Positions 1 through 64,000 of a DNA stretch of 64,000 nucleotides are shown here, piece after piece; the stretch's first letter is position 1, and each line of letters begins with the position of its first letter. This DNA comes from Muribaculaceae bacterium (lineage in GTDB: Bacteria; Bacteroidota; Bacteroidia; Bacteroidales; Muribaculaceae), in the NCBI GenBank assembly GCA_017405965.1, contig JAFQZK010000016.1:1-64000 (forward strand). Direction: 5' to 3'. The translations under genes were made by a program, and so were the position numbers. Under the pieces are notes generated by a model, which did no database searches, was not told where the DNA came from, and was given only the letters and a program-made list of their open reading frames with translations.

Positions 1-181
1 ACTCCAGTTGGTCGGAATGCGGATGCAATTAGTTTCATTCGTTACAATTGAATGCGGATGCCAATTAGTTCAATTGGCTACGCCGAGCTAAAGGTTCGTG
101 TAATTCGTAGTTTTAAAATTGTCGGCGGATGCTCACTAATCACTAATCTCTGATCTCTAATCAGCGGCGCCAGCCGCTTTC
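1..181. repeat. Intergenic repeat-rich stretch with GCGGATGC cores and a heptamer array
   Basis: No gene is visible here. The core AATGCGGATGC occurs at 16-26 and 51-61 (full GCGGATGCC at 54-62), and a degenerate copy, GCGGATGCT, lies at 125-133. The last copy runs directly into four heptamers at 134-161 (CACTAAT, CACTAAT, CTCTGAT, CTCTAAT). Read on the minus strand this is a TTAG-containing heptamer array followed by AGCATCCGC, the same order and orientation as at 6260-6299 and 6402-6439. The stretch lies just downstream of the minus-strand LRR gene that ends at 182. Confidence 0.7.
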
Positions 182-3100
182 TCACGACCCCATGACCATG
201 GTGATGAGTGTGGTGACGTCGGTGATGTTGACGTTGCCGTCGCTGTTCACGTCGGCTTCGGGATTACCGCTAGTGTTGTCACTCATGATCATGCTGATGA
301 GGGTGGTGACGTCGGTGATGTTCACCTGGCCATCGTGGTTCACGTCACCACGCAGGAAGGCGTTCTTATCGGTGAAGTAGCCCGGATTGCTCGTGCCGCC
401 GTCAACGTGGGCGTAGGCCTTGTCGATGTGGTTGGCGTCATAGGTCGTGCCCCTGCCACCGACAATGCTCACGCAGCCACCGAACATGTTAGTTGAGGTG
501 GTCACGCCTTCAGTGCTCCACTCGTCGCCCACATAGACCGTCTCCAGTCCGCTGCAAGAGTCGAACATCGAGCTCATGTCGGTCACGCTGTGCGTGTCAA
601 ACGAGCTCAGGTCGAGGCTCGTCAAGGCAAAGCAGTTGCCGAACATCGAGTTCATGTTCGTCACGTTTGCCGTGTTGAAGTTGCTCAGGTCAACGCTTGC
701 CAACTTGTTGCAGTCAACGAACATGGACATCATGCTCGTCACGTTATGCGTTTCAAACGAGCTCAGGTCAAGATTCGTCAGGTTGCAACAGTCAAAGAAC
801 ATCTCCACCATGCTGGTGACGCTTGACGTGTTGAAGTCGCCCAGGTCGATTTCCGCCAGCTCCGTGCACTCATAGAACATTCCGTCCATGTTGGTCACGT
901 TGATGGGCATGAAGCTGCTCAGGTCAACACTTTCCAGGGCAGAGCAATCGCTGAACATGTATGACATGTCGGTCACGTTCCCGGTATCGAAGTTGCTCAA
1001 GTCAAGGCTTGTCAGGGTAGCGCTGGCGAACATGCGGCTCATGTCCGTCACCTTGCCCGTGTCGAAGTGGCTCAGGTCAAGTGTCGGCCTTTGGTAACTG
1101 CCGAACATGTAGCTCATGTTGGTCACCTCGCTCGTGTTCAGGAACATCAGTCCGATGAGGCGGGTCATCCTGTACATGCCGTCGAACCAGTGGCAGGTGC
1201 TCGTGGGACGTGCATCGGCAAACGACGTGTCAAAGATTACGGTGGTCACATTCCTGCAGCTGTTGTCGCTGTACCAGCCGGGGTTGTTGGCACCCACATT
1301 CAGGTCATATCTCGTGCCGGGACGCGTACCCCTGAGACCGTCGCGGTAGAACGTCAGCGTCCTGCCGTCGGTCGAGAGCACGGCATAGACGGTAGGTCCG
1401 GTGAAGTAGCCCGGATTGCTGGAGCCTTCATCGATATGGGCGTAGGCCTTGTCCACATGGTCGGCATCATAGGCCGTGCCCATGCCGCCCACCAGGTTGG
1501 TGCAGCCCGTGAACATGTTATTGGAATTGGTCACGGCGTCTGTCGTCCAACCGTCATCGGCAAGGATGGTGGTCAAGCCGCTGCAGCCATTGAACATGCT
1601 GTTGGTATTGGTCAATCTGGGTGTGTTGAAGTGGCTCAGGTCGAGTCTCGTCAGTCCGGTGCAGCCATTGAACATGCTGTTGGTATTGGTCAATCTGGGT
1701 GTGTTGAAGTGGCTCAGATCGAGTCTCGTCAGGCCGGTGCAGCCATCAAACATGTTGCTCATGTCGGTCACGTTCCCAGTGTCGAAGTTGGTCACGTCAA
1801 TGCTGGTCAGGCCGGTGCAACCACGGAACATGTAGCTCAGCGCAGTCACATACTCGGTGTTGAAGTTGGTGACGTCAAGGCTCGTCAAGCCGCGGCAACC
1901 ATCAAACATGTTACTCATCGATGTCACGTTGCCAGTGTCGAAGTTGGTCACATCAAGGCTGGTCAAGCCGCGGCAACCGTTGAACATTAAGCCCATATTA
2001 GTCACCTTGGAAGTGTTGAAATTGCTCACGTTGAGGCTCGAGAGGGCGCGGCAGTCATAGAACATCCAGGTCATGTTCGTCACGTTGCGCGTGTCGAAGT
2101 GGCTCACGTCAAGCGACGTCAGTGCGTAGCAGCCGCTGAACATATAACCCATGTCCGTCACGTTGCGCGTGTCAAACGAACTCAAGTCGAGGTTCGTCAG
2201 CTTGTTACAGTCTTTGAACATGTAGCTCATGTTCGTCACGTTAGACGTGTTGAAGGCGTTCAAGCCCGTCATGGCAGCACAGGCCGAGAACATATAAGAC
2301 ATGTCGGTCACCTTCAAGGTAGTGAAATGGCTCACGTCGAGGCCCGTCACCTTCATGCAGCCAGAGAACATGTTCGACATGTCCATGACGTTCTGCGTGT
2401 TGAAGTGGCTCAAATCGATATTCGTCAATTCCGAGCAGCCTTTGAACATGTAAGCCATGTCCATCACCTCGCTCGTGTTCAGGTACTGTATGTTGCTGAT
2501 CGTAGTCAGGTTGTACAGGCCGCTGAACCACTTATAGGTGCTCGTCGGACGGGCATTGGCGAACGACGGGTCGAACACCACGCTGGTCACCCTGCTGGGC
2601 TGAATGATCCAGCCGGGGTCCTGATGGCCGGTGTTGAGCGAATAGACGACGCCATAACTCAGGTTCTCCATGTTTTCCCGGTTGCCGTCGCAATAGAAGG
2701 TCACGGTTCCGGAGAGGTAGTCGAAGAAGACATAGGCGTTCGACGAGATATCGGTAAAGTAACCCGGATTGCTCGTGCCGCCGTCAATGTGGGCATATCC
2801 CTTGTTGACGTGGTTGCTATTATAGACCGTGCCCTCGCCGCCCACAAGGCTGGTGCAGCCCGTGAACATACCCGAGCCCGAGGTCACTGCCGCCGTGGTC
2901 CACGAGCTGCCGGCATAAATGGTTTTCAGGTTACTGCAGCTAGAGAACATCTTATTCATGTTAGTTACGCTGGCGGTGTTGAAACTGCCCAGATCGAGGC
3001 TTGTCAGCGAGGTGCAGCCACTGAACATGCTAAACATATCGGTTACCGAATGCGTGTCAAGACCTGTCATTAATATGCTCTTCAGGCTCGTGCAGCCGTT

Positions 3101-5884
3101 GAACATCGACCGCATCGAGGTCACGTTCTGCGTGTTGAAGGATGTCAATCGGAGCACGTTTAAGCCGCTGCAGTCCCCGAACATGCCTGTCATATTGGTG
3201 ACATTGGCGGTTTTGAAGCCACTCAGGTCCAGACTCGTCAGGCTGCTGCAGCCGTTGAACATAAAAGCCATGTTGGTGACGCTGGAGGTGTTGAAGCCTT
3301 TCAGGCTGAGGTCTGTCAGGCTGGAACAGCCACGGAACATCTCACTCATATCGGTTACCGTGCCGGTCTGCAGGTATTTCAGGCCCTCCACCTTCGTCAG
3401 GTTGCTCATACCATAGAACCAGCGGCGCGTGTTGGGGGCAATCGCATGCATCGAGGTGCCGTTGATCACCACCTTAGTCACTTCCAACTGACGGGCAAGC
3501 CATGCGGGGTCACCGCCGTCATAATTCGGCAGGTAGATGTCGCCCGTTTTCTCCGACTTCTTGCCATCGGCATAGAACGTCAGCGTGCCGTTCTCGAAGA
3601 CGGCGTAGAGCTCGAAGGTCATGTAGCCTGGATAGCTCGGGCCGCCGTCGGCTCGGGCATATTGCTTGTCGGTGTGGTTGGAGGTGAACGTCGTGCCTGC
3701 GCCGCCCACCAGACTGTTACAGTCGTAGAACATACCCGTGGATTCGGTCACGCTGGCTGTCGTCCATGCTGAACTGATATAGATGGTCTTCAGGTTCGAG
3801 CAGTTGCGGAACATGTAGCACATGTCCGTCACGTTGGCGGTGTTGAAGCTCCTGAGGTCCAGCGTGGTCAGGCTACTGCATTCGTTAAACATCCTGTACA
3901 TCGTCGTTACCTCGCTCGTGTTCAGGTATTCCAATCCCCGGATGGTCGTCAGGTTGCTCATGCCATTGAACCAACGGCAGGCTGACCTCGGGCGGGCATA
4001 CGCAAACATCATATTGAACGCCACCGAGGTCACTTGAGCAGAAAACTCCTGCCAGCCGGGCGCCTGATTGCCTATGTTCAGGATATAGGACAACCCCGTT
4101 CTGTTCTCGAAATGTCCGTCGCAATAGAACGTCAAGGTATGGTCATAGTAAGTGGCATAGGGCACGCTGCCAGCGTCAAACGCCCAATAGAAATCCCGCC
4201 ATACATTAGCCGCCTGGTAAGCAGCCTTGGTGCCGTCGGGAACAATCAGTATCTGGCGGGCACGGTCGGGGAAAGCATCAGCAGTAACGGTAAGAGGATT
4301 CGTCCAGTGGACTTTCACCCGTTCCAAGCTGGAACAGCTGTAAAAGGCGCGGTCTCCTATGGTGGTTACCGAGCCAGGGATATTGATGGCCGTTAGTCCC
4401 GTGCCCTCAAATGCACTCACGCCGATGTGCACCAGAGATGAGGGAAGAGTGATGGACTTCAGCGAGGAACAATTCTTGAATACCGCATCAAGGATATATT
4501 TGGTACCCGAGTTCAGGGTGACTGATGCAAGCGAAGAACAACCCTCAAAACCTCCGCTGATAGTTTTGACAGATCCAGGGATTTCGATGGACGTCAAGGC
4601 AGTGCAGTTCCTGAAGGCTCCCACCTTGATATCGGCAACGCTGTTGCCTAGCGTCACTGTGGTCAGGCTGGTGCAACCGGCAAAGGTGTTGCTCTCGATA
4701 GAGGTGCTATTGATGTTGACTTGTGTCAGGCTGGTGCAGTTTTGAAAAGCACTCTCGCCCATTGTGGTGACGTTATTAAGATTCCCAACTGATGCCAGGG
4801 TGCCACAACCCATAAATGCACTGCTACCAATGGATTTCACACTTGCGGGCAATGAAATACTCTGAAGGCTGCTGCAATTCTTAAACGCATTGTCACCGAT
4901 GGACGAAACACTACCAGGAAGATAAACCGATTGCAGATTCGTGCACCCCGAGAACGCATTGTCCGCAAGACTAGTCAAACCCGCGAAATACTGCAATTCA
5001 TTAAAGGACGTGATTTGAGTCTTTCCCTGGAAGGTCGTTCCCAAATCGGTCACTAAAGCCGCCTCTATCCGATCAAGATATCCATCGCCATTGCTATCCC
5101 AGTTGTTTACACAGATGGCCTTGACTTGAGCGTCATCAAAACTGATTCTTGAATTCTCCACAATCGTCCCGAAATATTTCCAATAGTCAGCTGCGGCATA
5201 GAGAGAAAGGCAGCCTACAGGAACACATAGAGTCTGGAAAATACAATTAGGAAATGTATAATTATCAATAATCGGAGGATTCTGTGCTAGGGATACTATG
5301 GTTTTTAAATTGTCACATTTATTAAATGCATATCTTCCTATACTAGTTACACTACTTGGTATTACAATAGAGGTCAGACTACAATAAGAAAAAGCATTAA
5401 TGCCAATGGACGTCAAGTGATTACCCATAGTGACAGAGGTCAGGCATGAACAATATCTGAATGCACCATCTTCAATTTGTTCCACACTCTCTGGAAGTTC
5501 GATGCTGGCGAGACTATGACATTCATAAAAAGCATATTGTTTAATCGTTATGATTGTATTGGGAAGTGAGACAGACGATAAGTTTCTTGTCCCATAAAAA
5601 GCATGATGACCAATTCCAGTTACAGTATAGATGATGCCTTCATACTCTACTGTGCTGGGTATTTCTAAATACCCATAATTATCATAAACAGATCCATAGC
5701 CATCGCCATTTGAAACATCAACGGTGTGGGCTTCAGTGTCAGTAATCAAATAATAGATTAATTTCCCGTCAGCATTTAACGCAGAAAAGTCATATTGAGG
5801 AGTCTGCGCCGCCGAGGCGGTGAGGGTTCCCAGTAGTGCTATCAGCACCAGCAGGGTTCGTTTAAAGAGTTCTTTTGTTTTCAT
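182..5884 (-). CDS. BspA-like leucine-rich-repeat surface protein with C-terminal dockerin
   Basis: A 1900-residue secreted protein. Residues 1-25 form a signal peptide ending in TASA. Residues about 80-560 are BspA-type LRR_5 repeats (pattern SIGxxAFxxCxSLxSVxLP). Four modules follow, each opening with a TFYxDG strand and continuing with DUF285-type 26-residue repeats (MFxGCxxLTSLDLSxFDTxNVTDMSY). The last 55 residues form a type I dockerin with two calcium-loop repeats (DVNHDGQVNITDVT and DVNSDGNVNITDVT). BspA proteins of oral Bacteroidales bind host matrix and mediate adhesion; a similar surface role is inferred. The dockerin implies docking to a cohesin that is not encoded here. Two adjacent repeats are nearly identical in DNA (1583-1660 and 1661-1738), indicating recent unit duplication. 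The likely promoter lies about 300 bp upstream. Confidence 0.9.
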   Translation of the reverse strand: MKTKELFKRTLLVLIALLGTLTASAAQTPQYDFSALNADGKLIYYLITDTEAHTVDVSNGDGYGSVYDNYGYLEIPSTVEYEGIIYTVTGIGHHAFYGTRNLSSVSLPNTIITIKQYAFYECHSLASIELPESVEQIEDGAFRYCSCLTSVTMGNHLTSIGINAFSYCSLTSIVIPSSVTSIGRYAFNKCDNLKTIVSLAQNPPIIDNYTFPNCIFQTLCVPVGCLSLYAAADYWKYFGTIVENSRISFDDAQVKAICVNNWDSNGDGYLDRIEAALVTDLGTTFQGKTQITSFNELQYFAGLTSLADNAFSGCTNLQSVYLPGSVSSIGDNAFKNCSSLQSISLPASVKSIGSSAFMGCGTLASVGNLNNVTTMGESAFQNCTSLTQVNINSTSIESNTFAGCTSLTTVTLGNSVADIKVGAFRNCTALTSIEIPGSVKTISGGFEGCSSLASVTLNSGTKYILDAVFKNCSSLKSITLPSSLVHIGVSAFEGTGLTAINIPGSVTTIGDRAFYSCSSLERVKVHWTNPLTVTADAFPDRARQILIVPDGTKAAYQAANVWRDFYWAFDAGSVPYATYYDHTLTFYCDGHFENRTGLSYILNIGNQAPGWQEFSAQVTSVAFNMMFAYARPRSACRWFNGMSNLTTIRGLEYLNTSEVTTMYRMFNECSSLTTLDLRSFNTANVTDMCYMFRNCSNLKTIYISSAWTTASVTESTGMFYDCNSLVGGAGTTFTSNHTDKQYARADGGPSYPGYMTFELYAVFENGTLTFYADGKKSEKTGDIYLPNYDGGDPAWLARQLEVTKVVINGTSMHAIAPNTRRWFYGMSNLTKVEGLKYLQTGTVTDMSEMFRGCSSLTDLSLKGFNTSSVTNMAFMFNGCSSLTSLDLSGFKTANVTNMTGMFGDCSGLNVLRLTSFNTQNVTSMRSMFNGCTSLKSILMTGLDTHSVTDMFSMFSGCTSLTSLDLGSFNTASVTNMNKMFSSCSNLKTIYAGSSWTTAAVTSGSGMFTGCTSLVGGEGTVYNSNHVNKGYAHIDGGTSNPGYFTDISSNAYVFFDYLSGTVTFYCDGNRENMENLSYGVVYSLNTGHQDPGWIIQPSRVTSVVFDPSFANARPTSTYKWFSGLYNLTTISNIQYLNTSEVMDMAYMFKGCSELTNIDLSHFNTQNVMDMSNMFSGCMKVTGLDVSHFTTLKVTDMSYMFSACAAMTGLNAFNTSNVTNMSYMFKDCNKLTNLDLSSFDTRNVTDMGYMFSGCYALTSLDVSHFDTRNVTNMTWMFYDCRALSSLNVSNFNTSKVTNMGLMFNGCRGLTSLDVTNFDTGNVTSMSNMFDGCRGLTSLDVTNFNTEYVTALSYMFRGCTGLTSIDVTNFDTGNVTDMSNMFDGCTGLTRLDLSHFNTPRLTNTNSMFNGCTGLTRLDLSHFNTPRLTNTNSMFNGCSGLTTILADDGWTTDAVTNSNNMFTGCTNLVGGMGTAYDADHVDKAYAHIDEGSSNPGYFTGPTVYAVLSTDGRTLTFYRDGLRGTRPGTRYDLNVGANNPGWYSDNSCRNVTTVIFDTSFADARPTSTCHWFDGMYRMTRLIGLMFLNTSEVTNMSYMFGSYQRPTLDLSHFDTGKVTDMSRMFASATLTSLDLSNFDTGNVTDMSYMFSDCSALESVDLSSFMPINVTNMDGMFYECTELAEIDLGDFNTSSVTSMVEMFFDCCNLTNLDLSSFETHNVTSMMSMFVDCNKLASVDLSNFNTANVTNMNSMFGNCFALTSLDLSSFDTHSVTDMSSMFDSCSGLETVYVGDEWSTEGVTTSTNMFGGCVSIVGGRGTTYDANHIDKAYAHVDGGTSNPGYFTDKNAFLRGDVNHDGQVNITDVTTLISMIMSDNTSGNPEADVNSDGNVNITDVTTLITMVMGS

Positions 5885-6054
5885 ATCGATATCGTTTTTG
5901 AATATAAATGGTCAGTTCGGTTTCTCATCTAGGGCAGTCCATGGCGGCGAATATAGCAACACAAAAAGAAGCGCGGACTGCTGTTTATGCCACGCTTTGT
6001 CATCTGATGGTCGTAGGAAAACCAAATACACAAAAAGGGGATAAAGTGAGACAG

Positions 6055-6072
6055 CCCACGCCGTAGCGTGGG
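6055..6072 (-). other. Hairpin in the leader of the LRR gene
   Basis: A perfect 7-bp stem (CCCACGC / GCGTGGG, loop CGTA) lies between the predicted promoter and the start of the minus-strand LRR gene, so it would be in the 5' leader. No T-run follows it on the minus strand. Function unknown. Confidence 0.4.
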
Positions 6073-6166
6073 AGCCGTCGTGCCCTTCTCTTGTGTATTA
6101 TTTGAAAATTTCCTACGTTTTCAGATAACAAGAATAAGCATAACGCTCCTTGATTGCAAAATGTCG

Positions 6167-6185
6167 TGGATTGCACCGCAATCCA
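6167..6185 (-). other. Hairpin at predicted 5' end of the LRR mRNA
   Basis: Perfect 8-bp stem TGGATTGC / GCAATCCA with a 3-nt loop. It sits immediately downstream (minus strand) of the TACTTTTG box at 6190-6197, at or next to the expected transcription start. It could be a 5'-protecting stem-loop or an operator. Confidence 0.45.
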
Positions 6186-6189
6186 TGGG

Positions 6190-6221
6190 CAAAAGTAATC
6201 AATATTTGAAGATAAAGCAAG
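6190..6221 (-). promoter_or_regulatory. Predicted promoter of the LRR/dockerin gene
   Basis: On the minus strand, TACTTTTG (6190-6197) fits the TAnnTTTG -7 box and CTTG (6218-6221) lies 20 nt upstream as an imperfect -33 box. It would give a leader of about 300 nt before the ATG at 5884. No better box was seen closer to the start. Confidence 0.5.
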
Positions 6222-6259
6222 AAAATATAGTAAAAGTTGCTATCATGCATCTTTTACCA

Positions 6260-6299
6260 GGCATTAGGCATTAGGTTTTAGGCTTTAGGTGGCATCCGC
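6260..6299 (+). repeat. Heptamer array plus GGCATCCGC core
   Basis: Four heptamers (GGCATTA, GGCATTA, GGTTTTA, GGCTTTA; 6260-6287) are followed by GGCATCCGC at 6291-6299. In another phase the unit reads TTAGGNN. This is the plus-strand copy of the dispersed element described in the findings. Confidence 0.7.
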
Positions 6300-6373
6300 A
6301 TTTCTAATTCAAACAACATGAACAACGATAAACAACTTGAACTACTATTTTATTAATATTTTGTCGGAAGGGG

Positions 6374-6439
6374 CGGCCACGCCAAGGCGAGGCCCTACAA
6401 TGCGGATGCCCCTCTAAACTCTACACTCTAAACTCTGAA
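6374..6439 (-). repeat. REP-like hairpin element with GGCATCCGC core and heptamer array
   Basis: Read on the minus strand: four heptamers (6412-6439; GTTCAGA, GTTTAGA, GTGTAGA, GTTTAGA), then GGCATCCGC (6402-6410), then GTAG followed by an imperfect palindrome GGCCTCGCC-TT-GGCGTGGCC (within 6374-6399). The 6374-6410 segment is repeated in inverted orientation at 9662-9698 with two mismatches, so uvrA lies between the two copies. Confidence 0.75.
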
Positions 6440-6461
6440 CTGCGAGCGATAGCTCGCATAA

Positions 6462-6493
6462 TTTGTTTTTCTCGCGAAAAAGTCGTACCTTTG
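6462..6493 (+). promoter_or_regulatory. uvrA promoter, TTTG-N20-TACCTTTG
   Basis: TTTG at 6462-6465 and TACCTTTG at 6486-6493 are separated by 20 nt, an exact match to the Bacteroidetes -33/-7 consensus. It lies 19 nt before the uvrA start codon. Confidence 0.75.
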
Positions 6494-6512
6494 CGGGCTC
6501 AATTTATCGGCA

Positions 6513-9311
6513 ATGGCAACATCAGGAGACATCATCATCAAGGGGGCCCGCGTCAACAACCTGAAGAACGTTGACGTGGCGATACCGCGCGGCAAGTTTG
6601 TTGTCGTGACGGGCCTGTCGGGCAGCGGCAAGTCGTCGCTGGCCTTCGACACGCTGTATGCCGAGGGGCAACGCCGCTATGTGGAGAGCCTGTCATCCTA
6701 TGCCCGCCAGTTCATGGGCCGCATGACCAAGCCCGACTGTGACTTCATCACCGGCTTGCCACCCGCCATTGCCGTGGAGCAGCGCACCGTGACGCGCAAC
6801 TCGCGCAGCACGGTGGGCACGAGCACCGAGATCTATGACTACCTGCGTCTGCTGTTTGCCCGCGTTGGCAAGACCTACTCGCCCATCTCGGGGCAGATTG
6901 TGAAAAAGCATACCGCCAACGACGTCATCGACACCATCAACACCTACCCCGACGGCACCCGCCTGGCACTGTTGACCGAGGTCATCGTGCCCGAGGGGCG
7001 TGACCTGCGCACCCAACTCGACATCCTTGTCAAGGGCGGCTATTCCAGGCTGATGACGCGCGACGGCAGGTTTGTGGACATTTCTCAAGTCCTTGCCAGC
7101 AGCGAGGAACCCGCGGCCGAGGATTACCGCCTGCTCATCGACCGCTTGGCCGTCACCCACAGCCGCGACGACGAGATGCGCATGCTGGACTCGCTGCAGA
7201 CGGCGTTCTACGAAGGTCAGGACGAGTGCATCGTCGCGATTTGGCAACAGGACGGGACGTTGACCGAACACCGGTTCTCGAAGCGCTTTGAGCTGGACGG
7301 AATGAAGTTTGAGGAGCCTAACGACCTGATGTTCAATTTCAACAATCCCTTGGGTGCCTGCCCCACCTGCGAGGGATTCGGCAACGTGACCGGCATCGAC
7401 GAGAACCTGGTGATTCCTGACCGCAGCCGATCGGTGTTTGACGACGCGGTGATGTGCTGGCGCGGACAGATCATGAGCGAGTGGAAACGCGAGTTCATCC
7501 ATGTGGCCGCCCGTCACAACTTCCCTATCCACAAGCCCTACCACGAGTTGACGCAAGAGCAGCTCGACCTGCTGTGGCATGGTTCGGCCGACGATGGATG
7601 GACCGGCATCGACGGTTTCTTTGAGTGGGTCAAGAGCAAGGCCTATGCCATTCAATTCCGCGTGTTGCTGGCCCGTTATCGCGGCAAGACCGTGTGTCCC
7701 ACCTGTCACGGCTCCCGCCTCAAGCCCCAAGCCGACTATGTCAAGGTGGGCGGAGCCACCATCAGCGACCTGGTGCGTATGCCGGTCAAGGAGTTGTCGC
7801 AGTGGTTCAAGCAGCTGCAACTCGACGGGACCGATGCGCAGATTGCCAAGCGCCTGCTCACCGAGATCAACAGCCGTCTGGAATACCTGTGCGACGTGGG
7901 TGTGGAATACCTCACGCTCGATCGCCTGTCCTCGACGCTGTCGGGCGGTGAGAGCCAGCGCATCAACCTGGCGACCGCACTGGGCAGTTCGCTGGTGGGT
8001 TCGGTCTATATTCTTGACGAGCCGTCCATCGGCCTTCACCCGCGCGATACCCACCGCCTGATTCACGTGCTGCGCATGCTGCAACAGTTGGGCAACACCG
8101 TGCTAGTCGTCGAGCATGACGAGGACATCATCAACAATGCCGATTACCTGATCGACGTGGGGCCTGAGGCAGGGCGCAACGGTGGACGCATCACCTATCA
8201 AGGTCCCGTCAGCAAGCTCGGCGAAGCCTCCGAAAGCTACACCGCCAAATACCTCACCGGAGCGCTCTCCATCCCTGTGCCCAAGCGGCGCCGCACCTGG
8301 AACCAGTATATCGAGGTCAAGGGAGCCACCCACAACAACCTCAAGAACATCACTGTAAAGTTCCCGCTCGGCGTGATGACCGTGGTCACCGGCGTGAGCG
8401 GTTCGGGTAAATCGACGCTGGTGGGCAAGATCCTCTACCCTGCCCTGGCGCGCCACTTCGACCAGACGGCCGAAGCGCCTGGCAGCCACAACGGCATCGG
8501 CGGCGACCTGGGTCGCCTGCAAGCCGTGGAATTCATCGACCAGGGACCCATCGGCAAGAGCACCCGCAGCAATCCCGCGACCTACCTCAAGGCGTTTGAC
8601 GAGATACGCCAACTGTTCGCCCAGCAGCAACTGTCCAAGCAGATGGGCTACAATTCCGGCTTCTTCTCGTTCAACTCACCGGGTGGACGCTGCGAGGAGT
8701 GCAAGGGCGACGGCACCATCACCATCGAGATGCAGTTCATGGCCGACATCACCCTGACGTGCGAGGCATGCCACGGCAAGCGATTCAGCCGCAACGCCCT
8801 CGACGTGACCTACCGCGACAAGACCATCAGCGACATCCTCGAGATGACTGTGAATCAGGCCATTGAGTTCTTTGACGAGAGCAACACCTATAACGAGCAT
8901 AAGATTGTGCGCCGCCTCAAGCCGCTGCAGGATGTGGGACTGGGGTACATCAAACTGGGGCAATCGTCGTCCACATTGTCGGGCGGTGAGAACCAACGCG
9001 TGAAGCTGGCCTACTACCTGAGCGGTGAGCGCCAGGGCAACACGCTGTTCATCTTCGATGAGCCGACGACAGGTCTGCACTTCCACGACATCAACACGCT
9101 GATGCGGTCGTTCGACCAACTGATAGGCAACGGCCACACGGTGGTCATCATCGAGCACAACCTCGACGTCATCAAGTGCGCCGACCACATCATCGACCTG
9201 GGGCCCGAGGGTGGCGACAAGGGTGGCAACATCGTTGTCGAGGGCACCCCCGAGCAGGTCGCTCAGTGCAAGGAGAGCTACACAGGCAAGTTCCTGGCCA
9301 AGAAGTTGTAA
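6513..9311 (+). CDS. uvrA: Excinuclease ABC subunit A (divergent UvrA)
   Basis: The damage-recognition ATPase of nucleotide excision repair, 932 residues, near the usual length. Visible: Walker [10 protein letters not shown] (34-42), signature motifs LSGGESQR and LSGGENQR, a second Walker [10 protein letters not shown], and two Walker B/D-loop regions ([13 protein letters not shown] and [13 protein letters not shown]). The zinc modules CPTCHG and CEECKGDG...CEACHGK are intact. However, YSPISG (122-127) stands where most UvrA proteins have a CPxCG pair, and the segment before [17 protein letters not shown] has FSKRFELDG instead of a second cysteine pair. It is therefore probably the divergent second UvrA paralog seen in Bacteroidetes rather than the main one. 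The 3' end (last codons plus stop) is copied in a downstream tandem repeat. Confidence 0.93.
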
Positions 9312-9528
9312 ACTACGAATTACACCAATTTAACTAATTGGCATCCGCATTCAATATATTACGAATCTCATGCTAAGTTACCTGGCCAAGAAGTTGTAAA
9401 CTACGAATTACGCTAATTTAACTGATTGGCATCCGCATTCAATTTATTACGAATCTCATGCTAAGTTACCTGGCCAAGAAGTTGTAAACTACGAATTACG
9501 CTGATTTAACTAATTGGCATCCGCATTC
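9293..9528. repeat. 88-bp tandem repeat, about 2.7 copies, starting inside uvrA
   Basis: Copies begin at 9293, 9381 and 9469 with a period of exactly 88 bp; the third ends near 9528. Each begins CCTGGCCAAGAAGTTGTAA, the end of uvrA with its stop codon, and carries GGCATCCGC (9340, 9428, 9516). The copies differ at only a few bases (for example CACCAA versus CGCTAA), so the duplication is recent. Confidence 0.92.
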
Positions 9529-9750
9529 TTCGGCCCCACGCTAAGGCGCTAAGACGCTAAGTTTTAATAAACAACTGATTAGTCTGAGTTTTCTGAGGGC
9601 ATCCGCGCTCTTTGACTAACGCTTAGGATAAAAGGAGGACAATAAGGACAATAATTACAATGGTATCCGCTTTGTAGGGCCTCGCCTTGGCGTGGCCGAC
9701 CACTGCTCAAGGACTGCCCCACGCCAAGACGCTATTTTTAAGTAATTGAA
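9529..9750. repeat. Intergenic mosaic of short repeats and a REP-like element
   Basis: No gene is visible. Three 8-mers (ACGCTAAG, GCGCTAAG, ACGCTAAG) lie at 9538-9561. GGCATCCGC follows at 9598-9606, with a 9-bp repeat GGACAATAA around 9637-9654 and GGTATCCGC at 9662-9670. TGTAG plus the palindrome at 9673-9698 is the inverted partner of 6374-6399. No convincing promoter was found for the gene at 9751. Confidence 0.65.
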
Positions 9751-10308
9751 ATGGACACTGACAATAATTTATCAAGAGAGATAAGGAAGGAGTTTTTTGC
9801 CTTTCGCAACGGCATCGTAGCCGACAAACTGAGAAAAGCCGGTGACCCGCACAGCATCATCATGGGTTGCCTGCTGGTGGATGTCCAAGGCATCGTCCAG
9901 CGGCAGCGCGAGGCTATCGGTGATGTCGAAACACTGAAAGCGCTTGCTCTGGAGCTGTGGAACGACACCAATTCGCGCGAGTGCCGCCTTGCCGCCCCGA
10001 TGCTCTACCCTGCCGAGTCGATGACGCTTGAAATGGCCCTGCAATGGTGCCGGACCGTCGAGACCGTCGAGGTGGCTGACAACCTGTGCCACAAACTCTT
10101 GCGCCACATCGCTGAAGCCGATGCCCTCTTCCGTCAACTCATCGCCGACGAACGCCCACTAGTAAAATACACTGGCTACCGCCTGTTGCTCAATCTGCTC
10201 ATGCTGGGCAAAATCCAGCCCAACGCCTCGCTCCGCACCATCATTGAGAACGAGAACGAGCCGTCCCTGAGCCATCTGTTGAAGGATATTCTGGAAGAGC
10301 TGAATTAA
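9751..10308 (+). CDS. AlkD-like HEAT-repeat protein (DNA alkylation repair family)
   Basis: 185 residues, all-helical. The segments ALELWNDTNSRECRLAAPML and WCRTVETVEVADNLCHKLL resemble the HEAT-like repeats of the DNA alkylation repair family, in which helix pairs cradle damaged DNA to excise alkylated bases. The usual catalytic Asp could not be placed by eye. It ends 5 bp before the convergent hemW stop and follows uvrA on the same strand, though 439 bp of repeats separate them, so co-transcription is doubtful. The repair function is inferred from family resemblance only. Confidence 0.65.
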   Translation: MDTDNNLSREIRKEFFAFRNGIVADKLRKAGDPHSIIMGCLLVDVQGIVQRQREAIGDVETLKALALELWNDTNSRECRLAAPMLYPAESMTLEMALQWCRTVETVEVADNLCHKLLRHIAEADALFRQLIADERPLVKYTGYRLLLNLLMLGKIQPNASLRTIIENENEPSLSHLLKDILEELN

Positions 10309-10313
10309 TCCAC

Positions 10314-11450
10314 CTACTCGTCCCACATGAGGTCACGGATGACGGCGTCGCTGAGCATGATGCCGTCGCGTGTCAAGACGTAGCGGCCGCCATCGATCAG
10401 GCGCAGGTTGCCGGCGGCGATGTGTTTTTCGGCCTCACGAGTGAAGTAGCACCAAGCTTGTTCGCCGAAGTCCTGCCGCAAGCGCTCGGCATCCACACCA
10501 CGGGCCGTCCTCAGCCCCAGCATCACACGCTCGTCATAGCGGTCACGACGAGTCAACTCCTCTTGTTCACAAGCCACCTCGCCTGCCATGATCTTATCGA
10601 TGTATTGCCGCAGATCATGTGGATTATAGCGTCGCAACACGCCGTCATAGCTGTGGGCCGCGGCACCCAAGCCCAGATAAGGCGTATCATCCCAGTAGGA
10701 GGAATTGTGGCGAGAGTAATAGCCTGACAGCGCAAAGTTGGAAATCTCATAGTGCTCATAGCCAGCAGCTTGCAATTCATCAACGAGGATACGATACATT
10801 TCCAAGCATTGTTCCTCGGGCACCTCGACAACCTCGCCGCCCTCACGCTGATGCCACAGGCGCGTGCCCTCCTCATAGGTCAATCCGTAGGCCGAGATGT
10901 GTTGCGGATGCAGGGCAATCGCCTGCCGCACCGAGTCGGTCCATGAGGACAAGGTCTGCCCCGGCAAGCCGAAAATCAAATCAATGCTGATGTTGTCGAT
11001 GCCCGCCGTGCGCAGGTTGGCAACAGCCTCCACGGCCTGTCGAGCCGTGTGACGACGCCCGATGAGCCGCAAAATCGGGTCCTCGAACGACTGCACACCC
11101 ATGCTCACGCGGTTCACCCCCAAACGTGGCAGGGCGGCACACCATGCCGGAGTCACATCGTCAGGATTGGCCTCGATGGTGAATTCCTCAAGCGTGGTCA
11201 GGTCAAGAACGGCGCTCAAGCCCTCGACGAGACGCTCCAGCAACTCCACTGGCAGTTGCGACGGAGTGCCACCGCCCAGATAGAGTGTCTTGACCGTCGC
11301 GCCCCGCAACTCGCCACGACGCAGCCGCGCCTCGGTGACAAGGGCCTCAACATATTCAGCCCCTGCCTCGGCCAACCGCAGCGTCGAGAAAAAGTCGCAA
11401 TAAGAACAGCGACTCGCACAGAACGGGATATGCACATAAACACCTGCCAT
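10314..11450 (-). CDS. hemW: Radical SAM heme chaperone HemW
   Basis: 378 residues starting MAGVYVHIPFC. The radical SAM cluster CxxxCxYCDF is at the N terminus (FCASRCSYCDFFS), followed by LYLGGGTPSQL, ISIDLIFGLPGQT and the HemW C-terminal domain. HemW-type proteins bind heme and pass it to apoproteins; older annotations call them oxygen-independent coproporphyrinogen oxidase-like. A start 204 bp further upstream is possible in frame, but the extension has no family similarity and would cross the promoter box. The start at 11450 lies 7 nt from a TATCTTTG box, so the mRNA is nearly leaderless. Confidence 0.92.
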   Translation of the reverse strand: MAGVYVHIPFCASRCSYCDFFSTLRLAEAGAEYVEALVTEARLRRGELRGATVKTLYLGGGTPSQLPVELLERLVEGLSAVLDLTTLEEFTIEANPDDVTPAWCAALPRLGVNRVSMGVQSFEDPILRLIGRRHTARQAVEAVANLRTAGIDNISIDLIFGLPGQTLSSWTDSVRQAIALHPQHISAYGLTYEEGTRLWHQREGGEVVEVPEEQCLEMYRILVDELQAAGYEHYEISNFALSGYYSRHNSSYWDDTPYLGLGAAAHSYDGVLRRYNPHDLRQYIDKIMAGEVACEQEELTRRDRYDERVMLGLRTARGVDAERLRQDFGEQAWCYFTREAEKHIAAGNLRLIDGGRYVLTRDGIMLSDAVIRDLMWDE

Positions 11451-11457
11451 GACGAGG

Positions 11458-11465
11458 CAAAGATA
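11458..11465 (-). promoter_or_regulatory. hemW -7 box TATCTTTG
   Basis: On the minus strand TATCTTTG (plus strand CAAAGATA) fits TAnnTTTG. It ends 7 nt before the hemW ATG, which fixes the start codon and implies almost no 5' UTR. No clear -33 box is seen. Confidence 0.5.
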
Positions 11466-11561
11466 CAAATTTCCATGGTCCCCGCGCCCCGTTTTTTCTA
11501 TCTTTTTAGGGTTGTTGAAAATTTTCTTTTTAATAATGTTGTGATTCACAGTAAAAATGAC

Positions 11562-11569
11562 TAATTTTG
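11562..11569 (+). promoter_or_regulatory. -7 box TAATTTTG upstream of the EF-G paralog
   Basis: TAATTTTG fits the TAnnTTTG consensus, with an imperfect GTTG -33 about 20 nt upstream. It lies 66 nt before the ATG at 11636 and argues against the longer reading frame that begins at 11567, inside this box. Confidence 0.5.
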
Positions 11570-11635
11570 CACGCTGATTTAGCGAACAAAAACAACAATT
11601 CATTATATAACAACCATTTAACAACAAAATCACTA

Positions 11636-13795
11636 ATGAAGGTTTACAAAACAAACGAGATCAAGAACATCGCTCTCGTCGGTGGCAAGGGCGCTGGCAA
11701 GACCACTCTCACCGAGTCTATCCTCCTTGAGGGCGGCGCTATCAGCCGTAGAGGTTCCGTCGACGGCGGTAACACCGTGAGCGACAACAGCCCCGTTGAG
11801 AAGGAGTACGGCTACTCCGTATCCTCCTGCATCTTCTATGCTGAGAAGAACGGCAAGAAGCTCAACTTCATCGACTGCCCGGGCAGTGACGACTTCGTGG
11901 GCAATGCAGTAACCGCCCTGAACGTTACCGATACCGCCGCTCTGGTGGTTGACGGCCGCAACGGCGTCGAGGTAGGCACCCAGAACAATTTCCGCACTGT
12001 TGAGCGCATCGGCAAGCCGTTGATGTTCGTCATCAACCGCCTCGAGGACGAGAAGTGCGACTTTGACAACGTATATAACCAGCTGCGTGAGACCTACGGC
12101 AACAAGGTCGTAGCTCTGCAGTTCCCCGTTAACGCAGGCCCCGGCTTCAACAGCGTGGTTGACGTGCTGTCGATGAAGCAGTACACTTGGCCCAAGGACG
12201 GTGGCAAGGCTACCGCCGCTGACATTGATGGTGCTCTCGCCGACAAGGCCGAGGAGTACCGCATGGCCCTGCTCGAGATGGCTGCCGAGAACGACGAGGA
12301 GCTCATGATGAAGTTCCTTGACGAGATGACCCTGACCGATGAGGAGACCATCAAGGGTATCCGCCTGGGTATGGTTGACCGCAGCATCTTCCCCGTTGTT
12401 CTGGTTAACGCCGAGAACAACATCGGTACCGACCGCATGCTCGAGATCATGACCGAGATCGTGCCCGACGTGACCGACATGCCCGCTCCCAAGAACACCA
12501 ACGGCGACGAGGTTCCCTACGACGAGAACGGTCCCGTGAGCATCTTCTTCTTCAAGACCTCGGTTGAATCCCACATTGGTGAGGTTTCCTACTTCAAGGT
12601 AATGAGCGGCACGCTCAAGGCTGGTGCCGACCTGACCAACATGAACCGCGGCAGCAAGGAGCGCTTGGCTCAGATCAACGTGGTTTGCGGTCAGAACAAG
12701 ACCCCGATCGACGAGATCCACGCCGGTGACATCGGTGCAGCCGTGAAGCTGAAAGACGTTCGCTGCGGCAACACCCTGAACGAGAAGGGTTGTGAGCACG
12801 TGTTCGGTTTCATCGAGTATCCCGCTCCCAAGTTCCAGCGTGCCATCAAGGCCATGAACGAGAGCGAGACCGAGAAGCTGGGTGCTGTCCTCAACCGCAT
12901 GCACGAGGAGGATCCCACGCTGTTGATCGAGCAGAGCAAGGAGTTGCGTCAGACCATCGTTTCGGGTCAGGGCGAATTCCACCTGCGCACCCTGAAGTGG
13001 AACATCGAGAACAACGACAAGATCCAGATCGAGTATCAGGAGCCCCGCATCCCCTACCGCGAGACCATTACCAAGGCCGCCCGTGCCGACTATCGTCACA
13101 AGAAGCAGTCTGGTGGTTCAGGTCAGTTCGGTGAGGTTCACCTGATCGTGGAGCCCTATCGCGAGGGTATGCCCGAGCCTGACACCTACAAGTTCGGCAA
13201 CCAGGAGTACAAGATGAACATCAAGGACAAGCAGGAGATTCCCATGGAATGGGGCGGTATGCTTGTAATCTACAACTGTATCGTTGGTGGTGCCATCGAT
13301 GCACGCTTCATCCCCGCTATCGTTAAGGGTATCATGGACCGCATGGAGCAGGGCCCGTTGACCGGTAGCTACGCTCGCGACGTTCGCGTCTGCATCTACG
13401 ATGGTAAGATGCACCCGGTTGACAGTAACGAAATCTCGTTCCGTCTGGCAGCCCGTAACGCCTTCTCCACCGCATTCCGCGATGCTAACCCCAAGGTTCT
13501 CGAGCCCGTCTATGACGTCGAGATCCTGTTGCCCGCCGACTGCATGGGTGGTGTACAGAGCGACCTGCAGGGCCGCCGCGGCATCATGATGGATATGTCG
13601 AGCGCCAATGGTCTGGAGCGCGTGAAGGCCCGCATCCCCCTGAAGGAGATGTCGAGCTACAGCACCTCCCTGAGCTCCATCTCGGGTGGTCGCGCTTCGT
13701 TCAGCATGAAGTTCTCGAGCTACGAGCTCGTGCCCGCCGACGTGCAGGCTCAGCTGCTCAAGGAGTACGAGGAGAGCAAGCAGGACGAGGATTAA
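11636..13795 (+). CDS. EF-G paralog with degenerate GTPase motifs (EF-G2 type)
   Basis: 719 residues with the five-domain EF-G layout, so it should act on the ribosome. The GTPase motifs are altered. The P-loop is GGKGAGKTT (16-24) instead of AHIDAGKTT. EYGY (57-60) replaces the switch I ERGI. DCPGSDDF (80-87) replaces DTPGHVDF, with Ser84 where the catalytic His belongs. NRLE (134-137) replaces NKMD. Domains IV and V are well preserved (GSGQFGEVHL, SANGLERVKARIPLKEM, YSTSLSSISGGRASFSM). A Bacteroides EF-G2 lacking GTPase activity and needed for gut colonisation has been reported; this looks like its ortholog. Codon use is strongly biased, as in highly expressed genes. A strong terminator follows. 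Confidence 0.9.
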   Translation: MKVYKTNEIKNIALVGGKGAGKTTLTESILLEGGAISRRGSVDGGNTVSDNSPVEKEYGYSVSSCIFYAEKNGKKLNFIDCPGSDDFVGNAVTALNVTDTAALVVDGRNGVEVGTQNNFRTVERIGKPLMFVINRLEDEKCDFDNVYNQLRETYGNKVVALQFPVNAGPGFNSVVDVLSMKQYTWPKDGGKATAADIDGALADKAEEYRMALLEMAAENDEELMMKFLDEMTLTDEETIKGIRLGMVDRSIFPVVLVNAENNIGTDRMLEIMTEIVPDVTDMPAPKNTNGDEVPYDENGPVSIFFFKTSVESHIGEVSYFKVMSGTLKAGADLTNMNRGSKERLAQINVVCGQNKTPIDEIHAGDIGAAVKLKDVRCGNTLNEKGCEHVFGFIEYPAPKFQRAIKAMNESETEKLGAVLNRMHEEDPTLLIEQSKELRQTIVSGQGEFHLRTLKWNIENNDKIQIEYQEPRIPYRETITKAARADYRHKKQSGGSGQFGEVHLIVEPYREGMPEPDTYKFGNQEYKMNIKDKQEIPMEWGGMLVIYNCIVGGAIDARFIPAIVKGIMDRMEQGPLTGSYARDVRVCIYDGKMHPVDSNEISFRLAARNAFSTAFRDANPKVLEPVYDVEILLPADCMGGVQSDLQGRRGIMMDMSSANGLERVKARIPLKEMSSYSTSLSSISGGRASFSMKFSSYELVPADVQAQLLKEYEESKQDED

Positions 13796-13820
13796 ACCCC
13801 GACTGTCTTATACATTATAT

Positions 13821-13859
13821 AATAGTGGGTGTCCCTGCCGGGGCACCCATTATTTTTTT
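13821..13859 (+). terminator. Rho-independent terminator of the EF-G paralog
   Basis: Stem of 15 bp (13821-13835 with 13840-13854, loop TGCC, with G-U wobbles) followed directly by a run of Ts to 13859. Confidence 0.9.
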
Positions 13860-13958
13860 CACCAATTGGGACGAATTGGGTCAATTGGTCAAATTGGAGC
13901 CATTTGTGGTCGTTTTAACATTTCGCGTTAAATTTTTCAGCGAAAAGTGAACAGAAAT

Positions 13959-13989
13959 TTTGCTTTTTCACAATAAAGTGTTAATTTTG
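13959..13989 (+). promoter_or_regulatory. rprX promoter, TTTG-N19-TAATTTTG
   Basis: TTTG at 13959-13962 and TAATTTTG at 13982-13989 with 19 nt spacing, matching the Bacteroidetes consensus; 46 nt before the rprX start. Confidence 0.72.
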
Positions 13990-14035
13990 CCGTTGATTGT
14001 TAAAAACAAGGTTTTGACTTAGACATACAACTCTC

Positions 14036-15535
14036 ATGAAGAGATCTACGATATGGATATTGACGGTCGTGATGGCGATAGCCCTGCTGGGCCTTCTCGC
14101 CATGCAGATCATGTACATGGAGAAGATGGTCGCCATGCGCAACAGCCAGTTCAGCGAGATTGTGATGCGCAGCCTGTACAGCGTGTCCACCATGCTCGAG
14201 CAGAACGAGACCCTATACTTCCTCGACCAGGATCTGGCCGAGGCCGAACTGACATATTCGAGCGTTCGCCAGAACAGTTTCACGTTTAACGACCCGCTCG
14301 AGGCATCGATCGACACCACACTCAACACCGAGGACCCGTCGACCCTGCGCCCCACCAACCCGAACAGACTCAAGGACCTGAACGACACCTATCAGCGCAA
14401 GCAGGAAATCCTCAAGGGACAGTACCTGTATCAAAAGAGCCTGCTCAACGAGGTGATTCTCAACATCCTGAACCACTCCAGCGACCGCCCCATCCAGGAG
14501 CGCGCCGACAGTGCCACGGTGGCCGGCTACCTGCGTTCGGAGCTTGAGTTCAACGGCTTGACTCTGCCCTTTGAATTTGCCATCATCAACCGCGCCAACG
14601 GAGTGATCTATAAGACCGAGGGCTACTCGCCGATGTCCAAGCAGGACGTTTACAGCCAGGTGCTGTTCCCCAACGACCCGAAGAACAAGCAGAACACCTT
14701 GAACGTGACTTTCCCCAACAAGAGTGACTACATCTTCTCGTCGGTGAAATTCCTGGTGCCCTCGCTGGCCTTCACCTTCCTGCTGCTGGGTGTGTTCCTG
14801 TACACCATCACCGTGGCCTTCAGGCAAAAGAAGTTGAGCGAAATCAAGAACGACTTCATCAACAACATGACGCACGAGTTCAAGACACCCATCTCGTCGA
14901 TTTCGATTGCGGCCCAGATGCTCAACGACGACAGCGTGCGCAAGAGCCCCGAGATGCTCAAGCACGTGTCGGGCGTGATCAACGACGAGACCAAGCGCCT
15001 GCGCTTCCAGGTCGAGAAGGTGCTGCAGTTGTCACTGTTCGACCGCAAGAACGCCACCATGCGTCTTGAGGAAGAGGACGCCAACGCCAGCATCTACAAC
15101 GTGATCAACACCTTTAAGTTAAAGGTAGAGAAATACGGAGGCCACATCAACGCCAACCTCGATGCCGAGGACCCCATCATCAACGTGGACCGCATGCACT
15201 TCACCAACGTGATCTTCAACCTGCTGGACAACGCCGTGAAGTACCGTCGCGATGACGTGGCACCCGAACTCACCGTGACCACCGTCAATCCCGACGAGGA
15301 CCACATCCAGATCACCGTCCAGGACAACGGCATCGGCATGAAGCGCGAGGACCTGAGGAAGATCTTCGAGAAGTTCTACCGCGTCTCGACCGGCAACCGC
15401 CACGACGTGAAGGGCTTCGGTCTGGGACTGGCCTACGTACACAAGATGATTGACCTCTTCGGCGGCTCGATTCGCGCCGAGAGCGAACTCAACAAGGGAT
15501 CGAAATTCATAATCACATTACCACTGTACAAATAA
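14036..15535 (+). CDS. rprX: Sensor histidine kinase RprX
   Basis: 499 residues. TM1 spans about 7-27, a periplasmic sensor region about 28-235, and TM2 about 238-260. The dimerisation/phosphoacceptor segment NNMTHEFKTPISSI has the phosphorylated His at 280. The ATPase domain has the N box FNLLDNAVKYR, G1 DNGIGM, F box FEKFYR and G2 GFGLGLAYVHK. Paired with the response regulator 127 bp downstream, it matches the RprX/RprY two-component system of Bacteroides, linked to envelope and stress regulation. A perfect 15-bp hairpin separates the two genes, so their expression levels may differ. Confidence 0.88.
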   Translation: MKRSTIWILTVVMAIALLGLLAMQIMYMEKMVAMRNSQFSEIVMRSLYSVSTMLEQNETLYFLDQDLAEAELTYSSVRQNSFTFNDPLEASIDTTLNTEDPSTLRPTNPNRLKDLNDTYQRKQEILKGQYLYQKSLLNEVILNILNHSSDRPIQERADSATVAGYLRSELEFNGLTLPFEFAIINRANGVIYKTEGYSPMSKQDVYSQVLFPNDPKNKQNTLNVTFPNKSDYIFSSVKFLVPSLAFTFLLLGVFLYTITVAFRQKKLSEIKNDFINNMTHEFKTPISSISIAAQMLNDDSVRKSPEMLKHVSGVINDETKRLRFQVEKVLQLSLFDRKNATMRLEEEDANASIYNVINTFKLKVEKYGGHINANLDAEDPIINVDRMHFTNVIFNLLDNAVKYRRDDVAPELTVTTVNPDEDHIQITVQDNGIGMKREDLRKIFEKFYRVSTGNRHDVKGFGLGLAYVHKMIDLFGGSIRAESELNKGSKFIITLPLYK

Positions 15536-15536
15536 A

Positions 15537-15571
15537 TCAATTTTTAAGTTGAATAGCAACTTAAAAATTGA
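15537..15571 (+). other. Perfect 15-bp hairpin between rprX and rprY
   Basis: Arms 15537-15551 and 15557-15571 are exact complements (TCAATTTTTAAGTTG) with loop AATAG. A purine-rich tract, not a T-run, follows, so it looks more like an mRNA stability or processing element than a terminator. Confidence 0.7.
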
Positions 15572-15662
15572 GGAGAAGGGATAATGGAGAATGGTTAATG
15601 AAGAACGGAGTAAAGAAAAAAACATAACACTAACATATCAACAATAATTAAAAGAGACAATT

Positions 15663-16373
15663 ATGGAAGACAAACTGAGAATTCTGTTATGCGAAGACGA
15701 CGAGAACCTGGGTACCCTCACCCGTGAGTATCTCGAGGACAAGGGCTACAAAGCCGAACTGTTTGCCGACGGCGAAGCCGGTTACAAGGCCTTCCTCAAG
15801 GGCAAGTATGACATCTGCCTGCTTGACGTGATGATGCCCAAGAAGGACGGCTACCAGCTCGCCCAGGAGATCCGCGCCGTCAACAGCGACGTGCCCATCA
15901 TTTTCTTGACCGCCAAGGCCCTCAAGGAGGACATCCTGGAAGGTTTCAAGATCGGTGCCGACGACTACATCACCAAGCCCTTCTCGATGGAGGAGCTGGT
16001 GCTGCGCATCGAGGCCATCCTGCGCCGCGTCAAGGGCAAGAAGGGCAAAGAGGTGACCGTTTACAAGATCGGTAAGTTCACCTTCGACACCCAGCGCCAA
16101 GTGCTGTTCACCGATGATCGCAGCGACAACCTCACCACCAAGGAGAGCGAGCTGCTGAGCCTGCTGTGCGCCCACATGAACGAGATTCTGGAGCGCAACT
16201 TCGCCTTGAAGACCATCTGGATCGACGACAACTACTTCAACGCCCGCTCGATGGACGTTTACATCACCAAGCTGCGCAAGAAACTGAAAGACGATCCCAC
16301 TATCGAGATCATCAACATCCACGGCAAGGGCTACAAACTCATTGCCCCCGATGCCGACGGCGAGGAGAAGTAA
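15663..16373 (+). CDS. rprY: OmpR-family response regulator RprY
   Basis: 236 residues. The receiver domain spans 1-120, with acidic pocket EDDE (11-14), phosphoacceptor Asp55 in LLDVMMPKKDG and the conserved Lys in ITKPFSMEEL. The C-terminal winged helix (about 135-230) includes LTTKESELLSLLC, SMDVYITKLRKKL and IHGKGYKL. It is highly similar to Bacteroides RprY and lies directly behind its likely partner kinase RprX. The 5' region is purine-rich (15572-15660) with no new promoter visible, so it is probably co-transcribed with rprX. Confidence 0.9.
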   Translation: MEDKLRILLCEDDENLGTLTREYLEDKGYKAELFADGEAGYKAFLKGKYDICLLDVMMPKKDGYQLAQEIRAVNSDVPIIFLTAKALKEDILEGFKIGADDYITKPFSMEELVLRIEAILRRVKGKKGKEVTVYKIGKFTFDTQRQVLFTDDRSDNLTTKESELLSLLCAHMNEILERNFALKTIWIDDNYFNARSMDVYITKLRKKLKDDPTIEIINIHGKGYKLIAPDADGEEK

Positions 16374-16409
16374 ACAAGCCGTCCTGAAGGACGAGAGAAA
16401 GAAGAAAAC

Positions 16410-16464
16410 GAAGACAACCCCCTATGTTTGCACAGTCATAGTCAAACATGGGGTTGTCTTCTTT
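16410..16464 (+). terminator. Terminator after rprY
   Basis: Long stem GAAGACAACCCC...ATGTTTG (16410-16430) with its complement at 16443-16461, a 2-nt bulge, then CTTTA. It lies 36 bp after the rprY stop. Confidence 0.8.
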
Positions 16465-16567
16465 ATATGGCTTTAATAAGTTTGTCGGTGAACTTGAGGC
16501 AGGAGTTAAATGTGGTTAATATCAGTTGCTGTGGAAGGCTCAACTTGCAGATTTATGTCGAAAGTTG

Positions 16568-16575
16568 TAATTTTG
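16568..16575 (+). promoter_or_regulatory. -7 box TAATTTTG upstream of plsC
   Basis: TAATTTTG with an imperfect CTTG -33 at 16544-16547 (20-nt spacing), 29 nt before the start at 16605. Confidence 0.55.
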
Positions 16576-16604
16576 TGCCGTTGGAAAAAGTGATTGATTA
16601 AGGA

Positions 16605-17327
16605 ATGAAATATATTTACCGGATATACCAATGGTGCATCGTGACGCCTATCATGCTGGTGCTCAGTATCTTCACTGCGCTTGCCACCATCATCGGCTGC
16701 CTGTTCAACGAGGAGTATTGGGGGTATTATCCTGCCAAATGGTGGGCAAGGACATGGTGCTGGCTGCACCTGGTGCGCGTGCGCAGCGTGGGCCGCGAGC
16801 TCATTGATCACGAGACGAGCTATGTGTTTGTCGCCAACCACCAGGGAGCCTACGACATCTTCTCGATCTACGGCCATCTGGGCCACAACTTCAAGTGGAT
16901 GATGCGCAAGGGCATCACCAACATCCCCCTCATCGGCACGGCCTGCCGTATGGCCGGACACATCCTGGTTGACACCCATAGCGCCCAAGGCCTGCGCGAC
17001 ACCATGGCCGCCGCCAAGAAAAAACTGCACCGCGGCATGTCGATCGTCGTCTTTCCCGAGGGCCGCCGTACCGACACGGGCCTCATGGGCCCCTTCAAGA
17101 ACGGCGCTTTCAAACTCGCCCTGGAGTTCGGCCTTCCCGTCGTGCCCATCACCATCAACGGCAGCTACAAGGTGATGCCCCGCAGCACCTTCAACGTCAC
17201 CCCCGGCACCATCACGCTCACTTTCCACGAGCCCATCCAGCACACCGGCGGCAACGACATCGCTCAGGTGAGCCAGCAGTGCCGCACCGCCATCCAGCAA
17301 GACCTGCCGCCCGAACAACGCGACTGA
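16605..17327 (+). CDS. plsC: 1-acyl-sn-glycerol-3-phosphate acyltransferase (PlsC family)
   Basis: 240 residues. The catalytic HX4D motif is NHQGAYD (His79, Asp84) and the substrate-binding motif FPEGRR lies near 157. An N-terminal membrane segment (about 12-34) anchors it in the inner membrane. The family transfers an acyl chain to lysophosphatidic acid to make phosphatidic acid. It has its own promoter box and ends convergently with the PHP phosphatase gene, with a shared terminator hairpin between them. Confidence 0.9.
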   Translation: MKYIYRIYQWCIVTPIMLVLSIFTALATIIGCLFNEEYWGYYPAKWWARTWCWLHLVRVRSVGRELIDHETSYVFVANHQGAYDIFSIYGHLGHNFKWMMRKGITNIPLIGTACRMAGHILVDTHSAQGLRDTMAAAKKKLHRGMSIVVFPEGRRTDTGLMGPFKNGAFKLALEFGLPVVPITINGSYKVMPRSTFNVTPGTITLTFHEPIQHTGGNDIAQVSQQCRTAIQQDLPPEQRD

Positions 17328-17347
17328 ACCAAACTACGCCAAATACA

Positions 17348-17383
17348 AATCGGAGTCCCCTGATTACTCAGAGGACTCCGATT
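17348..17383. terminator. Bidirectional terminator hairpin between plsC and the PHP gene
   Basis: Perfect 11-bp stem AATCGGAGTCC / GGACTCCGATT with further pairing (CTGA/TCAG) inside. It sits between two convergent stop codons (17327 and 17405). Confidence 0.75.
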
Positions 17384-17404
17384 CCATTGTATCCTTATCA
17401 ATCC

Positions 17405-18151
17405 TTACACGATAATCATATCGTTCTTGACGGTCTGGGCAATCTCGGGACCCAATTTGCGCCATTCCTTGGAATTGATGTAATCCATGATGATGTGGGC
17501 ATGCTTGATGTTGTGCATATCGCTGCCCAGGTAATCGATCATGCCGTTGCGTGCAAACCACAACGCGCTGTCACGCGCCTCCTCGCCAAAGTATCCCGTG
17601 AACGACAGGATATTGATCTGGAAGCGGGCGCCGGCATTATGCAGCTGCTCGTAGCGCTTGCGACGACGCGAGTAGTAGGTGTAGCGCTCGGGATGAGCCA
17701 GAATCGTCCTGTAGCCCTTGACCTGCATGTCGAACAGCAGTTCGTCGAGGTTCATCAGCTCTTGCTGGAAGGAGTTCTCGAGCAGGATGTGATTGCCGGG
17801 CATCGGGATCAGATGGTCGGCAGCAAATTCCTTGTCAAAGTACTCATCCATGCGGTACTCGGCACTCAAGTACAGATTGATGTCCAGCCCCTCGTCGGCC
17901 ACCGCATCCTTGAGCTTGAGGAAAGCATCCATCAGGCTCTCGCGCGTATTCTCGAAGGTCACTGCCGTCACATGCGATGTGAGAATGACATTACTGATAC
18001 CCATTTCCTGCTCGGCACGGAGCATCTCGAGCGACTGCTCGATGCTCTGCGAGCCATGGTCCACACCCGGAAGGATGTGGCAGTGAATGTCTGTGTTATA
18101 GAAGAGCTTGACTTGCTCTCTCTTGCTTCTGAATATGCCAAACAGGCCCAT
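17405..18151 (-). CDS. CpsB/CapC-type PHP-domain phosphatase
   Basis: 248 residues, PHP fold. The metal-binding motif is DIHCHILPGVDHG (21-33); TSHVTA and LAHPERY add further histidines. CpsB/CapC (YwqE) enzymes are manganese-dependent protein-tyrosine phosphatases that dephosphorylate the BY-kinase controlling capsule/exopolysaccharide export. No BY-kinase is encoded here, so the substrate is unknown. A TAACTTTG box at 18191-18198 (minus strand) is the probable promoter. Confidence 0.85.
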   Translation of the reverse strand: MGLFGIFRSKREQVKLFYNTDIHCHILPGVDHGSQSIEQSLEMLRAEQEMGISNVILTSHVTAVTFENTRESLMDAFLKLKDAVADEGLDINLYLSAEYRMDEYFDKEFAADHLIPMPGNHILLENSFQQELMNLDELLFDMQVKGYRTILAHPERYTYYSRRRKRYEQLHNAGARFQINILSFTGYFGEEARDSALWFARNGMIDYLGSDMHNIKHAHIIMDYINSKEWRKLGPEIAQTVKNDMIIV

Positions 18152-18293
18152 ATCGTTGATCTAAATAGTTTGTTTTTTCGAATTAGCCTGCAAAGTTACG
18201 CATAATTTTCTTTATATGACCTAATTTGACGATTTTTTTGTTCTACAAAAGTAAAAAAGGAGAAAAAAGTTTTTCCAGTTCAGAAAATAGTTG

Positions 18294-18301
18294 TACCTTT
18301 G
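18294..18301 (+). promoter_or_regulatory. -7 box TACCTTTG upstream of rpmE
   Basis: TACCTTTG fits the -7 consensus. No exact TTTG lies at -33, only a T-rich stretch. It gives a leader of about 75 nt before rpmE, long enough for autoregulation, though no specific fold was recognised. Confidence 0.5.
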
Positions 18302-18376
18302 CACGCCATTACAAAAAATAGGCGTTTACCACCGCCAAAATATTGTAAGTTTAACATTTAAAGATATATCAAAACA

Positions 18377-18631
18377 ATGAAGAAGGATATCCATCCCAGC
18401 AACTATCGCGAGGTTGCTTTCAAGGACATGTCTAACGAGGAGGTCTTCATCACCCGCAGCACGGTGAACACCAAGGAGACCATTGAGATTGACGGTACCA
18501 CCTATCCCCTGGTGAAGCTCGAGATCACCAACACCTCGCACCCGTTCTTCACCGGCAAGCAGAAGCTCGTCGACACCGCAGGTCGCGTGGACAAGTTCAT
18601 GCAGCGCTACGGCAACCGCAAGAAGAAATAA
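18377..18631 (+). CDS. rpmE: 50S ribosomal protein L31 type B
   Basis: 84 residues: [19 protein letters not shown], then [22 protein letters not shown] and a basic tail. It lacks the CxxC pairs of zinc-containing L31, so it is the zinc-independent type B form, which in many bacteria replaces or is the only L31. It stands alone, with its own promoter box upstream and a strong hairpin downstream. Confidence 0.95.
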
Positions 18632-18688
18632 GACACAGACAACATGGCATTACCGCCGTGAGCGCTCGCGGCAGGTATCAACAAGACA

Positions 18689-18731
18689 CAGCGACGCGCC
18701 CTTTCCATCAAGTGTGGAGGGCGCGTCGCTG
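18689..18731. terminator. Strong hairpin between rpmE and the DUF3667 operon
   Basis: Perfect 14-bp GC-rich stem (18689-18702 with 18718-18731) and additional pairing in the loop (TCCA/TGGA). It lies between the rpmE stop and the end of the convergent membrane-protein operon, so it may terminate both. T-runs are short. Confidence 0.7.
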
Positions 18732-18758
18732 GTTTATCCTCGCCAGTGAGTGGCAGCG

Positions 18759-19853
18759 CTACGGCAGGAACATCGTCTGCATTGACTTGATCATGTTGCT
18801 CACCGAGTTTTCGATTCCAAACTGGCCACATGCGGCCGTCGTCAACAACAGCGTTGCCACAGCAATCAGCGGGCGCAGCAGTATCCTGGGCCAAGCAATG
18901 TTTCCTCGCCAGGGCTTAGCGTTAATCAGCAAGACAACCTCCAGCAACACCCACAACAACGCCGAATGGTCAACAGTCCCCACCAGATAGTTGAACCCCA
19001 AGGACCTATCTCCCACAAAAAGACAATAGCACAAACCGCCGACACGAACCAGCACCTTGGTCACAGCTATGGCCAGGAAGACCGAGGCCACGATACGCCA
19101 CAGCGTCCCCCACCAGCCGTAGCCGAACAGCTGCTTGTAGTCACACCACAGCATGAGCGGCAGCACAAGCATGACCATAAAACCCGCCGCCTCGTCACCA
19201 CTGCCCGACAACGAGGGTATCAAGTCGAACACCAGTGTCACAATCAACATGTACAGCAGGAACTGCACCCCGACAAACACTTGGATGAAGAACCCTTGCG
19301 GCAAGGTGTGGCGAGGCAAACGTGGGGCTGTGCGGAACAGAAACCACACTGGCACAATAAACATCGAGAAACCCGCGAGCACCGCCCACTCGATGTGATT
19401 ACTCATCCAGTCATAGAAGTCGCCCATCAGGAACCCCTGCACGGCATTATTGCCGCTCTCATTTTCGACTTCAGCCTCAAAACCGATTCCCAGCAATCCA
19501 TAGACCAGCACCACAAGTACCGCCATGACAACCAGCATCTTGACCGGAGGGAAACTCACCTGACGCTTGCCGCTGATGTAGTCCCTTATCAGGTAACCCG
19601 GGCGCCACAGCAGTTGCCACAGCGTGTAAGGCAAAGAGCGGGTGCCCACGCCCCACACGTCCATGATGCCCTGCCACACGCTGTGCCAGGTGATGGGGCC
19701 ATAAGCGGCCTTCTGGCCGCAGCGGGGGCAGTAATTGTTCTCGCTCTCGGCGCCGCAGTTGCAGCATCCGTGATGATCATGACTGTCATGGTACTCAAAC
19801 GGCTGACGTTGCCACTGACGGAAACGATGATATTTCTCTTGTAACGAAAACAT
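18759..19853 (-). CDS. DUF3667 zinc-ribbon membrane protein (copy 2)
   Basis: 364 residues. An N-terminal zinc ribbon, CCNCGAESENNYCPRCGQK, is followed by the conserved WQLLWRPGYLIRDYISGKR segment and then five to six hydrophobic helices (about 105-360). This is the DUF3667 family of unknown function, common in Bacteroidetes. It is the last gene of a three-gene minus-strand operon, 21 bp after its paralog. The two copies share the ribbon, the RxLxxYxxGKxQVSFPPVKMLV block and the topology, but differ widely in the C-terminal membrane part. Confidence 0.85.
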   Translation of the reverse strand: MFSLQEKYHRFRQWQRQPFEYHDSHDHHGCCNCGAESENNYCPRCGQKAAYGPITWHSVWQGIMDVWGVGTRSLPYTLWQLLWRPGYLIRDYISGKRQVSFPPVKMLVVMAVLVVLVYGLLGIGFEAEVENESGNNAVQGFLMGDFYDWMSNHIEWAVLAGFSMFIVPVWFLFRTAPRLPRHTLPQGFFIQVFVGVQFLLYMLIVTLVFDLIPSLSGSGDEAAGFMVMLVLPLMLWCDYKQLFGYGWWGTLWRIVASVFLAIAVTKVLVRVGGLCYCLFVGDRSLGFNYLVGTVDHSALLWVLLEVVLLINAKPWRGNIAWPRILLRPLIAVATLLLTTAACGQFGIENSVSNMIKSMQTMFLP

Positions 19854-19874
19854 TGATCTCCTGTATTTTATAAA

Positions 19875-20924
19875 TTAACCATGAAATAACAAGCCATGCT
19901 TTATCAACTTGAAGGCCAGCAATGAGGCCAGCATTACCCCTAGCGCGATGAGCGGAAAACGCAGCGCCCGCGGCCAGCCAGCCGTGCGCCAAGTCCTGCG
20001 GTTGACCATGTCGGTAACAAGAATAAGCAGTGCCGCACAAGCGTTTATACCGACGATTGCGGCAAGTGTTACCATTATCATCTTCATCCCCACAGAAAGC
20101 GCCTCAAGCAAACTCGGGAAAACGAACAGATCCAGTCCACCCACATAGACAAGACAAACCGCCACCATCAAGCGCCACAATGTGCCCCACCATCCGTAGC
20201 CAAACAATGTCTTGAAGTCAAAGAGCGCCAGCAGCGGTAATATTACGGTCAATGCTATCGTCAGCGCGAGGTCCTGATCGACGTCGAGAATCAAGAAAAC
20301 AAAAGAGAAGACAAACAGAGCCAGATAAAACTGCACGTTCAGGAACACCATGATGAAGAAGCCCTGCGGTAACGTATGCAGCGCGTTGCGAGGAGAATGG
20401 CGAAAAACAAACCACATGGGGATGATGAAGAACAAGAACAAGAGCAGGTAGCACCATTCGGGGTGCGTCAAGATCCAGTCGAACACCCTTTCAACAAAAC
20501 TAAAGTTTCCCACGACGGCATCCTCATCATCAAACATGCCACCCCAGAACCCGGGGTTAACCAGCCGACCAAGCAAATTGACGGTTACGGCCACGATGAC
20601 CAGCATCTTGACGGGCGGGAAACTCACCTGCCACTTGCCGTTGATGTAGTCGCTGATGAGACGCCCGGGACGCACCACCAACTGCCACAACGACCTGATC
20701 AAGGAACGCGACCCCAGGCCCCAGACGTCCATCACACCGCTACGCACCGTGCCCCACGTGATGCGTCCAGCCGTCGCCTTCTGCCCACAGGCGGGGCAAT
20801 AGTTGCCCTGGTACTCATGTCCACAATTCACGCAGGCGTGCACCTGGTCACCGATTTTGTAGGCATCAGCTCCAGGATAGCGCACCAGCAAGGGTAATTC
20901 CTTTATAACTTCACTCAGCCTCAT
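19875..20924 (-). CDS. DUF3667 zinc-ribbon membrane protein (copy 1)
   Basis: 349 residues, paralog of the next gene. The zinc ribbon is CVNCGHEYQGNYCPACGQK (about 32-50), followed by VRPGRLISDYINGKWQVSFPPVKML and five to six membrane helices. The start overlaps the end of the upstream membrane gene by 14 bp, so the two are translationally coupled. Unknown function; the cytosolic ribbon next to a membrane bundle would fit a scaffold or sensor. There is a hydrophobic FxFxFFIIPMWFVFRHSP motif in both copies. Confidence 0.85.
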   Translation of the reverse strand: MRLSEVIKELPLLVRYPGADAYKIGDQVHACVNCGHEYQGNYCPACGQKATAGRITWGTVRSGVMDVWGLGSRSLIRSLWQLVVRPGRLISDYINGKWQVSFPPVKMLVIVAVTVNLLGRLVNPGFWGGMFDDEDAVVGNFSFVERVFDWILTHPEWCYLLLFLFFIIPMWFVFRHSPRNALHTLPQGFFIMVFLNVQFYLALFVFSFVFLILDVDQDLALTIALTVILPLLALFDFKTLFGYGWWGTLWRLMVAVCLVYVGGLDLFVFPSLLEALSVGMKMIMVTLAAIVGINACAALLILVTDMVNRRTWRTAGWPRALRFPLIALGVMLASLLAFKLIKHGLLFHG

Positions 20925-21534
20925 CGTGCGGGATAGTGGTTTCTACCTGGGCATTATCGGCAGGAGCTCCCGGCTCAACGGCAGGACGGGTCAGCGCTCG
21001 GCGCACGCGGCGCTCGGCCAGATACTCTTGCAAGCTGGTAAAGTTGAACAGCAGCAGGCTGATGCCCGTGATCAGTACAACCATCGACACGTTATCGCGC
21101 AACGAGGTCACAGCCAGCGACAAGATGCCGCACACGACCACCACAATCGGGCAGATGTAATACCACCCCTTGATATTCAGCGACTTGTGCGACAGCAGCA
21201 GATACACCACATGGAACAAGCCCAGCACAATCAGCAACACGCCCATCAGCAACTGCAGGATGCCGTCAAACAGGTGAGCCTTCAGTATCATCACCAGCCC
21301 GAAGCACAAGCCACCCACAGCGGGCAGCACGCCCAGGTAGTCGGTACTGGTGCGAGCATCGGCATGTCGCACCGCCACCATAATCAGATAAATCAAAGCG
21401 GGCAACATGAACATGGTCCCCATCACACGACAGCCCCACAGCATAACAGTGGGCACCCCGTGAAAGATGATGAGGATAATGCCAGCAAGCAGCAAAATCA
21501 CATTCGTCAGGAGGTTTATACTTACCTTTTTCAT
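20911..21534 (-). CDS. Multi-helix membrane protein (DUF308/HdeD-like)
   Basis: 207 residues with about six hydrophobic helices (10-30, 35-52, 70-87, 92-112, 125-145, 150-168) and a charged cytosolic tail (AERRVRRALTRPAVEP). The pairwise helix pattern resembles DUF308 (HdeD) proteins, but no diagnostic motif was recognised. It is the first gene of the DUF3667 operon. A near-consensus -7 sequence (TACTTTTA, minus strand, about 21542-21549) lies upstream. Confidence 0.7.
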   Translation of the reverse strand: MKKVSINLLTNVILLLAGIILIIFHGVPTVMLWGCRVMGTMFMLPALIYLIMVAVRHADARTSTDYLGVLPAVGGLCFGLVMILKAHLFDGILQLLMGVLLIVLGLFHVVYLLLSHKSLNIKGWYYICPIVVVVCGILSLAVTSLRDNVSMVVLITGISLLLFNFTSLQEYLAERRVRRALTRPAVEPGAPADNAQVETTIPHDEAE

Positions 21535-21628
21535 TAGTTTTTAAAAGTAAAAAGCGGGTTGTTAATAAATTTTCCACAAAAATATTTCAAAAACATCTAT
21601 CATCAAAAAAAAACACACAAAAAAGTAT

Positions 21629-21636
21629 TATCTTTG
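21629..21636 (+). promoter_or_regulatory. -7 box TATCTTTG of the lipid kinase gene
   Basis: TATCTTTG ends 6 nt before the ATG at 21643. Transcription would begin about 3-6 nt before, or at, the start codon, giving a leaderless or nearly leaderless mRNA. No upstream in-frame start exists. Confidence 0.6.
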
Positions 21637-21642
21637 CGGTGA

Positions 21643-22548
21643 ATGGAAGACAAACGCAGACACATAGTCGCTATCATCAACCCCGTGTCGGGGACAGGAA
21701 AGAAGGATAAAATCCCCCGCCTGATCGACACAGTGGTGGACAACAACAGCAATGACGTGAGCATCATCATGACCGAATATGCAGGTCATGCCCACGAAAT
21801 AGCGACTCAGGCCGCCAGCGACGGTGCCGATATCGTTGTCGCCATCGGCGGCGACGGCACGGTCAACGAGGTGGGTAGTGCCGTGTGCGGTACCGATACC
21901 GCCCTGGCCATCGTGCCTAGCGGCTCGGGCAACGGGCTGGCACGTCACCTGCGCATCTCGATGAATGCAAGTCGCGCGTTGCAAGTGCTCAACAACGGTG
22001 TGGTTGGCAGTTTTGACTACTGTACAGTGAACGGCAAACCCTTCTTCTGCACCTGCGGCATGGGCTTTGACGCGGCCGTGAGCTACAAGTTCTCGAACGA
22101 GGGCACCCGCGGTTTCATCACCTATGTGAAAACGACGCTCAGCGAGTACATCAAGTACAAGCCTCAAGAGTACCTGATCAACATCGACGGTGCCAAGTTG
22201 AGTGAAAAAGCATTTGTCATCGCCTGCTGCAACGCAGCACAATATGGCAACAATGCTTACATCGCCCCCCGTGCCACCATGCAGGACGGCCTGATCGACG
22301 TGACGGTGATGCACCCGTTCAATCTGGTCGAGAGTCCCCTGATCGGTGCGCGTTTGTTCCTCCGTCAGCTCAACCACGACAACCACGTGAGCATCTACCG
22401 TGGCAAGCGCGTGGTGATTGAGCGCCGTCATGATGACATTGTCCACGTTGACGGTGACCCGATGATGATGCCCGCCCGCATTGTCGTTGAGAATGTGAGC
22501 AAGGGCATACACATCCTTGTACCGCCAACGCTACCTGACGACGTGTGA
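21643..22548 (+). CDS. Diacylglycerol/lipid kinase (DagK/YegS family)
   Basis: 301 residues with the kinase fold: INPVSGTGKK (12-21), GGDGTVNEV (69-77) and PSGSGNGLARHL. The family phosphorylates diacylglycerol (or related lipids or sphingoid bases) with ATP, recycling it to phosphatidic acid. Bacteroidales make sphingolipids, so a sphingosine-kinase-like role cannot be excluded. It is the first gene of a run (48-bp gap) leading into the glycogen cluster. Confidence 0.88.
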   Translation: MEDKRRHIVAIINPVSGTGKKDKIPRLIDTVVDNNSNDVSIIMTEYAGHAHEIATQAASDGADIVVAIGGDGTVNEVGSAVCGTDTALAIVPSGSGNGLARHLRISMNASRALQVLNNGVVGSFDYCTVNGKPFFCTCGMGFDAAVSYKFSNEGTRGFITYVKTTLSEYIKYKPQEYLINIDGAKLSEKAFVIACCNAAQYGNNAYIAPRATMQDGLIDVTVMHPFNLVESPLIGARLFLRQLNHDNHVSIYRGKRVVIERRHDDIVHVDGDPMMMPARIVVENVSKGIHILVPPTLPDDV

Positions 22549-22596
22549 CAAAACACTAATTAGTCCATTAAAAAACCAAAAACAATATATGCGCCT

Positions 22597-24555
22597 ATGA
22601 GTTACCTGAAATTTGATAAAAACCTGATGATCAACCTGGAGCAGTCGCTGCCCAAGGAGATGTTGCGCACCAACCAGTCGGGAGCATACCACTGCACCAC
22701 CATCGTTGGCTGCAACACCCGCAAGCAGCACGGCCTGTTGGTCATCCCCGTCCCCGAGCTTGACGACAACAACCACGTGCTGCTGTCGACGCTCGACGAG
22801 ACTGTCATCCAACACGGTGCTCCCTTCAACCTGGGCCTGCACCGCTACAAGGGCGACACCTACAGTCCCAACGGACACAAGTACATCCGCGAGTATGACT
22901 GCGAGCGCGTTCCCACGACGACCTATCGTGTGGGAGGTGTGATTCTCAAGAAGGAGAAAATCTTCATCACTCACGAGAACCGCATCCTCATCCGCTACAC
23001 CCTCGTTGACGCCCACTCGGCAACGACGTTGCAGTTCCGGCCCTTCCTGGCCTTCCGCAACGCCAACGACCTGTGTGTAGAGAATGCTGTCGCCAGTCGT
23101 GACTATCAAGAGGTGTCGAACGGTATCGCCACCTGCATGTACAACGGCTATCCCACACTGTACATGCAGATGAACCACAAGCCCCGCTTCGTGTTTGACC
23201 CGCACTGGTACAAGAACATCGAGTACATCAAGGACCAGGAGCGCGGCATCCCCTACAGCGAGGATCTGTATGTTCCCGGCTACTTCGAGGTAGAGATCAA
23301 GAAGGGCGAGCCGCTCATCTTCTCGGCCGGTGTCGAGGAGGTGAACACCCGCACGCTCACCAAGATGTATGAGGACGAGATCAAGCCGCGCACCCCGCGC
23401 ACGAGCTTCTACAACTGTATGAAGAACAGCGCCAAGCAGTTCTACATCACCAACAACGAGGGCCACTACCTGCTGGCCGGTTATCCGTGGTTCAAAATCC
23501 GCGCCCGCGACGAGTTCATCGCGCTGCCGGGCTGCACGCTGTCGGTTCACCACCGCCAGGACTTCGAGCTTATCATGGACACCGCTCAGCGCGCCCTCTA
23601 CGACTGGATGCGCGACGGCACCCTCGACAAGCACCTCGACGGTCTCGAATTGCCTGACATTCCCTTGTGGGCCATCTGGGCCGTGCAACGCTATGCCCAT
23701 GACCTGAATGCCGAAGCTGCCCGCGAGCGCTACGGCCAATTGGTCAAGGACCTGATCAATTTCATCATCAACGGCCACCATCCCAACCTCAAGCTCGAGG
23801 ACAACGGCCTGCTGACCACCGACGGCACCAAGCGTCCCGTCTCGTGGATGAACAGCACCCACCCCGACGGCACACCGCTGATTCCGCGCACAGGCTACCT
23901 GGTTGAATTCAACGCCTTGTGGTACAATAACCTGCGCTTTGTGACCGATGAGCTGTTTGCCAAGCAAGAAGAGGAAAAGGATTTCGTGGAGTGCTGCGCC
24001 AAGATTGCCGAAAAATGCAAACCGGCATTTGTCGAGACCTTCATGACCGACTACGGCTACCTGTATGACTATGTGAACGGCAGTTACACCGACCTGAGCG
24101 TGCGTCCCAACATGGTCATCGCCGCCGGTCTCGACTACAGTCCGCTTGACCGCCGCCAGCGCAAGCGCGTGCTCGACATCGCCACACGCGAGCTGTTGAC
24201 GCCCAAGGGCCTGCGTACCCTCAGCCCCAACAGCTACGGCTACATCCCCTGGTACCTGGGCACCCCCGAGGAGCGCCAGACAGCCTACTATGCCGGCAGC
24301 GCCCGTCCGTGGCTGATGGACTTCTACAGCAAGGCCTACATCCGCGTGTTCGGTCTCAACAGCATCTCGTTCATCGAGAGGATGATGATCGGCTTCGAGG
24401 ACGAGATGAAGGAATGCTGCATCGGCTCGCTGAGCGAACTGTATGACGGCAACCCGCCCTTCATCGGCCGCGGCGCCGTGAGCTTCGCTCCCAACGTGGG
24501 TGGCATCCTGCGCGTACTGCGCACCTTCAAGAACCTTCACATCATTGACGAATAA
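22597..24555 (+). CDS. Glycogen debranching enzyme (amylo-alpha-1,6-glucosidase, GH133)
   Basis: 652 residues. The N-terminal beta domain has NQSGAYHCTTIVGCNTRKQHGLLV and the C-terminal (alpha/alpha)6 barrel carries GYPWFKIRARDEF, TTDGTKRPVSWMNSTHPDGTP and RPWLMDFYSKAY. The family removes alpha-1,6 branch glucose from glycogen in the cytosol. With the following GT4 and GH57 genes it forms a cluster conserved in Bacteroides. The start follows a 48-bp gap after the lipid kinase, and the next gene begins 20 bp after the stop. Confidence 0.92.
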   Translation: MSYLKFDKNLMINLEQSLPKEMLRTNQSGAYHCTTIVGCNTRKQHGLLVIPVPELDDNNHVLLSTLDETVIQHGAPFNLGLHRYKGDTYSPNGHKYIREYDCERVPTTTYRVGGVILKKEKIFITHENRILIRYTLVDAHSATTLQFRPFLAFRNANDLCVENAVASRDYQEVSNGIATCMYNGYPTLYMQMNHKPRFVFDPHWYKNIEYIKDQERGIPYSEDLYVPGYFEVEIKKGEPLIFSAGVEEVNTRTLTKMYEDEIKPRTPRTSFYNCMKNSAKQFYITNNEGHYLLAGYPWFKIRARDEFIALPGCTLSVHHRQDFELIMDTAQRALYDWMRDGTLDKHLDGLELPDIPLWAIWAVQRYAHDLNAEAARERYGQLVKDLINFIINGHHPNLKLEDNGLLTTDGTKRPVSWMNSTHPDGTPLIPRTGYLVEFNALWYNNLRFVTDELFAKQEEEKDFVECCAKIAEKCKPAFVETFMTDYGYLYDYVNGSYTDLSVRPNMVIAAGLDYSPLDRRQRKRVLDIATRELLTPKGLRTLSPNSYGYIPWYLGTPEERQTAYYAGSARPWLMDFYSKAYIRVFGLNSISFIERMMIGFEDEMKECCIGSLSELYDGNPPFIGRGAVSFAPNVGGILRVLRTFKNLHIIDE

Positions 24556-24575
24556 CCAAGAGGAGGAAACAAGAT

Positions 24576-25838
24576 ATGAAAGCATTAATGTTTGGCTGGG
24601 AATTTCCGCCTCACATCCTGGGTGGACTGGGAACAGCGAGTTACGGACTCACCAAGGGCATGTGGGAGAACGGTGACATGGACATCACCTTTGTCATCCC
24701 CAAGCCCTGGGGCGACGAGCCCAAAGATTTCGCCAATATCATCGGCGCCAACAGCACGCCGGTAGCGTGGCGCGACGTGAACTGGGACTATGTGCAGAGC
24801 CGCATCGGCAACGTGATGGATCCCCAGATGTACTTCAACCTGCGCGACCACATCTACGGCGACTTCAACTACATGAGCACCAACGACCTGGGCTGCATTG
24901 AGTTCTCCGGTCGTTACCCCGAGAATCTGCTCGAGGAAATCAACAACTATAGCATCGTTGCCGGCGTTATCGCCCGCACCGTGGACTGTGACGTGATCCA
25001 CAGCCATGACTGGCTCACCTACCCTGCCGGCATCCACGCCAAGCAGGTGACGGGCAAGCCCCTGGTCATCCACGTTCACGCCACCGACTTTGACCGCTCT
25101 CGCGGCAATGTCAACCCCACGGTCTTCAGCATCGAGAAGGACGGCATGAACAACGCCGACCACATCATCACCGTGAGCAACCTGACGCGCCGCACCGTTA
25201 TCGAGAAATACGGCATCAGCCCCGACAAGGTGACGACGGTGCACAACGCCGTCGAGCCCCTCAACGAGGAACTGCTCAAACTCGAGGCACCTCCGGGCAA
25301 GACCAGCAAGGTGATCACCTTCCTGGGCCGCATCACCATGCAGAAGGGCCCCGAGTACTTCGTCGAGGCCGCTGCACAGGTACTGCACAAGGTCAACAAC
25401 GCCCAGTTCGTCATGGCCGGCAGCGGCGACATGATGGACAAGATGATACGTCTGGCCGCCAAGCGCGATATCGCCGACCGCTTCCACTTCACCGGCTTCC
25501 TCAAGGGCAAGCAGGTATATGAGATGCTGGCAGCGAGTGACGTGTACATCATGCCGTCGGTGAGCGAGCCCTTCGGTATCTCGCCGCTCGAGGCGATGCA
25601 GATGGGCGTGCCGTCGATCATCAGCAAGCAGAGCGGATGCGCCGAGATTCTTGACAACGTCATCAAGATCGACTACTGGGACATCAATGCCATGGCCGAT
25701 GCCATCTACAGCATCATCCAGTACCCTGCGATGTTCAACGAGTTGCGCGAGCAAGGCCTTGCCGAGGTGAACCAGATCACCTGGGACAAAGCCGGTGCCA
25801 AGGTCATCAACATCTACCGCAACCTGATCAACCGGTAG
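24576..25838 (+). CDS. GT4 glycosyltransferase of the glycogen cluster
   Basis: 420 residues, GT-B fold. The N-terminal acceptor side opens with MFGWEFPPHILGGLGTASYGL. The C-terminal donor side has FLGRITMQKGPEYF and the E-x7-E signature EPFGISPLEAMQMG. It lies between the debranching enzyme and GH57 amylase, as in other Bacteroidales, so it likely extends or initiates alpha-glucan chains (glycogen-synthase-like), with a nucleotide-glucose donor. Substrate assignment is inferred from context. Confidence 0.88.
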   Translation: MKALMFGWEFPPHILGGLGTASYGLTKGMWENGDMDITFVIPKPWGDEPKDFANIIGANSTPVAWRDVNWDYVQSRIGNVMDPQMYFNLRDHIYGDFNYMSTNDLGCIEFSGRYPENLLEEINNYSIVAGVIARTVDCDVIHSHDWLTYPAGIHAKQVTGKPLVIHVHATDFDRSRGNVNPTVFSIEKDGMNNADHIITVSNLTRRTVIEKYGISPDKVTTVHNAVEPLNEELLKLEAPPGKTSKVITFLGRITMQKGPEYFVEAAAQVLHKVNNAQFVMAGSGDMMDKMIRLAAKRDIADRFHFTGFLKGKQVYEMLAASDVYIMPSVSEPFGISPLEAMQMGVPSIISKQSGCAEILDNVIKIDYWDINAMADAIYSIIQYPAMFNELREQGLAEVNQITWDKAGAKVINIYRNLINR

Positions 25839-25860
25839 CATCTTTTGCCTATTGCATCAA

Positions 25861-25875
25861 CCGCCCTTTGGGCGG
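25861..25875 (+). other. Short hairpin before the GxxExxY gene
   Basis: Stem CCGCCC / GGGCGG with a TTT loop, followed by an AT-rich inverted repeat TAAACAA...TTGTTTA just before the ATG at 25903. It could be an attenuator or a weak terminator. Confidence 0.5.
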
Positions 25876-25902
25876 GAAATTAAACAAATTTTAATTGTTT
25901 AA

Positions 25903-26379
25903 ATGACAGCTAAAGAACATAATGAGTTTTACAAATTCTTCTATGACATCACCGGTGAAGCCATGAATGTTCACAGTGAATATCATGAAGGATTGCTAGA
26001 ATCGGCATACGAAGCTGCGTTAACATATCTGCTCAAGTCCAAGGGATATTCAGTAGACAGACAAGTATATCTGCCAATCTATTGGAAAGACGTGAAGTTA
26101 GAACAACATTATTGCATGGATTTGGTTATTAACAAAGATATTATAGTTGAGCTCAAGGCCATAAGTAATATCGGAAAGCCACATCGCAAACAATTGTGGA
26201 ATTATATGAACCTCACTCACAAACCCTTTGGAATGCTAATGAACTTTGGAGCAGAGACATTTTATAGTGAATGGTATCACCGTCACGAGGATGGAACCAT
26301 CGAAAAAATAATTTGGCGCAATCCTATCGATGAGCTGATTGAGCAAAGGACAGATAGAATCATCAATAAACTCATGTGA
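25903..26379 (+). CDS. GxxExxY family protein (PD-(D/E)XK nuclease-like)
   Basis: 158 residues. HEGLLESAYEAAL carries the GxxExxY signature and CMDLVINKDIIVELKAI has the D...ExK arrangement of the PD-(D/E)XK nuclease fold. Biological function is unknown. It sits between two genes (GT4 and GH57) that are normally adjacent, is visibly AT-richer than its neighbours, and is bracketed by two 6-bp-stem, 3-nt-loop hairpins (25861-25875 and 26408-26422). This suggests a recent insertion that left the operon readable. Confidence 0.85.
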   Translation: MTAKEHNEFYKFFYDITGEAMNVHSEYHEGLLESAYEAALTYLLKSKGYSVDRQVYLPIYWKDVKLEQHYCMDLVINKDIIVELKAISNIGKPHRKQLWNYMNLTHKPFGMLMNFGAETFYSEWYHRHEDGTIEKIIWRNPIDELIEQRTDRIINKLM

Positions 26380-26407
26380 TCTAAATGATTTGAATTTGAT
26401 TAATTTC

Positions 26408-26422
26408 CCGTGCGAAGCACGG
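26408..26422 (+). other. Short hairpin after the GxxExxY gene
   Basis: Stem CCGTGC / GCACGG with GAA loop, 28 bp after the stop. It has the same geometry as the hairpin at 25861-25875. Confidence 0.5.
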
Positions 26423-26462
26423 TCAATATATTAGAATAAATCAATTAAAAACTAAATAAGAT

Positions 26463-28028
26463 ATGAAAGCGATTTGTTTTTATTTTCAGATTCATCAGCC
26501 GTTCCGCCTGAAGCATTACCGCTTCTTTGACATCGGCAACGACCACTACTACTACGATGACTTTGCCGACGACGACATCATCACGCGCATCGCCCAGCGG
26601 TCTTACCTGCCTGCCAACGAGATGCTGCTCGACATGATCAAGGAGCACGGCAAGAAGTTCAAGGTGGCTTTCTCCATCAGCGGCACCGCCCTCGAGCAGC
26701 TCGAGCAGTATGTGCCCGAGTTCATCGACTCGATGAAGGAGCTGGCTGCCACCGGCTGTGTCGAGTTCTTGAGCGAGACCTATGCCCATAGCCTGTCATC
26801 GCTCTACGACCCCGAGGAGTTCGCTCTCCAGGTCAAGGCTCACGACGAGAAGATTTTCCAACTGTTCGGCCAGCGTCCCAAGGTGTTCCGCAACACCGAG
26901 CTCATCTACGACGACGACATCGCCTCGATGGTCTATTCCATGGGCTTCAAGGCCGCCATCACCGCCGACGCCAAGCACGTGCTGGGCTGGCGCTCGCCTA
27001 ACTTCCTGTACTGCTCGGCTTCGGCACCCAAACTCAAACTGATGCTGAAGAACGGCAAGCTGAGCGACGACATCTCGTTCCGTTTCAGCAATCCCGAGTG
27101 GGCTTCCTATCCTCTCACGGCCGACAAGTATATTAACTGGATCAACGAGTTGCCGCAAGAGGAGCAGTTGGTGAACCTGTTCATGAACTATGACGCATTC
27201 GGTGAATTGCAACCGCGCGAGAGCGGCATCTTTGAATTCATCAAAGCGTTACCCCGCTTTGCCGCCGAACATGACATCCAGTTCTGGACGCCCAGCGAGG
27301 TCGTTTCCAAGTTCAAACCTGTTGCCGAGCTCGCCGTTCCCTACCCCATGTCCTGGACTGATGAGGCCCGCGACACCAGCGCATGGTTGGGCAATACGCT
27401 GCAGCAGGAAGCAGTGAGGAAGCTCTACTCCATCGGTGAGCGCGTGCGCCTGTGCAGGGATCGCCGCATCAAGCAAGACTGGAACTACCTGCAGGCCAGT
27501 GACCACTTCTTCTACATGTCCACCAAGCACAACGATGACGGCTCGGTACACTCTCACTACAGCCCGTATGACTCGCCCTACACCGCCTTCACCAACTACA
27601 TGAACGTGCTGAGCGACTTCATGACACGTGTCGAGGAGCAGTATCCCACCAGCATCGACAACGAAGAGCTGAACTCACTGCTGCTCACCATCCGCAATCA
27701 GGAGCAGGAGATCGAGAAACTGCACCGCGAGGTAGAGATGATGCGCAACAACATCGTCAAGGACACCACCGGCGACTTCCCCATCGACATGCCCATCGAG
27801 GTGCCTGATCCTGTTGCGGCACCCGTTCTCGACGTGGGACCCACTCTCGAAGAGAAACCTGCGCCCAAGAAAAAGGCACCAGCCGCTAAGAAGGCGCCGG
27901 CTGCTAAAAAGGCAGAGCCCAAGAAGCCAGCGGCAAAAAAGGCACCGGCTGCTAAAAAGGCAGAGCCCAAGAAGCCAACGGCAAAAAAGGCACCGGCTAA
28001 GAAGCCAGCGGCCAAGAAGACAAAATAA
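26463..28028 (+). CDS. GH57 alpha-amylase with histone H1-like tail
   Basis: 521 residues. GH57 motifs are in order: HQP (11-13), LSETYAH, the nucleophile Glu146 in FRNTELIYD and the acid/base Asp244 in NYDAFGE. The enzyme hydrolyses or transfers alpha-1,4-glucan in the cytosol; no signal peptide. Residues from about 465 form a Lys/Ala/Pro tail (KKAPAAKK, AEPKKPAAKK) made by a 48-bp direct repeat (27901 and 27949), resembling the tail of histone H1-like proteins. A coiled-coil stretch (NQEQEIEKLHREVEMMRNN) precedes it. The tail is not part of the GH57 family core. It closes the glycogen cluster and is followed by a strong terminator. Confidence 0.92.
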   Translation: MKAICFYFQIHQPFRLKHYRFFDIGNDHYYYDDFADDDIITRIAQRSYLPANEMLLDMIKEHGKKFKVAFSISGTALEQLEQYVPEFIDSMKELAATGCVEFLSETYAHSLSSLYDPEEFALQVKAHDEKIFQLFGQRPKVFRNTELIYDDDIASMVYSMGFKAAITADAKHVLGWRSPNFLYCSASAPKLKLMLKNGKLSDDISFRFSNPEWASYPLTADKYINWINELPQEEQLVNLFMNYDAFGELQPRESGIFEFIKALPRFAAEHDIQFWTPSEVVSKFKPVAELAVPYPMSWTDEARDTSAWLGNTLQQEAVRKLYSIGERVRLCRDRRIKQDWNYLQASDHFFYMSTKHNDDGSVHSHYSPYDSPYTAFTNYMNVLSDFMTRVEEQYPTSIDNEELNSLLLTIRNQEQEIEKLHREVEMMRNNIVKDTTGDFPIDMPIEVPDPVAAPVLDVGPTLEEKPAPKKKAPAAKKAPAAKKAEPKKPAAKKAPAAKKAEPKKPTAKKAPAKKPAAKKTK

Positions 28029-28043
28029 CACTTCAACGTGATT

Positions 28044-28085
28044 GCACGAGTGGTTGTCAGCATGACAATCACTCGTGCTTGTTTA
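28044..28085 (+). terminator. Terminator of the glycogen cluster
   Basis: A 16-bp stem (28044-28059 with 28063-28078, one G-U pair, 3-nt loop) followed by TTGTTTAT. Confidence 0.85.
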
Positions 28086-28225
28086 TCCCTAAGGGAATTA
28101 TATCCCGCAACAAACACTTAGCGCCTTTGCGTGGGGATAAACAGCTTAATATTTACACCAGAATCCCAAATTATTAATTTTTGTTAAATTCTTAAGATAA
28201 CTATGGTTTCTAGTTATAAATAATG

Positions 28226-28233
28226 TATCTTTG
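28226..28233 (+). promoter_or_regulatory. -7 box TATCTTTG upstream of the second LRR gene
   Basis: TATCTTTG fits TAnnTTTG; no exact -33. It gives a leader of about 68 nt. Confidence 0.5.
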
Positions 28234-28301
28234 TCATAATTAGTATATTTTCCACTAGCATTTCTTATCAATTTACATATTAACCTCAAAAATTTTCAAC
28301 T

Positions 28302-30650
28302 ATGATTAAAAAATCTCAATTTAAATTGCTAGCCATTGTCATGGCCTGCCTGCTATGTCATTCGGGCGCTTATGCCCAGGAGTATGACGATACTTGGACC
28401 ATCGATGGCGTCGAGTATGCTTGGTCGTCGGGCGTAGCGGCCGTCATCGGTTGCTATAGTCAGCATCTTGTAGCGCCCCCCGAGGTCAATCTTTATCGCG
28501 ATGATGGAGGCGAATATGTTGACAGGATTGTTCCTGTGGGCGACGTTGCCCGCAACGCGTTTGAAGGGTCAAGTCTTATTACCGTGGATTTAGGCCCCAA
28601 CGTAACAGATCTGAACTATCATTGTTTTTACAATTGCAACAGCATGACGGACATCGTATGCCGAAGCACGATCCCCCCCTATGTTAACTATGCGTTCTCA
28701 TCCAGCATGTACAGCCGTGTGAAGGTTCATGTGCCGGCAAGTGCATACAACACCTACAAGGCCCACGCCGAATGGAAAAAATTCACTAACATTGTGGTCA
28801 TTGACTCGGAATGGGGCGTGGACATCAACAGCACCAATTTCCCCGATGCCAACTTCCGCAACTACCTGCTCACTCAATATCCCAAAGGTTACCTCACCCG
28901 GCAGGATATCCTGTCTCGCACCGAGCTCGACTTGTATAACAAGCGTATTTCCAACGCTAAAGGTATCGAATACTTCACCGCACTGACTTATCTAAACCTG
29001 GGTGTCAACAACCTGACATCAGTAGACGTGTCAAGTAACACCGCCTTGCAGAAGTTGTTCCTGCAAGGCAACAATCTCAGCACCGTCTCGGTCACCTACC
29101 ACAGCGCACTAACCACCCTGTGGGTGAGTGACAACCCGTCGCTGTATGGCGTCTTCTGCTGGCACAATGCGTTGACAAACTTTGACGTATCGGGATGTCC
29201 TGCATTAAAGAACATCAAGTGTTACAATAATGCCAACTTAGCTCGAATAAACGGTTTGGCTGGTTGCACCGCTCTGGAGTACCTTGACTGCGAGGATTGC
29301 GCCATTACCGACTTGAGCGCCGTTAGTGGCTTGAATTCGCTCGCTACACTCCTCGCCAGCAACAACAAGATCACCACGCTTGATGTCAGCGGCAAGAGCT
29401 CTTTGACTCGCTTGAACTGCTACAACAACCCACGGCTGACGACGATTAATTGCCAAAACTGCAGTTTGACCACTTTTGATTGTCATGGCTGTACAGCTTT
29501 GACTACGCTCAAATGCTGGAACAACAAATTCTCTAGTTTCAACGTGACAGGCAACACCGCGCTCACCCATCTCGATTGCGCACCTTGTTCCACGCTGAGT
29601 TCCATCACCGGTCTTGCGAGCTGCACAGCGATGGAGAAGCTCATTTGCTACAGTAACGCCATGACCGAACTGAGCGACGCTATTTCCAACATGAACAATC
29701 TGGTAAAACTTGACTGCGATGGGACCCAGATAAGAAACCTCACGGTTCAAAACAAGAGTAAACTGACTGAGCTCAGATGTGACGTTTGTCCACAATTATT
29801 GTGGATAGAAATAACCGACAATGAGAATCTTACTTCACTCATTTGCACAAACTGTCCCACACTTCAGCTGATCAGGTGTTCACACAACAACCTGCCATCG
29901 CTTGATGTTTCAGGCAACACGGCATTGACAGCCCTGAACTGCTACAACAACCCCAATCTATCAAACATCACAAGTTTGTCGTCTTGCACCAACCTCATCC
30001 AACTCCAAGTCAATAACTGCAACTTCAGCACCCTTGACGTATCAAACTTTACCAAACTGCAAGAGTTGCGATGCCATGACAACAAACTGACGTCTCTTAA
30101 CGTGTCGGGCAAGACCAAGCTGACGACCTTGTACTGCGACAATAACCAGCTGAACTCACTTAATGTGCAAAATTGCAACGCCTTGGCAGTTTTGGATTGC
30201 CGAGATAACCAATTGAGAACGCTCAATGTTCAGGGATGCAGTGCACTTCGTGACATGTATTGTTCGGGCAACTCCATTACCGAGTCGGGCATGACCACCT
30301 TGGTTAACACCATGCCCACGATCTCAAGTCCCAATACCGGCAATTTTTACGTGTTGTCCAGATTTGACGAGAATAATGTCCTCACCTCGGAGCACATCAC
30401 TAATGCCAGGAACAAAAACTGGATTCCCTATAAATGGACAGGTACCAATTATGAAGAACTCTTCGCAGCAATACTAGGTGATGCTAACGGTGACGGTATC
30501 ATCAACATCAGCGACGTGACATCTTTGCTCAATGCTGTGATCAGTGAAGATTTCAGCGGCATCGATATATCCAACTCTGACATGAACAATGACGGAATCA
30601 TCAACATCACCGATGTGACGATGCTCGTCTCACTTGTCATGTCGATGTAA
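28302..30650 (+). CDS. Secreted LRR protein with C-terminal dockerin
   Basis: 782 residues. Signal peptide 1-25 (LLCHSGAYAQ). An N-terminal region (about 30-165) is followed by about twenty short LRRs of the pattern LTxLxCxxNxLxxLDVSG with repeated Cys and Asn (about 190-690), similar to Bacteroidetes internalin-like repeats. The last 57 residues are a dockerin with DANGDGIINISDVT and DMNNDGIINITDVT. Probably exported and cell-surface attached, with a binding role. It shares the C-terminal dockerin with the BspA-like protein at 182-5884 although the LRR classes differ. Confidence 0.88.
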   Translation: MIKKSQFKLLAIVMACLLCHSGAYAQEYDDTWTIDGVEYAWSSGVAAVIGCYSQHLVAPPEVNLYRDDGGEYVDRIVPVGDVARNAFEGSSLITVDLGPNVTDLNYHCFYNCNSMTDIVCRSTIPPYVNYAFSSSMYSRVKVHVPASAYNTYKAHAEWKKFTNIVVIDSEWGVDINSTNFPDANFRNYLLTQYPKGYLTRQDILSRTELDLYNKRISNAKGIEYFTALTYLNLGVNNLTSVDVSSNTALQKLFLQGNNLSTVSVTYHSALTTLWVSDNPSLYGVFCWHNALTNFDVSGCPALKNIKCYNNANLARINGLAGCTALEYLDCEDCAITDLSAVSGLNSLATLLASNNKITTLDVSGKSSLTRLNCYNNPRLTTINCQNCSLTTFDCHGCTALTTLKCWNNKFSSFNVTGNTALTHLDCAPCSTLSSITGLASCTAMEKLICYSNAMTELSDAISNMNNLVKLDCDGTQIRNLTVQNKSKLTELRCDVCPQLLWIEITDNENLTSLICTNCPTLQLIRCSHNNLPSLDVSGNTALTALNCYNNPNLSNITSLSSCTNLIQLQVNNCNFSTLDVSNFTKLQELRCHDNKLTSLNVSGKTKLTTLYCDNNQLNSLNVQNCNALAVLDCRDNQLRTLNVQGCSALRDMYCSGNSITESGMTTLVNTMPTISSPNTGNFYVLSRFDENNVLTSEHITNARNKNWIPYKWTGTNYEELFAAILGDANGDGIINISDVTSLLNAVISEDFSGIDISNSDMNNDGIINITDVTMLVSLVMSM

Positions 30651-30689
30651 CCCTTGCGGGCAAGATTCCCCAAATAATCACTTAATCAA

Positions 30690-30720
30690 CAAGGAGAGGG
30701 TGCCGGGCGCCCTCTCCTTG
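30690..30720 (+). terminator. Terminator hairpin after the LRR gene
   Basis: Stem CAAGGAGAGGG / CCCTCTCCTTG extended by a G-C and a G-U pair; only a weak T-tract (TCATATGTTT) follows. Confidence 0.7.
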
Positions 30721-30788
30721 TCATATGTTTGCAAGGTCAAAAGATATGGCGAAAAACAGATTTTTTATAAACCGAATGATATTTTTAT

Positions 30789-30796
30789 TATATTTG
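30789..30796 (+). promoter_or_regulatory. -7 box TATATTTG of the 5'-nucleotidase gene
   Basis: TATATTTG fits TAnnTTTG. It lies inside an in-frame 5' extension (30725-30823), which argues that translation starts at 30824 or 30830. Confidence 0.5.
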
Positions 30797-30823
30797 CAGG
30801 TTGAAACAAAAGCTAAAGAAGAA

Positions 30824-32347
30824 ATGATTATGGCAAAGATTCGCAACTTCATGCTCGTGTGCTTGTGCGCACTGTTGACGGTTCCGGCCTTGCATGCCGA
30901 CCACCTGATGATTATCGCTGTTAATGACACCCACAGCCAGATTGACCCTGCCAGCGACGGCAAGGGCGGCGTGGCCCGCCGGCGTGCCATCTACGACCAG
31001 CTCCGCGCCACCAATCCCAACACTGTGCTCATCCACGCCGGCGATGCCGTTCAGGGCACGCTGTTCTTCTCGCTCTATCGCGGTGAGGTGGAATATGCGC
31101 TGATGGACACCCTGGGCTATGACGCGATCATCCTGGGCAACCATGAGTTTGACAACGGCATGGAGGAACTTGCCGCCCATTACAAGAATGTCGATGCCAC
31201 GAAAATCAGTACCAACTACGACTTCAGCGCCACTCCGCTCGACGGTCTGTTCCATCCCTACTGGATCAAAGCCGTGGGCGACAAGCGCGTGGCATTCTTC
31301 GGCATCAACGTGAACCCCGAGGGACTGATTGCCGACATGAACTGCCAGGGTCTGCGCTACCTCGATGCCCCTGACGTGGCCGATGCCACGGCCCGCTACC
31401 TCAAGGAAGTGCAGGGTGTGGACTATGCCGTGATGGTGTCACACATCGGCTACAGCAGCTATGAGCCAACCGAGCCCAACGACACACTCATCATCGGCCA
31501 GAGTCATTACATCGACATGGTCATCAGTTCACACTCCCACACCACCATCAAGCCCGGCGGAGACATGGACCATTACCGCAATGCTGACGGCAAACTGATT
31601 CCCATCGGCCAGAACGGCAAGAGCGGCAAGTTCGTGGCCACCTACGACCTGGATCTGGAGACCGGCAACATCGTGTATGATCACATTTCGGTCGATGCAA
31701 ACTGGGACGATGAAGCCAGCCGCTATACGGCCATGAACACTTGGCTTGACCAGTACCGTCACGGTGTGGACAGCATCATGAACAACCCCGTCGCCACCAG
31801 TGCCCGCTTCATGAAGAACTCGAGCGATGCCGTCCAGAACTGGGTAAGCGACGCTGCGATGGAAATCATCAAGGAACTGTCGGGCATCAAGGACATCGAC
31901 TGTGCCATCATGAACAAGGGCGGCATCCGCACCGATATGCCCAAGGGCACCGTGACCGAGGGTGTCATCGGGTCGATGTTCCCGTTCGACAACCGCTTCG
32001 TCGTGCTGGAAATGCCCGGCACCGAGCTGATCGAGAGCATCAAGCTGATGTGCGGTCGCGGCGGTGATGCCGTCAGCAAGGAACTCAAGGCGACCTACAA
32101 CGGCAAGGGCGAGCTCGTGAAAGCCACGCTCAAGGGCAAGAAAATCGACCCCAACAAGACCTATATCGTTGCAACGATCGACTATCTGGCCAACGGCGGC
32201 GACTACATGACCCCCATGACCAGGTGCAAACGCCTGTTTGTCGATACCCAGAAGTATGGCAACCACATCCTTACCTACGTCAAGAAACTTGAGGCTGCCG
32301 GCAAGAAGATCGATGCCAAGGACGACGTGAGAATCAAGAAGAATTAG
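30824..32347 (+). CDS. 5'-nucleotidase/metallophosphatase (UshA-like)
   Basis: About 507 residues, exported (signal peptide ending VPALHA). The calcineurin-like metal site is visible: NDTHSQ, HAGDAVQG, LGNHEFDNG, SHIGYSSYE and SSHSHTT. The 5'-nucleotidase C-terminal domain has MNKGGIRTDMPKG and FPFDNRFVVLEMPG. Such enzymes remove phosphate from extracellular nucleotides in the periplasm for salvage. The C-terminal NGGDYM motif is present. The ATG at 30824 or the one 6 bp later is preferred; the longer reading frame begins upstream of the promoter box. Confidence 0.88.
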   Translation: MIMAKIRNFMLVCLCALLTVPALHADHLMIIAVNDTHSQIDPASDGKGGVARRRAIYDQLRATNPNTVLIHAGDAVQGTLFFSLYRGEVEYALMDTLGYDAIILGNHEFDNGMEELAAHYKNVDATKISTNYDFSATPLDGLFHPYWIKAVGDKRVAFFGINVNPEGLIADMNCQGLRYLDAPDVADATARYLKEVQGVDYAVMVSHIGYSSYEPTEPNDTLIIGQSHYIDMVISSHSHTTIKPGGDMDHYRNADGKLIPIGQNGKSGKFVATYDLDLETGNIVYDHISVDANWDDEASRYTAMNTWLDQYRHGVDSIMNNPVATSARFMKNSSDAVQNWVSDAAMEIIKELSGIKDIDCAIMNKGGIRTDMPKGTVTEGVIGSMFPFDNRFVVLEMPGTELIESIKLMCGRGGDAVSKELKATYNGKGELVKATLKGKKIDPNKTYIVATIDYLANGGDYMTPMTRCKRLFVDTQKYGNHILTYVKKLEAAGKKIDAKDDVRIKKN

Positions 32348-32401
32348 ATGTTAGTTCTGAAGGAATCTTTGGGAATCAGAAACTAAAAAAACTAAAAAAT
32401 A

Positions 32402-35400
32402 ATGACCAAATTCAATCGTATTTTGCTGACTGCTGTGGCTGTCCTGCTCGCATTGAGTTCGATGGCTCGAGAATCAGCCAAACTGCCCAACATGTTCAAC
32501 AGGGTGGATCAGGTGGCGATGAATCAGTGGGTGGACAGCGTGTTCAACAGCCTGTCGCCCGAAGGTCGCATCGGCCAGCTCATCGTGGCTGGCGTGACGC
32601 CCTCGAGCAACGAGGCTACCCGCGACCTGGTGAAGCGTCTTGTCTCCCAGAATCTGGTGGGCGGCCTCATCTATGAGAACAGCACCATGGCGGCTCAAGC
32701 CGAGGTCACCAACCTGGCACAGTCGCTGGCTACCGTGCCCCTGATGATCACCATCGACGGCGAGTGGGGACTGGGCATGCGCCTCAAGGAAGTGCCCAAT
32801 TTCCCGCGCAACCTCATCCTTGGCGCCATCGATGACGACATGCTCCTGTATGAGTACGGTCGCGAGGTGGCTCGCCAGTGCCGCCGCATGGGTATCCAAG
32901 TGAATTTTGCCCCTGTGCTCGATGTGAACGACAACCCGCTCAACCCCGTAATCGGTAACCGTTCCTTCGGCGAGAGTCCCGAGCTGGTGGCCAGGCATGC
33001 CATCGCCTTTGCTCGCGGACTGGAGGACGGCGGCGTGATGGCCGTGGGCAAACATTTCCCGGGTCACGGCAATTCGAGCGAGGATTCTCACAAGACGCTG
33101 CCCGTCATCAACAAGTCGCTGCAAGAGATCAACACCTGTGAGCTGGTGCCCTTTCGCCGCTTCATCGATGCCGGCTTGAGCGGCATCCTCACGGCCCACC
33201 TGCTGGTGCCCGCCATCGACAACGCTAACGCTCCCACAAGTTTATCCTCGGGGTGTGTCAACGATGTGCTGCGTGACCAACTCGACTTCAACGGACTCAT
33301 CTTCACCGATGCCCTGAACATGAAGGGCGCCACCCAGTTGCTCAAGGGGTCGGCCTGTGTCAACGCCCTGCTGGCCGGTAACGACGTATTGCTCATGCCC
33401 GAGAACATCGGCGACGAGATTGCCGCCATCAAGGCAGCCGTCAGCAACGGCACCCTGAGCCAGAGCGTCATCGACGAGCGATGCAAGAAAATCCTGCGCT
33501 ACAAGTATGCCCTCAACCTCACCGGCAAGCAACACGTCAACACGGCCAACCTGTTGAACGAGGTCAACTCGCAACGGGCCGAGGTGCTGAAGCGTCAACT
33601 CATCGCCGGCAGCATCACCGTGATCAAGAACAACGACAATGTGCTGCCCATTCACAACCTGCAAAGCCGCCACATCGCCGTGGCGACTATCGGCAACGAG
33701 AATGGAACAGCGTCGAAGTTCACCCGTCGCTGTGCCGACTATGCCCAGGTCAAGCGCTTTGACCTTAACAAGGCCGGCAACGCCGCAACGCTTGCCGAGC
33801 AATTGCACGACGGTCACTTCAACACCATCATTGTCGAGGTGGGCGACGACAGCGAGGAGTCTCGTGCCGCCCTCAATACCGTGGTCAAGAAATGCAAGAA
33901 CCTGATCGTGGTATTGACCTGCAAGCCCTATGACATCAAGAATTACGGCACCGCCATCACCAACAAGCACGTCAAGGCCGTGGTACTCACCTACGAGAAC
34001 TCGACCCTGGCCGAGGACTATGCCGCTCAAACCATCTTCGGTGGCAACAGTGCCGGCGGCAACCTTCCCATCTCGCTGGCCTTTGAAGGCAAAAAGACGC
34101 GTTATCAAGCAGGCGACGGCATCCACTACGATGCCAACCGTCTGGGCTATTCCATTCCCGCCGAGGTGGGACTGGACAACCGCCTGACCGCGCAAATCGA
34201 CTCGGTGTGCCGCCTGGGCGTGCAGCAGCACGCGTTCCCCGGCTGCCAAGTGATTGTGGCGCGCCACGGCAAGGTGGTCTATAAAGGCTCGTTCGGCGCT
34301 ATCGACTACAACAACCCTGTCAAGGTGGACGACAACACCCTGTTCGGTCTGGCGTCGGTATCCAAGGCCACGGGCACCATCAGCGGTGTGATGAAGGCCT
34401 TCGACGACGGCAAGTTCCGCCTCGACGACAAGGCGAGCCAATACATCCCCGGCCTGCGCGACGGCGACAAGGAAGACATCACCTTCCGTGACCTGCTCTA
34501 CCACGAGACCGGTATGCCCGCATCGCTCAACATGTGGTACATGATGATGGACGACAAGACTTACACCGGAGATCTCATCGCCGGCGCCGAGGACGCCACC
34601 CACACCGTCAAGATCATGAACGGCGCGTGGGGTCACAAGGATGCCAAGATGCGCACCGACATTCTGTCGCCCGTCAAGACCGACAAGTTCAACATCGCCA
34701 TCGCCGACGGTCTGTGGGGCGGACGCGTGACCTATGACTCGATTATGAACCGCATGTACCACGCCAAGCTGGGCAAGAAGAAATACCTGTACAGCTGCTG
34801 CAACTTCTCGTTATTGGCCGATGCCGTGCAGCGCATGACCCACTCGCCACTCAACTACTATGTGAACAACTACATCTTTGCTCCGCTGGGTGCCTATCAC
34901 ACGATGTACCGCCCGCTGAGCAAGTTCTCGCGCGACGAGATCGCCTACACCGAGAAAGACACCTACCTCAGGCGTCAGCACATCCATGGTTACGTCCACG
35001 ATGAGTTGGCGGCTTTCTCGGGCGGTGTACAGGGCAATGCGGGCCTGTTCAGCAATGCCAACGACCTGGCCAAGCTCTTCCAGATGTGGCTGAACGGCGG
35101 CACCTACGGCGGTGTGCGCCTGCTCAAGGCCTCGACCGTCGAGACATTCATGACCCAGAAGAGTCCCAACAGCCACCGTGGCCTGGGCTTTGACAAACCT
35201 GTCATCGGCGACCCCGATGCCAGCAACACCTGTGCCGAAGCGACCCCCGAGACCTTCGGTCACACCGGCTTCACGGGCACGTGCTTCTGGGTGGATCCCA
35301 AGAACGACATGTTCTACATCTTCCTGAGCAACCGCGTTTGTCCCACGCGCAACAACCCGAACTTCGGACGCATCAGCGCCCGCAGCCACATCCAGTCCCT

Positions 35401-35425
35401 GATTTATAAGGCAATTAGAGATTAA
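32402..35425 (+). CDS. NagZ-like GH3 beta-N-acetylhexosaminidase fused to a serine beta-lactamase-like domain
   Basis: 1007 residues with a signal peptide. Residues about 40-590 are GH3: KHFPGHGNSSEDSH (217-230) carries the NagZ-type catalytic His loop, FTDALNMKGA (301-310) has the nucleophile Asp303, and an alpha/beta C-terminal GH3 domain follows. Residues about 595-1005 are a penicillin-binding/class C beta-lactamase fold with catalytic SVSK (652-655). The predicted substrate is peptidoglycan: GlcNAc-anhydroMurNAc cleavage combined with an esterase or D-Ala-peptidase-like activity. This fusion is widespread in Bacteroidetes. It follows the nucleotidase by 54 bp and precedes a TlpA lipoprotein by 33 bp; an operon is likely. 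Confidence 0.9.
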   Translation: MTKFNRILLTAVAVLLALSSMARESAKLPNMFNRVDQVAMNQWVDSVFNSLSPEGRIGQLIVAGVTPSSNEATRDLVKRLVSQNLVGGLIYENSTMAAQAEVTNLAQSLATVPLMITIDGEWGLGMRLKEVPNFPRNLILGAIDDDMLLYEYGREVARQCRRMGIQVNFAPVLDVNDNPLNPVIGNRSFGESPELVARHAIAFARGLEDGGVMAVGKHFPGHGNSSEDSHKTLPVINKSLQEINTCELVPFRRFIDAGLSGILTAHLLVPAIDNANAPTSLSSGCVNDVLRDQLDFNGLIFTDALNMKGATQLLKGSACVNALLAGNDVLLMPENIGDEIAAIKAAVSNGTLSQSVIDERCKKILRYKYALNLTGKQHVNTANLLNEVNSQRAEVLKRQLIAGSITVIKNNDNVLPIHNLQSRHIAVATIGNENGTASKFTRRCADYAQVKRFDLNKAGNAATLAEQLHDGHFNTIIVEVGDDSEESRAALNTVVKKCKNLIVVLTCKPYDIKNYGTAITNKHVKAVVLTYENSTLAEDYAAQTIFGGNSAGGNLPISLAFEGKKTRYQAGDGIHYDANRLGYSIPAEVGLDNRLTAQIDSVCRLGVQQHAFPGCQVIVARHGKVVYKGSFGAIDYNNPVKVDDNTLFGLASVSKATGTISGVMKAFDDGKFRLDDKASQYIPGLRDGDKEDITFRDLLYHETGMPASLNMWYMMMDDKTYTGDLIAGAEDATHTVKIMNGAWGHKDAKMRTDILSPVKTDKFNIAIADGLWGGRVTYDSIMNRMYHAKLGKKKYLYSCCNFSLLADAVQRMTHSPLNYYVNNYIFAPLGAYHTMYRPLSKFSRDEIAYTEKDTYLRRQHIHGYVHDELAAFSGGVQGNAGLFSNANDLAKLFQMWLNGGTYGGVRLLKASTVETFMTQKSPNSHRGLGFDKPVIGDPDASNTCAEATPETFGHTGFTGTCFWVDPKNDMFYIFLSNRVCPTRNNPNFGRISARSHIQSLIYKAIRD

Positions 35426-35458
35426 TGAGATTTCATTTTATAGAGAGAATAGTTTGAT

Positions 35459-36460
35459 ATGAAAAAGTTTTCAATTTTACTTACGGCTTTGTTGCTGCTC
35501 GCATCGTGCAGCAAGGGCTACAAGGTGACCGTCACCTTCCCTGACGACAGCGCCAACGGCGAAACCGCCTTCCTGACCAACTATGACACGGGCGACACCA
35601 TCGCCACGGCTACCGTCGAGAACAATGCCTGCACCTTTGAGGGCAAGACCGACAAAGGCTTCTTCGCACGCTTGTATGCAGGCGGCAACCCTTATGGCTT
35701 CATCGTCGAGCCCGGCGAGGTCAAACTCGACATCGCTGCCGGCACCGCCATCAGTCCGCTCAACGACAAGATGGCAGCGTGGAGCAAGGAGATGCAAACT
35801 ATCGCCGACGACACTACCCTCACCGAGGCCGAGAACGACGCCCGCTATGCCGAGGGTCTGCTCAAGTTCTACCAGGAGAACAAGGACAATGCCATTGGTC
35901 CTTGGGCCTTCTGCAACTACCTGATGTATAAAGACCTCCAGGAGGCCGACATTGATGCACTGCTCAAGGAAGCCCCCGCCGAGTATGCTCAGTTGAAACG
36001 TGTCGAGAAAGCCAAGAACGCAGCCCGCCAGCTCATTGCCACTGCCGAGGGTCAGAAGTTCACCGACTTTGAGGTGAAGGCCGAAGACGGCGCCGTGCAG
36101 AAGCTGTCGGATCACGTGGGCAAGGGTAAAGTCACGGTCGTGGACTTCTGGGCCAGCTGGTGTCCTCCCTGCCGTGCCGAGATTCCCAAGCTGCAAGCCC
36201 TCAAGGCCAAATACGGCGACAAGTTTGACGTGCTGGGCGTTGCCGTGTGGGACAACCCCGACGACAGCCGCAAAGCCATGACCGAGCTCAATATCACCTG
36301 GCCTGTCATCATCGGCACCCAAAAGCTGACCGAGCCTACTGACCTCTACGGCATCAAGGGCTTTCCCCACATCATCATCTTCGGGCCCGACGGCACTATC
36401 GTGTCACGCGGCCTGACCGGCGACGACCTCGCCAACAAGATTGCCGAGCTGGTGAAATAA
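35459..36460 (+). CDS. TlpA-like thioredoxin-family lipoprotein
   Basis: 333 residues. Lipobox LLASC with lipidated Cys17. An N-terminal DUF4369-like beta domain (about 20-110) and a helical linker lead to a thioredoxin/AhpC-TSA domain (about 200-333) with active site WASWCPPC (Cys235/Cys238) and the cis-Pro segment KGFPHIIIF. It acts in the periplasm as a disulfide reductase or isomerase; the partner is unknown. It closes the run with the nucleotidase and the GH3 fusion. Confidence 0.9.
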   Translation: MKKFSILLTALLLLASCSKGYKVTVTFPDDSANGETAFLTNYDTGDTIATATVENNACTFEGKTDKGFFARLYAGGNPYGFIVEPGEVKLDIAAGTAISPLNDKMAAWSKEMQTIADDTTLTEAENDARYAEGLLKFYQENKDNAIGPWAFCNYLMYKDLQEADIDALLKEAPAEYAQLKRVEKAKNAARQLIATAEGQKFTDFEVKAEDGAVQKLSDHVGKGKVTVVDFWASWCPPCRAEIPKLQALKAKYGDKFDVLGVAVWDNPDDSRKAMTELNITWPVIIGTQKLTEPTDLYGIKGFPHIIIFGPDGTIVSRGLTGDDLANKIAELVK

Positions 36461-36810
36461 CCTGATGACCGCGATTGGACCGTTTTGACCGATCGGTCCA
36501 GCAGCCTTTACAAGACAAGCGGCTGAGTTCCATCTGGAATTCAGCCGCTCATCGTGTCATGACATCCTATTGCCACAACTCCAAAGCATTCATCAGTCCG
36601 ATGTCGCAATTCGGTCAAAAAACTGAAACGAAAACCGCATTTTTCCTTACAATACGCCAAGTATTTAAAAAAATGGCAAGACTGTTAATAAAAAAAGTCA
36701 TTTTTCACACAAATAATGCACAGAATTTGGGGTAAAATCATTACCTTTGCACCGCATATTGAGAAATTCATAAATATTACCTAAATATTCAAACAGAAAA
36801 AGTTAAGTAA
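36461..36810 (+). other. Intergenic region with hairpin and ppdK -7 box
   Basis: No gene recognised. A 14-bp stem with loop ATCT (36518-36531 with 36536-36549) probably ends the TlpA transcript, although no T-run follows. TACCTTTG at 36742-36749 is the likely ppdK -7 box, 61 nt before its start. The reading frame 36475-36735 has no features of a protein. Confidence 0.6.
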
Positions 36811-39528
<2,718 letters not shown>

Positions 39529-39547
39529 GCTAACTCTGACAATTCAC

Positions 39548-39583
39548 AAATGGACCTGTCCGCTTGGGCAGGTCCATTTCTGA
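39548..39583 (+). terminator. ppdK terminator
   Basis: Stem AAATGGACCTG / CAGGTCCATTT (39548-39558, 39569-39579) with further pairing in the loop, 20 bp after the stop. Confidence 0.8.
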
Positions 39584-39686
39584 TGTCCAAGCGAATGTTT
39601 CTGACGATTTTTCGGCAAGAACATCACCTAATGTGCGTCATTAAGCAAGAGAGAACACTTCAGTAAATCCCGATTCAGCAAATATC

Positions 39687-40040
39687 ATGAACATCGAAGA
39701 CTACCGCGAGTATTGCCTGTCGTTGGGCACAGACGTAGAAGAGAAATTGCCTTTCACGGCGTTCAAGTATGCCTGTGGCGTGTTGGTATTTTATGTTCAT
39801 GGCCACATGTTTTCGTTTTTTGATTGTGATAACTTCAGGGTCATCACGCTCAAATGCCAGCCTGACCGCATCGAAGACTTGAAGGCACAATATGATTGTA
39901 TCGGGAATCCGTACAACGAATCGCCTAAGCATTGGATCGGCATCAATCCAACGACTGCTCCCAATGCCCTGTTACAGGAACTGACACGAAACTCTTATGA
40001 GATAGTAAAGGCGAAGTATCGGAGAGAGAAGAAGAGATAA
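39687..40040 (+). CDS. MmcQ/YjbR family protein
   Basis: 117 residues: MNIEDYREYCLSLGTDVEEKLPF, FKCxxxR-type segment VITLKCQPDRIEDL, and PKHWIGINP. This is the MmcQ/YjbR fold, described as DNA-binding-like; the biological role is unknown. Single gene followed by a terminator hairpin. No clear promoter box was found. Confidence 0.85.
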   Translation: MNIEDYREYCLSLGTDVEEKLPFTAFKYACGVLVFYVHGHMFSFFDCDNFRVITLKCQPDRIEDLKAQYDCIGNPYNESPKHWIGINPTTAPNALLQELTRNSYEIVKAKYRREKKR

Positions 40041-40064
40041 CATGAACACATTAGACTATAGTGC

Positions 40065-40105
40065 AGCGGTTGCATCCCGTCAAAAGGATGCAACCGCTTG
40101 TTATT
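40065..40105 (+). terminator. Terminator after the MmcQ/YjbR gene
   Basis: Perfect 13-bp stem AGCGGTTGCATCC / GGATGCAACCGCT with an 8-nt loop, followed by TGTTATT. Confidence 0.75.
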
Positions 40106-40192
40106 GCAGCAGGAATGGCGCATCGGGCTGAATGCGAAGAAGCGACATCTGCATTTTTTTCAGCAAAACAACGCTTGAAATGAAAAAAGCAT

Positions 40193-40200
40193 TATCTTTG
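40193..40200 (+). promoter_or_regulatory. -7 box TATCTTTG upstream of the 124-residue gene
   Basis: TATCTTTG fits TAnnTTTG and lies 32 nt before the start at 40233. Confidence 0.5.
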
Positions 40201-40232
40201 CAGTTTGTATACGAACCATATTACTGAAAATA

Positions 40233-40607
40233 ATGGACAACAATCTCAAAAAGATACTCGACGACGACACCAACGGTTTGCTGACCTATGAGTACATAGC
40301 CAACAATATGGGCAGCATCGATGACGACATGCCCGCCCTGGTTGACAATATGATACTGAAGGACCGCACCGGTCAGTTTGTAGTGAGTACGGCTCGCTAC
40401 CTCAACGCCATCGACCGCGAGAAATATGCTTCCAGCATCGACCTGCTGGTGAAGGCAGCTATCGCCAAGGACCGCGACCACGTTTATCTGGCCTACCTGG
40501 CCTCATCGTTGTGGGGCGCCGACTACAAGGAGCATGCTGCCGAACTGAGCGCCAACGACGACAACTTCCGCCGCATCTACAAGCGCCTCTATCCCGTGGG
40601 CATCTAA
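40233..40607 (+). CDS. Conserved hypothetical protein, 124 residues
   Basis: Soluble, acidic, mostly helical; no family recognised. Visible blocks: KKILDDDTNGLLTYEYIANN, LVDNMILKDRTGQFVVSTARYLNAID and LVKAAIAKDRDHVYLAYLASSLWG. No signal peptide or catalytic motif. It lies 69 bp upstream of the cyclophilin lipoprotein and probably shares its transcript. Confidence 0.7.
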   Translation: MDNNLKKILDDDTNGLLTYEYIANNMGSIDDDMPALVDNMILKDRTGQFVVSTARYLNAIDREKYASSIDLLVKAAIAKDRDHVYLAYLASSLWGADYKEHAAELSANDDNFRRIYKRLYPVGI

Positions 40608-40676
40608 CCAACGACGTTAATGACCTTAATGTCTTTAAGGACCTTAAGGTCGCATTTCAGACAACAGAACATATCA

Positions 40677-41540
40677 ATGAAGAGATTTTTATTTTTATCT
40701 ATCGTGATGGCGGCATTTGCGCTCATGGCTTGCTCGGCTAACGGAACAGGCGATGCAGCCAACAGTTCAGCCGCCGGCAAGACTACCGACAACAAGATGA
40801 CACAAGTAGAACTGGAAACCACCTACGGCAACATCATCGTAGGGCTCTACAACGAGACACCTCAGCACCGCGACAACTTCATCAAGCTGGTGAAATCGGG
40901 TTATTATGACGGCGTGCTGTTTCACCGCGTGATCAAGGACTTCATGATCCAGACCGGTGATGGCACCTCCAAAACCGCTGGCCCTGACACCATGCTCGGA
41001 GAGGGTGACCCCGGCTACACCATCGAGGCCGAGTTTGTTTATCCCAAGTATTTCCACAAACGTGGTGCTCTGGCCGCTGCACGCACAGGCGACCAGGTGA
41101 ATCCCGAGCGTCGCAGCAGCGGTAGCCAGTTCTATATCGTGACCGGCAAAATCTATGGCAGCGATGAGCTGAAGATGATGACCCAGCGGCTCGCCGACGT
41201 GCAGAAGCAGGACATCTTCCGCCGCCTCGTGAATGAGAACCAGGCCAAAATCCAGCAGCTGCAGCAAAACCAAGACAATGCCGGCCTGCAAGCCTTGCAG
41301 AATGAGCTCATCCAGCAGACCGAGGCCGAGGCCGCTGAGCACCCCTTCAAGTTGACCGATGAGCAGATCGACGCCTATACCAGCGTAGGTGGCACGCCGC
41401 ATCTCGACGGCCAGTACACGGTATTCGGTGAGGTCATCAAGGGCATGGACGTGGTGGACAAAATCCAGAACGTCACGACCGGCCGCATGGACCGTCCCAC
41501 CGTCGATGTCAAGATTATCAAGGCAACAGTCCTGGAATAA
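40677..41540 (+). CDS. Cyclophilin-type peptidyl-prolyl isomerase, lipoprotein
   Basis: 287 residues from ATG 40677. Lipobox ALMACS gives a lipid anchor. Cyclophilin motifs are VLFHRVIKDFMIQTGD, RGALAAARTG and RRSSGSQFYIV. A helical Gln-rich insert of about 80 residues (KMMTQRLADVQKQ through FKLTDEQID) splits the fold before the final GGTPHLDGQYTVFGEVIKGMDVVDKI. It would assist folding of envelope proteins in the periplasm. A longer in-frame start at 40620 would remove the signal peptide from the N terminus and is rejected. Confidence 0.9.
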   Translation: MKRFLFLSIVMAAFALMACSANGTGDAANSSAAGKTTDNKMTQVELETTYGNIIVGLYNETPQHRDNFIKLVKSGYYDGVLFHRVIKDFMIQTGDGTSKTAGPDTMLGEGDPGYTIEAEFVYPKYFHKRGALAAARTGDQVNPERRSSGSQFYIVTGKIYGSDELKMMTQRLADVQKQDIFRRLVNENQAKIQQLQQNQDNAGLQALQNELIQQTEAEAAEHPFKLTDEQIDAYTSVGGTPHLDGQYTVFGEVIKGMDVVDKIQNVTTGRMDRPTVDVKIIKATVLE

Positions 41541-41563
41541 CAACCAACCACAATTATTATACT

Positions 41564-41607
41564 ATAGGGCTTATAAGGCATAATGGTCTTATAAGCCCTG
41601 TATTTTT
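41564..41607 (+). terminator. Terminator of the cyclophilin gene
   Basis: A 14-bp stem (AGGGCTTATAAG / CTTATAAGCCCT core) followed by TATTTTT. Confidence 0.88.
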
Positions 41608-41644
41608 CAGAAAAAACACGCCAATTTGAAAAAAAACGGAAAAA

Positions 41645-41652
41645 TACCTTTG
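41645..41652 (+). promoter_or_regulatory. -7 box TACCTTTG upstream of the DUF349 gene
   Basis: TACCTTTG with a TTTG 16 nt upstream (spacing shorter than consensus). Leader about 80 nt. Confidence 0.45.
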
Positions 41653-41732
41653 TAGTTGCGAAAAAATGAGTAAATTTGGGGTTTAGAATTTAACAACCAG
41701 AGTCATTTGGCACTTTTATAAAATCAATTATT

Positions 41733-43703
41733 ATGATGGATTCGCGTGAACAATCTGAATCGATGAACAATCTCGAGAAAGATCAAACCTTGAACACTGA
41801 GCCCAAGAACGAGGCCCAGGAAATTGTGAATGAAGAAGTTAATGTAGAAGAACCCGCAACCGAGGAAGCACCCGCAACCGCACCTGAGGCTCCGGCCGAG
41901 GAGACTCCTGCTCCTGTTGAAGAAGCTCCCGCTCCTGCCGAGGAGGCTCCTGCTCCTATTGAAGAAGCTCCTGCTCCTGCTGAGGAAGCGCCCAAAGCCG
42001 AGGAACAGACTCGCCTGGATCTGGCCGGCAAGACTAAAGCCGAGCTGGTGAACATGATGCGTGAGGCTGCCGCCCGTCCCATCGAGGAGGTGAAAGACGA
42101 GGTGCAGGCCATCAAGGCCGCATTCTTTGCCCTGCGTCGCGACGAGCTGACCAAGGAAAAAGAGGAATTCCTCGCTAACGGCAACAACGAGGCCGACTTC
42201 ACTCCCAAAGAGGATGCTGACGAAAGCAACCTGAAGGAGCTGCTCGACGTGCTCAAGGAGCGCCGTACCGAGTACAATGCGGCACAAGAGGCTAACCGCG
42301 AAGCCAACCTCGAGAAAAAACGTCAGATCATCGCGCTCATCAATGAGATAGCCAACGACCCTGATAATATCAACCGCCAGTTCAACCGCGTTAAGCAGTT
42401 GCAACAGGACTTCAAGGATGCCGGCGAGGTTCCTCCCACGGCCGACACCGAGGTATGGAAAGAGTTCCAGCGCGCCACCGAGCGCTTCTATGACGTGCTC
42501 AAGATGAACAAGGAGCTGCGTGACTACGACTTCAAGAAGAACCTGGAGCTCAAGCAGCAGCTGTGTGAAGACGCCGAGGCCCTCGACGAGGAGACCGATG
42601 TAGTAGCAGCCTTCAGGAAGTTGCAGGAGATGCACACCAAGTGGCGCGAGATCGGCCCCGTAGCTAAGGAGCTGCGCGAGGAGTTGTGGGCACGCTTCAA
42701 AGCTGCCTCCAGCGCCATCAACAAGAAGTATCAGACATTCTTTGAGGACCGCAAGAGCAAGGAAAAAGAGAATGCCGACGCCAAGACGGAGCTGTGTGAG
42801 AAGATAGAGCAAATCAGCACCGACGACCTCAAGACCTATGCCCAGTGGGACGAAGTCACCAAACAGATCATCGCCCTGCAAGAGGACTGGAAGAAATTGG
42901 GATATGCTTCACGCAAAGCCAATGCGGCGCTGTTCGCCCGCTTCCGCAAGTCGTGTGATGAGTTCTTCGCCAAGAAAGCCGAGTTCTACAAGACGATGAA
43001 GGAGGAGCTGAGCTCCAACCTGGCCAAGAAAATCGACCTGTGTGAGCGTGCCGAGGCCCTGATGGACTCCACCGAGTGGAAAGAAGCCACCGAGAAGTTC
43101 GTCGAGCTGCAGAAGGAGTGGAAGACCATCGGTCCCGTAGTGAAGAAGCACAGCGACGCCGTGTGGAAACGCTTTATCGCTGCCTGCGACCACTTCTTTG
43201 ATCAGAAGAAGAAACAGAACGTCAACGTGCATGCTGTCGAGCACGACAACCTCAAGGCCAAGAAAGAGGTCATCGCCACCCTCAAGGCAACCATCGAGGA
43301 AGCCGCCGAGGATGCTGCACAGACCGTGCGCGACCTGATGGACCGCTGGCAGGAAATCGGACACGTTCCCTTCAAGGAGAAAGACAAAATCTATGCCCAG
43401 TACCGCGAACTCGTGGACAAGGCATTCGAGACGCTGAACATGCGTGGTTCTCGTCCGCGCGGCGAGGGCGGCTCACGTCCGCGTCAGGGTGGCGGTGACC
43501 GCAACTTGAGCGAGCGCGACCGTCTGGTTCGCACCTACGAGCAGCGCATGAGCGAGCTCAAGACCTTCGAGAACAACATGGGCTTCCTGACCGCCAACAC
43601 CAAGAGCGGCAACTCGCTCGTGCAGGAGATGGAACGCCGCATCATCAGCCTCAAGGAAGAGATTGCCGAGCTCGAGCAGCGCATCAAGGAGATGGATGCC
43701 TGA
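41733..43703 (+). CDS. DUF349 domain protein with acidic PAPAEEAP repeats
   Basis: 656 residues, no signal peptide. Residues about 40-95 are low-complexity Pro/Ala/Glu repeats (APVEEAPAPAEEAPAPIEEA). Residues about 135-570 hold several DUF349 helical repeats (pattern W..ATExFxxLQxEWKxIGPV). The C terminus has an Arg/Gly-rich stretch (GSRPRGEGGSRPRQGGG) and a coiled coil (ERRIISLKEEIAELEQRIKEM). DUF349 proteins have no established enzymatic function. The repeat tract and RG-rich patch suggest a flexible, nucleic-acid-associated protein, which is inference. Confidence 0.85.
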   Translation: MMDSREQSESMNNLEKDQTLNTEPKNEAQEIVNEEVNVEEPATEEAPATAPEAPAEETPAPVEEAPAPAEEAPAPIEEAPAPAEEAPKAEEQTRLDLAGKTKAELVNMMREAAARPIEEVKDEVQAIKAAFFALRRDELTKEKEEFLANGNNEADFTPKEDADESNLKELLDVLKERRTEYNAAQEANREANLEKKRQIIALINEIANDPDNINRQFNRVKQLQQDFKDAGEVPPTADTEVWKEFQRATERFYDVLKMNKELRDYDFKKNLELKQQLCEDAEALDEETDVVAAFRKLQEMHTKWREIGPVAKELREELWARFKAASSAINKKYQTFFEDRKSKEKENADAKTELCEKIEQISTDDLKTYAQWDEVTKQIIALQEDWKKLGYASRKANAALFARFRKSCDEFFAKKAEFYKTMKEELSSNLAKKIDLCERAEALMDSTEWKEATEKFVELQKEWKTIGPVVKKHSDAVWKRFIAACDHFFDQKKKQNVNVHAVEHDNLKAKKEVIATLKATIEEAAEDAAQTVRDLMDRWQEIGHVPFKEKDKIYAQYRELVDKAFETLNMRGSRPRGEGGSRPRQGGGDRNLSERDRLVRTYEQRMSELKTFENNMGFLTANTKSGNSLVQEMERRIISLKEEIAELEQRIKEMDA

Positions 43704-43755
43704 TACCGGCTACTCCGGCAAGTCAAAATGAATACAATGTAACTGTGTTGTAAAG

Positions 43756-43818
43756 CAAGCGCATCAACAACAAGAATTGCCCTGATGGACAGTACAATTC
43801 TTGTTGTGCGGTTGCTTG
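43756..43818 (+). terminator. Large hairpin after the DUF349 gene
   Basis: A perfect 13-bp stem (ACAACAAGAATTG with CAATTCTTGTTGT) is capped outside a 6x6 internal loop by CAAGC / GCTTG. It lacks a clear T-run. Confidence 0.6.
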
Positions 43819-43870
43819 ACACACAAATGGTATTGACTAATTACCTACAAGATACACTAAGCACTACCTA

Positions 43871-45268
43871 ATGAAGAGCAAAGGCCGATATGGACAATTC
43901 GTCAGATGGATATTCAGCATCATCGACGTGCTGATTGTCAATCTGGCTTATTTCGCCACACTGCTGTGGCCTGCGACCACGACGGCCGACGGCAACGGGA
44001 TGTATGAGCGTCCCATCTGGCTGGCGCTGAATGTGGCTATGCTGGTGTGTGTCTATTTCTACAATGATGTTCACGAACGGCGCGTGTTCTATGCCGACAA
44101 GGTTGTGGGACAGGCGCTCAAACTGGTGCTCACCCATGCGGGCATCTTCATTGCGCTTGCCTCGTTCTTGAGCAAGTTTGATGCTCCCTGGCAACAGGTG
44201 CTGCTGTTCTACATCATCTTCTTTATCGCCCTGGCCACATGGTGGGTACTCTCGCGCCAGTTGGTGAAACTGTATCGCAACCAGGGCTTTAACTTCAAAC
44301 GCGTCATTGTCATCGGTGGCGGCACCGTGGGTGTGCGCCTCATTAACGAGATGCTGGGCGACCAAGGTTATGGTTACCACATCGTGGGCTTCTTTGACAA
44401 CAACCCCAAGGCCCGTTCGGCCTCGGCGGCCTATCAAGGCACCCTCGATGATGTGGAGCAGTTCGTCAAGACGCATCAGGTGGACGAGATGTTCTGTGCT
44501 GTCCCCGACGTTGAGGACACTCAGAACGTTGCCCGCATGATCCGCATCGCCGACAACAACGCCGTTGACTTCTACTATGTGCCGCAGTTCGGCCGCACTG
44601 TCACCCGCCAGTTTGAGCTCAGCTCGGTGGGTGATGTCCCCATTCTGGCCGTTCACCCCTACCCGCTCAAGAACCCCATCAACCGCCTGTTCAAACGTGC
44701 CTTTGACCTGTTGTTCTCGACGGTTGCACTCATCTTGTCACCCCTGGTCATCATTCCCGTGGCCATCGGCATCAAGTTGACATCGCCGGGTCCCATCTTC
44801 TTTGTGCAGCGACGCACTGGCTACCGTGGCCAAGCCTTCAACTGCTACAAGTTCCGCACCATGCGCATCAATGCCGACAGCGACACCCTGCAGGCGACCA
44901 AGGGAGACCCCCGTATCACCCGCTTCGGCAACTTCCTGCGTCGCACGAGCATCGACGAGTTGCCGCAATTCTATAATGTGTGGCGCGGCGAGATGAGTAT
45001 CGTGGGCCCACGCCCTCACATGGTGGCCCAGACCGAGATGTACAGCGAACTCATCGACAAGTACATGCTGCGACACACCATCAAGCCCGGCATCACCGGT
45101 TGGGCTCAAGTGCGCGGTTACCGTGGCCAGACCGAGGAGTTGTGGCAGATGGAGAAACGCGTGGAGTATGACGTGTGGTATGCCGAGAACTGGAGCTTCT
45201 TCCTGGACCTGAAAATCATCGTCCGCACCATTTGGAATGCCCTCAAGGGCGAGGATAATGCTTATTGA
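43871..45268 (+). CDS. Undecaprenyl-phosphate glucose/galactose phosphotransferase (polyprenyl glycosylphosphotransferase)
   Basis: 465 residues. Four N-terminal membrane helices (about 10-130), a Rossmann-like CoA-binding domain (VIVIGGGTVGVRLINEM, about 140-240), another helix and the C-terminal bacterial sugar transferase domain (KRAFDLLFS, GPIFFVQRRTGYRGQAF, FRTMRIN, IDELPQFYNVWRGEMSIVGPRPH). It transfers a hexose-1-phosphate from a UDP-sugar to undecaprenyl phosphate, starting synthesis of a capsule, exopolysaccharide or O-glycan. No further polysaccharide genes are adjacent; rfbD lies 11.5 kb away. Confidence 0.92.
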   Translation: MKSKGRYGQFVRWIFSIIDVLIVNLAYFATLLWPATTTADGNGMYERPIWLALNVAMLVCVYFYNDVHERRVFYADKVVGQALKLVLTHAGIFIALASFLSKFDAPWQQVLLFYIIFFIALATWWVLSRQLVKLYRNQGFNFKRVIVIGGGTVGVRLINEMLGDQGYGYHIVGFFDNNPKARSASAAYQGTLDDVEQFVKTHQVDEMFCAVPDVEDTQNVARMIRIADNNAVDFYYVPQFGRTVTRQFELSSVGDVPILAVHPYPLKNPINRLFKRAFDLLFSTVALILSPLVIIPVAIGIKLTSPGPIFFVQRRTGYRGQAFNCYKFRTMRINADSDTLQATKGDPRITRFGNFLRRTSIDELPQFYNVWRGEMSIVGPRPHMVAQTEMYSELIDKYMLRHTIKPGITGWAQVRGYRGQTEELWQMEKRVEYDVWYAENWSFFLDLKIIVRTIWNALKGEDNAY

Positions 45269-45300
45269 GGTTAAAGGTTAAAGGTTAGAGGTTAAAGGGG
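45269..45300 (+). repeat. Heptamer array GGTTAAA between the sugar transferase gene and recQ
   Basis: Four consecutive heptamers (GGTTAAA, GGTTAAA, GGTTAGA, GGTTAAA) then GGGG fill the whole 36-bp spacer right up to the recQ start. Slippage here would change the distance between stop and start codons. It belongs to the same TTAGNNN-type family as the arrays at 134, 6260, 6412 and 59254. Confidence 0.8.
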
Positions 45301-45304
45301 TGAT

Positions 45305-47155
45305 ATGACGCGGGAAGAAAGTGCGTTGATGCTGTTGAGGAGCTGCTATGGCTATGACAGCTTCAGAGGTCAGCAATGGGACATCATCAATCACACACTT
45401 GATGGACGCGACAGCATTGTACTCATGCCAACCGGCGGCGGCAAATCGCTGTGTTACCAGATTCCAGGACTGATGAGTGAGGATGGTTTCGCCATCGTCA
45501 TCTCACCGTTGCTGGCGCTGATGAACGACCAGATCGACGCCCTGCAACAGAACGGCATCCCCGCGCTGGCCCTGAACAGCGAGAAGAGCGAGAGCGAAAA
45601 CCGCCAGACCGTCGACCTGCTGATGCAGGGCAAAGTCAAGCTGTTGTATATCTCACCTGAAAAACTCCTGAGCGAAATTGACCGCTGGTCAAGCAGCATT
45701 ACCGAACGCATCTGCCTGTTTGCCGTCGATGAGGCGCATTGCATCTCACAATGGGGCCACGACTTCCGCCCCGAGTACACTCAGTTGGGTGCTCTCAAGC
45801 AACGCTTTCCTCACATTCCCGTGATGGCACTCACTGCCACTGCCGACCGCATCACGCGCGACGACATCGCCAAGCAGTTGGGCATCCCTGACGCACGTCT
45901 GTTTGTCAGTTCGTTTGACCGTCCCAACATCTCGCTCAACGTGGTGCAAGGCTCCACCGGCAGGACCAAACTGCGCCAGATCGTGCAATTCATCAATCTG
46001 CACCGCGGCGAGAGCGGCATCATCTATTGCCTGCGCCGCAAGGACACCGAGAACATGGCTTCACGGCTCACTTCTCTGGGCATTGAGGCCCAGCCATTCC
46101 ATGCCGGCATGAGCGTGAAGGAGAAACAGCGGGTGCAGCGCGATTTCATCAACGACGACGTGAAAGTGGTGTGCGCCACCGTCGCCTTCGGCATGGGCAT
46201 CGACAAGAGCAACGTGAGGTATGTCATCCACAGCAATATGCCCCGCAATATCGAGAGCTATTATCAGGAAATCGGACGTGCAGGACGCGACGGCCTGCCC
46301 GCCGAAGCCCTGCTGTTCTACAACTACGGCGATATGGTGACGTTGCAGCAATTCGCCCGCGAGTCGGGACAGGTGCAGATCAACATGGACAAACTGCGCC
46401 GCATGCAGCAGTTTGCCGAGAGCACAGTGTGTCGCCGCCGCATCCTGCTGAACTACTTCAACGAGCGCTTTGACCACGACTGCCACAACTGCGACGTGTG
46501 CAACAATCCGCCGGAACGTTTCGACGGCACGCGCTATGCCCAAATGGCCTTGAGCGCCATCAAGCGCACCGATGAGCAGGCCACCATGTACACCGTGACC
46601 GACATCCTGCGCGGCTGGCGCAAGGCCGAAGTCATCGAACACGGCTACGACCAGCTGAAGACCTTCGGTGTGGGCCGCGACCTCACCATAGCCGAGTGGA
46701 ACGCCTACCTGCTACAGATGCTTCAGTTAGGTTTGTTCGATGTAGCCTATGACGAAAACAACCACTTGAAAATCACCGATTTCGGCAACGAAGTACTCTA
46801 CGGTAAACGCACCATCGAGTTGAGCCGATTTGAGCGCCGCGACTTCAAGAAAAGCAAGCCGCAGCCTGTCGAAGAGCAAGAGCAAGCCATCCCCGACATC
46901 ATCGTTACCGGGCCAAAGAAGGTAATGGACAAAGCTTTGTTCGAGCGGCTGCGTGACGTGCGCAAGGCCCTTGCCAAGGCGAGTCATATCGCCCCCTACA
47001 TGGTCTTCAGCGACAAGTCGTTGCAGGCCATGGCAACCGAGAAACCGACGACACAGGCCGAATTCGGCATCCTGTACGGCGTGGGCGAGGTCAAGTGCCA
47101 GAAGTACTGGCGCCCGTTCACCGCCGCCATCCGCGACTACCTTGCCCTCCAATAA
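45305..47155 (+). CDS. recQ: ATP-dependent DNA helicase RecQ
   Basis: 616 residues. Walker A TGGGKSLCYQIP, DEAH box FAVDEAHCISQWGHDFRPEY, helicase C motifs (VAFGMGIDKSNVRYVIH, YYQEIGRAGRDG), the RQC zinc site (CRRRILLNYF...DCHNCDVC), a winged helix, and a C-terminal HRDC domain (LFERLRDVRKALAKASHIAPYMVF). A 3'-to-5' helicase for recombination and fork repair. The start follows the heptamer spacer. Confidence 0.96.
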   Translation: MTREESALMLLRSCYGYDSFRGQQWDIINHTLDGRDSIVLMPTGGGKSLCYQIPGLMSEDGFAIVISPLLALMNDQIDALQQNGIPALALNSEKSESENRQTVDLLMQGKVKLLYISPEKLLSEIDRWSSSITERICLFAVDEAHCISQWGHDFRPEYTQLGALKQRFPHIPVMALTATADRITRDDIAKQLGIPDARLFVSSFDRPNISLNVVQGSTGRTKLRQIVQFINLHRGESGIIYCLRRKDTENMASRLTSLGIEAQPFHAGMSVKEKQRVQRDFINDDVKVVCATVAFGMGIDKSNVRYVIHSNMPRNIESYYQEIGRAGRDGLPAEALLFYNYGDMVTLQQFARESGQVQINMDKLRRMQQFAESTVCRRRILLNYFNERFDHDCHNCDVCNNPPERFDGTRYAQMALSAIKRTDEQATMYTVTDILRGWRKAEVIEHGYDQLKTFGVGRDLTIAEWNAYLLQMLQLGLFDVAYDENNHLKITDFGNEVLYGKRTIELSRFERRDFKKSKPQPVEEQEQAIPDIIVTGPKKVMDKALFERLRDVRKALAKASHIAPYMVFSDKSLQAMATEKPTTQAEFGILYGVGEVKCQKYWRPFTAAIRDYLALQ

Positions 47156-47292
47156 GACAACGAATTAAAAAAAGGAAAACAATAAATACAATAAACACTA
47201 AGGCATCCGCGCTCTTTTTATTATCGCATGCCGGATGGAATTGTTTTGATTGTACTTATTGTCTTCCTTTTCAGTATTGGCTTGAAGTGGTC
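47156..47292. repeat. Intergenic gap with one GGCATCCGC copy
   Basis: Between the convergent recQ and symporter genes. GGCATCCGCGCTCTTT (47202-47217) matches the copy at 9598-9613, and both are preceded or followed by A-rich CAATAA repeats. Confidence 0.6.
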
Positions 47293-48636
47293 TTAGATGA
47301 TGCCGGTGAGGTAGAGGAAGATGAAGACGATCGACACGGGAGCGATGTAACGCAGGCAGAAGATGAGATAAGGCTCCATCCTACTCTTCAGCAAGCCCTT
47401 GTTGGTCAACTGCTCATGAATGATCTTGCGGTCCATAATCCAACCCACATAAACGGCTGTGAACAAGCCGCCCAAGAGCATGAAGATGTTGCTGGCAGCA
47501 TAATCCATCATGTCGAAGATGTTTTTCCCCCACAATTTAATGTCGTCAAGCACATTGAACGACAGGGCTGCCAATACCGCCAGGATAACGGTAAACAAAG
47601 CGGTCCAGGTGATGGCACGCGGACGCGACATCTTGTGCTCCTCGATCATGAATGTGATGGGAATCTCGCTGAGCGAGATGGTCGAGGTCAACGAGGCAAA
47701 GAACACCAACAGGAAGAACAGCAACGCCCAAAAGTAGCCACCTGTCATCTGCTGGAAGATACCCGGCAGCACCTCGAAAATGAGCCTCGGGCCGGCAGTG
47801 GGTTCCACGCCGAAGGTGAACACCGCCGGGAATATCATCACTCCCGACAGGATGGCAACCATCGTGTCAAGCAGGCCAACGGTGGCAGCGTCCTTGGTAA
47901 GCGAGGCATCGTCCTTGAAATAGGAACTGTAGGTCACCAGACATGAGATACCGATGGAAAGCGACAGGAAGGCCTGCCCCAGCGCATCCAGCACGCCACG
48001 CATGCTCAATTTCGAGAAATCGGGGTAGAACAGGAAGTAGAGCGCCTTCTTTGCGCCAGGTAATGATAACGACTTGACACAGAAGATGATGAGGATCAAG
48101 AACAGCAACGGCATCATGATGCTGGCCACACGCTCAATGCCTTTCTCAATGCCACGGCTCATAACCAGGAAATTCAGGACAAGGAACAGCAACGTCCAGC
48201 CCACACAGCGCCAGGGGCTGGCCACCAGCGAGTTGAACATGATGCAGTACTCCTGGGAGGTGTGACCATCCAGGTTGCCCATGGCCGCCTGGTAAAGATA
48301 CTCGATGATCCAGCCGCACACCACGCTATAGAAGCCAATGACGACAAAACTGCCGATGATGCAGACGTAGGTGAACAGGTAATATTTCTTGCCGGGCGAG
48401 AGGCGCCGCAGGGCCGCCTTCATGTTGCTGTGGGTAGAGCGGCCGATGATGAACTCACTCAATATCACGGGAATTCCCATCAACAGAATACAGCAGATGT
48501 ACACCAGAATGAAGGCACCGCCGCCGTTCACACCAGCCTCATAGGGGAAACGCCAGATGTTTCCCAAACCCACCGCCGAGCCCACCGCAGCGGCGATAGC
48601 ACCCAGTCGCGTCGCAAATCCTACACGTTTAGTCAT
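47293..48636 (-). CDS. Sodium-dependent transporter, SNF family
   Basis: 447 residues with about eleven to twelve membrane helices. The N-terminal GFATRLGAIAAAVGSAVGLGNIWRFPYEAG is the hallmark sodium-site helix of neurotransmitter:sodium symporters (LeuT-like), and SFVVIGFYSVVCGWIIEYL follows. Bacterial members import amino acids or related amines with sodium; the substrate is not deducible. A TACTTTTG box at 48670-48677 (minus strand) lies 33 nt upstream. Confidence 0.92.
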   Translation of the reverse strand: MTKRVGFATRLGAIAAAVGSAVGLGNIWRFPYEAGVNGGGAFILVYICCILLMGIPVILSEFIIGRSTHSNMKAALRRLSPGKKYYLFTYVCIIGSFVVIGFYSVVCGWIIEYLYQAAMGNLDGHTSQEYCIMFNSLVASPWRCVGWTLLFLVLNFLVMSRGIEKGIERVASIMMPLLFLILIIFCVKSLSLPGAKKALYFLFYPDFSKLSMRGVLDALGQAFLSLSIGISCLVTYSSYFKDDASLTKDAATVGLLDTMVAILSGVMIFPAVFTFGVEPTAGPRLIFEVLPGIFQQMTGGYFWALLFFLLVFFASLTSTISLSEIPITFMIEEHKMSRPRAITWTALFTVILAVLAALSFNVLDDIKLWGKNIFDMMDYAASNIFMLLGGLFTAVYVGWIMDRKIIHEQLTNKGLLKSRMEPYLIFCLRYIAPVSIVFIFLYLTGII

Positions 48637-48669
48637 AGTGTGTTCGCATTATCTTAGAATTATAATTGG

Positions 48670-48677
48670 CAAAAGTA
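48670..48677 (-). promoter_or_regulatory. -7 box TACTTTTG of the SNF symporter gene
   Basis: Minus-strand TACTTTTG (plus strand CAAAAGTA), 33 nt before the ATG at 48636. Confidence 0.5.
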
Positions 48678-48743
48678 GCACAATTTGATGACCTGCACAA
48701 AACAACGATGATTTTTCGTGGTTTTCTCGAAGCCTGCACCGGT

Positions 48744-49076
48744 TCAGAACTGTGGCACCGGTTGCATGGGCACCGGAGCCGATGACGGGGCCGGTGACTT
48801 GCGCGCAGGGCGCTTTTTGGCATCACGGCGATGTGACGGCGCTTTGGAGCGCGACCTCTTGTCGGGAGGCTTGACCGCAGGCGAGGGCAGGCTGTCGGTC
48901 ACAGCATCGAACTGTGCCTGCTCTACGATTGTTGACGGCACGGGCGATGCCTCACGCCACCCGCGAGAGATGACGATGCCAGTCAAGATCAATGCAATCG
49001 CAACCAGTACCACTATGGTGCCGCGCCGCTCGCGCCTCGACATACCCCAAAAATCCTTTGTCTTGTTTAAGGTCAT
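48744..49076 (-). CDS. Small single-pass membrane protein with basic/proline-rich tail
   Basis: 110 residues from ATG 49076 (MTLNKTKDFWGMSRRERRG). A cytosolic SRRERRG segment leads into one membrane helix (TIVVLVAIALILTGIVIS). The periplasmic tail is Lys/Arg/Pro-rich (RSRSKAPSHRRDAKKRPARKSPAPSS). Unknown function. The N terminus resembles Bacteroidetes proteins whose RRERRG-TM segment precedes a helix-hairpin-helix domain, but that domain is absent here. A -7 box (49087-49094) lies 10 nt before this start, which rules out the longer frame beginning at 49109. Confidence 0.65.
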   Translation of the reverse strand: MTLNKTKDFWGMSRRERRGTIVVLVAIALILTGIVISRGWREASPVPSTIVEQAQFDAVTDSLPSPAVKPPDKRSRSKAPSHRRDAKKRPARKSPAPSSAPVPMQPVPQF

Positions 49077-49086
49077 CAGTTGAATG

Positions 49087-49094
49087 CAAAAGTA
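49087..49094 (-). promoter_or_regulatory. -7 box TACTTTTG of the small membrane protein
   Basis: Minus-strand TACTTTTG, 10 nt before the start codon at 49076; short leader. Confidence 0.5.
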
Positions 49095-49188
49095 CCAAAA
49101 AACGCCCAATCATCACGTCTTTCAGGTTTCAAAATGTGCGAAATGTAAATTTTTCTGAAAAAATGAGGTCAAAACCACAAAAAAGCAG

Positions 49189-49196
49189 TAATTTTG
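49189..49196 (+). promoter_or_regulatory. -7 box TAATTTTG of the VanZ-like gene
   Basis: TAATTTTG fits TAnnTTTG, 36 nt before the start at 49233. Confidence 0.5.
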
Positions 49197-49232
49197 CCGA
49201 CTGTGAACTAATACACAATTACTGAACTAAAC

Positions 49233-49688
49233 ATGAAAAGTTTCATTCTTTCCATCCCCAAAGGACTTCCATCGGCCATCATGATTGTGCTGATGGTCTT
49301 CTTCACGTTCGCCAAGAACCCACTTGGCGTCAACTCTCTGAAAGTTTTTCCGTTTGCCGAACAAGTTGGTCACCTTGTGCTGTATTTCTTTATTGCACTG
49401 GTATTCATCCTTGACTATGCCAAAGCACGCCTCCCCCATCACAGCAAGATCAATCAGGAAATCGGCTTGGCCGCATCGGCCGCAACCTTGTCGCTGATCA
49501 TGGAAATCGGACTGATGTGGAAAACAGGTTTCAACTACGACATGAACAACGTGGTGGCTGCCACCATCGGCGCCGCACTGGCGTTCCTGTTCTATCACTA
49601 CTGGCTGCTGCACCCGTTCCGCCACTACCTGTACCATTCCATTCAGCATCACTGGCGCTACCAGCACCGTCGCAAGAAAAAGAAATAA
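49233..49688 (+). CDS. VanZ-like membrane protein
   Basis: 151 residues, four hydrophobic helices (about 12-28, 42-60, 76-93, 104-122) and a basic His/Arg/Lys tail. EQVGHLVLYFFIALVFILDY fits the VanZ DKxxHFxxYxxL pattern and SLIMEIGLMW its second motif. VanZ proteins affect lipoglycopeptide sensitivity and, in one family, lipid scrambling; the role here is unknown. The methyltransferase gene begins 101 bp downstream from its own promoter. Confidence 0.75.
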   Translation: MKSFILSIPKGLPSAIMIVLMVFFTFAKNPLGVNSLKVFPFAEQVGHLVLYFFIALVFILDYAKARLPHHSKINQEIGLAASAATLSLIMEIGLMWKTGFNYDMNNVVAATIGAALAFLFYHYWLLHPFRHYLYHSIQHHWRYQHRRKKKK

Positions 49689-49716
49689 CGATTTCTTTTT
49701 GAGAGAACATAGATTT

Positions 49717-49757
49717 TTTAGGCGATATTTTTGTAAAGTTCAAAAATATCGCCTAAA
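49717..49757. promoter_or_regulatory. 17-bp inverted repeat: probable operator of the HTH-methyltransferase
   Basis: Arms 49717-49733 and 49741-49757 are perfect complements (TTTAGGCGATATTTTTG) with a 7-nt spacer. The left arm ends in the -33 TTTG (49730-49733) and the right arm overlaps the start of the -7 box (49754-49761). A dimeric HTH protein bound here would block RNA polymerase, so autoregulation by the downstream gene product is likely. It might also serve as a terminator for the VanZ-like gene, but no long T-run follows. Confidence 0.75.
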
Positions 49758-49761
49758 TTTG
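49730..49761 (+). promoter_or_regulatory. Promoter TTTG-N20-TAAATTTG of the HTH-methyltransferase
   Basis: Exact consensus -33 and -7 elements with 20-nt spacing, interleaved with the 49717-49757 palindrome; start codon 28 nt downstream. Confidence 0.78.
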
Positions 49762-49789
49762 TCAAATTCTAACAAATCCATCTATCGTT

Positions 49790-50947
49790 ATGTTTTTCTC
49801 TGACAAAATCAAGCGTTTGCGCATCGAGAGCGGCAAGTTGCAGAAAGACCTTGCCAAAGCCATCGGCGTGGATGTGCCTGCTTACAGCCGCTACGAACAC
49901 GGCGAGCGACGTCCCAAGCGTGAGCAGGTCATCAGACTGGCGCGCATATTCAAGGTCGACAGCGATGAACTGGTGGCCGCCTGGCTGGCCGATGAGGCCT
50001 ATTCCCATATCGCCAACGACAAGCTGGCCCCACGAGCAGCGGCCATGCTGCAGTCCATGATAGGTGATAGCAGCTCCGAGCAGGTCCAAGCCTCGGAGTT
50101 AGCCGAACCCTCAACCACCTTGAAAGATCACCCCGAGAGGACGATGGTCGCCCAACTGGGACGGTCACGGCTGCCCCACTTCGAACAAGGTGATGCCGCC
50201 ACCGTGATGAACCGCATCGAGGACGAGAGCATCGACTGCATCGTCACTACCCCGCCCTATTGGCGCCGCCGCACCCAAGGCACCGAGAGCATCACCGCTA
50301 CCAACGCCATAGATTTTGTCAACGAGTTGCTCGAAGCGATGGCTCAGGCCTGGCGCGTGCTCAAGCCCCAAGGGTCGTTGTGGCTCAACATGGGCGACGA
50401 CACCACCGACGGTTTTGTCCAGGACATCCCATGGCGTGTGGTGCTGGCCATGATCGATCAGCAAGGCTGGCATCTGGTCAACGAGGTGGTGTGGAACAAG
50501 ATCACAACCTCGCCCCAAGGTAGCCACGACCACCTGCGCAAGGTCCATGAGTTCATGTTCCATCTGGTCAAGGACAACGACTTTTATTACAATGATGAGG
50601 AACTGCGGCACACCTGCGCTTTGATTTTGCGTCAGGAAAGCAAAGGGCGCAAGTCATCACGTGTCAAGGACAAGGCCCAAGGAATCGTCCCCGGCGACGT
50701 TTGGACCATCGGCGTGCAGCGGTCGGGCATCGCCCACTACTGTGTAGCCCCCGACACGCTCTACCGGCTACCCATCACCGCTACCTGTCCGCGCGACGGC
50801 ATCGTTCTCGACCCCTACTGTGGCACGGGTACGGCCTGCCGCATCGCCTACGAGATGAACCGCCGCAGCATCGGCATCGACATCAACAAGAAATATATCG
50901 ACCAAGCGCGAGCCAGCATTGAACAGAAGCCCCTGAGCTTGTTCTGA
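49790..50947 (+). CDS. XRE-type HTH fused to a DNA methyltransferase
   Basis: 385 residues. Residues 5-65 form an XRE helix-turn-helix (IESGKLQKDLAKAIGVDVPAY...RPKREQVIRLARIF). A linker (about 70-125) leads to a beta-class amino-methyltransferase: catalytic TTPPYW (153-158; resembling the N4-cytosine/N6-adenine (T/S)PPY motif) precedes the SAM-binding DPYCGTGT (341-348). The order (catalytic before FxGxG) is that of the beta class. No restriction endonuclease is adjacent, so it looks like an orphan enzyme. The palindrome in its promoter is the expected target of its own HTH. Fusions of this design that repress their own promoters are known (M.SsoII, M.EcoRII, though those are C5 enzymes). Confidence 0.88.
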   Translation: MFFSDKIKRLRIESGKLQKDLAKAIGVDVPAYSRYEHGERRPKREQVIRLARIFKVDSDELVAAWLADEAYSHIANDKLAPRAAAMLQSMIGDSSSEQVQASELAEPSTTLKDHPERTMVAQLGRSRLPHFEQGDAATVMNRIEDESIDCIVTTPPYWRRRTQGTESITATNAIDFVNELLEAMAQAWRVLKPQGSLWLNMGDDTTDGFVQDIPWRVVLAMIDQQGWHLVNEVVWNKITTSPQGSHDHLRKVHEFMFHLVKDNDFYYNDEELRHTCALILRQESKGRKSSRVKDKAQGIVPGDVWTIGVQRSGIAHYCVAPDTLYRLPITATCPRDGIVLDPYCGTGTACRIAYEMNRRSIGIDINKKYIDQARASIEQKPLSLF

Positions 50948-50982
50948 GGCCACAAGTACTCTTGTAATTGCAGGATTTTTTG

Positions 50983-50990
50983 TAATTTTG
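50983..50990 (+). promoter_or_regulatory. -7 box TAATTTTG of the ABC-F gene
   Basis: TAATTTTG 22 nt before the start at 51013, with an imperfect CTTG upstream (18 nt). Confidence 0.5.
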
Positions 50991-51012
50991 CGGCCAGAAT
51001 TACAATGCAGGC

Positions 51013-52953
51013 ATGATTTCGATTCAAGGTCTCAAAGTTGAGTTCGGCAGCCAAGTGCTGTTCGAGAACATCAGTTTCGTGGTTAACAAGCGTGATAAAA
51101 TCGCGCTTGTCGGCAAGAACGGTGCCGGCAAAACCACCATGCTGAGAATCATTACCGGTGAGCAGCAGCCCACCGGCGGCACTGTTGCGCGCCAGGCCGA
51201 CATCACCATCGGCTACCTGCCGCAGCAGATGGTGCTCAAGGACGAACTCACCGTCAAGCAGGAGGCGCAGCGCGCCTTCGAGCACTTGCAGCAACTGGAT
51301 GCCACCATCGACCGCATGAATCAGGAACTGGCCGACCGCACCGACTATGAGAGCGAGGACTACCAGGATCTCATCGACCGTGTGGCCCAGAAGACCGAGC
51401 TGCGTGCCCTGATGCAAAGCGAGAACATCGAGGCCGAGATCGAAAAAACGCTCACCGGATTGGGATTCGAGCGCAGCGACTTTGACCGCCCCACCAGCGA
51501 GTTCAGCGGCGGCTGGCGCATGCGCATCGAGCTGGCTAAACTGCTGTTGCGGCGTCCCGACGTGCTCTTGCTGGATGAGCCCACCAACCACCTGGACATC
51601 GAGTCCATCCAGTGGCTGGAGTCCTTCCTGAAGAACCGCAACGCTGCCCTGTTGCTGGTATCGCACGACCGTGCATTCATCGATAACGTGACCAACCGCA
51701 CCATTGAGATTTCGCTGGGCAAAATCTATGATTACAAGGTGAGCTACAGCCAGTTTGTGGAACTGCGCAAGGAGCGAGTTGAACAACAGATGCGCGCCTA
51801 CGAGAACCAACAGAAATTCATCCACGACACCGAGGAGTTCATCGAGCGGTTCCGTTACAAGCCCACCAAGGCTGTCCAGGTGCAGAGCCGCATCAAGATG
51901 CTCGAGAAACTGGAACGCATCGAGGTCGATGAGGTGGACCGCTCACGCATGAGGCTGAAGTTTCCTCCAGCGCCCCGCAGCGGTGACTACCCCGTCATTG
52001 CCGAGGACCTGCGCAAGGACTACGGCACGCTGAACGTGTTCCATGACGTGACTTTCACCATCAAGCGCGGCGAGAAAGTCGCCTTTGTCGGCAAGAACGG
52101 CGCCGGCAAATCGACGCTGGTCAAGTGTATCATGGGCGAAATCCCCTTTGACGGGAAACTCCAGATCGGGCATAACGTCAAAATCGGCTACTTCGCCCAG
52201 AATCAGGCGCAACTGCTCGACGAGACGCTGACCGTGCACGACACCATCGACTATGTAGCCGTGGGCGACATACGCACGCGCATCAACGACATCCTGGGTG
52301 CGTTCATGTTCGGCGGCAAGAATGCCGACAAGAAGGTCAAGGTGCTGAGCGGCGGTGAGAAGAGCCGTCTGGCGATGATACGCCTGCTGTTGCAACCCGT
52401 CAACCTGCTCATCCTCGATGAGCCCACCAACCACCTGGACATGCCCAGCAAGGACGTGCTGAAAGAAGCCATCAAGGCCTTTGACGGCACGGTAATCGTC
52501 GTGTCGCACGACCGCGATTTCCTGAACGGCATCGTGAACAAGGTCTATGAGTTCGGTGAGCACCGTGTGCGCGAGCACTTGGGCGGCATCTATGACTTCC
52601 TGCAGAAGAAGCAACTCGACTCCCTGCAACAACTGGAAATCAAGAACGCTCCCGCTACTGCCTCAGTCCCTGCCGAAGAGACCGAGACGACAGCCAGCCA
52701 GGGCAAGATGGACTACCAGCGGCAGAAGGAACGCGAGCGCCGCATCCGTCAGGCCGAGAAGAAAGTGAAAACCCTAGAGGCCCGCATCGCCGAGCTGGAA
52801 CAACAACTCGCCGACATCGAGGACAAACTGTCCACCGCCACCAGCGAGGACCTCAACGTCTATTACACTCACTCCCAAGTGAGCCGCGAACTCGAGGAGG
52901 TGATGGCTCAGTGGGAAGAGGCTGGCGAGGAACTCGAGAAAGTCAAAGCATAA
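51013..52953 (+). CDS. ABC-F family ATPase
   Basis: 646 residues, soluble, two ABC domains. Walker A GKNGAGKTT and GKNGAGKST; signatures FSGGWRMRIELAKLL and LSGGEKSRLAMIRLL; Walker B LLLDEPTNHLD and LILDEPTNHLD. The linker between the domains has the ABC-F RxxxxYxxQxKxxxxxExFI pattern (about 250-310). A C-terminal coiled coil (about 575-645) follows. ABC-F proteins act on the ribosome; this Uup/YdiF-like layout fits a housekeeping translation factor rather than a resistance protein, though that cannot be decided from sequence alone. Confidence 0.93.
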   Translation: MISIQGLKVEFGSQVLFENISFVVNKRDKIALVGKNGAGKTTMLRIITGEQQPTGGTVARQADITIGYLPQQMVLKDELTVKQEAQRAFEHLQQLDATIDRMNQELADRTDYESEDYQDLIDRVAQKTELRALMQSENIEAEIEKTLTGLGFERSDFDRPTSEFSGGWRMRIELAKLLLRRPDVLLLDEPTNHLDIESIQWLESFLKNRNAALLLVSHDRAFIDNVTNRTIEISLGKIYDYKVSYSQFVELRKERVEQQMRAYENQQKFIHDTEEFIERFRYKPTKAVQVQSRIKMLEKLERIEVDEVDRSRMRLKFPPAPRSGDYPVIAEDLRKDYGTLNVFHDVTFTIKRGEKVAFVGKNGAGKSTLVKCIMGEIPFDGKLQIGHNVKIGYFAQNQAQLLDETLTVHDTIDYVAVGDIRTRINDILGAFMFGGKNADKKVKVLSGGEKSRLAMIRLLLQPVNLLILDEPTNHLDMPSKDVLKEAIKAFDGTVIVVSHDRDFLNGIVNKVYEFGEHRVREHLGGIYDFLQKKQLDSLQQLEIKNAPATASVPAEETETTASQGKMDYQRQKERERRIRQAEKKVKTLEARIAELEQQLADIEDKLSTATSEDLNVYYTHSQVSRELEEVMAQWEEAGEELEKVKA

Positions 52954-52966
52954 GAAGATTATCATC

Positions 52967-54019
52967 ATGTCACAGATACTCAACAACAATCCAGGGCAAC
53001 CGTCGGGCCGCATCGAGTATATCGATGCCTTGAGGGGATTCACCATGCTGCTGGTCGTTTTCCATCACGTCGGCTCGCTGTGCTGGCACATCAAGGGCCT
53101 GGGAATCTCGGCCCACGACTACCTGATCCAGGTGCGCATGCCCATGTTCTTCTTCATCAGCGGCTTTGTCCTCTACAAGGCCGGTGTGGTGTGGAACTCA
53201 CGTCAAGTCATCAGTTTCTTCCGCAAGAAAATACCGGTGCAGTTGATTTCGCCGTTCATCTTTTTCATTGTCTTCCTGCACCTCAGGCACACCCCGTTAT
53301 CCGAGGCCATTGTCGTTCATGACAAGATAGGCTACTGGTTCACCTATGTGCTGTTCATCTACTATGTCTTCTATGCCGCAGTGAGGTTCTGCATCCGCAA
53401 CAAGTGGTCAGGCCCGGTGCTACTGATCTTGGGACTGATGTTGTATCACATCAACTGGCCCCCGGTCTATGACGCCATCCCCTTGCCCGAGAACGTGATG
53501 GGCTTCCTGTCGATGCAGCAATGGCGTTACTTCCTGTTCTTTGTCATCGGTACGCTGGCCCGCGAGCATTTCCCCCGTGTCGAGCAATGGCTCGACAACA
53601 AGTGGGTGCTGCCCGTCTGCATCTGCACCTATTTCCTGATCAACGCTTTCAGCGACATGATCACGCTGCCCAGCCCGATGTTCAATCTCATCACCACCTT
53701 GACAGGACTGGTGGTTCTGTTCTCATTCTTCAGGCTTAACCGCAACAGCTTGACCAAGGACAAGGTGGTGGGCCGCACACTGCAATATGTGGGTCGCCGC
53801 ACGCTTGACGTGTACCTGATCCACTACTTCCTGATTCCGCGCAATCTGGGATTCATCACCGTGTTCACCGACCATCCCATGCCCATCATCGAGACTACGG
53901 TATCGCTCATCATCGCCATCCTGATCACTGCCGGTTGTTTGCTTATCGGTAACATCATCAGGCTGAGTCCGCTGCTGGCACACTGGGTGTTCGGAGCCAA
54001 GTATCCGACCAAACAATAA
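52967..54019 (+). CDS. Acyltransferase 3 family membrane protein
   Basis: 350 residues with about ten membrane helices. The N-terminal RIEYIDALRGFTMLLVVFHHV carries the AT3 Arg and catalytic-type His region, and FFFISGFVLYKA follows. Such proteins add acetyl or other acyl groups to surface glycans or lipids. The start is 13 bp after the ABC-F stop, so the two are co-transcribed. The acceptor is unknown. Confidence 0.88.
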   Translation: MSQILNNNPGQPSGRIEYIDALRGFTMLLVVFHHVGSLCWHIKGLGISAHDYLIQVRMPMFFFISGFVLYKAGVVWNSRQVISFFRKKIPVQLISPFIFFIVFLHLRHTPLSEAIVVHDKIGYWFTYVLFIYYVFYAAVRFCIRNKWSGPVLLILGLMLYHINWPPVYDAIPLPENVMGFLSMQQWRYFLFFVIGTLAREHFPRVEQWLDNKWVLPVCICTYFLINAFSDMITLPSPMFNLITTLTGLVVLFSFFRLNRNSLTKDKVVGRTLQYVGRRTLDVYLIHYFLIPRNLGFITVFTDHPMPIIETTVSLIIAILITAGCLLIGNIIRLSPLLAHWVFGAKYPTKQ

Positions 54020-54025
54020 ACAATC

Positions 54026-54187
54026 ATGCTGACCACCAGCAAAATAACCAGCAGCAATGCCGACAACCCTGCATTAAGGAGGCTCTACGAGACTGCTTTC
54101 CCTGAAGGAGAACAGATTCCCCATGACGACATTGTCGCCGCCTTGCGCGCTGCCTGGGTCAACATGCCAGATCGACGAAAACAATAA
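54026..54187 (+). pseudogene. Truncated GNAT N-acetyltransferase remnant (53 residues)
   Basis: A short frame 6 bp after the acyltransferase stop. It reads MLTTSKITSSNADNPALRR, then LYETAFPEGEQIPHDDIVAAL, the typical N-terminal helix of Bacteroidetes GNAT acetyltransferases (LYxxAFPxxER). It then ends in RAAWVNMPDRRKQ and a stop, without any acetyl-CoA-binding motif. Most likely a decayed gene; a functional micropeptide cannot be excluded. Confidence 0.5.
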
Positions 54188-54206
54188 GACTATTTAACTA
54201 TTCCCG

Positions 54207-54238
54207 TTTGTGTGAATCGTCACAAACGACTACTTTTG
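54207..54238 (+). promoter_or_regulatory. Promoter TTTG-N20-TACTTTTG of the envelope protein gene
   Basis: TTTG at 54207-54210 and TACTTTTG at 54231-54238, 20-nt spacing. The -7 box ends 5 nt before the ATG at 54244, so the mRNA is nearly leaderless. Confidence 0.75.
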
Positions 54239-54243
54239 CGGTC

Positions 54244-55200
54244 ATGAAGCGGGTTTTATCCATAGTCATGGCTATTGTCGCTCTTGTCGGTACGGCACAA
54301 GAGAGTCAAAGCATCAAGCTGCAGTTCGACCAGAGCAAGATCAGTCCGCAGTTCACCATGCCTGAACTGCCCGGCACCGTCATGCCCGCGACCAATATCA
54401 AACCCACTTTCAACATCAATCTGCCCACCGCTGCCGACCTCAAGTTGGACTACCGCAGCAGCCTGAGCGACTCGCTTGCCATCTACCAGCAACAGTGGCG
54501 CACGGCTCGCCCCGCCCTGCCCCGTTTCAGTTACGACACCAGCCCTTACAGCCGCGATTGGTCGTCGGGCGGTGTCATCACCCGCTTGGGTGGCGGCTAC
54601 CTCACGGGAGCCAGCTCACACACGACCTATCCCGGCATGGGCAACATGGCGAGCGCCAGTGTCGCTTTCACTATGCCCATGGGCGACCGTTTCCAGTTCA
54701 CTGCCGGCTTGACAGGCAGCAAATACCACTTCGACCGCTCTGCATGGAACGACTACGGCGTGTTCGGCAACGCCTCGTTCTGGCTGAACGACCGGCTGTC
54801 GCTCAATGCATTCGGGCAATATTACGTCAATCAGCAGTTCCATTCGGTGGCTGCCATGCCCTTCCTGGGCAGTTCGTCCTATGGCGGCACGCTGGGCTGG
54901 AAAGCCAGCGACAGTTTCTCGCTTGACGTGGGTGCACGTCGCATCTATGACCCCTATACCGGCCGATGGCGCACCCTGCCAGTCGTGCAACCCACGTTCA
55001 ACCTGCTGGGCGCTCCCATCTCGATCGATGCCGGCCCATGGATATACCAACTGCTTGACGGGCTGCTCAATGGCGGCAAAAACAGCAAAGACTGGGGCGA
55101 CCCGAAATACCGCCCTGTCACCGTCCCCGATGCCGTGCGCAACCAGCCCGGCTTCAACCCCAACAGCCCGGTGCCGATACCTGACGCCTTCCGGCACTGA
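54244..55200 (+). CDS. Conserved envelope protein, probable outer-membrane beta structure
   Basis: 318 residues from ATG 54244. Signal peptide MKRVLSIVMAIVALVGTAQ. The N-terminal third is Pro-rich (MPELPGTVMPATNIKPTF). The remainder alternates polar and aromatic residues in amphipathic strands with Gly turns (SASVAFTMPMGDRFQFTAGL, FGNASFWLNDRLSLNAFGQYY), suggesting a small beta-barrel or beta-sheet. No family was recognised; outer-membrane location is inferred. The longer reading frame starting at 54208 begins inside the promoter and is rejected. Confidence 0.7.
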   Translation: MKRVLSIVMAIVALVGTAQESQSIKLQFDQSKISPQFTMPELPGTVMPATNIKPTFNINLPTAADLKLDYRSSLSDSLAIYQQQWRTARPALPRFSYDTSPYSRDWSSGGVITRLGGGYLTGASSHTTYPGMGNMASASVAFTMPMGDRFQFTAGLTGSKYHFDRSAWNDYGVFGNASFWLNDRLSLNAFGQYYVNQQFHSVAAMPFLGSSSYGGTLGWKASDSFSLDVGARRIYDPYTGRWRTLPVVQPTFNLLGAPISIDAGPWIYQLLDGLLNGGKNSKDWGDPKYRPVTVPDAVRNQPGFNPNSPVPIPDAFRH

Positions 55201-55228
55201 TCCTTCTTACCGAGGCATAGCCTCGGTC

Positions 55229-55325
55229 CACAGGACAACACAGCACAATACGGGACAGCACAACACAACACAACACAATACAGGACAACACGGGGCGATA
55301 CAGGACACAATGGGACAATACAGGA
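55229..55325. repeat. Degenerate ACA-rich pentanucleotide repeat
   Basis: About 95 bp built from AACAC, AATAC, GGACA and similar 5-nt units, almost free of T. It lies between the envelope protein gene and the crp-type promoter. Open frames on either strand here are artefacts of the repeat. Confidence 0.75.
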
Positions 55326-55328
55326 CAG

Positions 55329-55359
55329 GCGGTTCTTGAGGTGACAGAACCGCTTTGGC
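55329..55359 (+). terminator. Hairpin after the pentamer repeat
   Basis: Stem GCGGTTCT / AGAACCGC with a 9-nt loop, followed by TTTGGCGTGTTTTA; possible terminator of the envelope protein gene. Confidence 0.5.
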
Positions 55360-55388
55360 GTGTTTTAGGGATTTTTTGAGGTATGGAT

Positions 55389-55419
55389 TTTGGCGGGTGG
55401 GAAAATGTGAGTATCTTTG
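55389..55419 (+). promoter_or_regulatory. Promoter TTTG-N19-TATCTTTG of the Crp/Fnr gene
   Basis: TTTG at 55389-55392 and TATCTTTG at 55412-55419, 19-nt spacing; start codon 39 nt downstream. Confidence 0.72.
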
Positions 55420-55458
55420 CACCTTAAACCAGGCTTTACTGGTTTTCCATCAAGCAGC

Positions 55459-56160
55459 ATGGTAATAAAGAGTACTATTGAGGACATCATACGGGAAGAT
55501 TTGGCCGAAATCTGGTCAATCCTAAACAGCGAGGAGAAGCATCTCATCGCCGAGAACTTTATTGTCCACACCTACCGCAAGGGCCAGATCATCTATGCCG
55601 AGAAGGATGAGCCGCAATTCCTGTGGGTGCTCATCAAGGGCAAGGTGAAAAGGTTCAAGAACGGAGTGGGCGGCAAGCAGCAGATCCTGCGCCTGTACCG
55701 CCCCATCCAGTACTTCGGTTACCGCGCCTGGTTCGCCCGGGAACCCTATGTCGCCAGCACGATGGCCATCGAACCGTCGCAGGTGGGTAGCATCCCCATG
55801 ACGGTGGTGAAGAAACTCATCGATGGCAACATGCAGCTGGCTTGGTTCTTTATCCATGAGCTCTCAAAGCATCTGGGCGGCAGCGAATCCAAGGTGGTGA
55901 CGCTGACCCAGAAACACATCCGCGGCCGCCTGGCCGAGGCGCTGTGCATGCTGGTGGACAACTACGGCTATGAGGACGACGGCAAGACGCTCAAGATCTA
56001 TATGGCTCGCGAGGACCTTGCCAACCTGTCGAACATGACAACCGCCAACGCCATCCGCACCCTCTCGACTTTTGCCCAGGAACGCATCATCACCGTTGAC
56101 GGCCGTCGCATCCGCATCGTTGACGAGCCCACGCTTCGTAACATCAGCCGCTTTGGATAA
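55459..56160 (+). CDS. Crp/Fnr family transcriptional regulator
   Basis: 233 residues from ATG 55459. The N-terminal cyclic-nucleotide-binding fold (about 20-140; YAEKDEPQFLWVLIKGKVKRF) lacks the cysteines of FNR and the full cAMP-binding RxSxxE motif. The C-terminal winged helix (about 160-230) has HIRGRLAEALCML and LANLSNMTTANAIRTLSTFAQERII. Effector unknown. Three genes follow closely (DUF4924 at +19 bp, rfbD at +2 bp, prfC at +13 bp), so it may head an operon. Confidence 0.88.
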   Translation: MVIKSTIEDIIREDLAEIWSILNSEEKHLIAENFIVHTYRKGQIIYAEKDEPQFLWVLIKGKVKRFKNGVGGKQQILRLYRPIQYFGYRAWFAREPYVASTMAIEPSQVGSIPMTVVKKLIDGNMQLAWFFIHELSKHLGGSESKVVTLTQKHIRGRLAEALCMLVDNYGYEDDGKTLKIYMAREDLANLSNMTTANAIRTLSTFAQERIITVDGRRIRIVDEPTLRNISRFG

Positions 56161-56179
56161 CCCGCTCCTTGACGCCATC

Positions 56180-56746
56180 ATGATCATCGCTCAACAGAAA
56201 CGCAAAGAAAACATTGCTGAATACCTCCTGTACTTGTGGCAGGTCGAGGACTTGCTGCGTGCCTGCCATCTGGACATCGACACAGTGGACAAGGCAGTGA
56301 TCTCACGCTATGACGTCGACGAGGGAACCCGTCACGAGATACGCGAGTGGTATGAGTCGCTCATCAAGATGATGGAACTGGAGAACGTGCGCGAGAAAGG
56401 ACACATCCGTGTGTGTCACAACGTGCTCATCCGCCTGAACGACCTGCACCAGCAACTGCTGGCCGACCAGGGCCGTTTTCCCGACTACCATGCCGACTAC
56501 TACCGCACCCTGCCCCACATCGTGCAGTTGCGCTCCTCGTTGCCCGAGGCCGAGCGCCCCGACGAGCTGGAGACCTGTTTCAACGCGCTGTACGGTGTGA
56601 TGATGCTGCACTTGCAGGGCAAGGAAATATCCCAGGATACCGCCGCCGCGATATCACAGATATCTCACTTCATCGGCATGCTGGCAGCCTACTACAAGCG
56701 CGACGAGGAGAAACCGCTGTTCGGCGATGACCTAATCGAGAATTGA
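56180..56746 (+). CDS. DUF4924 family protein
   Basis: 188 residues from ATG 56180 (MIIAQQKRKENIAEYLLYLWQVEDLLRAC, the conserved family start). Helical and soluble; unknown function. A longer frame overlapping the upstream regulator gene has no family similarity. The stop overlaps nothing and the next start follows after 2 bp, so it is tightly coupled to rfbD. Confidence 0.82.
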   Translation: MIIAQQKRKENIAEYLLYLWQVEDLLRACHLDIDTVDKAVISRYDVDEGTRHEIREWYESLIKMMELENVREKGHIRVCHNVLIRLNDLHQQLLADQGRFPDYHADYYRTLPHIVQLRSSLPEAERPDELETCFNALYGVMMLHLQGKEISQDTAAAISQISHFIGMLAAYYKRDEEKPLFGDDLIEN

Positions 56747-56748
56747 AA

Positions 56749-57639
56749 ATGAGCGTATTGAATCTACTCATCACTGGAGCAAATGGCCAGTTGGGCCACG
56801 AGATGCGTAATGTGCTGGCCAATGACCAGCGCTTCAATGCCATCTTCACCGATATCGCGGGCGCGGACATCGTCACGCTCGACATCACTGACGAGCAAGC
56901 CGTTGAGAAACAGGTGGTTGCAAATGCCATTGACATCATTGTCAACTGCGCTGCCTATACCGCCGTGGATGCCGCCGAGGACAACGAGCCGCTGGCAGCA
57001 CGCCTCAATGCCGATGCCGTGGGCATCCTGGCCCGCGTCGCCAAACGCAACAGTGCACGCATGGTACACATTTCGACCGACTATGTGTTTGACGGACAAG
57101 GTTGCTTACCGTACACCGAAAATGTGGCCACCAATCCGCAGTCGGCCTATGGACGCACCAAACTCGCAGGCGAGCGCAAGCTGCAAGAGGCACTGGGTGA
57201 CAATGCCGTCATCCTGCGCACCGCTTGGCTCTACTCGCCCTATGGCAAGAACTTTGTCAAGACAATGCTCACGCTGGGCAAGGAAAAGCCCGCCTTGAAG
57301 GTCGTGTTTGACCAAGTGGGGACACCGACCTGCGCCCGTGACTTGGCTCGTGCCATCGTCACCGTGATAACTGCCGACCAGTGGCATGGCGGCATCTATC
57401 ACTATAGCAACGAGGGAGTTCTCTCGTGGTATGACTTCACGCTGGCGATTCACCGCCTGGCAGGCATCACCACCTGTGACGTGCAACCGTGTCACAGCGA
57501 CGAATTCCCCGCCAAGGCCCACCGTCCCGCCTATAGCGTGCTGGACAAGACCAAGTTCAAAACCACCTTTGGCGTGACCGTCCCCTATTGGCTCGACAGC
57601 CTCGAGGAAACCATCAATCAACTCTGTTCATCTAACTAA
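56749..57639 (+). CDS. rfbD: dTDP-4-dehydrorhamnose reductase
   Basis: 296 residues from ATG 56749. NAD(P)-binding GANGQLG (10-16), NCAAYTAVDAAEDN, HISTDYVFDG and the catalytic YGRTK. It performs the last step of dTDP-L-rhamnose synthesis; the other rml genes are not in the window. The longer frame uses a TTG two codons upstream, inside the previous stop region. Operon partner of DUF4924 and prfC. Confidence 0.93.
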   Translation: MSVLNLLITGANGQLGHEMRNVLANDQRFNAIFTDIAGADIVTLDITDEQAVEKQVVANAIDIIVNCAAYTAVDAAEDNEPLAARLNADAVGILARVAKRNSARMVHISTDYVFDGQGCLPYTENVATNPQSAYGRTKLAGERKLQEALGDNAVILRTAWLYSPYGKNFVKTMLTLGKEKPALKVVFDQVGTPTCARDLARAIVTVITADQWHGGIYHYSNEGVLSWYDFTLAIHRLAGITTCDVQPCHSDEFPAKAHRPAYSVLDKTKFKTTFGVTVPYWLDSLEETINQLCSSN

Positions 57640-57652
57640 AAACTAAAGAATA

Positions 57653-59230
57653 ATGTCCTTGACAACCGAAATCACCCGCCGCCGCACCTTTGCCATCATC
57701 TCACACCCTGATGCCGGCAAGACGACGCTGACCGAGAAGCTGCTACTCTTCGGTGGCGCGATTCATGTGGCAGGCGCCGTGAAATCCAATAAGATCAAAA
57801 AGACCGCCACCAGCGACTGGATGGAGATCGAGAAGCAACGCGGCATCTCGGTGGCCACCTCGGTCATGGGTTTCAACTACGGCGACTACAAGATCAACAT
57901 CCTCGACACCCCAGGTCACCAAGACTTCGCCGAAGACACCTACCGCACCCTCACTGCCGTTGACAGCGTTATCATTGTGGTGGATGTCGCGAAGGGTGTC
58001 GAGACCCAGACGCGCAAACTGATGGAGGTGTGCCGCATGCGCAACACGCCCGTCATCATCTTTGTCAACAAGCTTGACCGCGAGGGCCGCGACCCGTTCG
58101 ACATCCTCGACGAGCTGGAGCAGGAACTGAAGATCGATGTGCGCCCCTTGAGCTGGCCCATCAACATCGGCGCTCATTTCAAGGGCGTGTACAACATCTA
58201 CGAGCACAACATCAGCCTGTTCAAGCCCGACAAGCAGCATGTCACCGACCGCGTGGACATCAACGACATCAACGATCCTGCCATCGACGCTGCCGTGGGC
58301 AAGACCGATGCCGAGAAACTGCGTGCCGACATCGAGCTCATCGACGGCGTCTATCCCGACTTCAACACGCTCGATTATCTGGATGCCAAGGTGGCTCCCG
58401 TATTCTTCGGGTCGGCATTGAACACCTTCGGTGTGAAAGAGCTGCTGGACTGCTTCGTGCGCATCGCCCCGTCGCCTCGTTCAGTGAATGCCATTGAACG
58501 AACGGTCGAGCCTGGTGAGGACAAGTTCACGGGCTTCGTATTCAAGATTCACGCCAACATGGACCCCAACCACCGCAGCTGTATCGCCTTTGTCAAGGTG
58601 TGCTCCGGAGTGTTCCAGCGCAACGGTAACTACAAGCACGTGCGCTCGGGCAAGAGCTACCGCTTCAGCGCCCCCACCGCCTTTATGGCCCAGAAGAAGG
58701 AAATCATCGACGAGGTCTATCCCGGCGATATCGTGGGTCTGCCCGATAACGGCATTTTCAAGATCGGTGATACCCTGACCGAGGGCGAAGAGCTCCATTT
58801 CAAGGGTCTGCCCAGTTTCTCGCCCGAGATGTTCAAGTACATCGAGAACAGCGACCCGATGAAGACCAAACAGCTCAACAAGGGTCTGGAACAGTTGATG
58901 GACGAAGGCGTGGCCCAGATGTTCATCAACCAGTTCAACAACCGCAAGATCATCGGCACCGTAGGACAACTGCAGTTCGAGGTCATCCAGTACCGCCTGC
59001 TGCACGAGTACGGCGCCCAGTGCCGCTGGGAGCCCATCCATCTGTACAAGGCCTGCTGGATCGAGAGCGATGACGAGGATGCACTCGACGCGTTCAAGAA
59101 ACGCAAGCACCAGTTCATGGCGCTTGACCGCGAGGGCCGCGACGTGTTCCTGGCCGACAGCAATTACGTCTTGCAGATGGCTCAGCAAGACTTCCCGAAA
59201 ATCACCTTCCACTTCACAAGCGAATTCTAA
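57653..59230 (+). CDS. prfC: Peptide chain release factor 3
   Basis: 525 residues, the family length. The GTPase motifs are intact: [31 protein letters not shown] and [10 protein letters not shown], a useful contrast with the altered EF-G paralog at 11636. RF3 uses GTP to remove RF1/RF2 from the ribosome after termination. The start follows rfbD by 13 bp. Confidence 0.96.
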
Positions 59231-59253
59231 TACCATCAAAATAATCACTTAAG

Positions 59254-59288
59254 ACTAAGAACTACGGACTAGGGTCTAGAAACTAAAA
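59254..59288 (+). repeat. Heptamer array upstream of the sugar kinase-RapZ fusion
   Basis: Five heptamers: ACTAAGA, ACTACGG, ACTAGGG, TCTAGAA, ACTAAAA. The reverse strand reads with TTAG-like steps every 7 nt. They end 10 nt before the ATG at 59299. Two further ACTAAAA-type heptamers lie at 57635-57648, just before prfC. Confidence 0.7.
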
Positions 59289-59298
59289 AACGATAGCA

Positions 59299-60762
59299 AT
59301 GGAAAGATTAAGCAAATTATACAAGCAATTTGTGGGCAGTGAACCCACTCAGATTGTGCTCATGGACAAGGCGGGCTCCAATCGCCAGTATTACCGCATG
59401 AGCGGTGAGCGCTCTATCGTGGGCGTCATCGGTGAATCGCGCGAGGAGAATGACGCGTTCATCTACATGGCAGGACACTTCCGCAAGCAAGGCCTTTCGG
59501 TACCCGAAGTCTATGGCGTGAGCGAGGACCACATGGCCTACATCCAGGAAGACTTGGGCAAGAAACCCGAGAACATCCTGTGGAACAAGATACGCCGCAG
59601 CGCCCTGACCCATGCCTTCACCAGCGAGGAAAAGGAACTGCTGCGCCGCACGATGCGCGATCTGGTGGACATCCAGTTCCGCGGCGGCCAGGGTTTTGAC
59701 TATACCCACTGCTACCCCGCCCAATGCTTTGACGAGCGCTCCATCAAGTGGGACTTGAACTACTTCAAGTACTGCTTCCTCAAGGCTACCGGTGTGATTT
59801 TCAACGAGGACAAACTGGAGAACGATTTCGAAAAACTGACCCGCGACCTTTTGGCTGTGCCCAGCGACACGTTCATGTACCGTGACTTCCAATCACGCAA
59901 CGTGATGCTCGTGGGTGATGCCGATCGTCCTGCCGAGTGCAAACTGGCATTCATCGACTTCCAGGGCGGCCGTCGTGGTCCGTATTACTATGATGTCGCC
60001 TCATTCGTGTGGCAGGCACGCGCCAAGTACCCCGATGATCTGAAGAAGGACCTGGTCAATGCCTATATGCAGAAACTCAAACAGTATGTGCCCGAACTCA
60101 ACGAAAATGAGTTCTATGAGAACCTGCGGTTGTTTGTACTCTTCCGCACGCTGCAGGTGCTGGGAGCCTACGGTTTCCGTGGCTACTTCGAGAAGAAGCC
60201 CGACTTCATGAAGAACAGCATTGTTCCCGCTGTGGCCAACCTGCGCAAACTGGTGATTGACAGGCCATTCACTCAATATCCTTACTTGAGCGTCCTCATC
60301 GATGAACTGGTGAACCTCAAGGACTTCGTCAGCGAGGATAAAGGCCTCACTGTCAGGGTGATGAGTTTTGCCTACAAGAAAGGCATTCCTCACGACCCGT
60401 CGGGTAACGGTGGCGGCTTCGTGTTTGACTGCCGTGCGCTCAACAACCCGGGCAAATACGACAAGTACAAAGCCTTCACGGGACTGGACCAGAACGTGAT
60501 CGACTTCTTGAAGAAAGAGAGTACCATCGACCAGTGGCTGGAGCATGTCTATGCCCTGGTTGACGAATCGGTGGAACGCTACAAGAACCGTAAATTCACC
60601 GACCTGATGGTGTGCTTCGGCTGTACAGGCGGCCAGCACCGATCGGTCTATGCCGCCGAGCATCTAGCAGAACACATCCATGATAAATTCAACGTGCGCG
60701 TCGAGCTCTCGCACCGTGAGCAGCCCGATCACGAGCGCACCCTTAATCCCATTGATCGATGA
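59299..60762 (+). CDS. AmgK-like sugar phosphotransferase fused to a RapZ C-terminal domain
   Basis: 487 residues. Residues 1-320 form an aminoglycoside-phosphotransferase-type kinase: YRDFQSRN (194-201) is the Brenner catalytic loop and IDFQ (219-222) the metal-binding motif. This is the fold of AmgK, which phosphorylates the anomeric carbon of MurNAc/GlcNAc in cell-wall recycling. Residues 350-475 match the RapZ C-terminal domain (MSFAYKKGIP, FVFDCRALNNP, FTGLDQNV, GCTGGQHRSVY at 441-451), which in E. coli binds glucosamine-6-phosphate and RNA. The RapZ N-terminal kinase domain is absent. The stop overlaps the next start (ATGA), so it is coupled to the MurU-like gene. Confidence 0.9.
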   Translation: MERLSKLYKQFVGSEPTQIVLMDKAGSNRQYYRMSGERSIVGVIGESREENDAFIYMAGHFRKQGLSVPEVYGVSEDHMAYIQEDLGKKPENILWNKIRRSALTHAFTSEEKELLRRTMRDLVDIQFRGGQGFDYTHCYPAQCFDERSIKWDLNYFKYCFLKATGVIFNEDKLENDFEKLTRDLLAVPSDTFMYRDFQSRNVMLVGDADRPAECKLAFIDFQGGRRGPYYYDVASFVWQARAKYPDDLKKDLVNAYMQKLKQYVPELNENEFYENLRLFVLFRTLQVLGAYGFRGYFEKKPDFMKNSIVPAVANLRKLVIDRPFTQYPYLSVLIDELVNLKDFVSEDKGLTVRVMSFAYKKGIPHDPSGNGGGFVFDCRALNNPGKYDKYKAFTGLDQNVIDFLKKESTIDQWLEHVYALVDESVERYKNRKFTDLMVCFGCTGGQHRSVYAAEHLAEHIHDKFNVRVELSHREQPDHERTLNPIDR

Positions 60763-61508
60763 AAGCACTGATTTTTGCAGCAGGACTGGGCACACGACTG
60801 CGCCCCCTGACCGACGACCGCCCCAAGGCGATGGTCGAGATTGCCGGCAAGCCCATGTTGCAGCACGTCATTGAGCGTGTGGCAGCAGCGGGATTTGACG
60901 ACATCACCATCAACATCCACCATTACGGGCAGATGATCATAGACTTCCTGGAACGGAACGACAACTTCGGGCTGAATGTGCACATCAGCGACGAGCGCGG
61001 CTTGCTGCTCGACACGGGCGGCGGCATCCTCAAGGCGCGCCAGTGGCTTGACGGTGATGAGCCCTTCCTGGTACACAATACCGACATCATTACCACGCTG
61101 GACCTCAAGGCATTCTACGACTACCATGTGGAGCACGACGCACTGGCAACCATCCTGGTCAAGGAGCGCAAGACACAACGCTATTTCCTGTTCGACGAGA
61201 ACGACCGCCTGTGCGGTTGGACCAATAAAGCGACCGGCGAGTTCAAGCCCGACCCCGAGAAACTGCAAGGACGTGCCCTGCATGAACTGGCCTTCGGCGG
61301 TTTGCATGTGATCTCGCCGCGCATCTTCCCTCACCTGGAGCGTTACCGTCGTCAAGAAGGAGAAAAATTCTCCATTGTACCATTCTACATCAACGAGTGC
61401 AAGCATCACCTCATCCATGGCTATCATCCTGACAGCGACTACCAGTGGCTCGACATCGGCAAACCAGATACCTTGGCTCTCGCACAAGAATTACTTGGGA
61501 ATGATTAA
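60759..61508 (+). CDS. MurU-like sugar-1-phosphate nucleotidyltransferase
   Basis: 249 residues. The nucleotide-binding LIFAAGLGTRLRPLTDDRPKAM is complete, followed by LLDTGGGILKA, LVHNTDIITTLDL and a single catalytic domain without a left-handed helix. It resembles MurU, which makes UDP-MurNAc (or UDP-GlcNAc-type sugars) from the sugar-1-phosphate supplied by AmgK. It overlaps the kinase-RapZ fusion by 4 bp, which strongly supports a two-step salvage route. Mannose-1-phosphate or glucose-1-phosphate as substrate cannot be excluded. Confidence 0.85.
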   Translation: MKALIFAAGLGTRLRPLTDDRPKAMVEIAGKPMLQHVIERVAAAGFDDITINIHHYGQMIIDFLERNDNFGLNVHISDERGLLLDTGGGILKARQWLDGDEPFLVHNTDIITTLDLKAFYDYHVEHDALATILVKERKTQRYFLFDENDRLCGWTNKATGEFKPDPEKLQGRALHELAFGGLHVISPRIFPHLERYRRQEGEKFSIVPFYINECKHHLIHGYHPDSDYQWLDIGKPDTLALAQELLGND

Positions 61509-61558
61509 ACCATCGGGAGATATCTACATCTAAAACTGAAAACAGACATCTGAAAAAA

Positions 61559-62020
61559 ATGAAAAAGACTATCATCATTGCAGCCATCATGCTGCTCATG
61601 GCAGGCACCGTCACACTTGATGCCCGCACCAAGAAAAAAACTACCGCCAAGAAGGCCAGTGCCACTCAGGTCATCTACACCGGCGACATTGCCAACAAGG
61701 TAATCGGCTACAACGGCACCACCCCGCTCAACATCACCGTCAAGAACGGCGTAATCGAGAACATCGAGGTGCTCCCCAACCAGGAATCGCCCAATTACCT
61801 CAAGCGCGCCAAGGATAAGGTGCTGCCGCAGTACATCGGCAAGACCGTCGCCGAGGCCAAGAAACTCAAACCCGACATTGCTACTGGCGCCACCTACACC
61901 AGCGAAGCCCTCATCAAGAACATCCAGATGGGCCTCGACCAGGCAAAATCCACACCCGCCAAGAAGGCTGCGACCAAAAAGAAAGCAACCACCAAGAAGG
62001 GCACCAAGAAACGTCGCTGA
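61559..62020 (+). CDS. Exported FMN-binding domain protein with Lys-rich tail
   Basis: 153 residues. Signal peptide about 1-22. The FMN_bind fold (about 35-127) has the flavinylation-type motif TGATYTS (109-115; consensus S/D-GATxT/S), where FMN is covalently attached to Thr by ApbE-like enzymes. The tail (131-153) is very basic (KKAATKKKATTKKGTKKRR), and a second basic patch (TKKKTTAKK) follows the signal peptide. Probably periplasmic; the electron-transfer partner is unknown. It lies 50 bp downstream of the MurU-like gene and has a strong terminator. Confidence 0.8.
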   Translation: MKKTIIIAAIMLLMAGTVTLDARTKKKTTAKKASATQVIYTGDIANKVIGYNGTTPLNITVKNGVIENIEVLPNQESPNYLKRAKDKVLPQYIGKTVAEAKKLKPDIATGATYTSEALIKNIQMGLDQAKSTPAKKAATKKKATTKKGTKKRR

Positions 62021-62045
62021 CTTTCATCAGCACAAGAGACCGATT

Positions 62046-62086
62046 CGTATGCATCTTTTTCAAGGTGCATACGTTTTTTGTTTTTT
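62046..62086 (+). terminator. Rho-independent terminator after the FMN-binding gene
   Basis: A 12-bp stem with one G-U pair (CGTATGCATCTT / AAGGTGCATACG) followed by TTTTTTGTTTTTT. Confidence 0.93.
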
Positions 62087-62113
62087 CCTTGTTGGTTGAC
62101 GCAAGATTCGCTA

Positions 62114-62121
62114 TACCTTTG
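62114..62121 (+). promoter_or_regulatory. -7 box TACCTTTG of the sigma factor operon
   Basis: TACCTTTG fits TAnnTTTG, 28 nt before the GTG start at 62150. Confidence 0.5.
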
Positions 62122-62149
62122 TGTTTAATCTATAAAAGAGCGACATTCA

Positions 62150-62692
62150 GTGACCGAATTGCAGATTGTCAACGGAGTCAAGAACGGGGACCGGAAGGCC
62201 ATGCGCGAGATGTATGACCTGCTGGCTGGAACGGCTATGGCCACAGCCGTGCGTTACCTGGGCAAGTGTGATGACTGCCGCGACGTGCTGCAGGATTGTT
62301 TCTTGAAGGCATTCACCCGCATCGAGGACTTTTCCTATCGCGGTGCCGGTTCCTTGCGGGCATGGATGACCAGGATTGTCGCCAACGAGTCCATCAACCG
62401 GCTTAAACAGCAATCCCACATCACCTTCCTCGATACCGATGATGTGGAATTACCCGATGATGAGCCACCTGATATCGTTCATGTCCCGCCAGAGGAAATC
62501 ACCAGAATGATAGCCTCGCTGCCGACGGGATACCGCATCGTGTTCAACCAGTTTGTATTTGAACACAAGAGCCACAAGGAGATTGCCCAATCGCTGGGTA
62601 TCAAGGAGAACTCCTCGGCATCACAACTGCTGCGAGCCAAGCGACTGCTGGCCAAAATGATTCAACAATATCAACAAAACCACGATGACTGA
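62150..62692 (+). CDS. ECF-type RNA polymerase sigma factor (Das-like)
   Basis: 180 residues, GTG start (no ATG lies between the promoter box and the conserved region). Region 2 (about 20-88) has the DDCRDVLQDCFLKAFTRIEDF core and GSLRAWMTRIVANESINRLK. Region 4 (about 115-175) includes LPTGYRIVFNQFVFEHKSHKEIAQSLGI. It overlaps the next gene by 8 bp. The pairing with a dual-membrane anti-sigma factor matches the Das/Dma systems reported in Bacteroides thetaiotaomicron, where one such pair controls outer-membrane vesiculation. Confidence 0.9.
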   Translation: MTELQIVNGVKNGDRKAMREMYDLLAGTAMATAVRYLGKCDDCRDVLQDCFLKAFTRIEDFSYRGAGSLRAWMTRIVANESINRLKQQSHITFLDTDDVELPDDEPPDIVHVPPEEITRMIASLPTGYRIVFNQFVFEHKSHKEIAQSLGIKENSSASQLLRAKRLLAKMIQQYQQNHDD

Positions 62693-63902
62693 CAACGACT
62701 GGATCAAACAACTGCAATCCAAGATGGACGGACACCAGGAGCCCGTCCCCGATGACCTGTGGCAGGATATCGAGAAGCGGTTGACACAGCAGCAGCCAAC
62801 CACGCGTCCGATGCCCGCTTGGCGACGCTATGCCGCAGCAGCCGCAGTGACGCTGGCAGTCATCGGCACGGGTTGCCTGCTATGGCTCAATAATGATGAC
62901 ACTACAGTCAATCCACCCGTCATCGCCAAGACCAATCCCGAAGCGGACACCCCCTCGCCCGAGACCTTTGACCAAGGAGAAGCAACAGCTCCAGTTCTTG
63001 GCTCACGAGACCCGGCACAACGGCGTCCCCAGACGGCAGTAATCAAAGCAAATCAGACTGCAGCAAGAGCCAGTGACAACATTGCCCAGGCCAGCACCCC
63101 TGCTGCGGTTGCCGATGTTCAGGAATCGGACGACGAGCCCATCAAGCAAGATGCTGAGCAGCCCAGCCAGCCGAAACCCAAAAGCAATGAGAGTCACACC
63201 CGGCCGGCATCCTATCCCCAACCTGCATCCTATCCCCAGCCTGTAGACCAAAAAGATATCAGACCCACCGCAAAGCGAGGGCCCTTGACGCTGGGCTTAT
63301 ATGCGTCTAATAATTTCAAGTCTGAAGGGATGACCAACAACTCCCACGTTTTCGCTTTTGACCCGGTCCTTTTCTATCAACTGTCATCGGGCGTACCCAG
63401 TGACTATACTGAATACATCTTTACTGCTAAGCATCACGCTCCGATGTCATTAGGCTTGAGTGTGCGTGTTCCCATCACAAGCCGTTTTTCTCTCACCAGT
63501 GGATTGGTCTATTCACGGCTCAAGTCGGATTTCACCTCCAAAAGCAGGCATCGTGAGCAGACGCTGCATTACCTGGGCGTGCCCATAGGCGCGACTTACA
63601 CGTTTTGGACCTATCGGCGCCTCAACATCTATGCCATCGGCGGCATGCAGGCCGACTTTAACGTCAAGGCGACCCTTGAGGAGAACTCCAGAGTCAACCC
63701 CATCAGCATCTCCAAAGACCGCGTGCAGTTCTCGGCATTGGCGGGTCCGGGATTGCAGCTTGACCTGGCGAAGGGGTTCGGAATCTACGTTGAGCCCACG
63801 GTTCGTTACTATTTTGACAACGGCAGCGACATTGAGAATTATTTCAAGGAAAAGCCCTGGAACATCAACTTGAATGCCGGCTTACGTCTCACCCTGAAAT
63901 AA
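62685..63902 (+). CDS. Predicted dual-membrane-spanning anti-sigma factor (Dma-like)
   Basis: 405 residues. Residues 1-48 are cytosolic and amphipathic (DNDWIKQLQSKMDGH, PDDLWQDIEKRL), the expected sigma-binding part. Residues 49-69 form an inner-membrane helix (YAAAAAVTLAVIGTGCLLWL). Residues 70-197 are a disordered Pro/Gln/Ser/Glu linker with a short repeat (ASYPQP twice). Residues 199-405 are an outer-membrane beta-barrel domain (GPLTLGLYASNNF, RFSLTSGLVYSRL, GLQLDLAKGFGIYVEPTVRYYF, ending INLNAGLRLTLK). One chain would thus cross both membranes and sense outer-membrane state. It overlaps the sigma gene, so the two are coupled. Confidence 0.85.
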   Translation: MTDNDWIKQLQSKMDGHQEPVPDDLWQDIEKRLTQQQPTTRPMPAWRRYAAAAAVTLAVIGTGCLLWLNNDDTTVNPPVIAKTNPEADTPSPETFDQGEATAPVLGSRDPAQRRPQTAVIKANQTAARASDNIAQASTPAAVADVQESDDEPIKQDAEQPSQPKPKSNESHTRPASYPQPASYPQPVDQKDIRPTAKRGPLTLGLYASNNFKSEGMTNNSHVFAFDPVLFYQLSSGVPSDYTEYIFTAKHHAPMSLGLSVRVPITSRFSLTSGLVYSRLKSDFTSKSRHREQTLHYLGVPIGATYTFWTYRRLNIYAIGGMQADFNVKATLEENSRVNPISISKDRVQFSALAGPGLQLDLAKGFGIYVEPTVRYYFDNGSDIENYFKEKPWNINLNAGLRLTLK

Positions 63903-63929
63903 AGGTTTTCGGATTCCAGGGAAAATGAG

Positions 63930-63937
63930 TAACTTTG
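63930..63937 (+). promoter_or_regulatory. -7 box TAACTTTG before the last gene
   Basis: TAACTTTG fits TAnnTTTG, 24 nt before the ATG at 63962. Confidence 0.5.
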
Positions 63938-63961
63938 CCAAGTTCAACAACATGACAAACT

Positions 63962-64000
63962 ATGAAGAGTTATCTGGAAATCAAAGTGCCCATCTCCTTC
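63962..64000 (+). CDS. Partial CDS at window edge, possibly ribosomal protein L11 methyltransferase
   Basis: Only 13 codons are visible: MKSYLEIKVPISF. The YLEIxVPI start resembles the N terminus of PrmA proteins, but this is too short to be sure. An alternative frame begins at ATG 63952 and reads MTNYEELSGNQSAHLL, which looks less protein-like. Confidence 0.35.
   Translation, partial: MKSYLEIKVPISF

What the first reader, a model, noticed from the sequence alone, without database searches (positions are those of the whole stretch)
62150..63902. Sigma factor coupled to an anti-sigma factor predicted to span both membranes
The second gene encodes, in one chain, a cytosolic sigma-binding segment, one inner-membrane helix, a disordered linker of about 125 residues and an outer-membrane beta-barrel. 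It overlaps an ECF sigma gene by 8 bp. Known: Das/Dma pairs in Bacteroides thetaiotaomicron have this design and one controls vesiculation. Inference: this pair carries outer-membrane information directly to the polymerase without regulated proteolysis, possibly for vesicle formation or envelope stress.
Basis: partly seen in the sequence, partly recalled or inferred. Interest (0 to 1): 0.75.

Follow-up and report, generated by a model that had tools for sequence, protein, structure and literature searches.

The report
Membrane-spanning anti-sigma pair linked to serpin
A gut bacterium carries a known kind of switch, a protein predicted to reach from the outer membrane to a sigma factor inside the cell, and the switch's likely promoter signature has only two exact copies in the genome: in front of the switch itself and in front of a nearby gene for a protease inhibitor (serpin).

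Summary
In detail: an ECF sigma gene (62150-62692) overlaps by 8 bp a 405-residue protein with a short N-terminal segment, one membrane helix, a 133-residue linker and a barrel-family domain. The design is published as Das/Dma and EcfO/Reo, so the architecture is a known kind; all 80 kept named relatives have an adjacent sigma gene. The new result is the output. GCAAGATT-N13/14-GTTTA precedes das in 17 of 17 close loci (15 exact, 2 with one mismatch) and has two exact matches in the 3.6-Mb genome: before das, and 0.6 kb after dma, before a serpin lipoprotein gene. The 17 loci all carry that serpin. Serpins recur beside Das/Dma elsewhere (8 pairs within 5 kb, 0.22 expected; six label changes on a tree), whereas 28 of 80 named loci have NigD, the published output. 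Most likely: an autoregulated outer-membrane-stress relay whose output is a serpin. 'Without proteolysis' is unsupported: a sister class joins the sigma domain straight to the helix. The barrel fold was not modelled; no expression data exist.

The parts
62101..62127 (+). predicted Das-dependent autoregulatory promoter: GCAAGATT (62101-62108), 14-base spacer, GTTTA (62123-62127)
   Evidence: one match in the window, 0 in 100 shuffles; same element upstream of das in the rumen relatives; one of two exact matches in the genome, reversed-pattern control 0
62150..62692 (+). das: ECF sigma factor, 180 aa, GTG start
   Evidence: Pfam PF04542 and PF08281; GTG start seen in relatives
62685..63902 (+). 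[quoted passage not shown]
62685..62828 (+). N-terminal cytosolic segment (residues 1-48) with conserved W6, P22, W26; presumed sigma-binding
   Evidence: nearly invariant columns in 72 relatives; binding inferred
62832..62888 (+). inner-membrane helix, residues about 50-68, N-in by charge
   Evidence: hydropathy 2.02; charge rule in 69 of 72 members
62889..63287 (+). periplasmic linker, residues 69-201 (133 aa), Pro-rich (15% Pro)
   Evidence: length at least 101 residues in 72 relatives; disorder inferred
63288..63899 (+). C-terminal barrel-family domain, residues 202-405, ending in G-L-R-L-T-L-K
   Evidence: PF13568/PF13505; strand-like alternation p 0.0002; fold not predicted
63962..64000 (+). 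start of a LigT/2'-5' RNA ligase-like gene, cut by the window end (contig 63962-64486). Beyond it on the same contig: second promoter copy 64516-64541 and serpin lipoprotein gene 64569-65840

Best explanation
The pair is a Das/Dma (EcfO/Reo-type) relay. Dma holds the sigma factor with its N-terminal cytosolic segment, has one helix in the inner membrane, a long tether through the periplasm and a barrel in the outer membrane (inferred from sequence). Disturbance of the outer membrane or of barrel assembly changes the barrel or tether and frees the sigma factor (inferred; whether by pull, conformational change or proteolysis is open). The free sigma factor transcribes from GCAAGATT-N13/14-GTTTA promoters (supported by conservation, not by experiment): its own operon, giving positive feedback, and a nearby serpin lipoprotein, giving a protease inhibitor at the cell surface or in the periplasm. 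In other Das/Dma loci the neighbour is often NigD, the published output; here a serpin has taken that role.
For: Architecture. Sigma gene adjacent to the Dma gene in 80 of 80 named loci and in 53 of 54 split loci with complete ends (in L077 it lies downstream; L095 is cut by a contig end). Promoter: 31 exact sites in the 17 rumen loci: 15 before das, 15 before a serpin (14 loci), 1 before another gene. Genome-wide two exact matches, both here, reversed-pattern control 0. Serpin: PF00079 E 3.6e-93, found in 17 of 17 of these loci. Serpin within 5 kb of a Dma gene in 8 of 61 Dma-serpin pairs, 0.22 expected. The serpin label needs 6 changes on the sigma tree, 4 forced by starred branches. In a fused-sigma genus a different promoter (TGCAGTCTTTT or TGCAGTATTTT ... 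CGTATC) again stands before both the sigma gene and the adjacent serpin in 3 of 3 loci. Das and target promoters match better within a locus than across loci (p 5e-5, 36 of 52 pairs usable). Published relatives: das2 up in the dma2 deletion, P. vulgatus sigma gene up 33-fold with BcpT, ecfO-reo top-induced by BcpT and Bd-A.
Against: No experiment on this organism; fold not predicted. The exact-type motif scores above the 99th percentile of shuffles before only 12 of 53 split, 25 of 80 named (including the rumen clade) and 2 of 35 fused sigma genes, so the promoter diverges elsewhere and was matched only loosely. L134 has the exact site before a different gene and none before its serpin, which lies 3.8 kb from dma; L106 and L111 have near matches only. 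Of the other serpin-linked loci, no clear promoter copy was seen before the serpins of L282 and L284. With one mismatch allowed five more sites appear in the genome, two of them before lipoprotein-like ORFs, and the N14 control gives 1, so further targets are possible. A housekeeping-like TACCTTTG lies in the spacer of the window's das promoter. Two other serpin genes of this genome lack the motif. Shared ancestry inflates the pair test and the counts.
Confidence: 0.75

Rival explanations
1. The pair works as Das1/Dma1 in B. thetaiotaomicron and drives vesicle formation; the serpin is a bystander neighbour.
For: Same architecture; dma1 and dma2 deletions raise vesicle output (PMC13088901).
Against: No NigD-like gene was seen in the stretch examined around it (ORFs read by eye); the serpin carries the same promoter core exactly in 14 of 17 loci and serpin linkage recurs in other Das lineages. 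Vesicles and a serpin are not mutually exclusive.
Confidence: 0.25
2. The sigma factor is released by regulated proteolysis of Dma: a protease cuts the long tether when the barrel is not properly placed, then an intramembrane protease cuts the Ala-rich helix.
For: The fused sister class has the sigma domain joined to the helix without an anti-sigma segment, so cutting is the simplest way to free it; the helix starts with a nearly invariant Ala (A53) in an Ala-rich run, which would suit an intramembrane protease (recalled, not tested).
Against: No cleavage site was identified and no protease gene was looked for; nothing here separates this from a pull or conformational mechanism.
Confidence: 0.45
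3. The C-terminal domain is a periplasmic or inner-membrane-associated domain, not an outer-membrane barrel.
For: No structure prediction could be run; the chain ends in Lys rather than an aromatic residue (a terminal aromatic is the classical signal, recalled).
Against: Barrel families hit in 72 of 72 members, strand-like alternation, C-terminal G-x-x-hydrophobic motif in 69 of 72, and a tether not shorter than about 100 residues in two partly overlapping sets.
Confidence: 0.05

Closest known systems
Das1/Dma1 and Das2/Dma2 of Bacteroides thetaiotaomicron (Pardue 2024 PNAS: not held, not seen; Pardue 2026 PMC13088901: abstract, introduction, one results section, discussion, passages and part of the reference list seen)
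   Same: sigma gene beside a protein with N-terminal anti-sigma segment, helix, disordered tether and C-terminal barrel; das2 rises when dma2 is deleted
   Different: published outputs are nigD1 (Das1) or bt_1555-1557 and PUL changes (Das2); here the predicted direct output is a serpin
EcfO/Reo of Phocaeicola vulgatus (PMC9308784 passages and section 13; PMC13114119 passages) and B. fragilis (2013 paper not held)
   Same: same architecture; sigma gene 33-fold up with toxin BcpT; read by its authors as an outer-membrane stress sensor
   Different: regulon there includes nigD genes and goes with longer O-antigen; no serpin is named in the parts I saw
Dma3 of B. thetaiotaomicron (sigma domain at the N-terminus; PMC13088901 passages)
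   Same: same tether and barrel design
   Different: the window pair is split; the fused class is separated by one change on the sigma tree
FecI/FecR/FecA surface signalling (recalled)
   Same: signal from the outer membrane to an ECF sigma factor
   Different: separate proteins with a TonB-dependent receptor; here receptor and anti-sigma factor would be one chain

Membership tests
[quoted passage not shown]
   conserved short segment with W6, P22, W26 in 72 relatives; binding not testable
[quoted passage not shown]
   hydropathy and charge; charge rule in 69 of 72 members
[quoted passage not shown]
   length met (133 aa; at least 101 aa in 72 members); disorder not predicted
[quoted passage not shown]
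   by sequence only: PF13568 above cut-off, 72 of 72 members in a barrel family; fold not predicted
[quoted passage not shown]
   8-bp overlap; 80 of 80 named loci
ECF21 sigma factors | membership of the ECF21 class | not tested
   no ECF21 model met in the libraries used; of the 25 NCBIfam rows shown only the general ECF model TIGR02937 passes its cut-off
EcfO/Reo and Das1/Dma1 regulon | nigD output gene beside the pair | tested here: not met
   serpin beside the pair; 28 of 80 named loci have a NigD-like neighbour (NigD domains confirmed on two). NigD genes elsewhere in this genome were not searched for
Serpins (target gene) | serpin domain with inhibitory-type hinge and lipoprotein signal | tested here: met
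   PF00079 58-421, E 3.6e-93; hinge EVNEDGAKAAAVT and lipobox ATSC (motif rules recalled); inhibition not testable

The most novel reading that the evidence does not exclude
The barrel is a tripwire for proteolytic attack on the cell surface: cutting or loss of the barrel frees the sigma factor, and the cell answers with a surface serpin whose variable reactive loop is tuned to local proteases, including those that activate rival toxins. It would be a one-protein alarm from outside to polymerase with an anti-protease answer.
Probability: 0.15. Interest if true: 0.85.

Novelty: new variant of a known kind. Interest (0 to 1): 0.5.

Why it matters
What Das/Dma systems sense and do is open. A predicted core regulon of the pair itself plus one serpin, conserved in 17 loci, is small enough to test directly. 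The repeated link of serpins to these sigma factors (six label changes on the tree) suggests that some bacterial serpins belong to outer-membrane stress responses, and that NigD and serpin outputs may serve one need.

Tried and rejected
Considered and rejected: a chance barrel hit (72 of 72 members); a das promoter that is only a housekeeping one (TAnnTTTG in 8 of the 17 rumen loci by my reading, while the ECF-type core is exact in 15 and one mismatch off in 2). One-mismatch genome hits (five more: four, one; reversed control 0 and 1): two lie inside ORFs, one is 250 bases from the next ORF, and two stand before lipoprotein-like ORFs (C17:164157, with an altered box, and C38:8566); these two are weak candidates, not claimed. 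Exact matches in 198 genomes: 41, reversed control 17 (8 of them in one genome). By place, 6 lie before das and 2 before the serpins of G000 and G180. Of 29 loci looked at, 4 lie before das, 1 before a NigD-like gene about 2 kb from a Dma gene (L225), and 22 of the other 24 inside ORFs. PDB sequence search gave only chance-level hits. A direct comparison with B. thetaiotaomicron Dma1/Dma2 failed: that genome did not come up by name. In one search the value of 36 for L086 is an artefact of where the helix search began (one search puts its helix at about residue 82, giving about 110); L095, cut by a contig end, was left out. In one search, 16 of 52 pairs were dropped for lack of a TGCA candidate on one side. 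In one search one partial serpin hit of G058 was left out as part of its neighbour. In one search six rows (L279-L284) were added because they carry serpins, L112 and L168 were labelled serpin by hand, and ten fused rows labelled 'other' had only short flanks; the change count is therefore approximate.

Full report
What is there. The window holds an ECF sigma gene at 62150-62692 and, overlapping it by the 8 bases ATGACTGA, a 405-residue ORF at 62685-63902. The sigma protein matches sigma regions 2 and 4. The second protein matches the outer-membrane barrel family PF13568 above its cut-off. In 72 aligned relatives the barrel families hit 72 (PF13505) and 71 (PF13568) members. A helix at about residues 50-68 has more positive net charge on its N-terminal side in 69 of 72 members; its hydropathy is at least 1.6 in 64 of 72; no such window occurs in the barrel region of any member; residues 202-405 show strand-like alternation (p 0.0002), the linker does not. 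No second full-length copy is in this genome; one weak partial hit (E 0.015) was seen.

Known kind. PMC13088901 describes Dma proteins as N-terminal anti-sigma segment, helix, long disordered tether and C-terminal barrel, encoded beside ECF21 sigma genes. EcfO/Reo of Phocaeicola has the same layout and is read as an outer-membrane stress sensor. Matches at E <= 1e-10 occur in 80 of 198 genomes of the same family and, with another query and genomes at least 95% complete, in 93 of 393 of the order. A scan of named genomes gave 234 relatives; the best 80 were kept, among them rumen MAGs, Leyella, Duncaniella, Dysgonomonas and Myroides. The 80 kept all have a sigma gene beside the Dma gene. The window's family code includes a contig of the same length (91,682) as one of Duncaniella muris, so the organism is most likely a Muribaculaceae species (inference).

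Two architectures. Of 90 ORFs examined (89 loci and the window), 54 are split, 35 carry the sigma domain in the same chain, and one (L095) is cut by a contig end. In the 35 the sigma domain runs directly into the helix with no anti-sigma segment (L086 and L074 have shortened sigma parts). The switch needs one change on the sigma tree. A fused sigma must be cut free or act from the membrane, so 'without regulated proteolysis' cannot be assumed for the family. The tether is poorly conserved in sequence but has a floor in length: 111-181 residues in 54 split members, 106-156 in 34 fused members (the 35th, L086, was measured wrongly there and is about 110), and 101-185 in the 72 members of the second set (the sets overlap in part). 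At about 0.36 nm per residue (recalled) 100 residues reach about 36 nm when fully stretched, enough to span a periplasm.

Output. Upstream of das the rumen relatives share (A)TGCAAGATT-N13/14-GTTTA; the window has ACGCAAGATT. In the 17 loci (window, L102-L116, L134) there are 31 exact core sites: 15 before das, 15 before a serpin gene (14 loci, one with two serpins), 1 before another gene. L102 and L114 have one mismatch before das. In L116 the sigma reading frame looks interrupted. In the window's whole genome the exact core GCAAGATT-N13/14-GTTTA occurs twice: contig 62101-62127 before das and 64516-64541 before the serpin; reversed-pattern control 0. With one mismatch allowed there are five more sites, control 0 and 1. 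The serpin (contig 64569-65840) matches PF00079 at 3.6e-93, has a lipoprotein signal and an inhibitory-type hinge, and the loop after the hinge varies among relatives. A LigT-like gene lies between dma and the serpin. A serpin is found in 17 of 17 of these loci, in L134 at 3.8 kb from dma.

The link is not confined to this clade. Of 80 named loci, 21 have a serpin and 28 a NigD-like gene (NigD_N and NigD_C domains confirmed on two); some loci are cut by contig ends, so both are lower bounds. In the 198-genome family set, 23 genomes have both a Dma hit and a serpin hit; 8 of 61 pairs lie within 5 kb against 0.22 expected, in four genera (input). The serpin label needs 6 changes on the sigma tree, 4 forced by starred branches (quick search, weak root, six rows added because they carry serpins). 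The loose pattern TGCA[AG]..TT-N10/18-TTA precedes 17 of 20 serpins, 15 of 28 NigD-like genes, 22 of 71 das genes and 3 of 9 genes of another lipoprotein-type cluster, but 20 of 452 other neighbours and 0 of 79 dma genes. In the fused genus (L279-L281) the element reads TGCAGTCTTTT, or TGCAGTATTTT before two of the three serpins, with CGTATC downstream, and stands before both the fused sigma gene and the serpin. In L283 the serpin is the first gene of a serpin-das-dma operon-like row; in L282 and L284 no clear element was seen before the serpin. Das and target promoters resemble each other more within than across loci (14.19 against 12.61 matches, p 5e-5; without the rumen clade, 20 pairs, 12.95 against 11.40, p below 1e-4; 36 of 52 pairs usable). 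Shared ancestry inflates these p-values.

Limits. The PWM of the rumen motif scores above the 99th percentile of shuffles before 12 of 53 split, 25 of 80 named and 2 of 35 fused sigma genes, so it is not general. L134's serpin has no clear site; L106 and L111 have near matches only. Two other serpins of this genome lack the motif. No expression data exist here.

Mechanism. Shown by sequence: gene layout, domain matches, promoter conservation and linkage. Inferred: sigma binding, membrane placement, outer-membrane stress as signal, release step, serpin as protective output. The signal is taken from P. vulgatus: BcpT raises the sigma gene 33-fold and shares induced genes with bacteroidetocin A, which inhibits BamA (PMC9308784 section 13); ecfO-reo are among the genes most induced by BcpT or Bd-A (PMC13114119 passage; that Bd-A is bacteroidetocin A is my reading). 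BcpT is itself activated by proteolysis (PMC9308784 title and passages), so a serpin could blunt such attack; this is conjecture.

Novelty. The architecture is published. Searches for serpin with ECF sigma and Bacteroid, nigD with serpin, and bacterial serpin with Bacteroid and sigma factor listed nothing whose title or shown abstract describes a serpin output of such a pair; no paper from those lists was opened, the nigD list showed 10 of 18, and most subscription papers, the 2024 Dma paper included, are not held.

Noticed in passing
L054-L101 (35 fused ORFs; also L279:2488-4179): One-chain proteins in which the sigma domain is joined directly to the membrane helix, tether and barrel, without an anti-sigma segment; separated from the split class by a single change on the sigma tree.
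   Followed up: partly
L163, L164 (Myroides): Das/Dma pairs outside Bacteroidales, with a small lipoprotein-like gene beside them that carries the same promoter type.
   Followed up: no
L147, L150, L156, L163, L164, L165, L172: A recurrent small lipoprotein-like protein of about 180-200 aa beside das, family not identified; some have an ATGCA..TT element upstream.
   Followed up: no
L169: A record titled Paenibacillus carries a Das/Dma pair on a contig of the same length (28953) as a contig of the window's family (L026): a mislabelled or mixed MAG.
   Followed up: no
window 61559-62020: FMN-binding-domain protein with a Lys/Thr-rich tail just upstream of das; a like gene in 13 of 80 named loci, all of the rumen group.
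   Followed up: no
L288 (G000:C38:4000-11500): Another ECF sigma gene beside a row of lipoprotein-like genes, one of them preceded by a one-mismatch copy of the das promoter core.
   Followed up: partly
L286:2733-3983 and L287:2799-4067: Two more serpin genes in the same genome, without the promoter element.
   Followed up: partly
L225 (G064:C3): A NigD-like gene with an exact copy of the promoter core, about 2 kb from a Dma gene.
   Followed up: no
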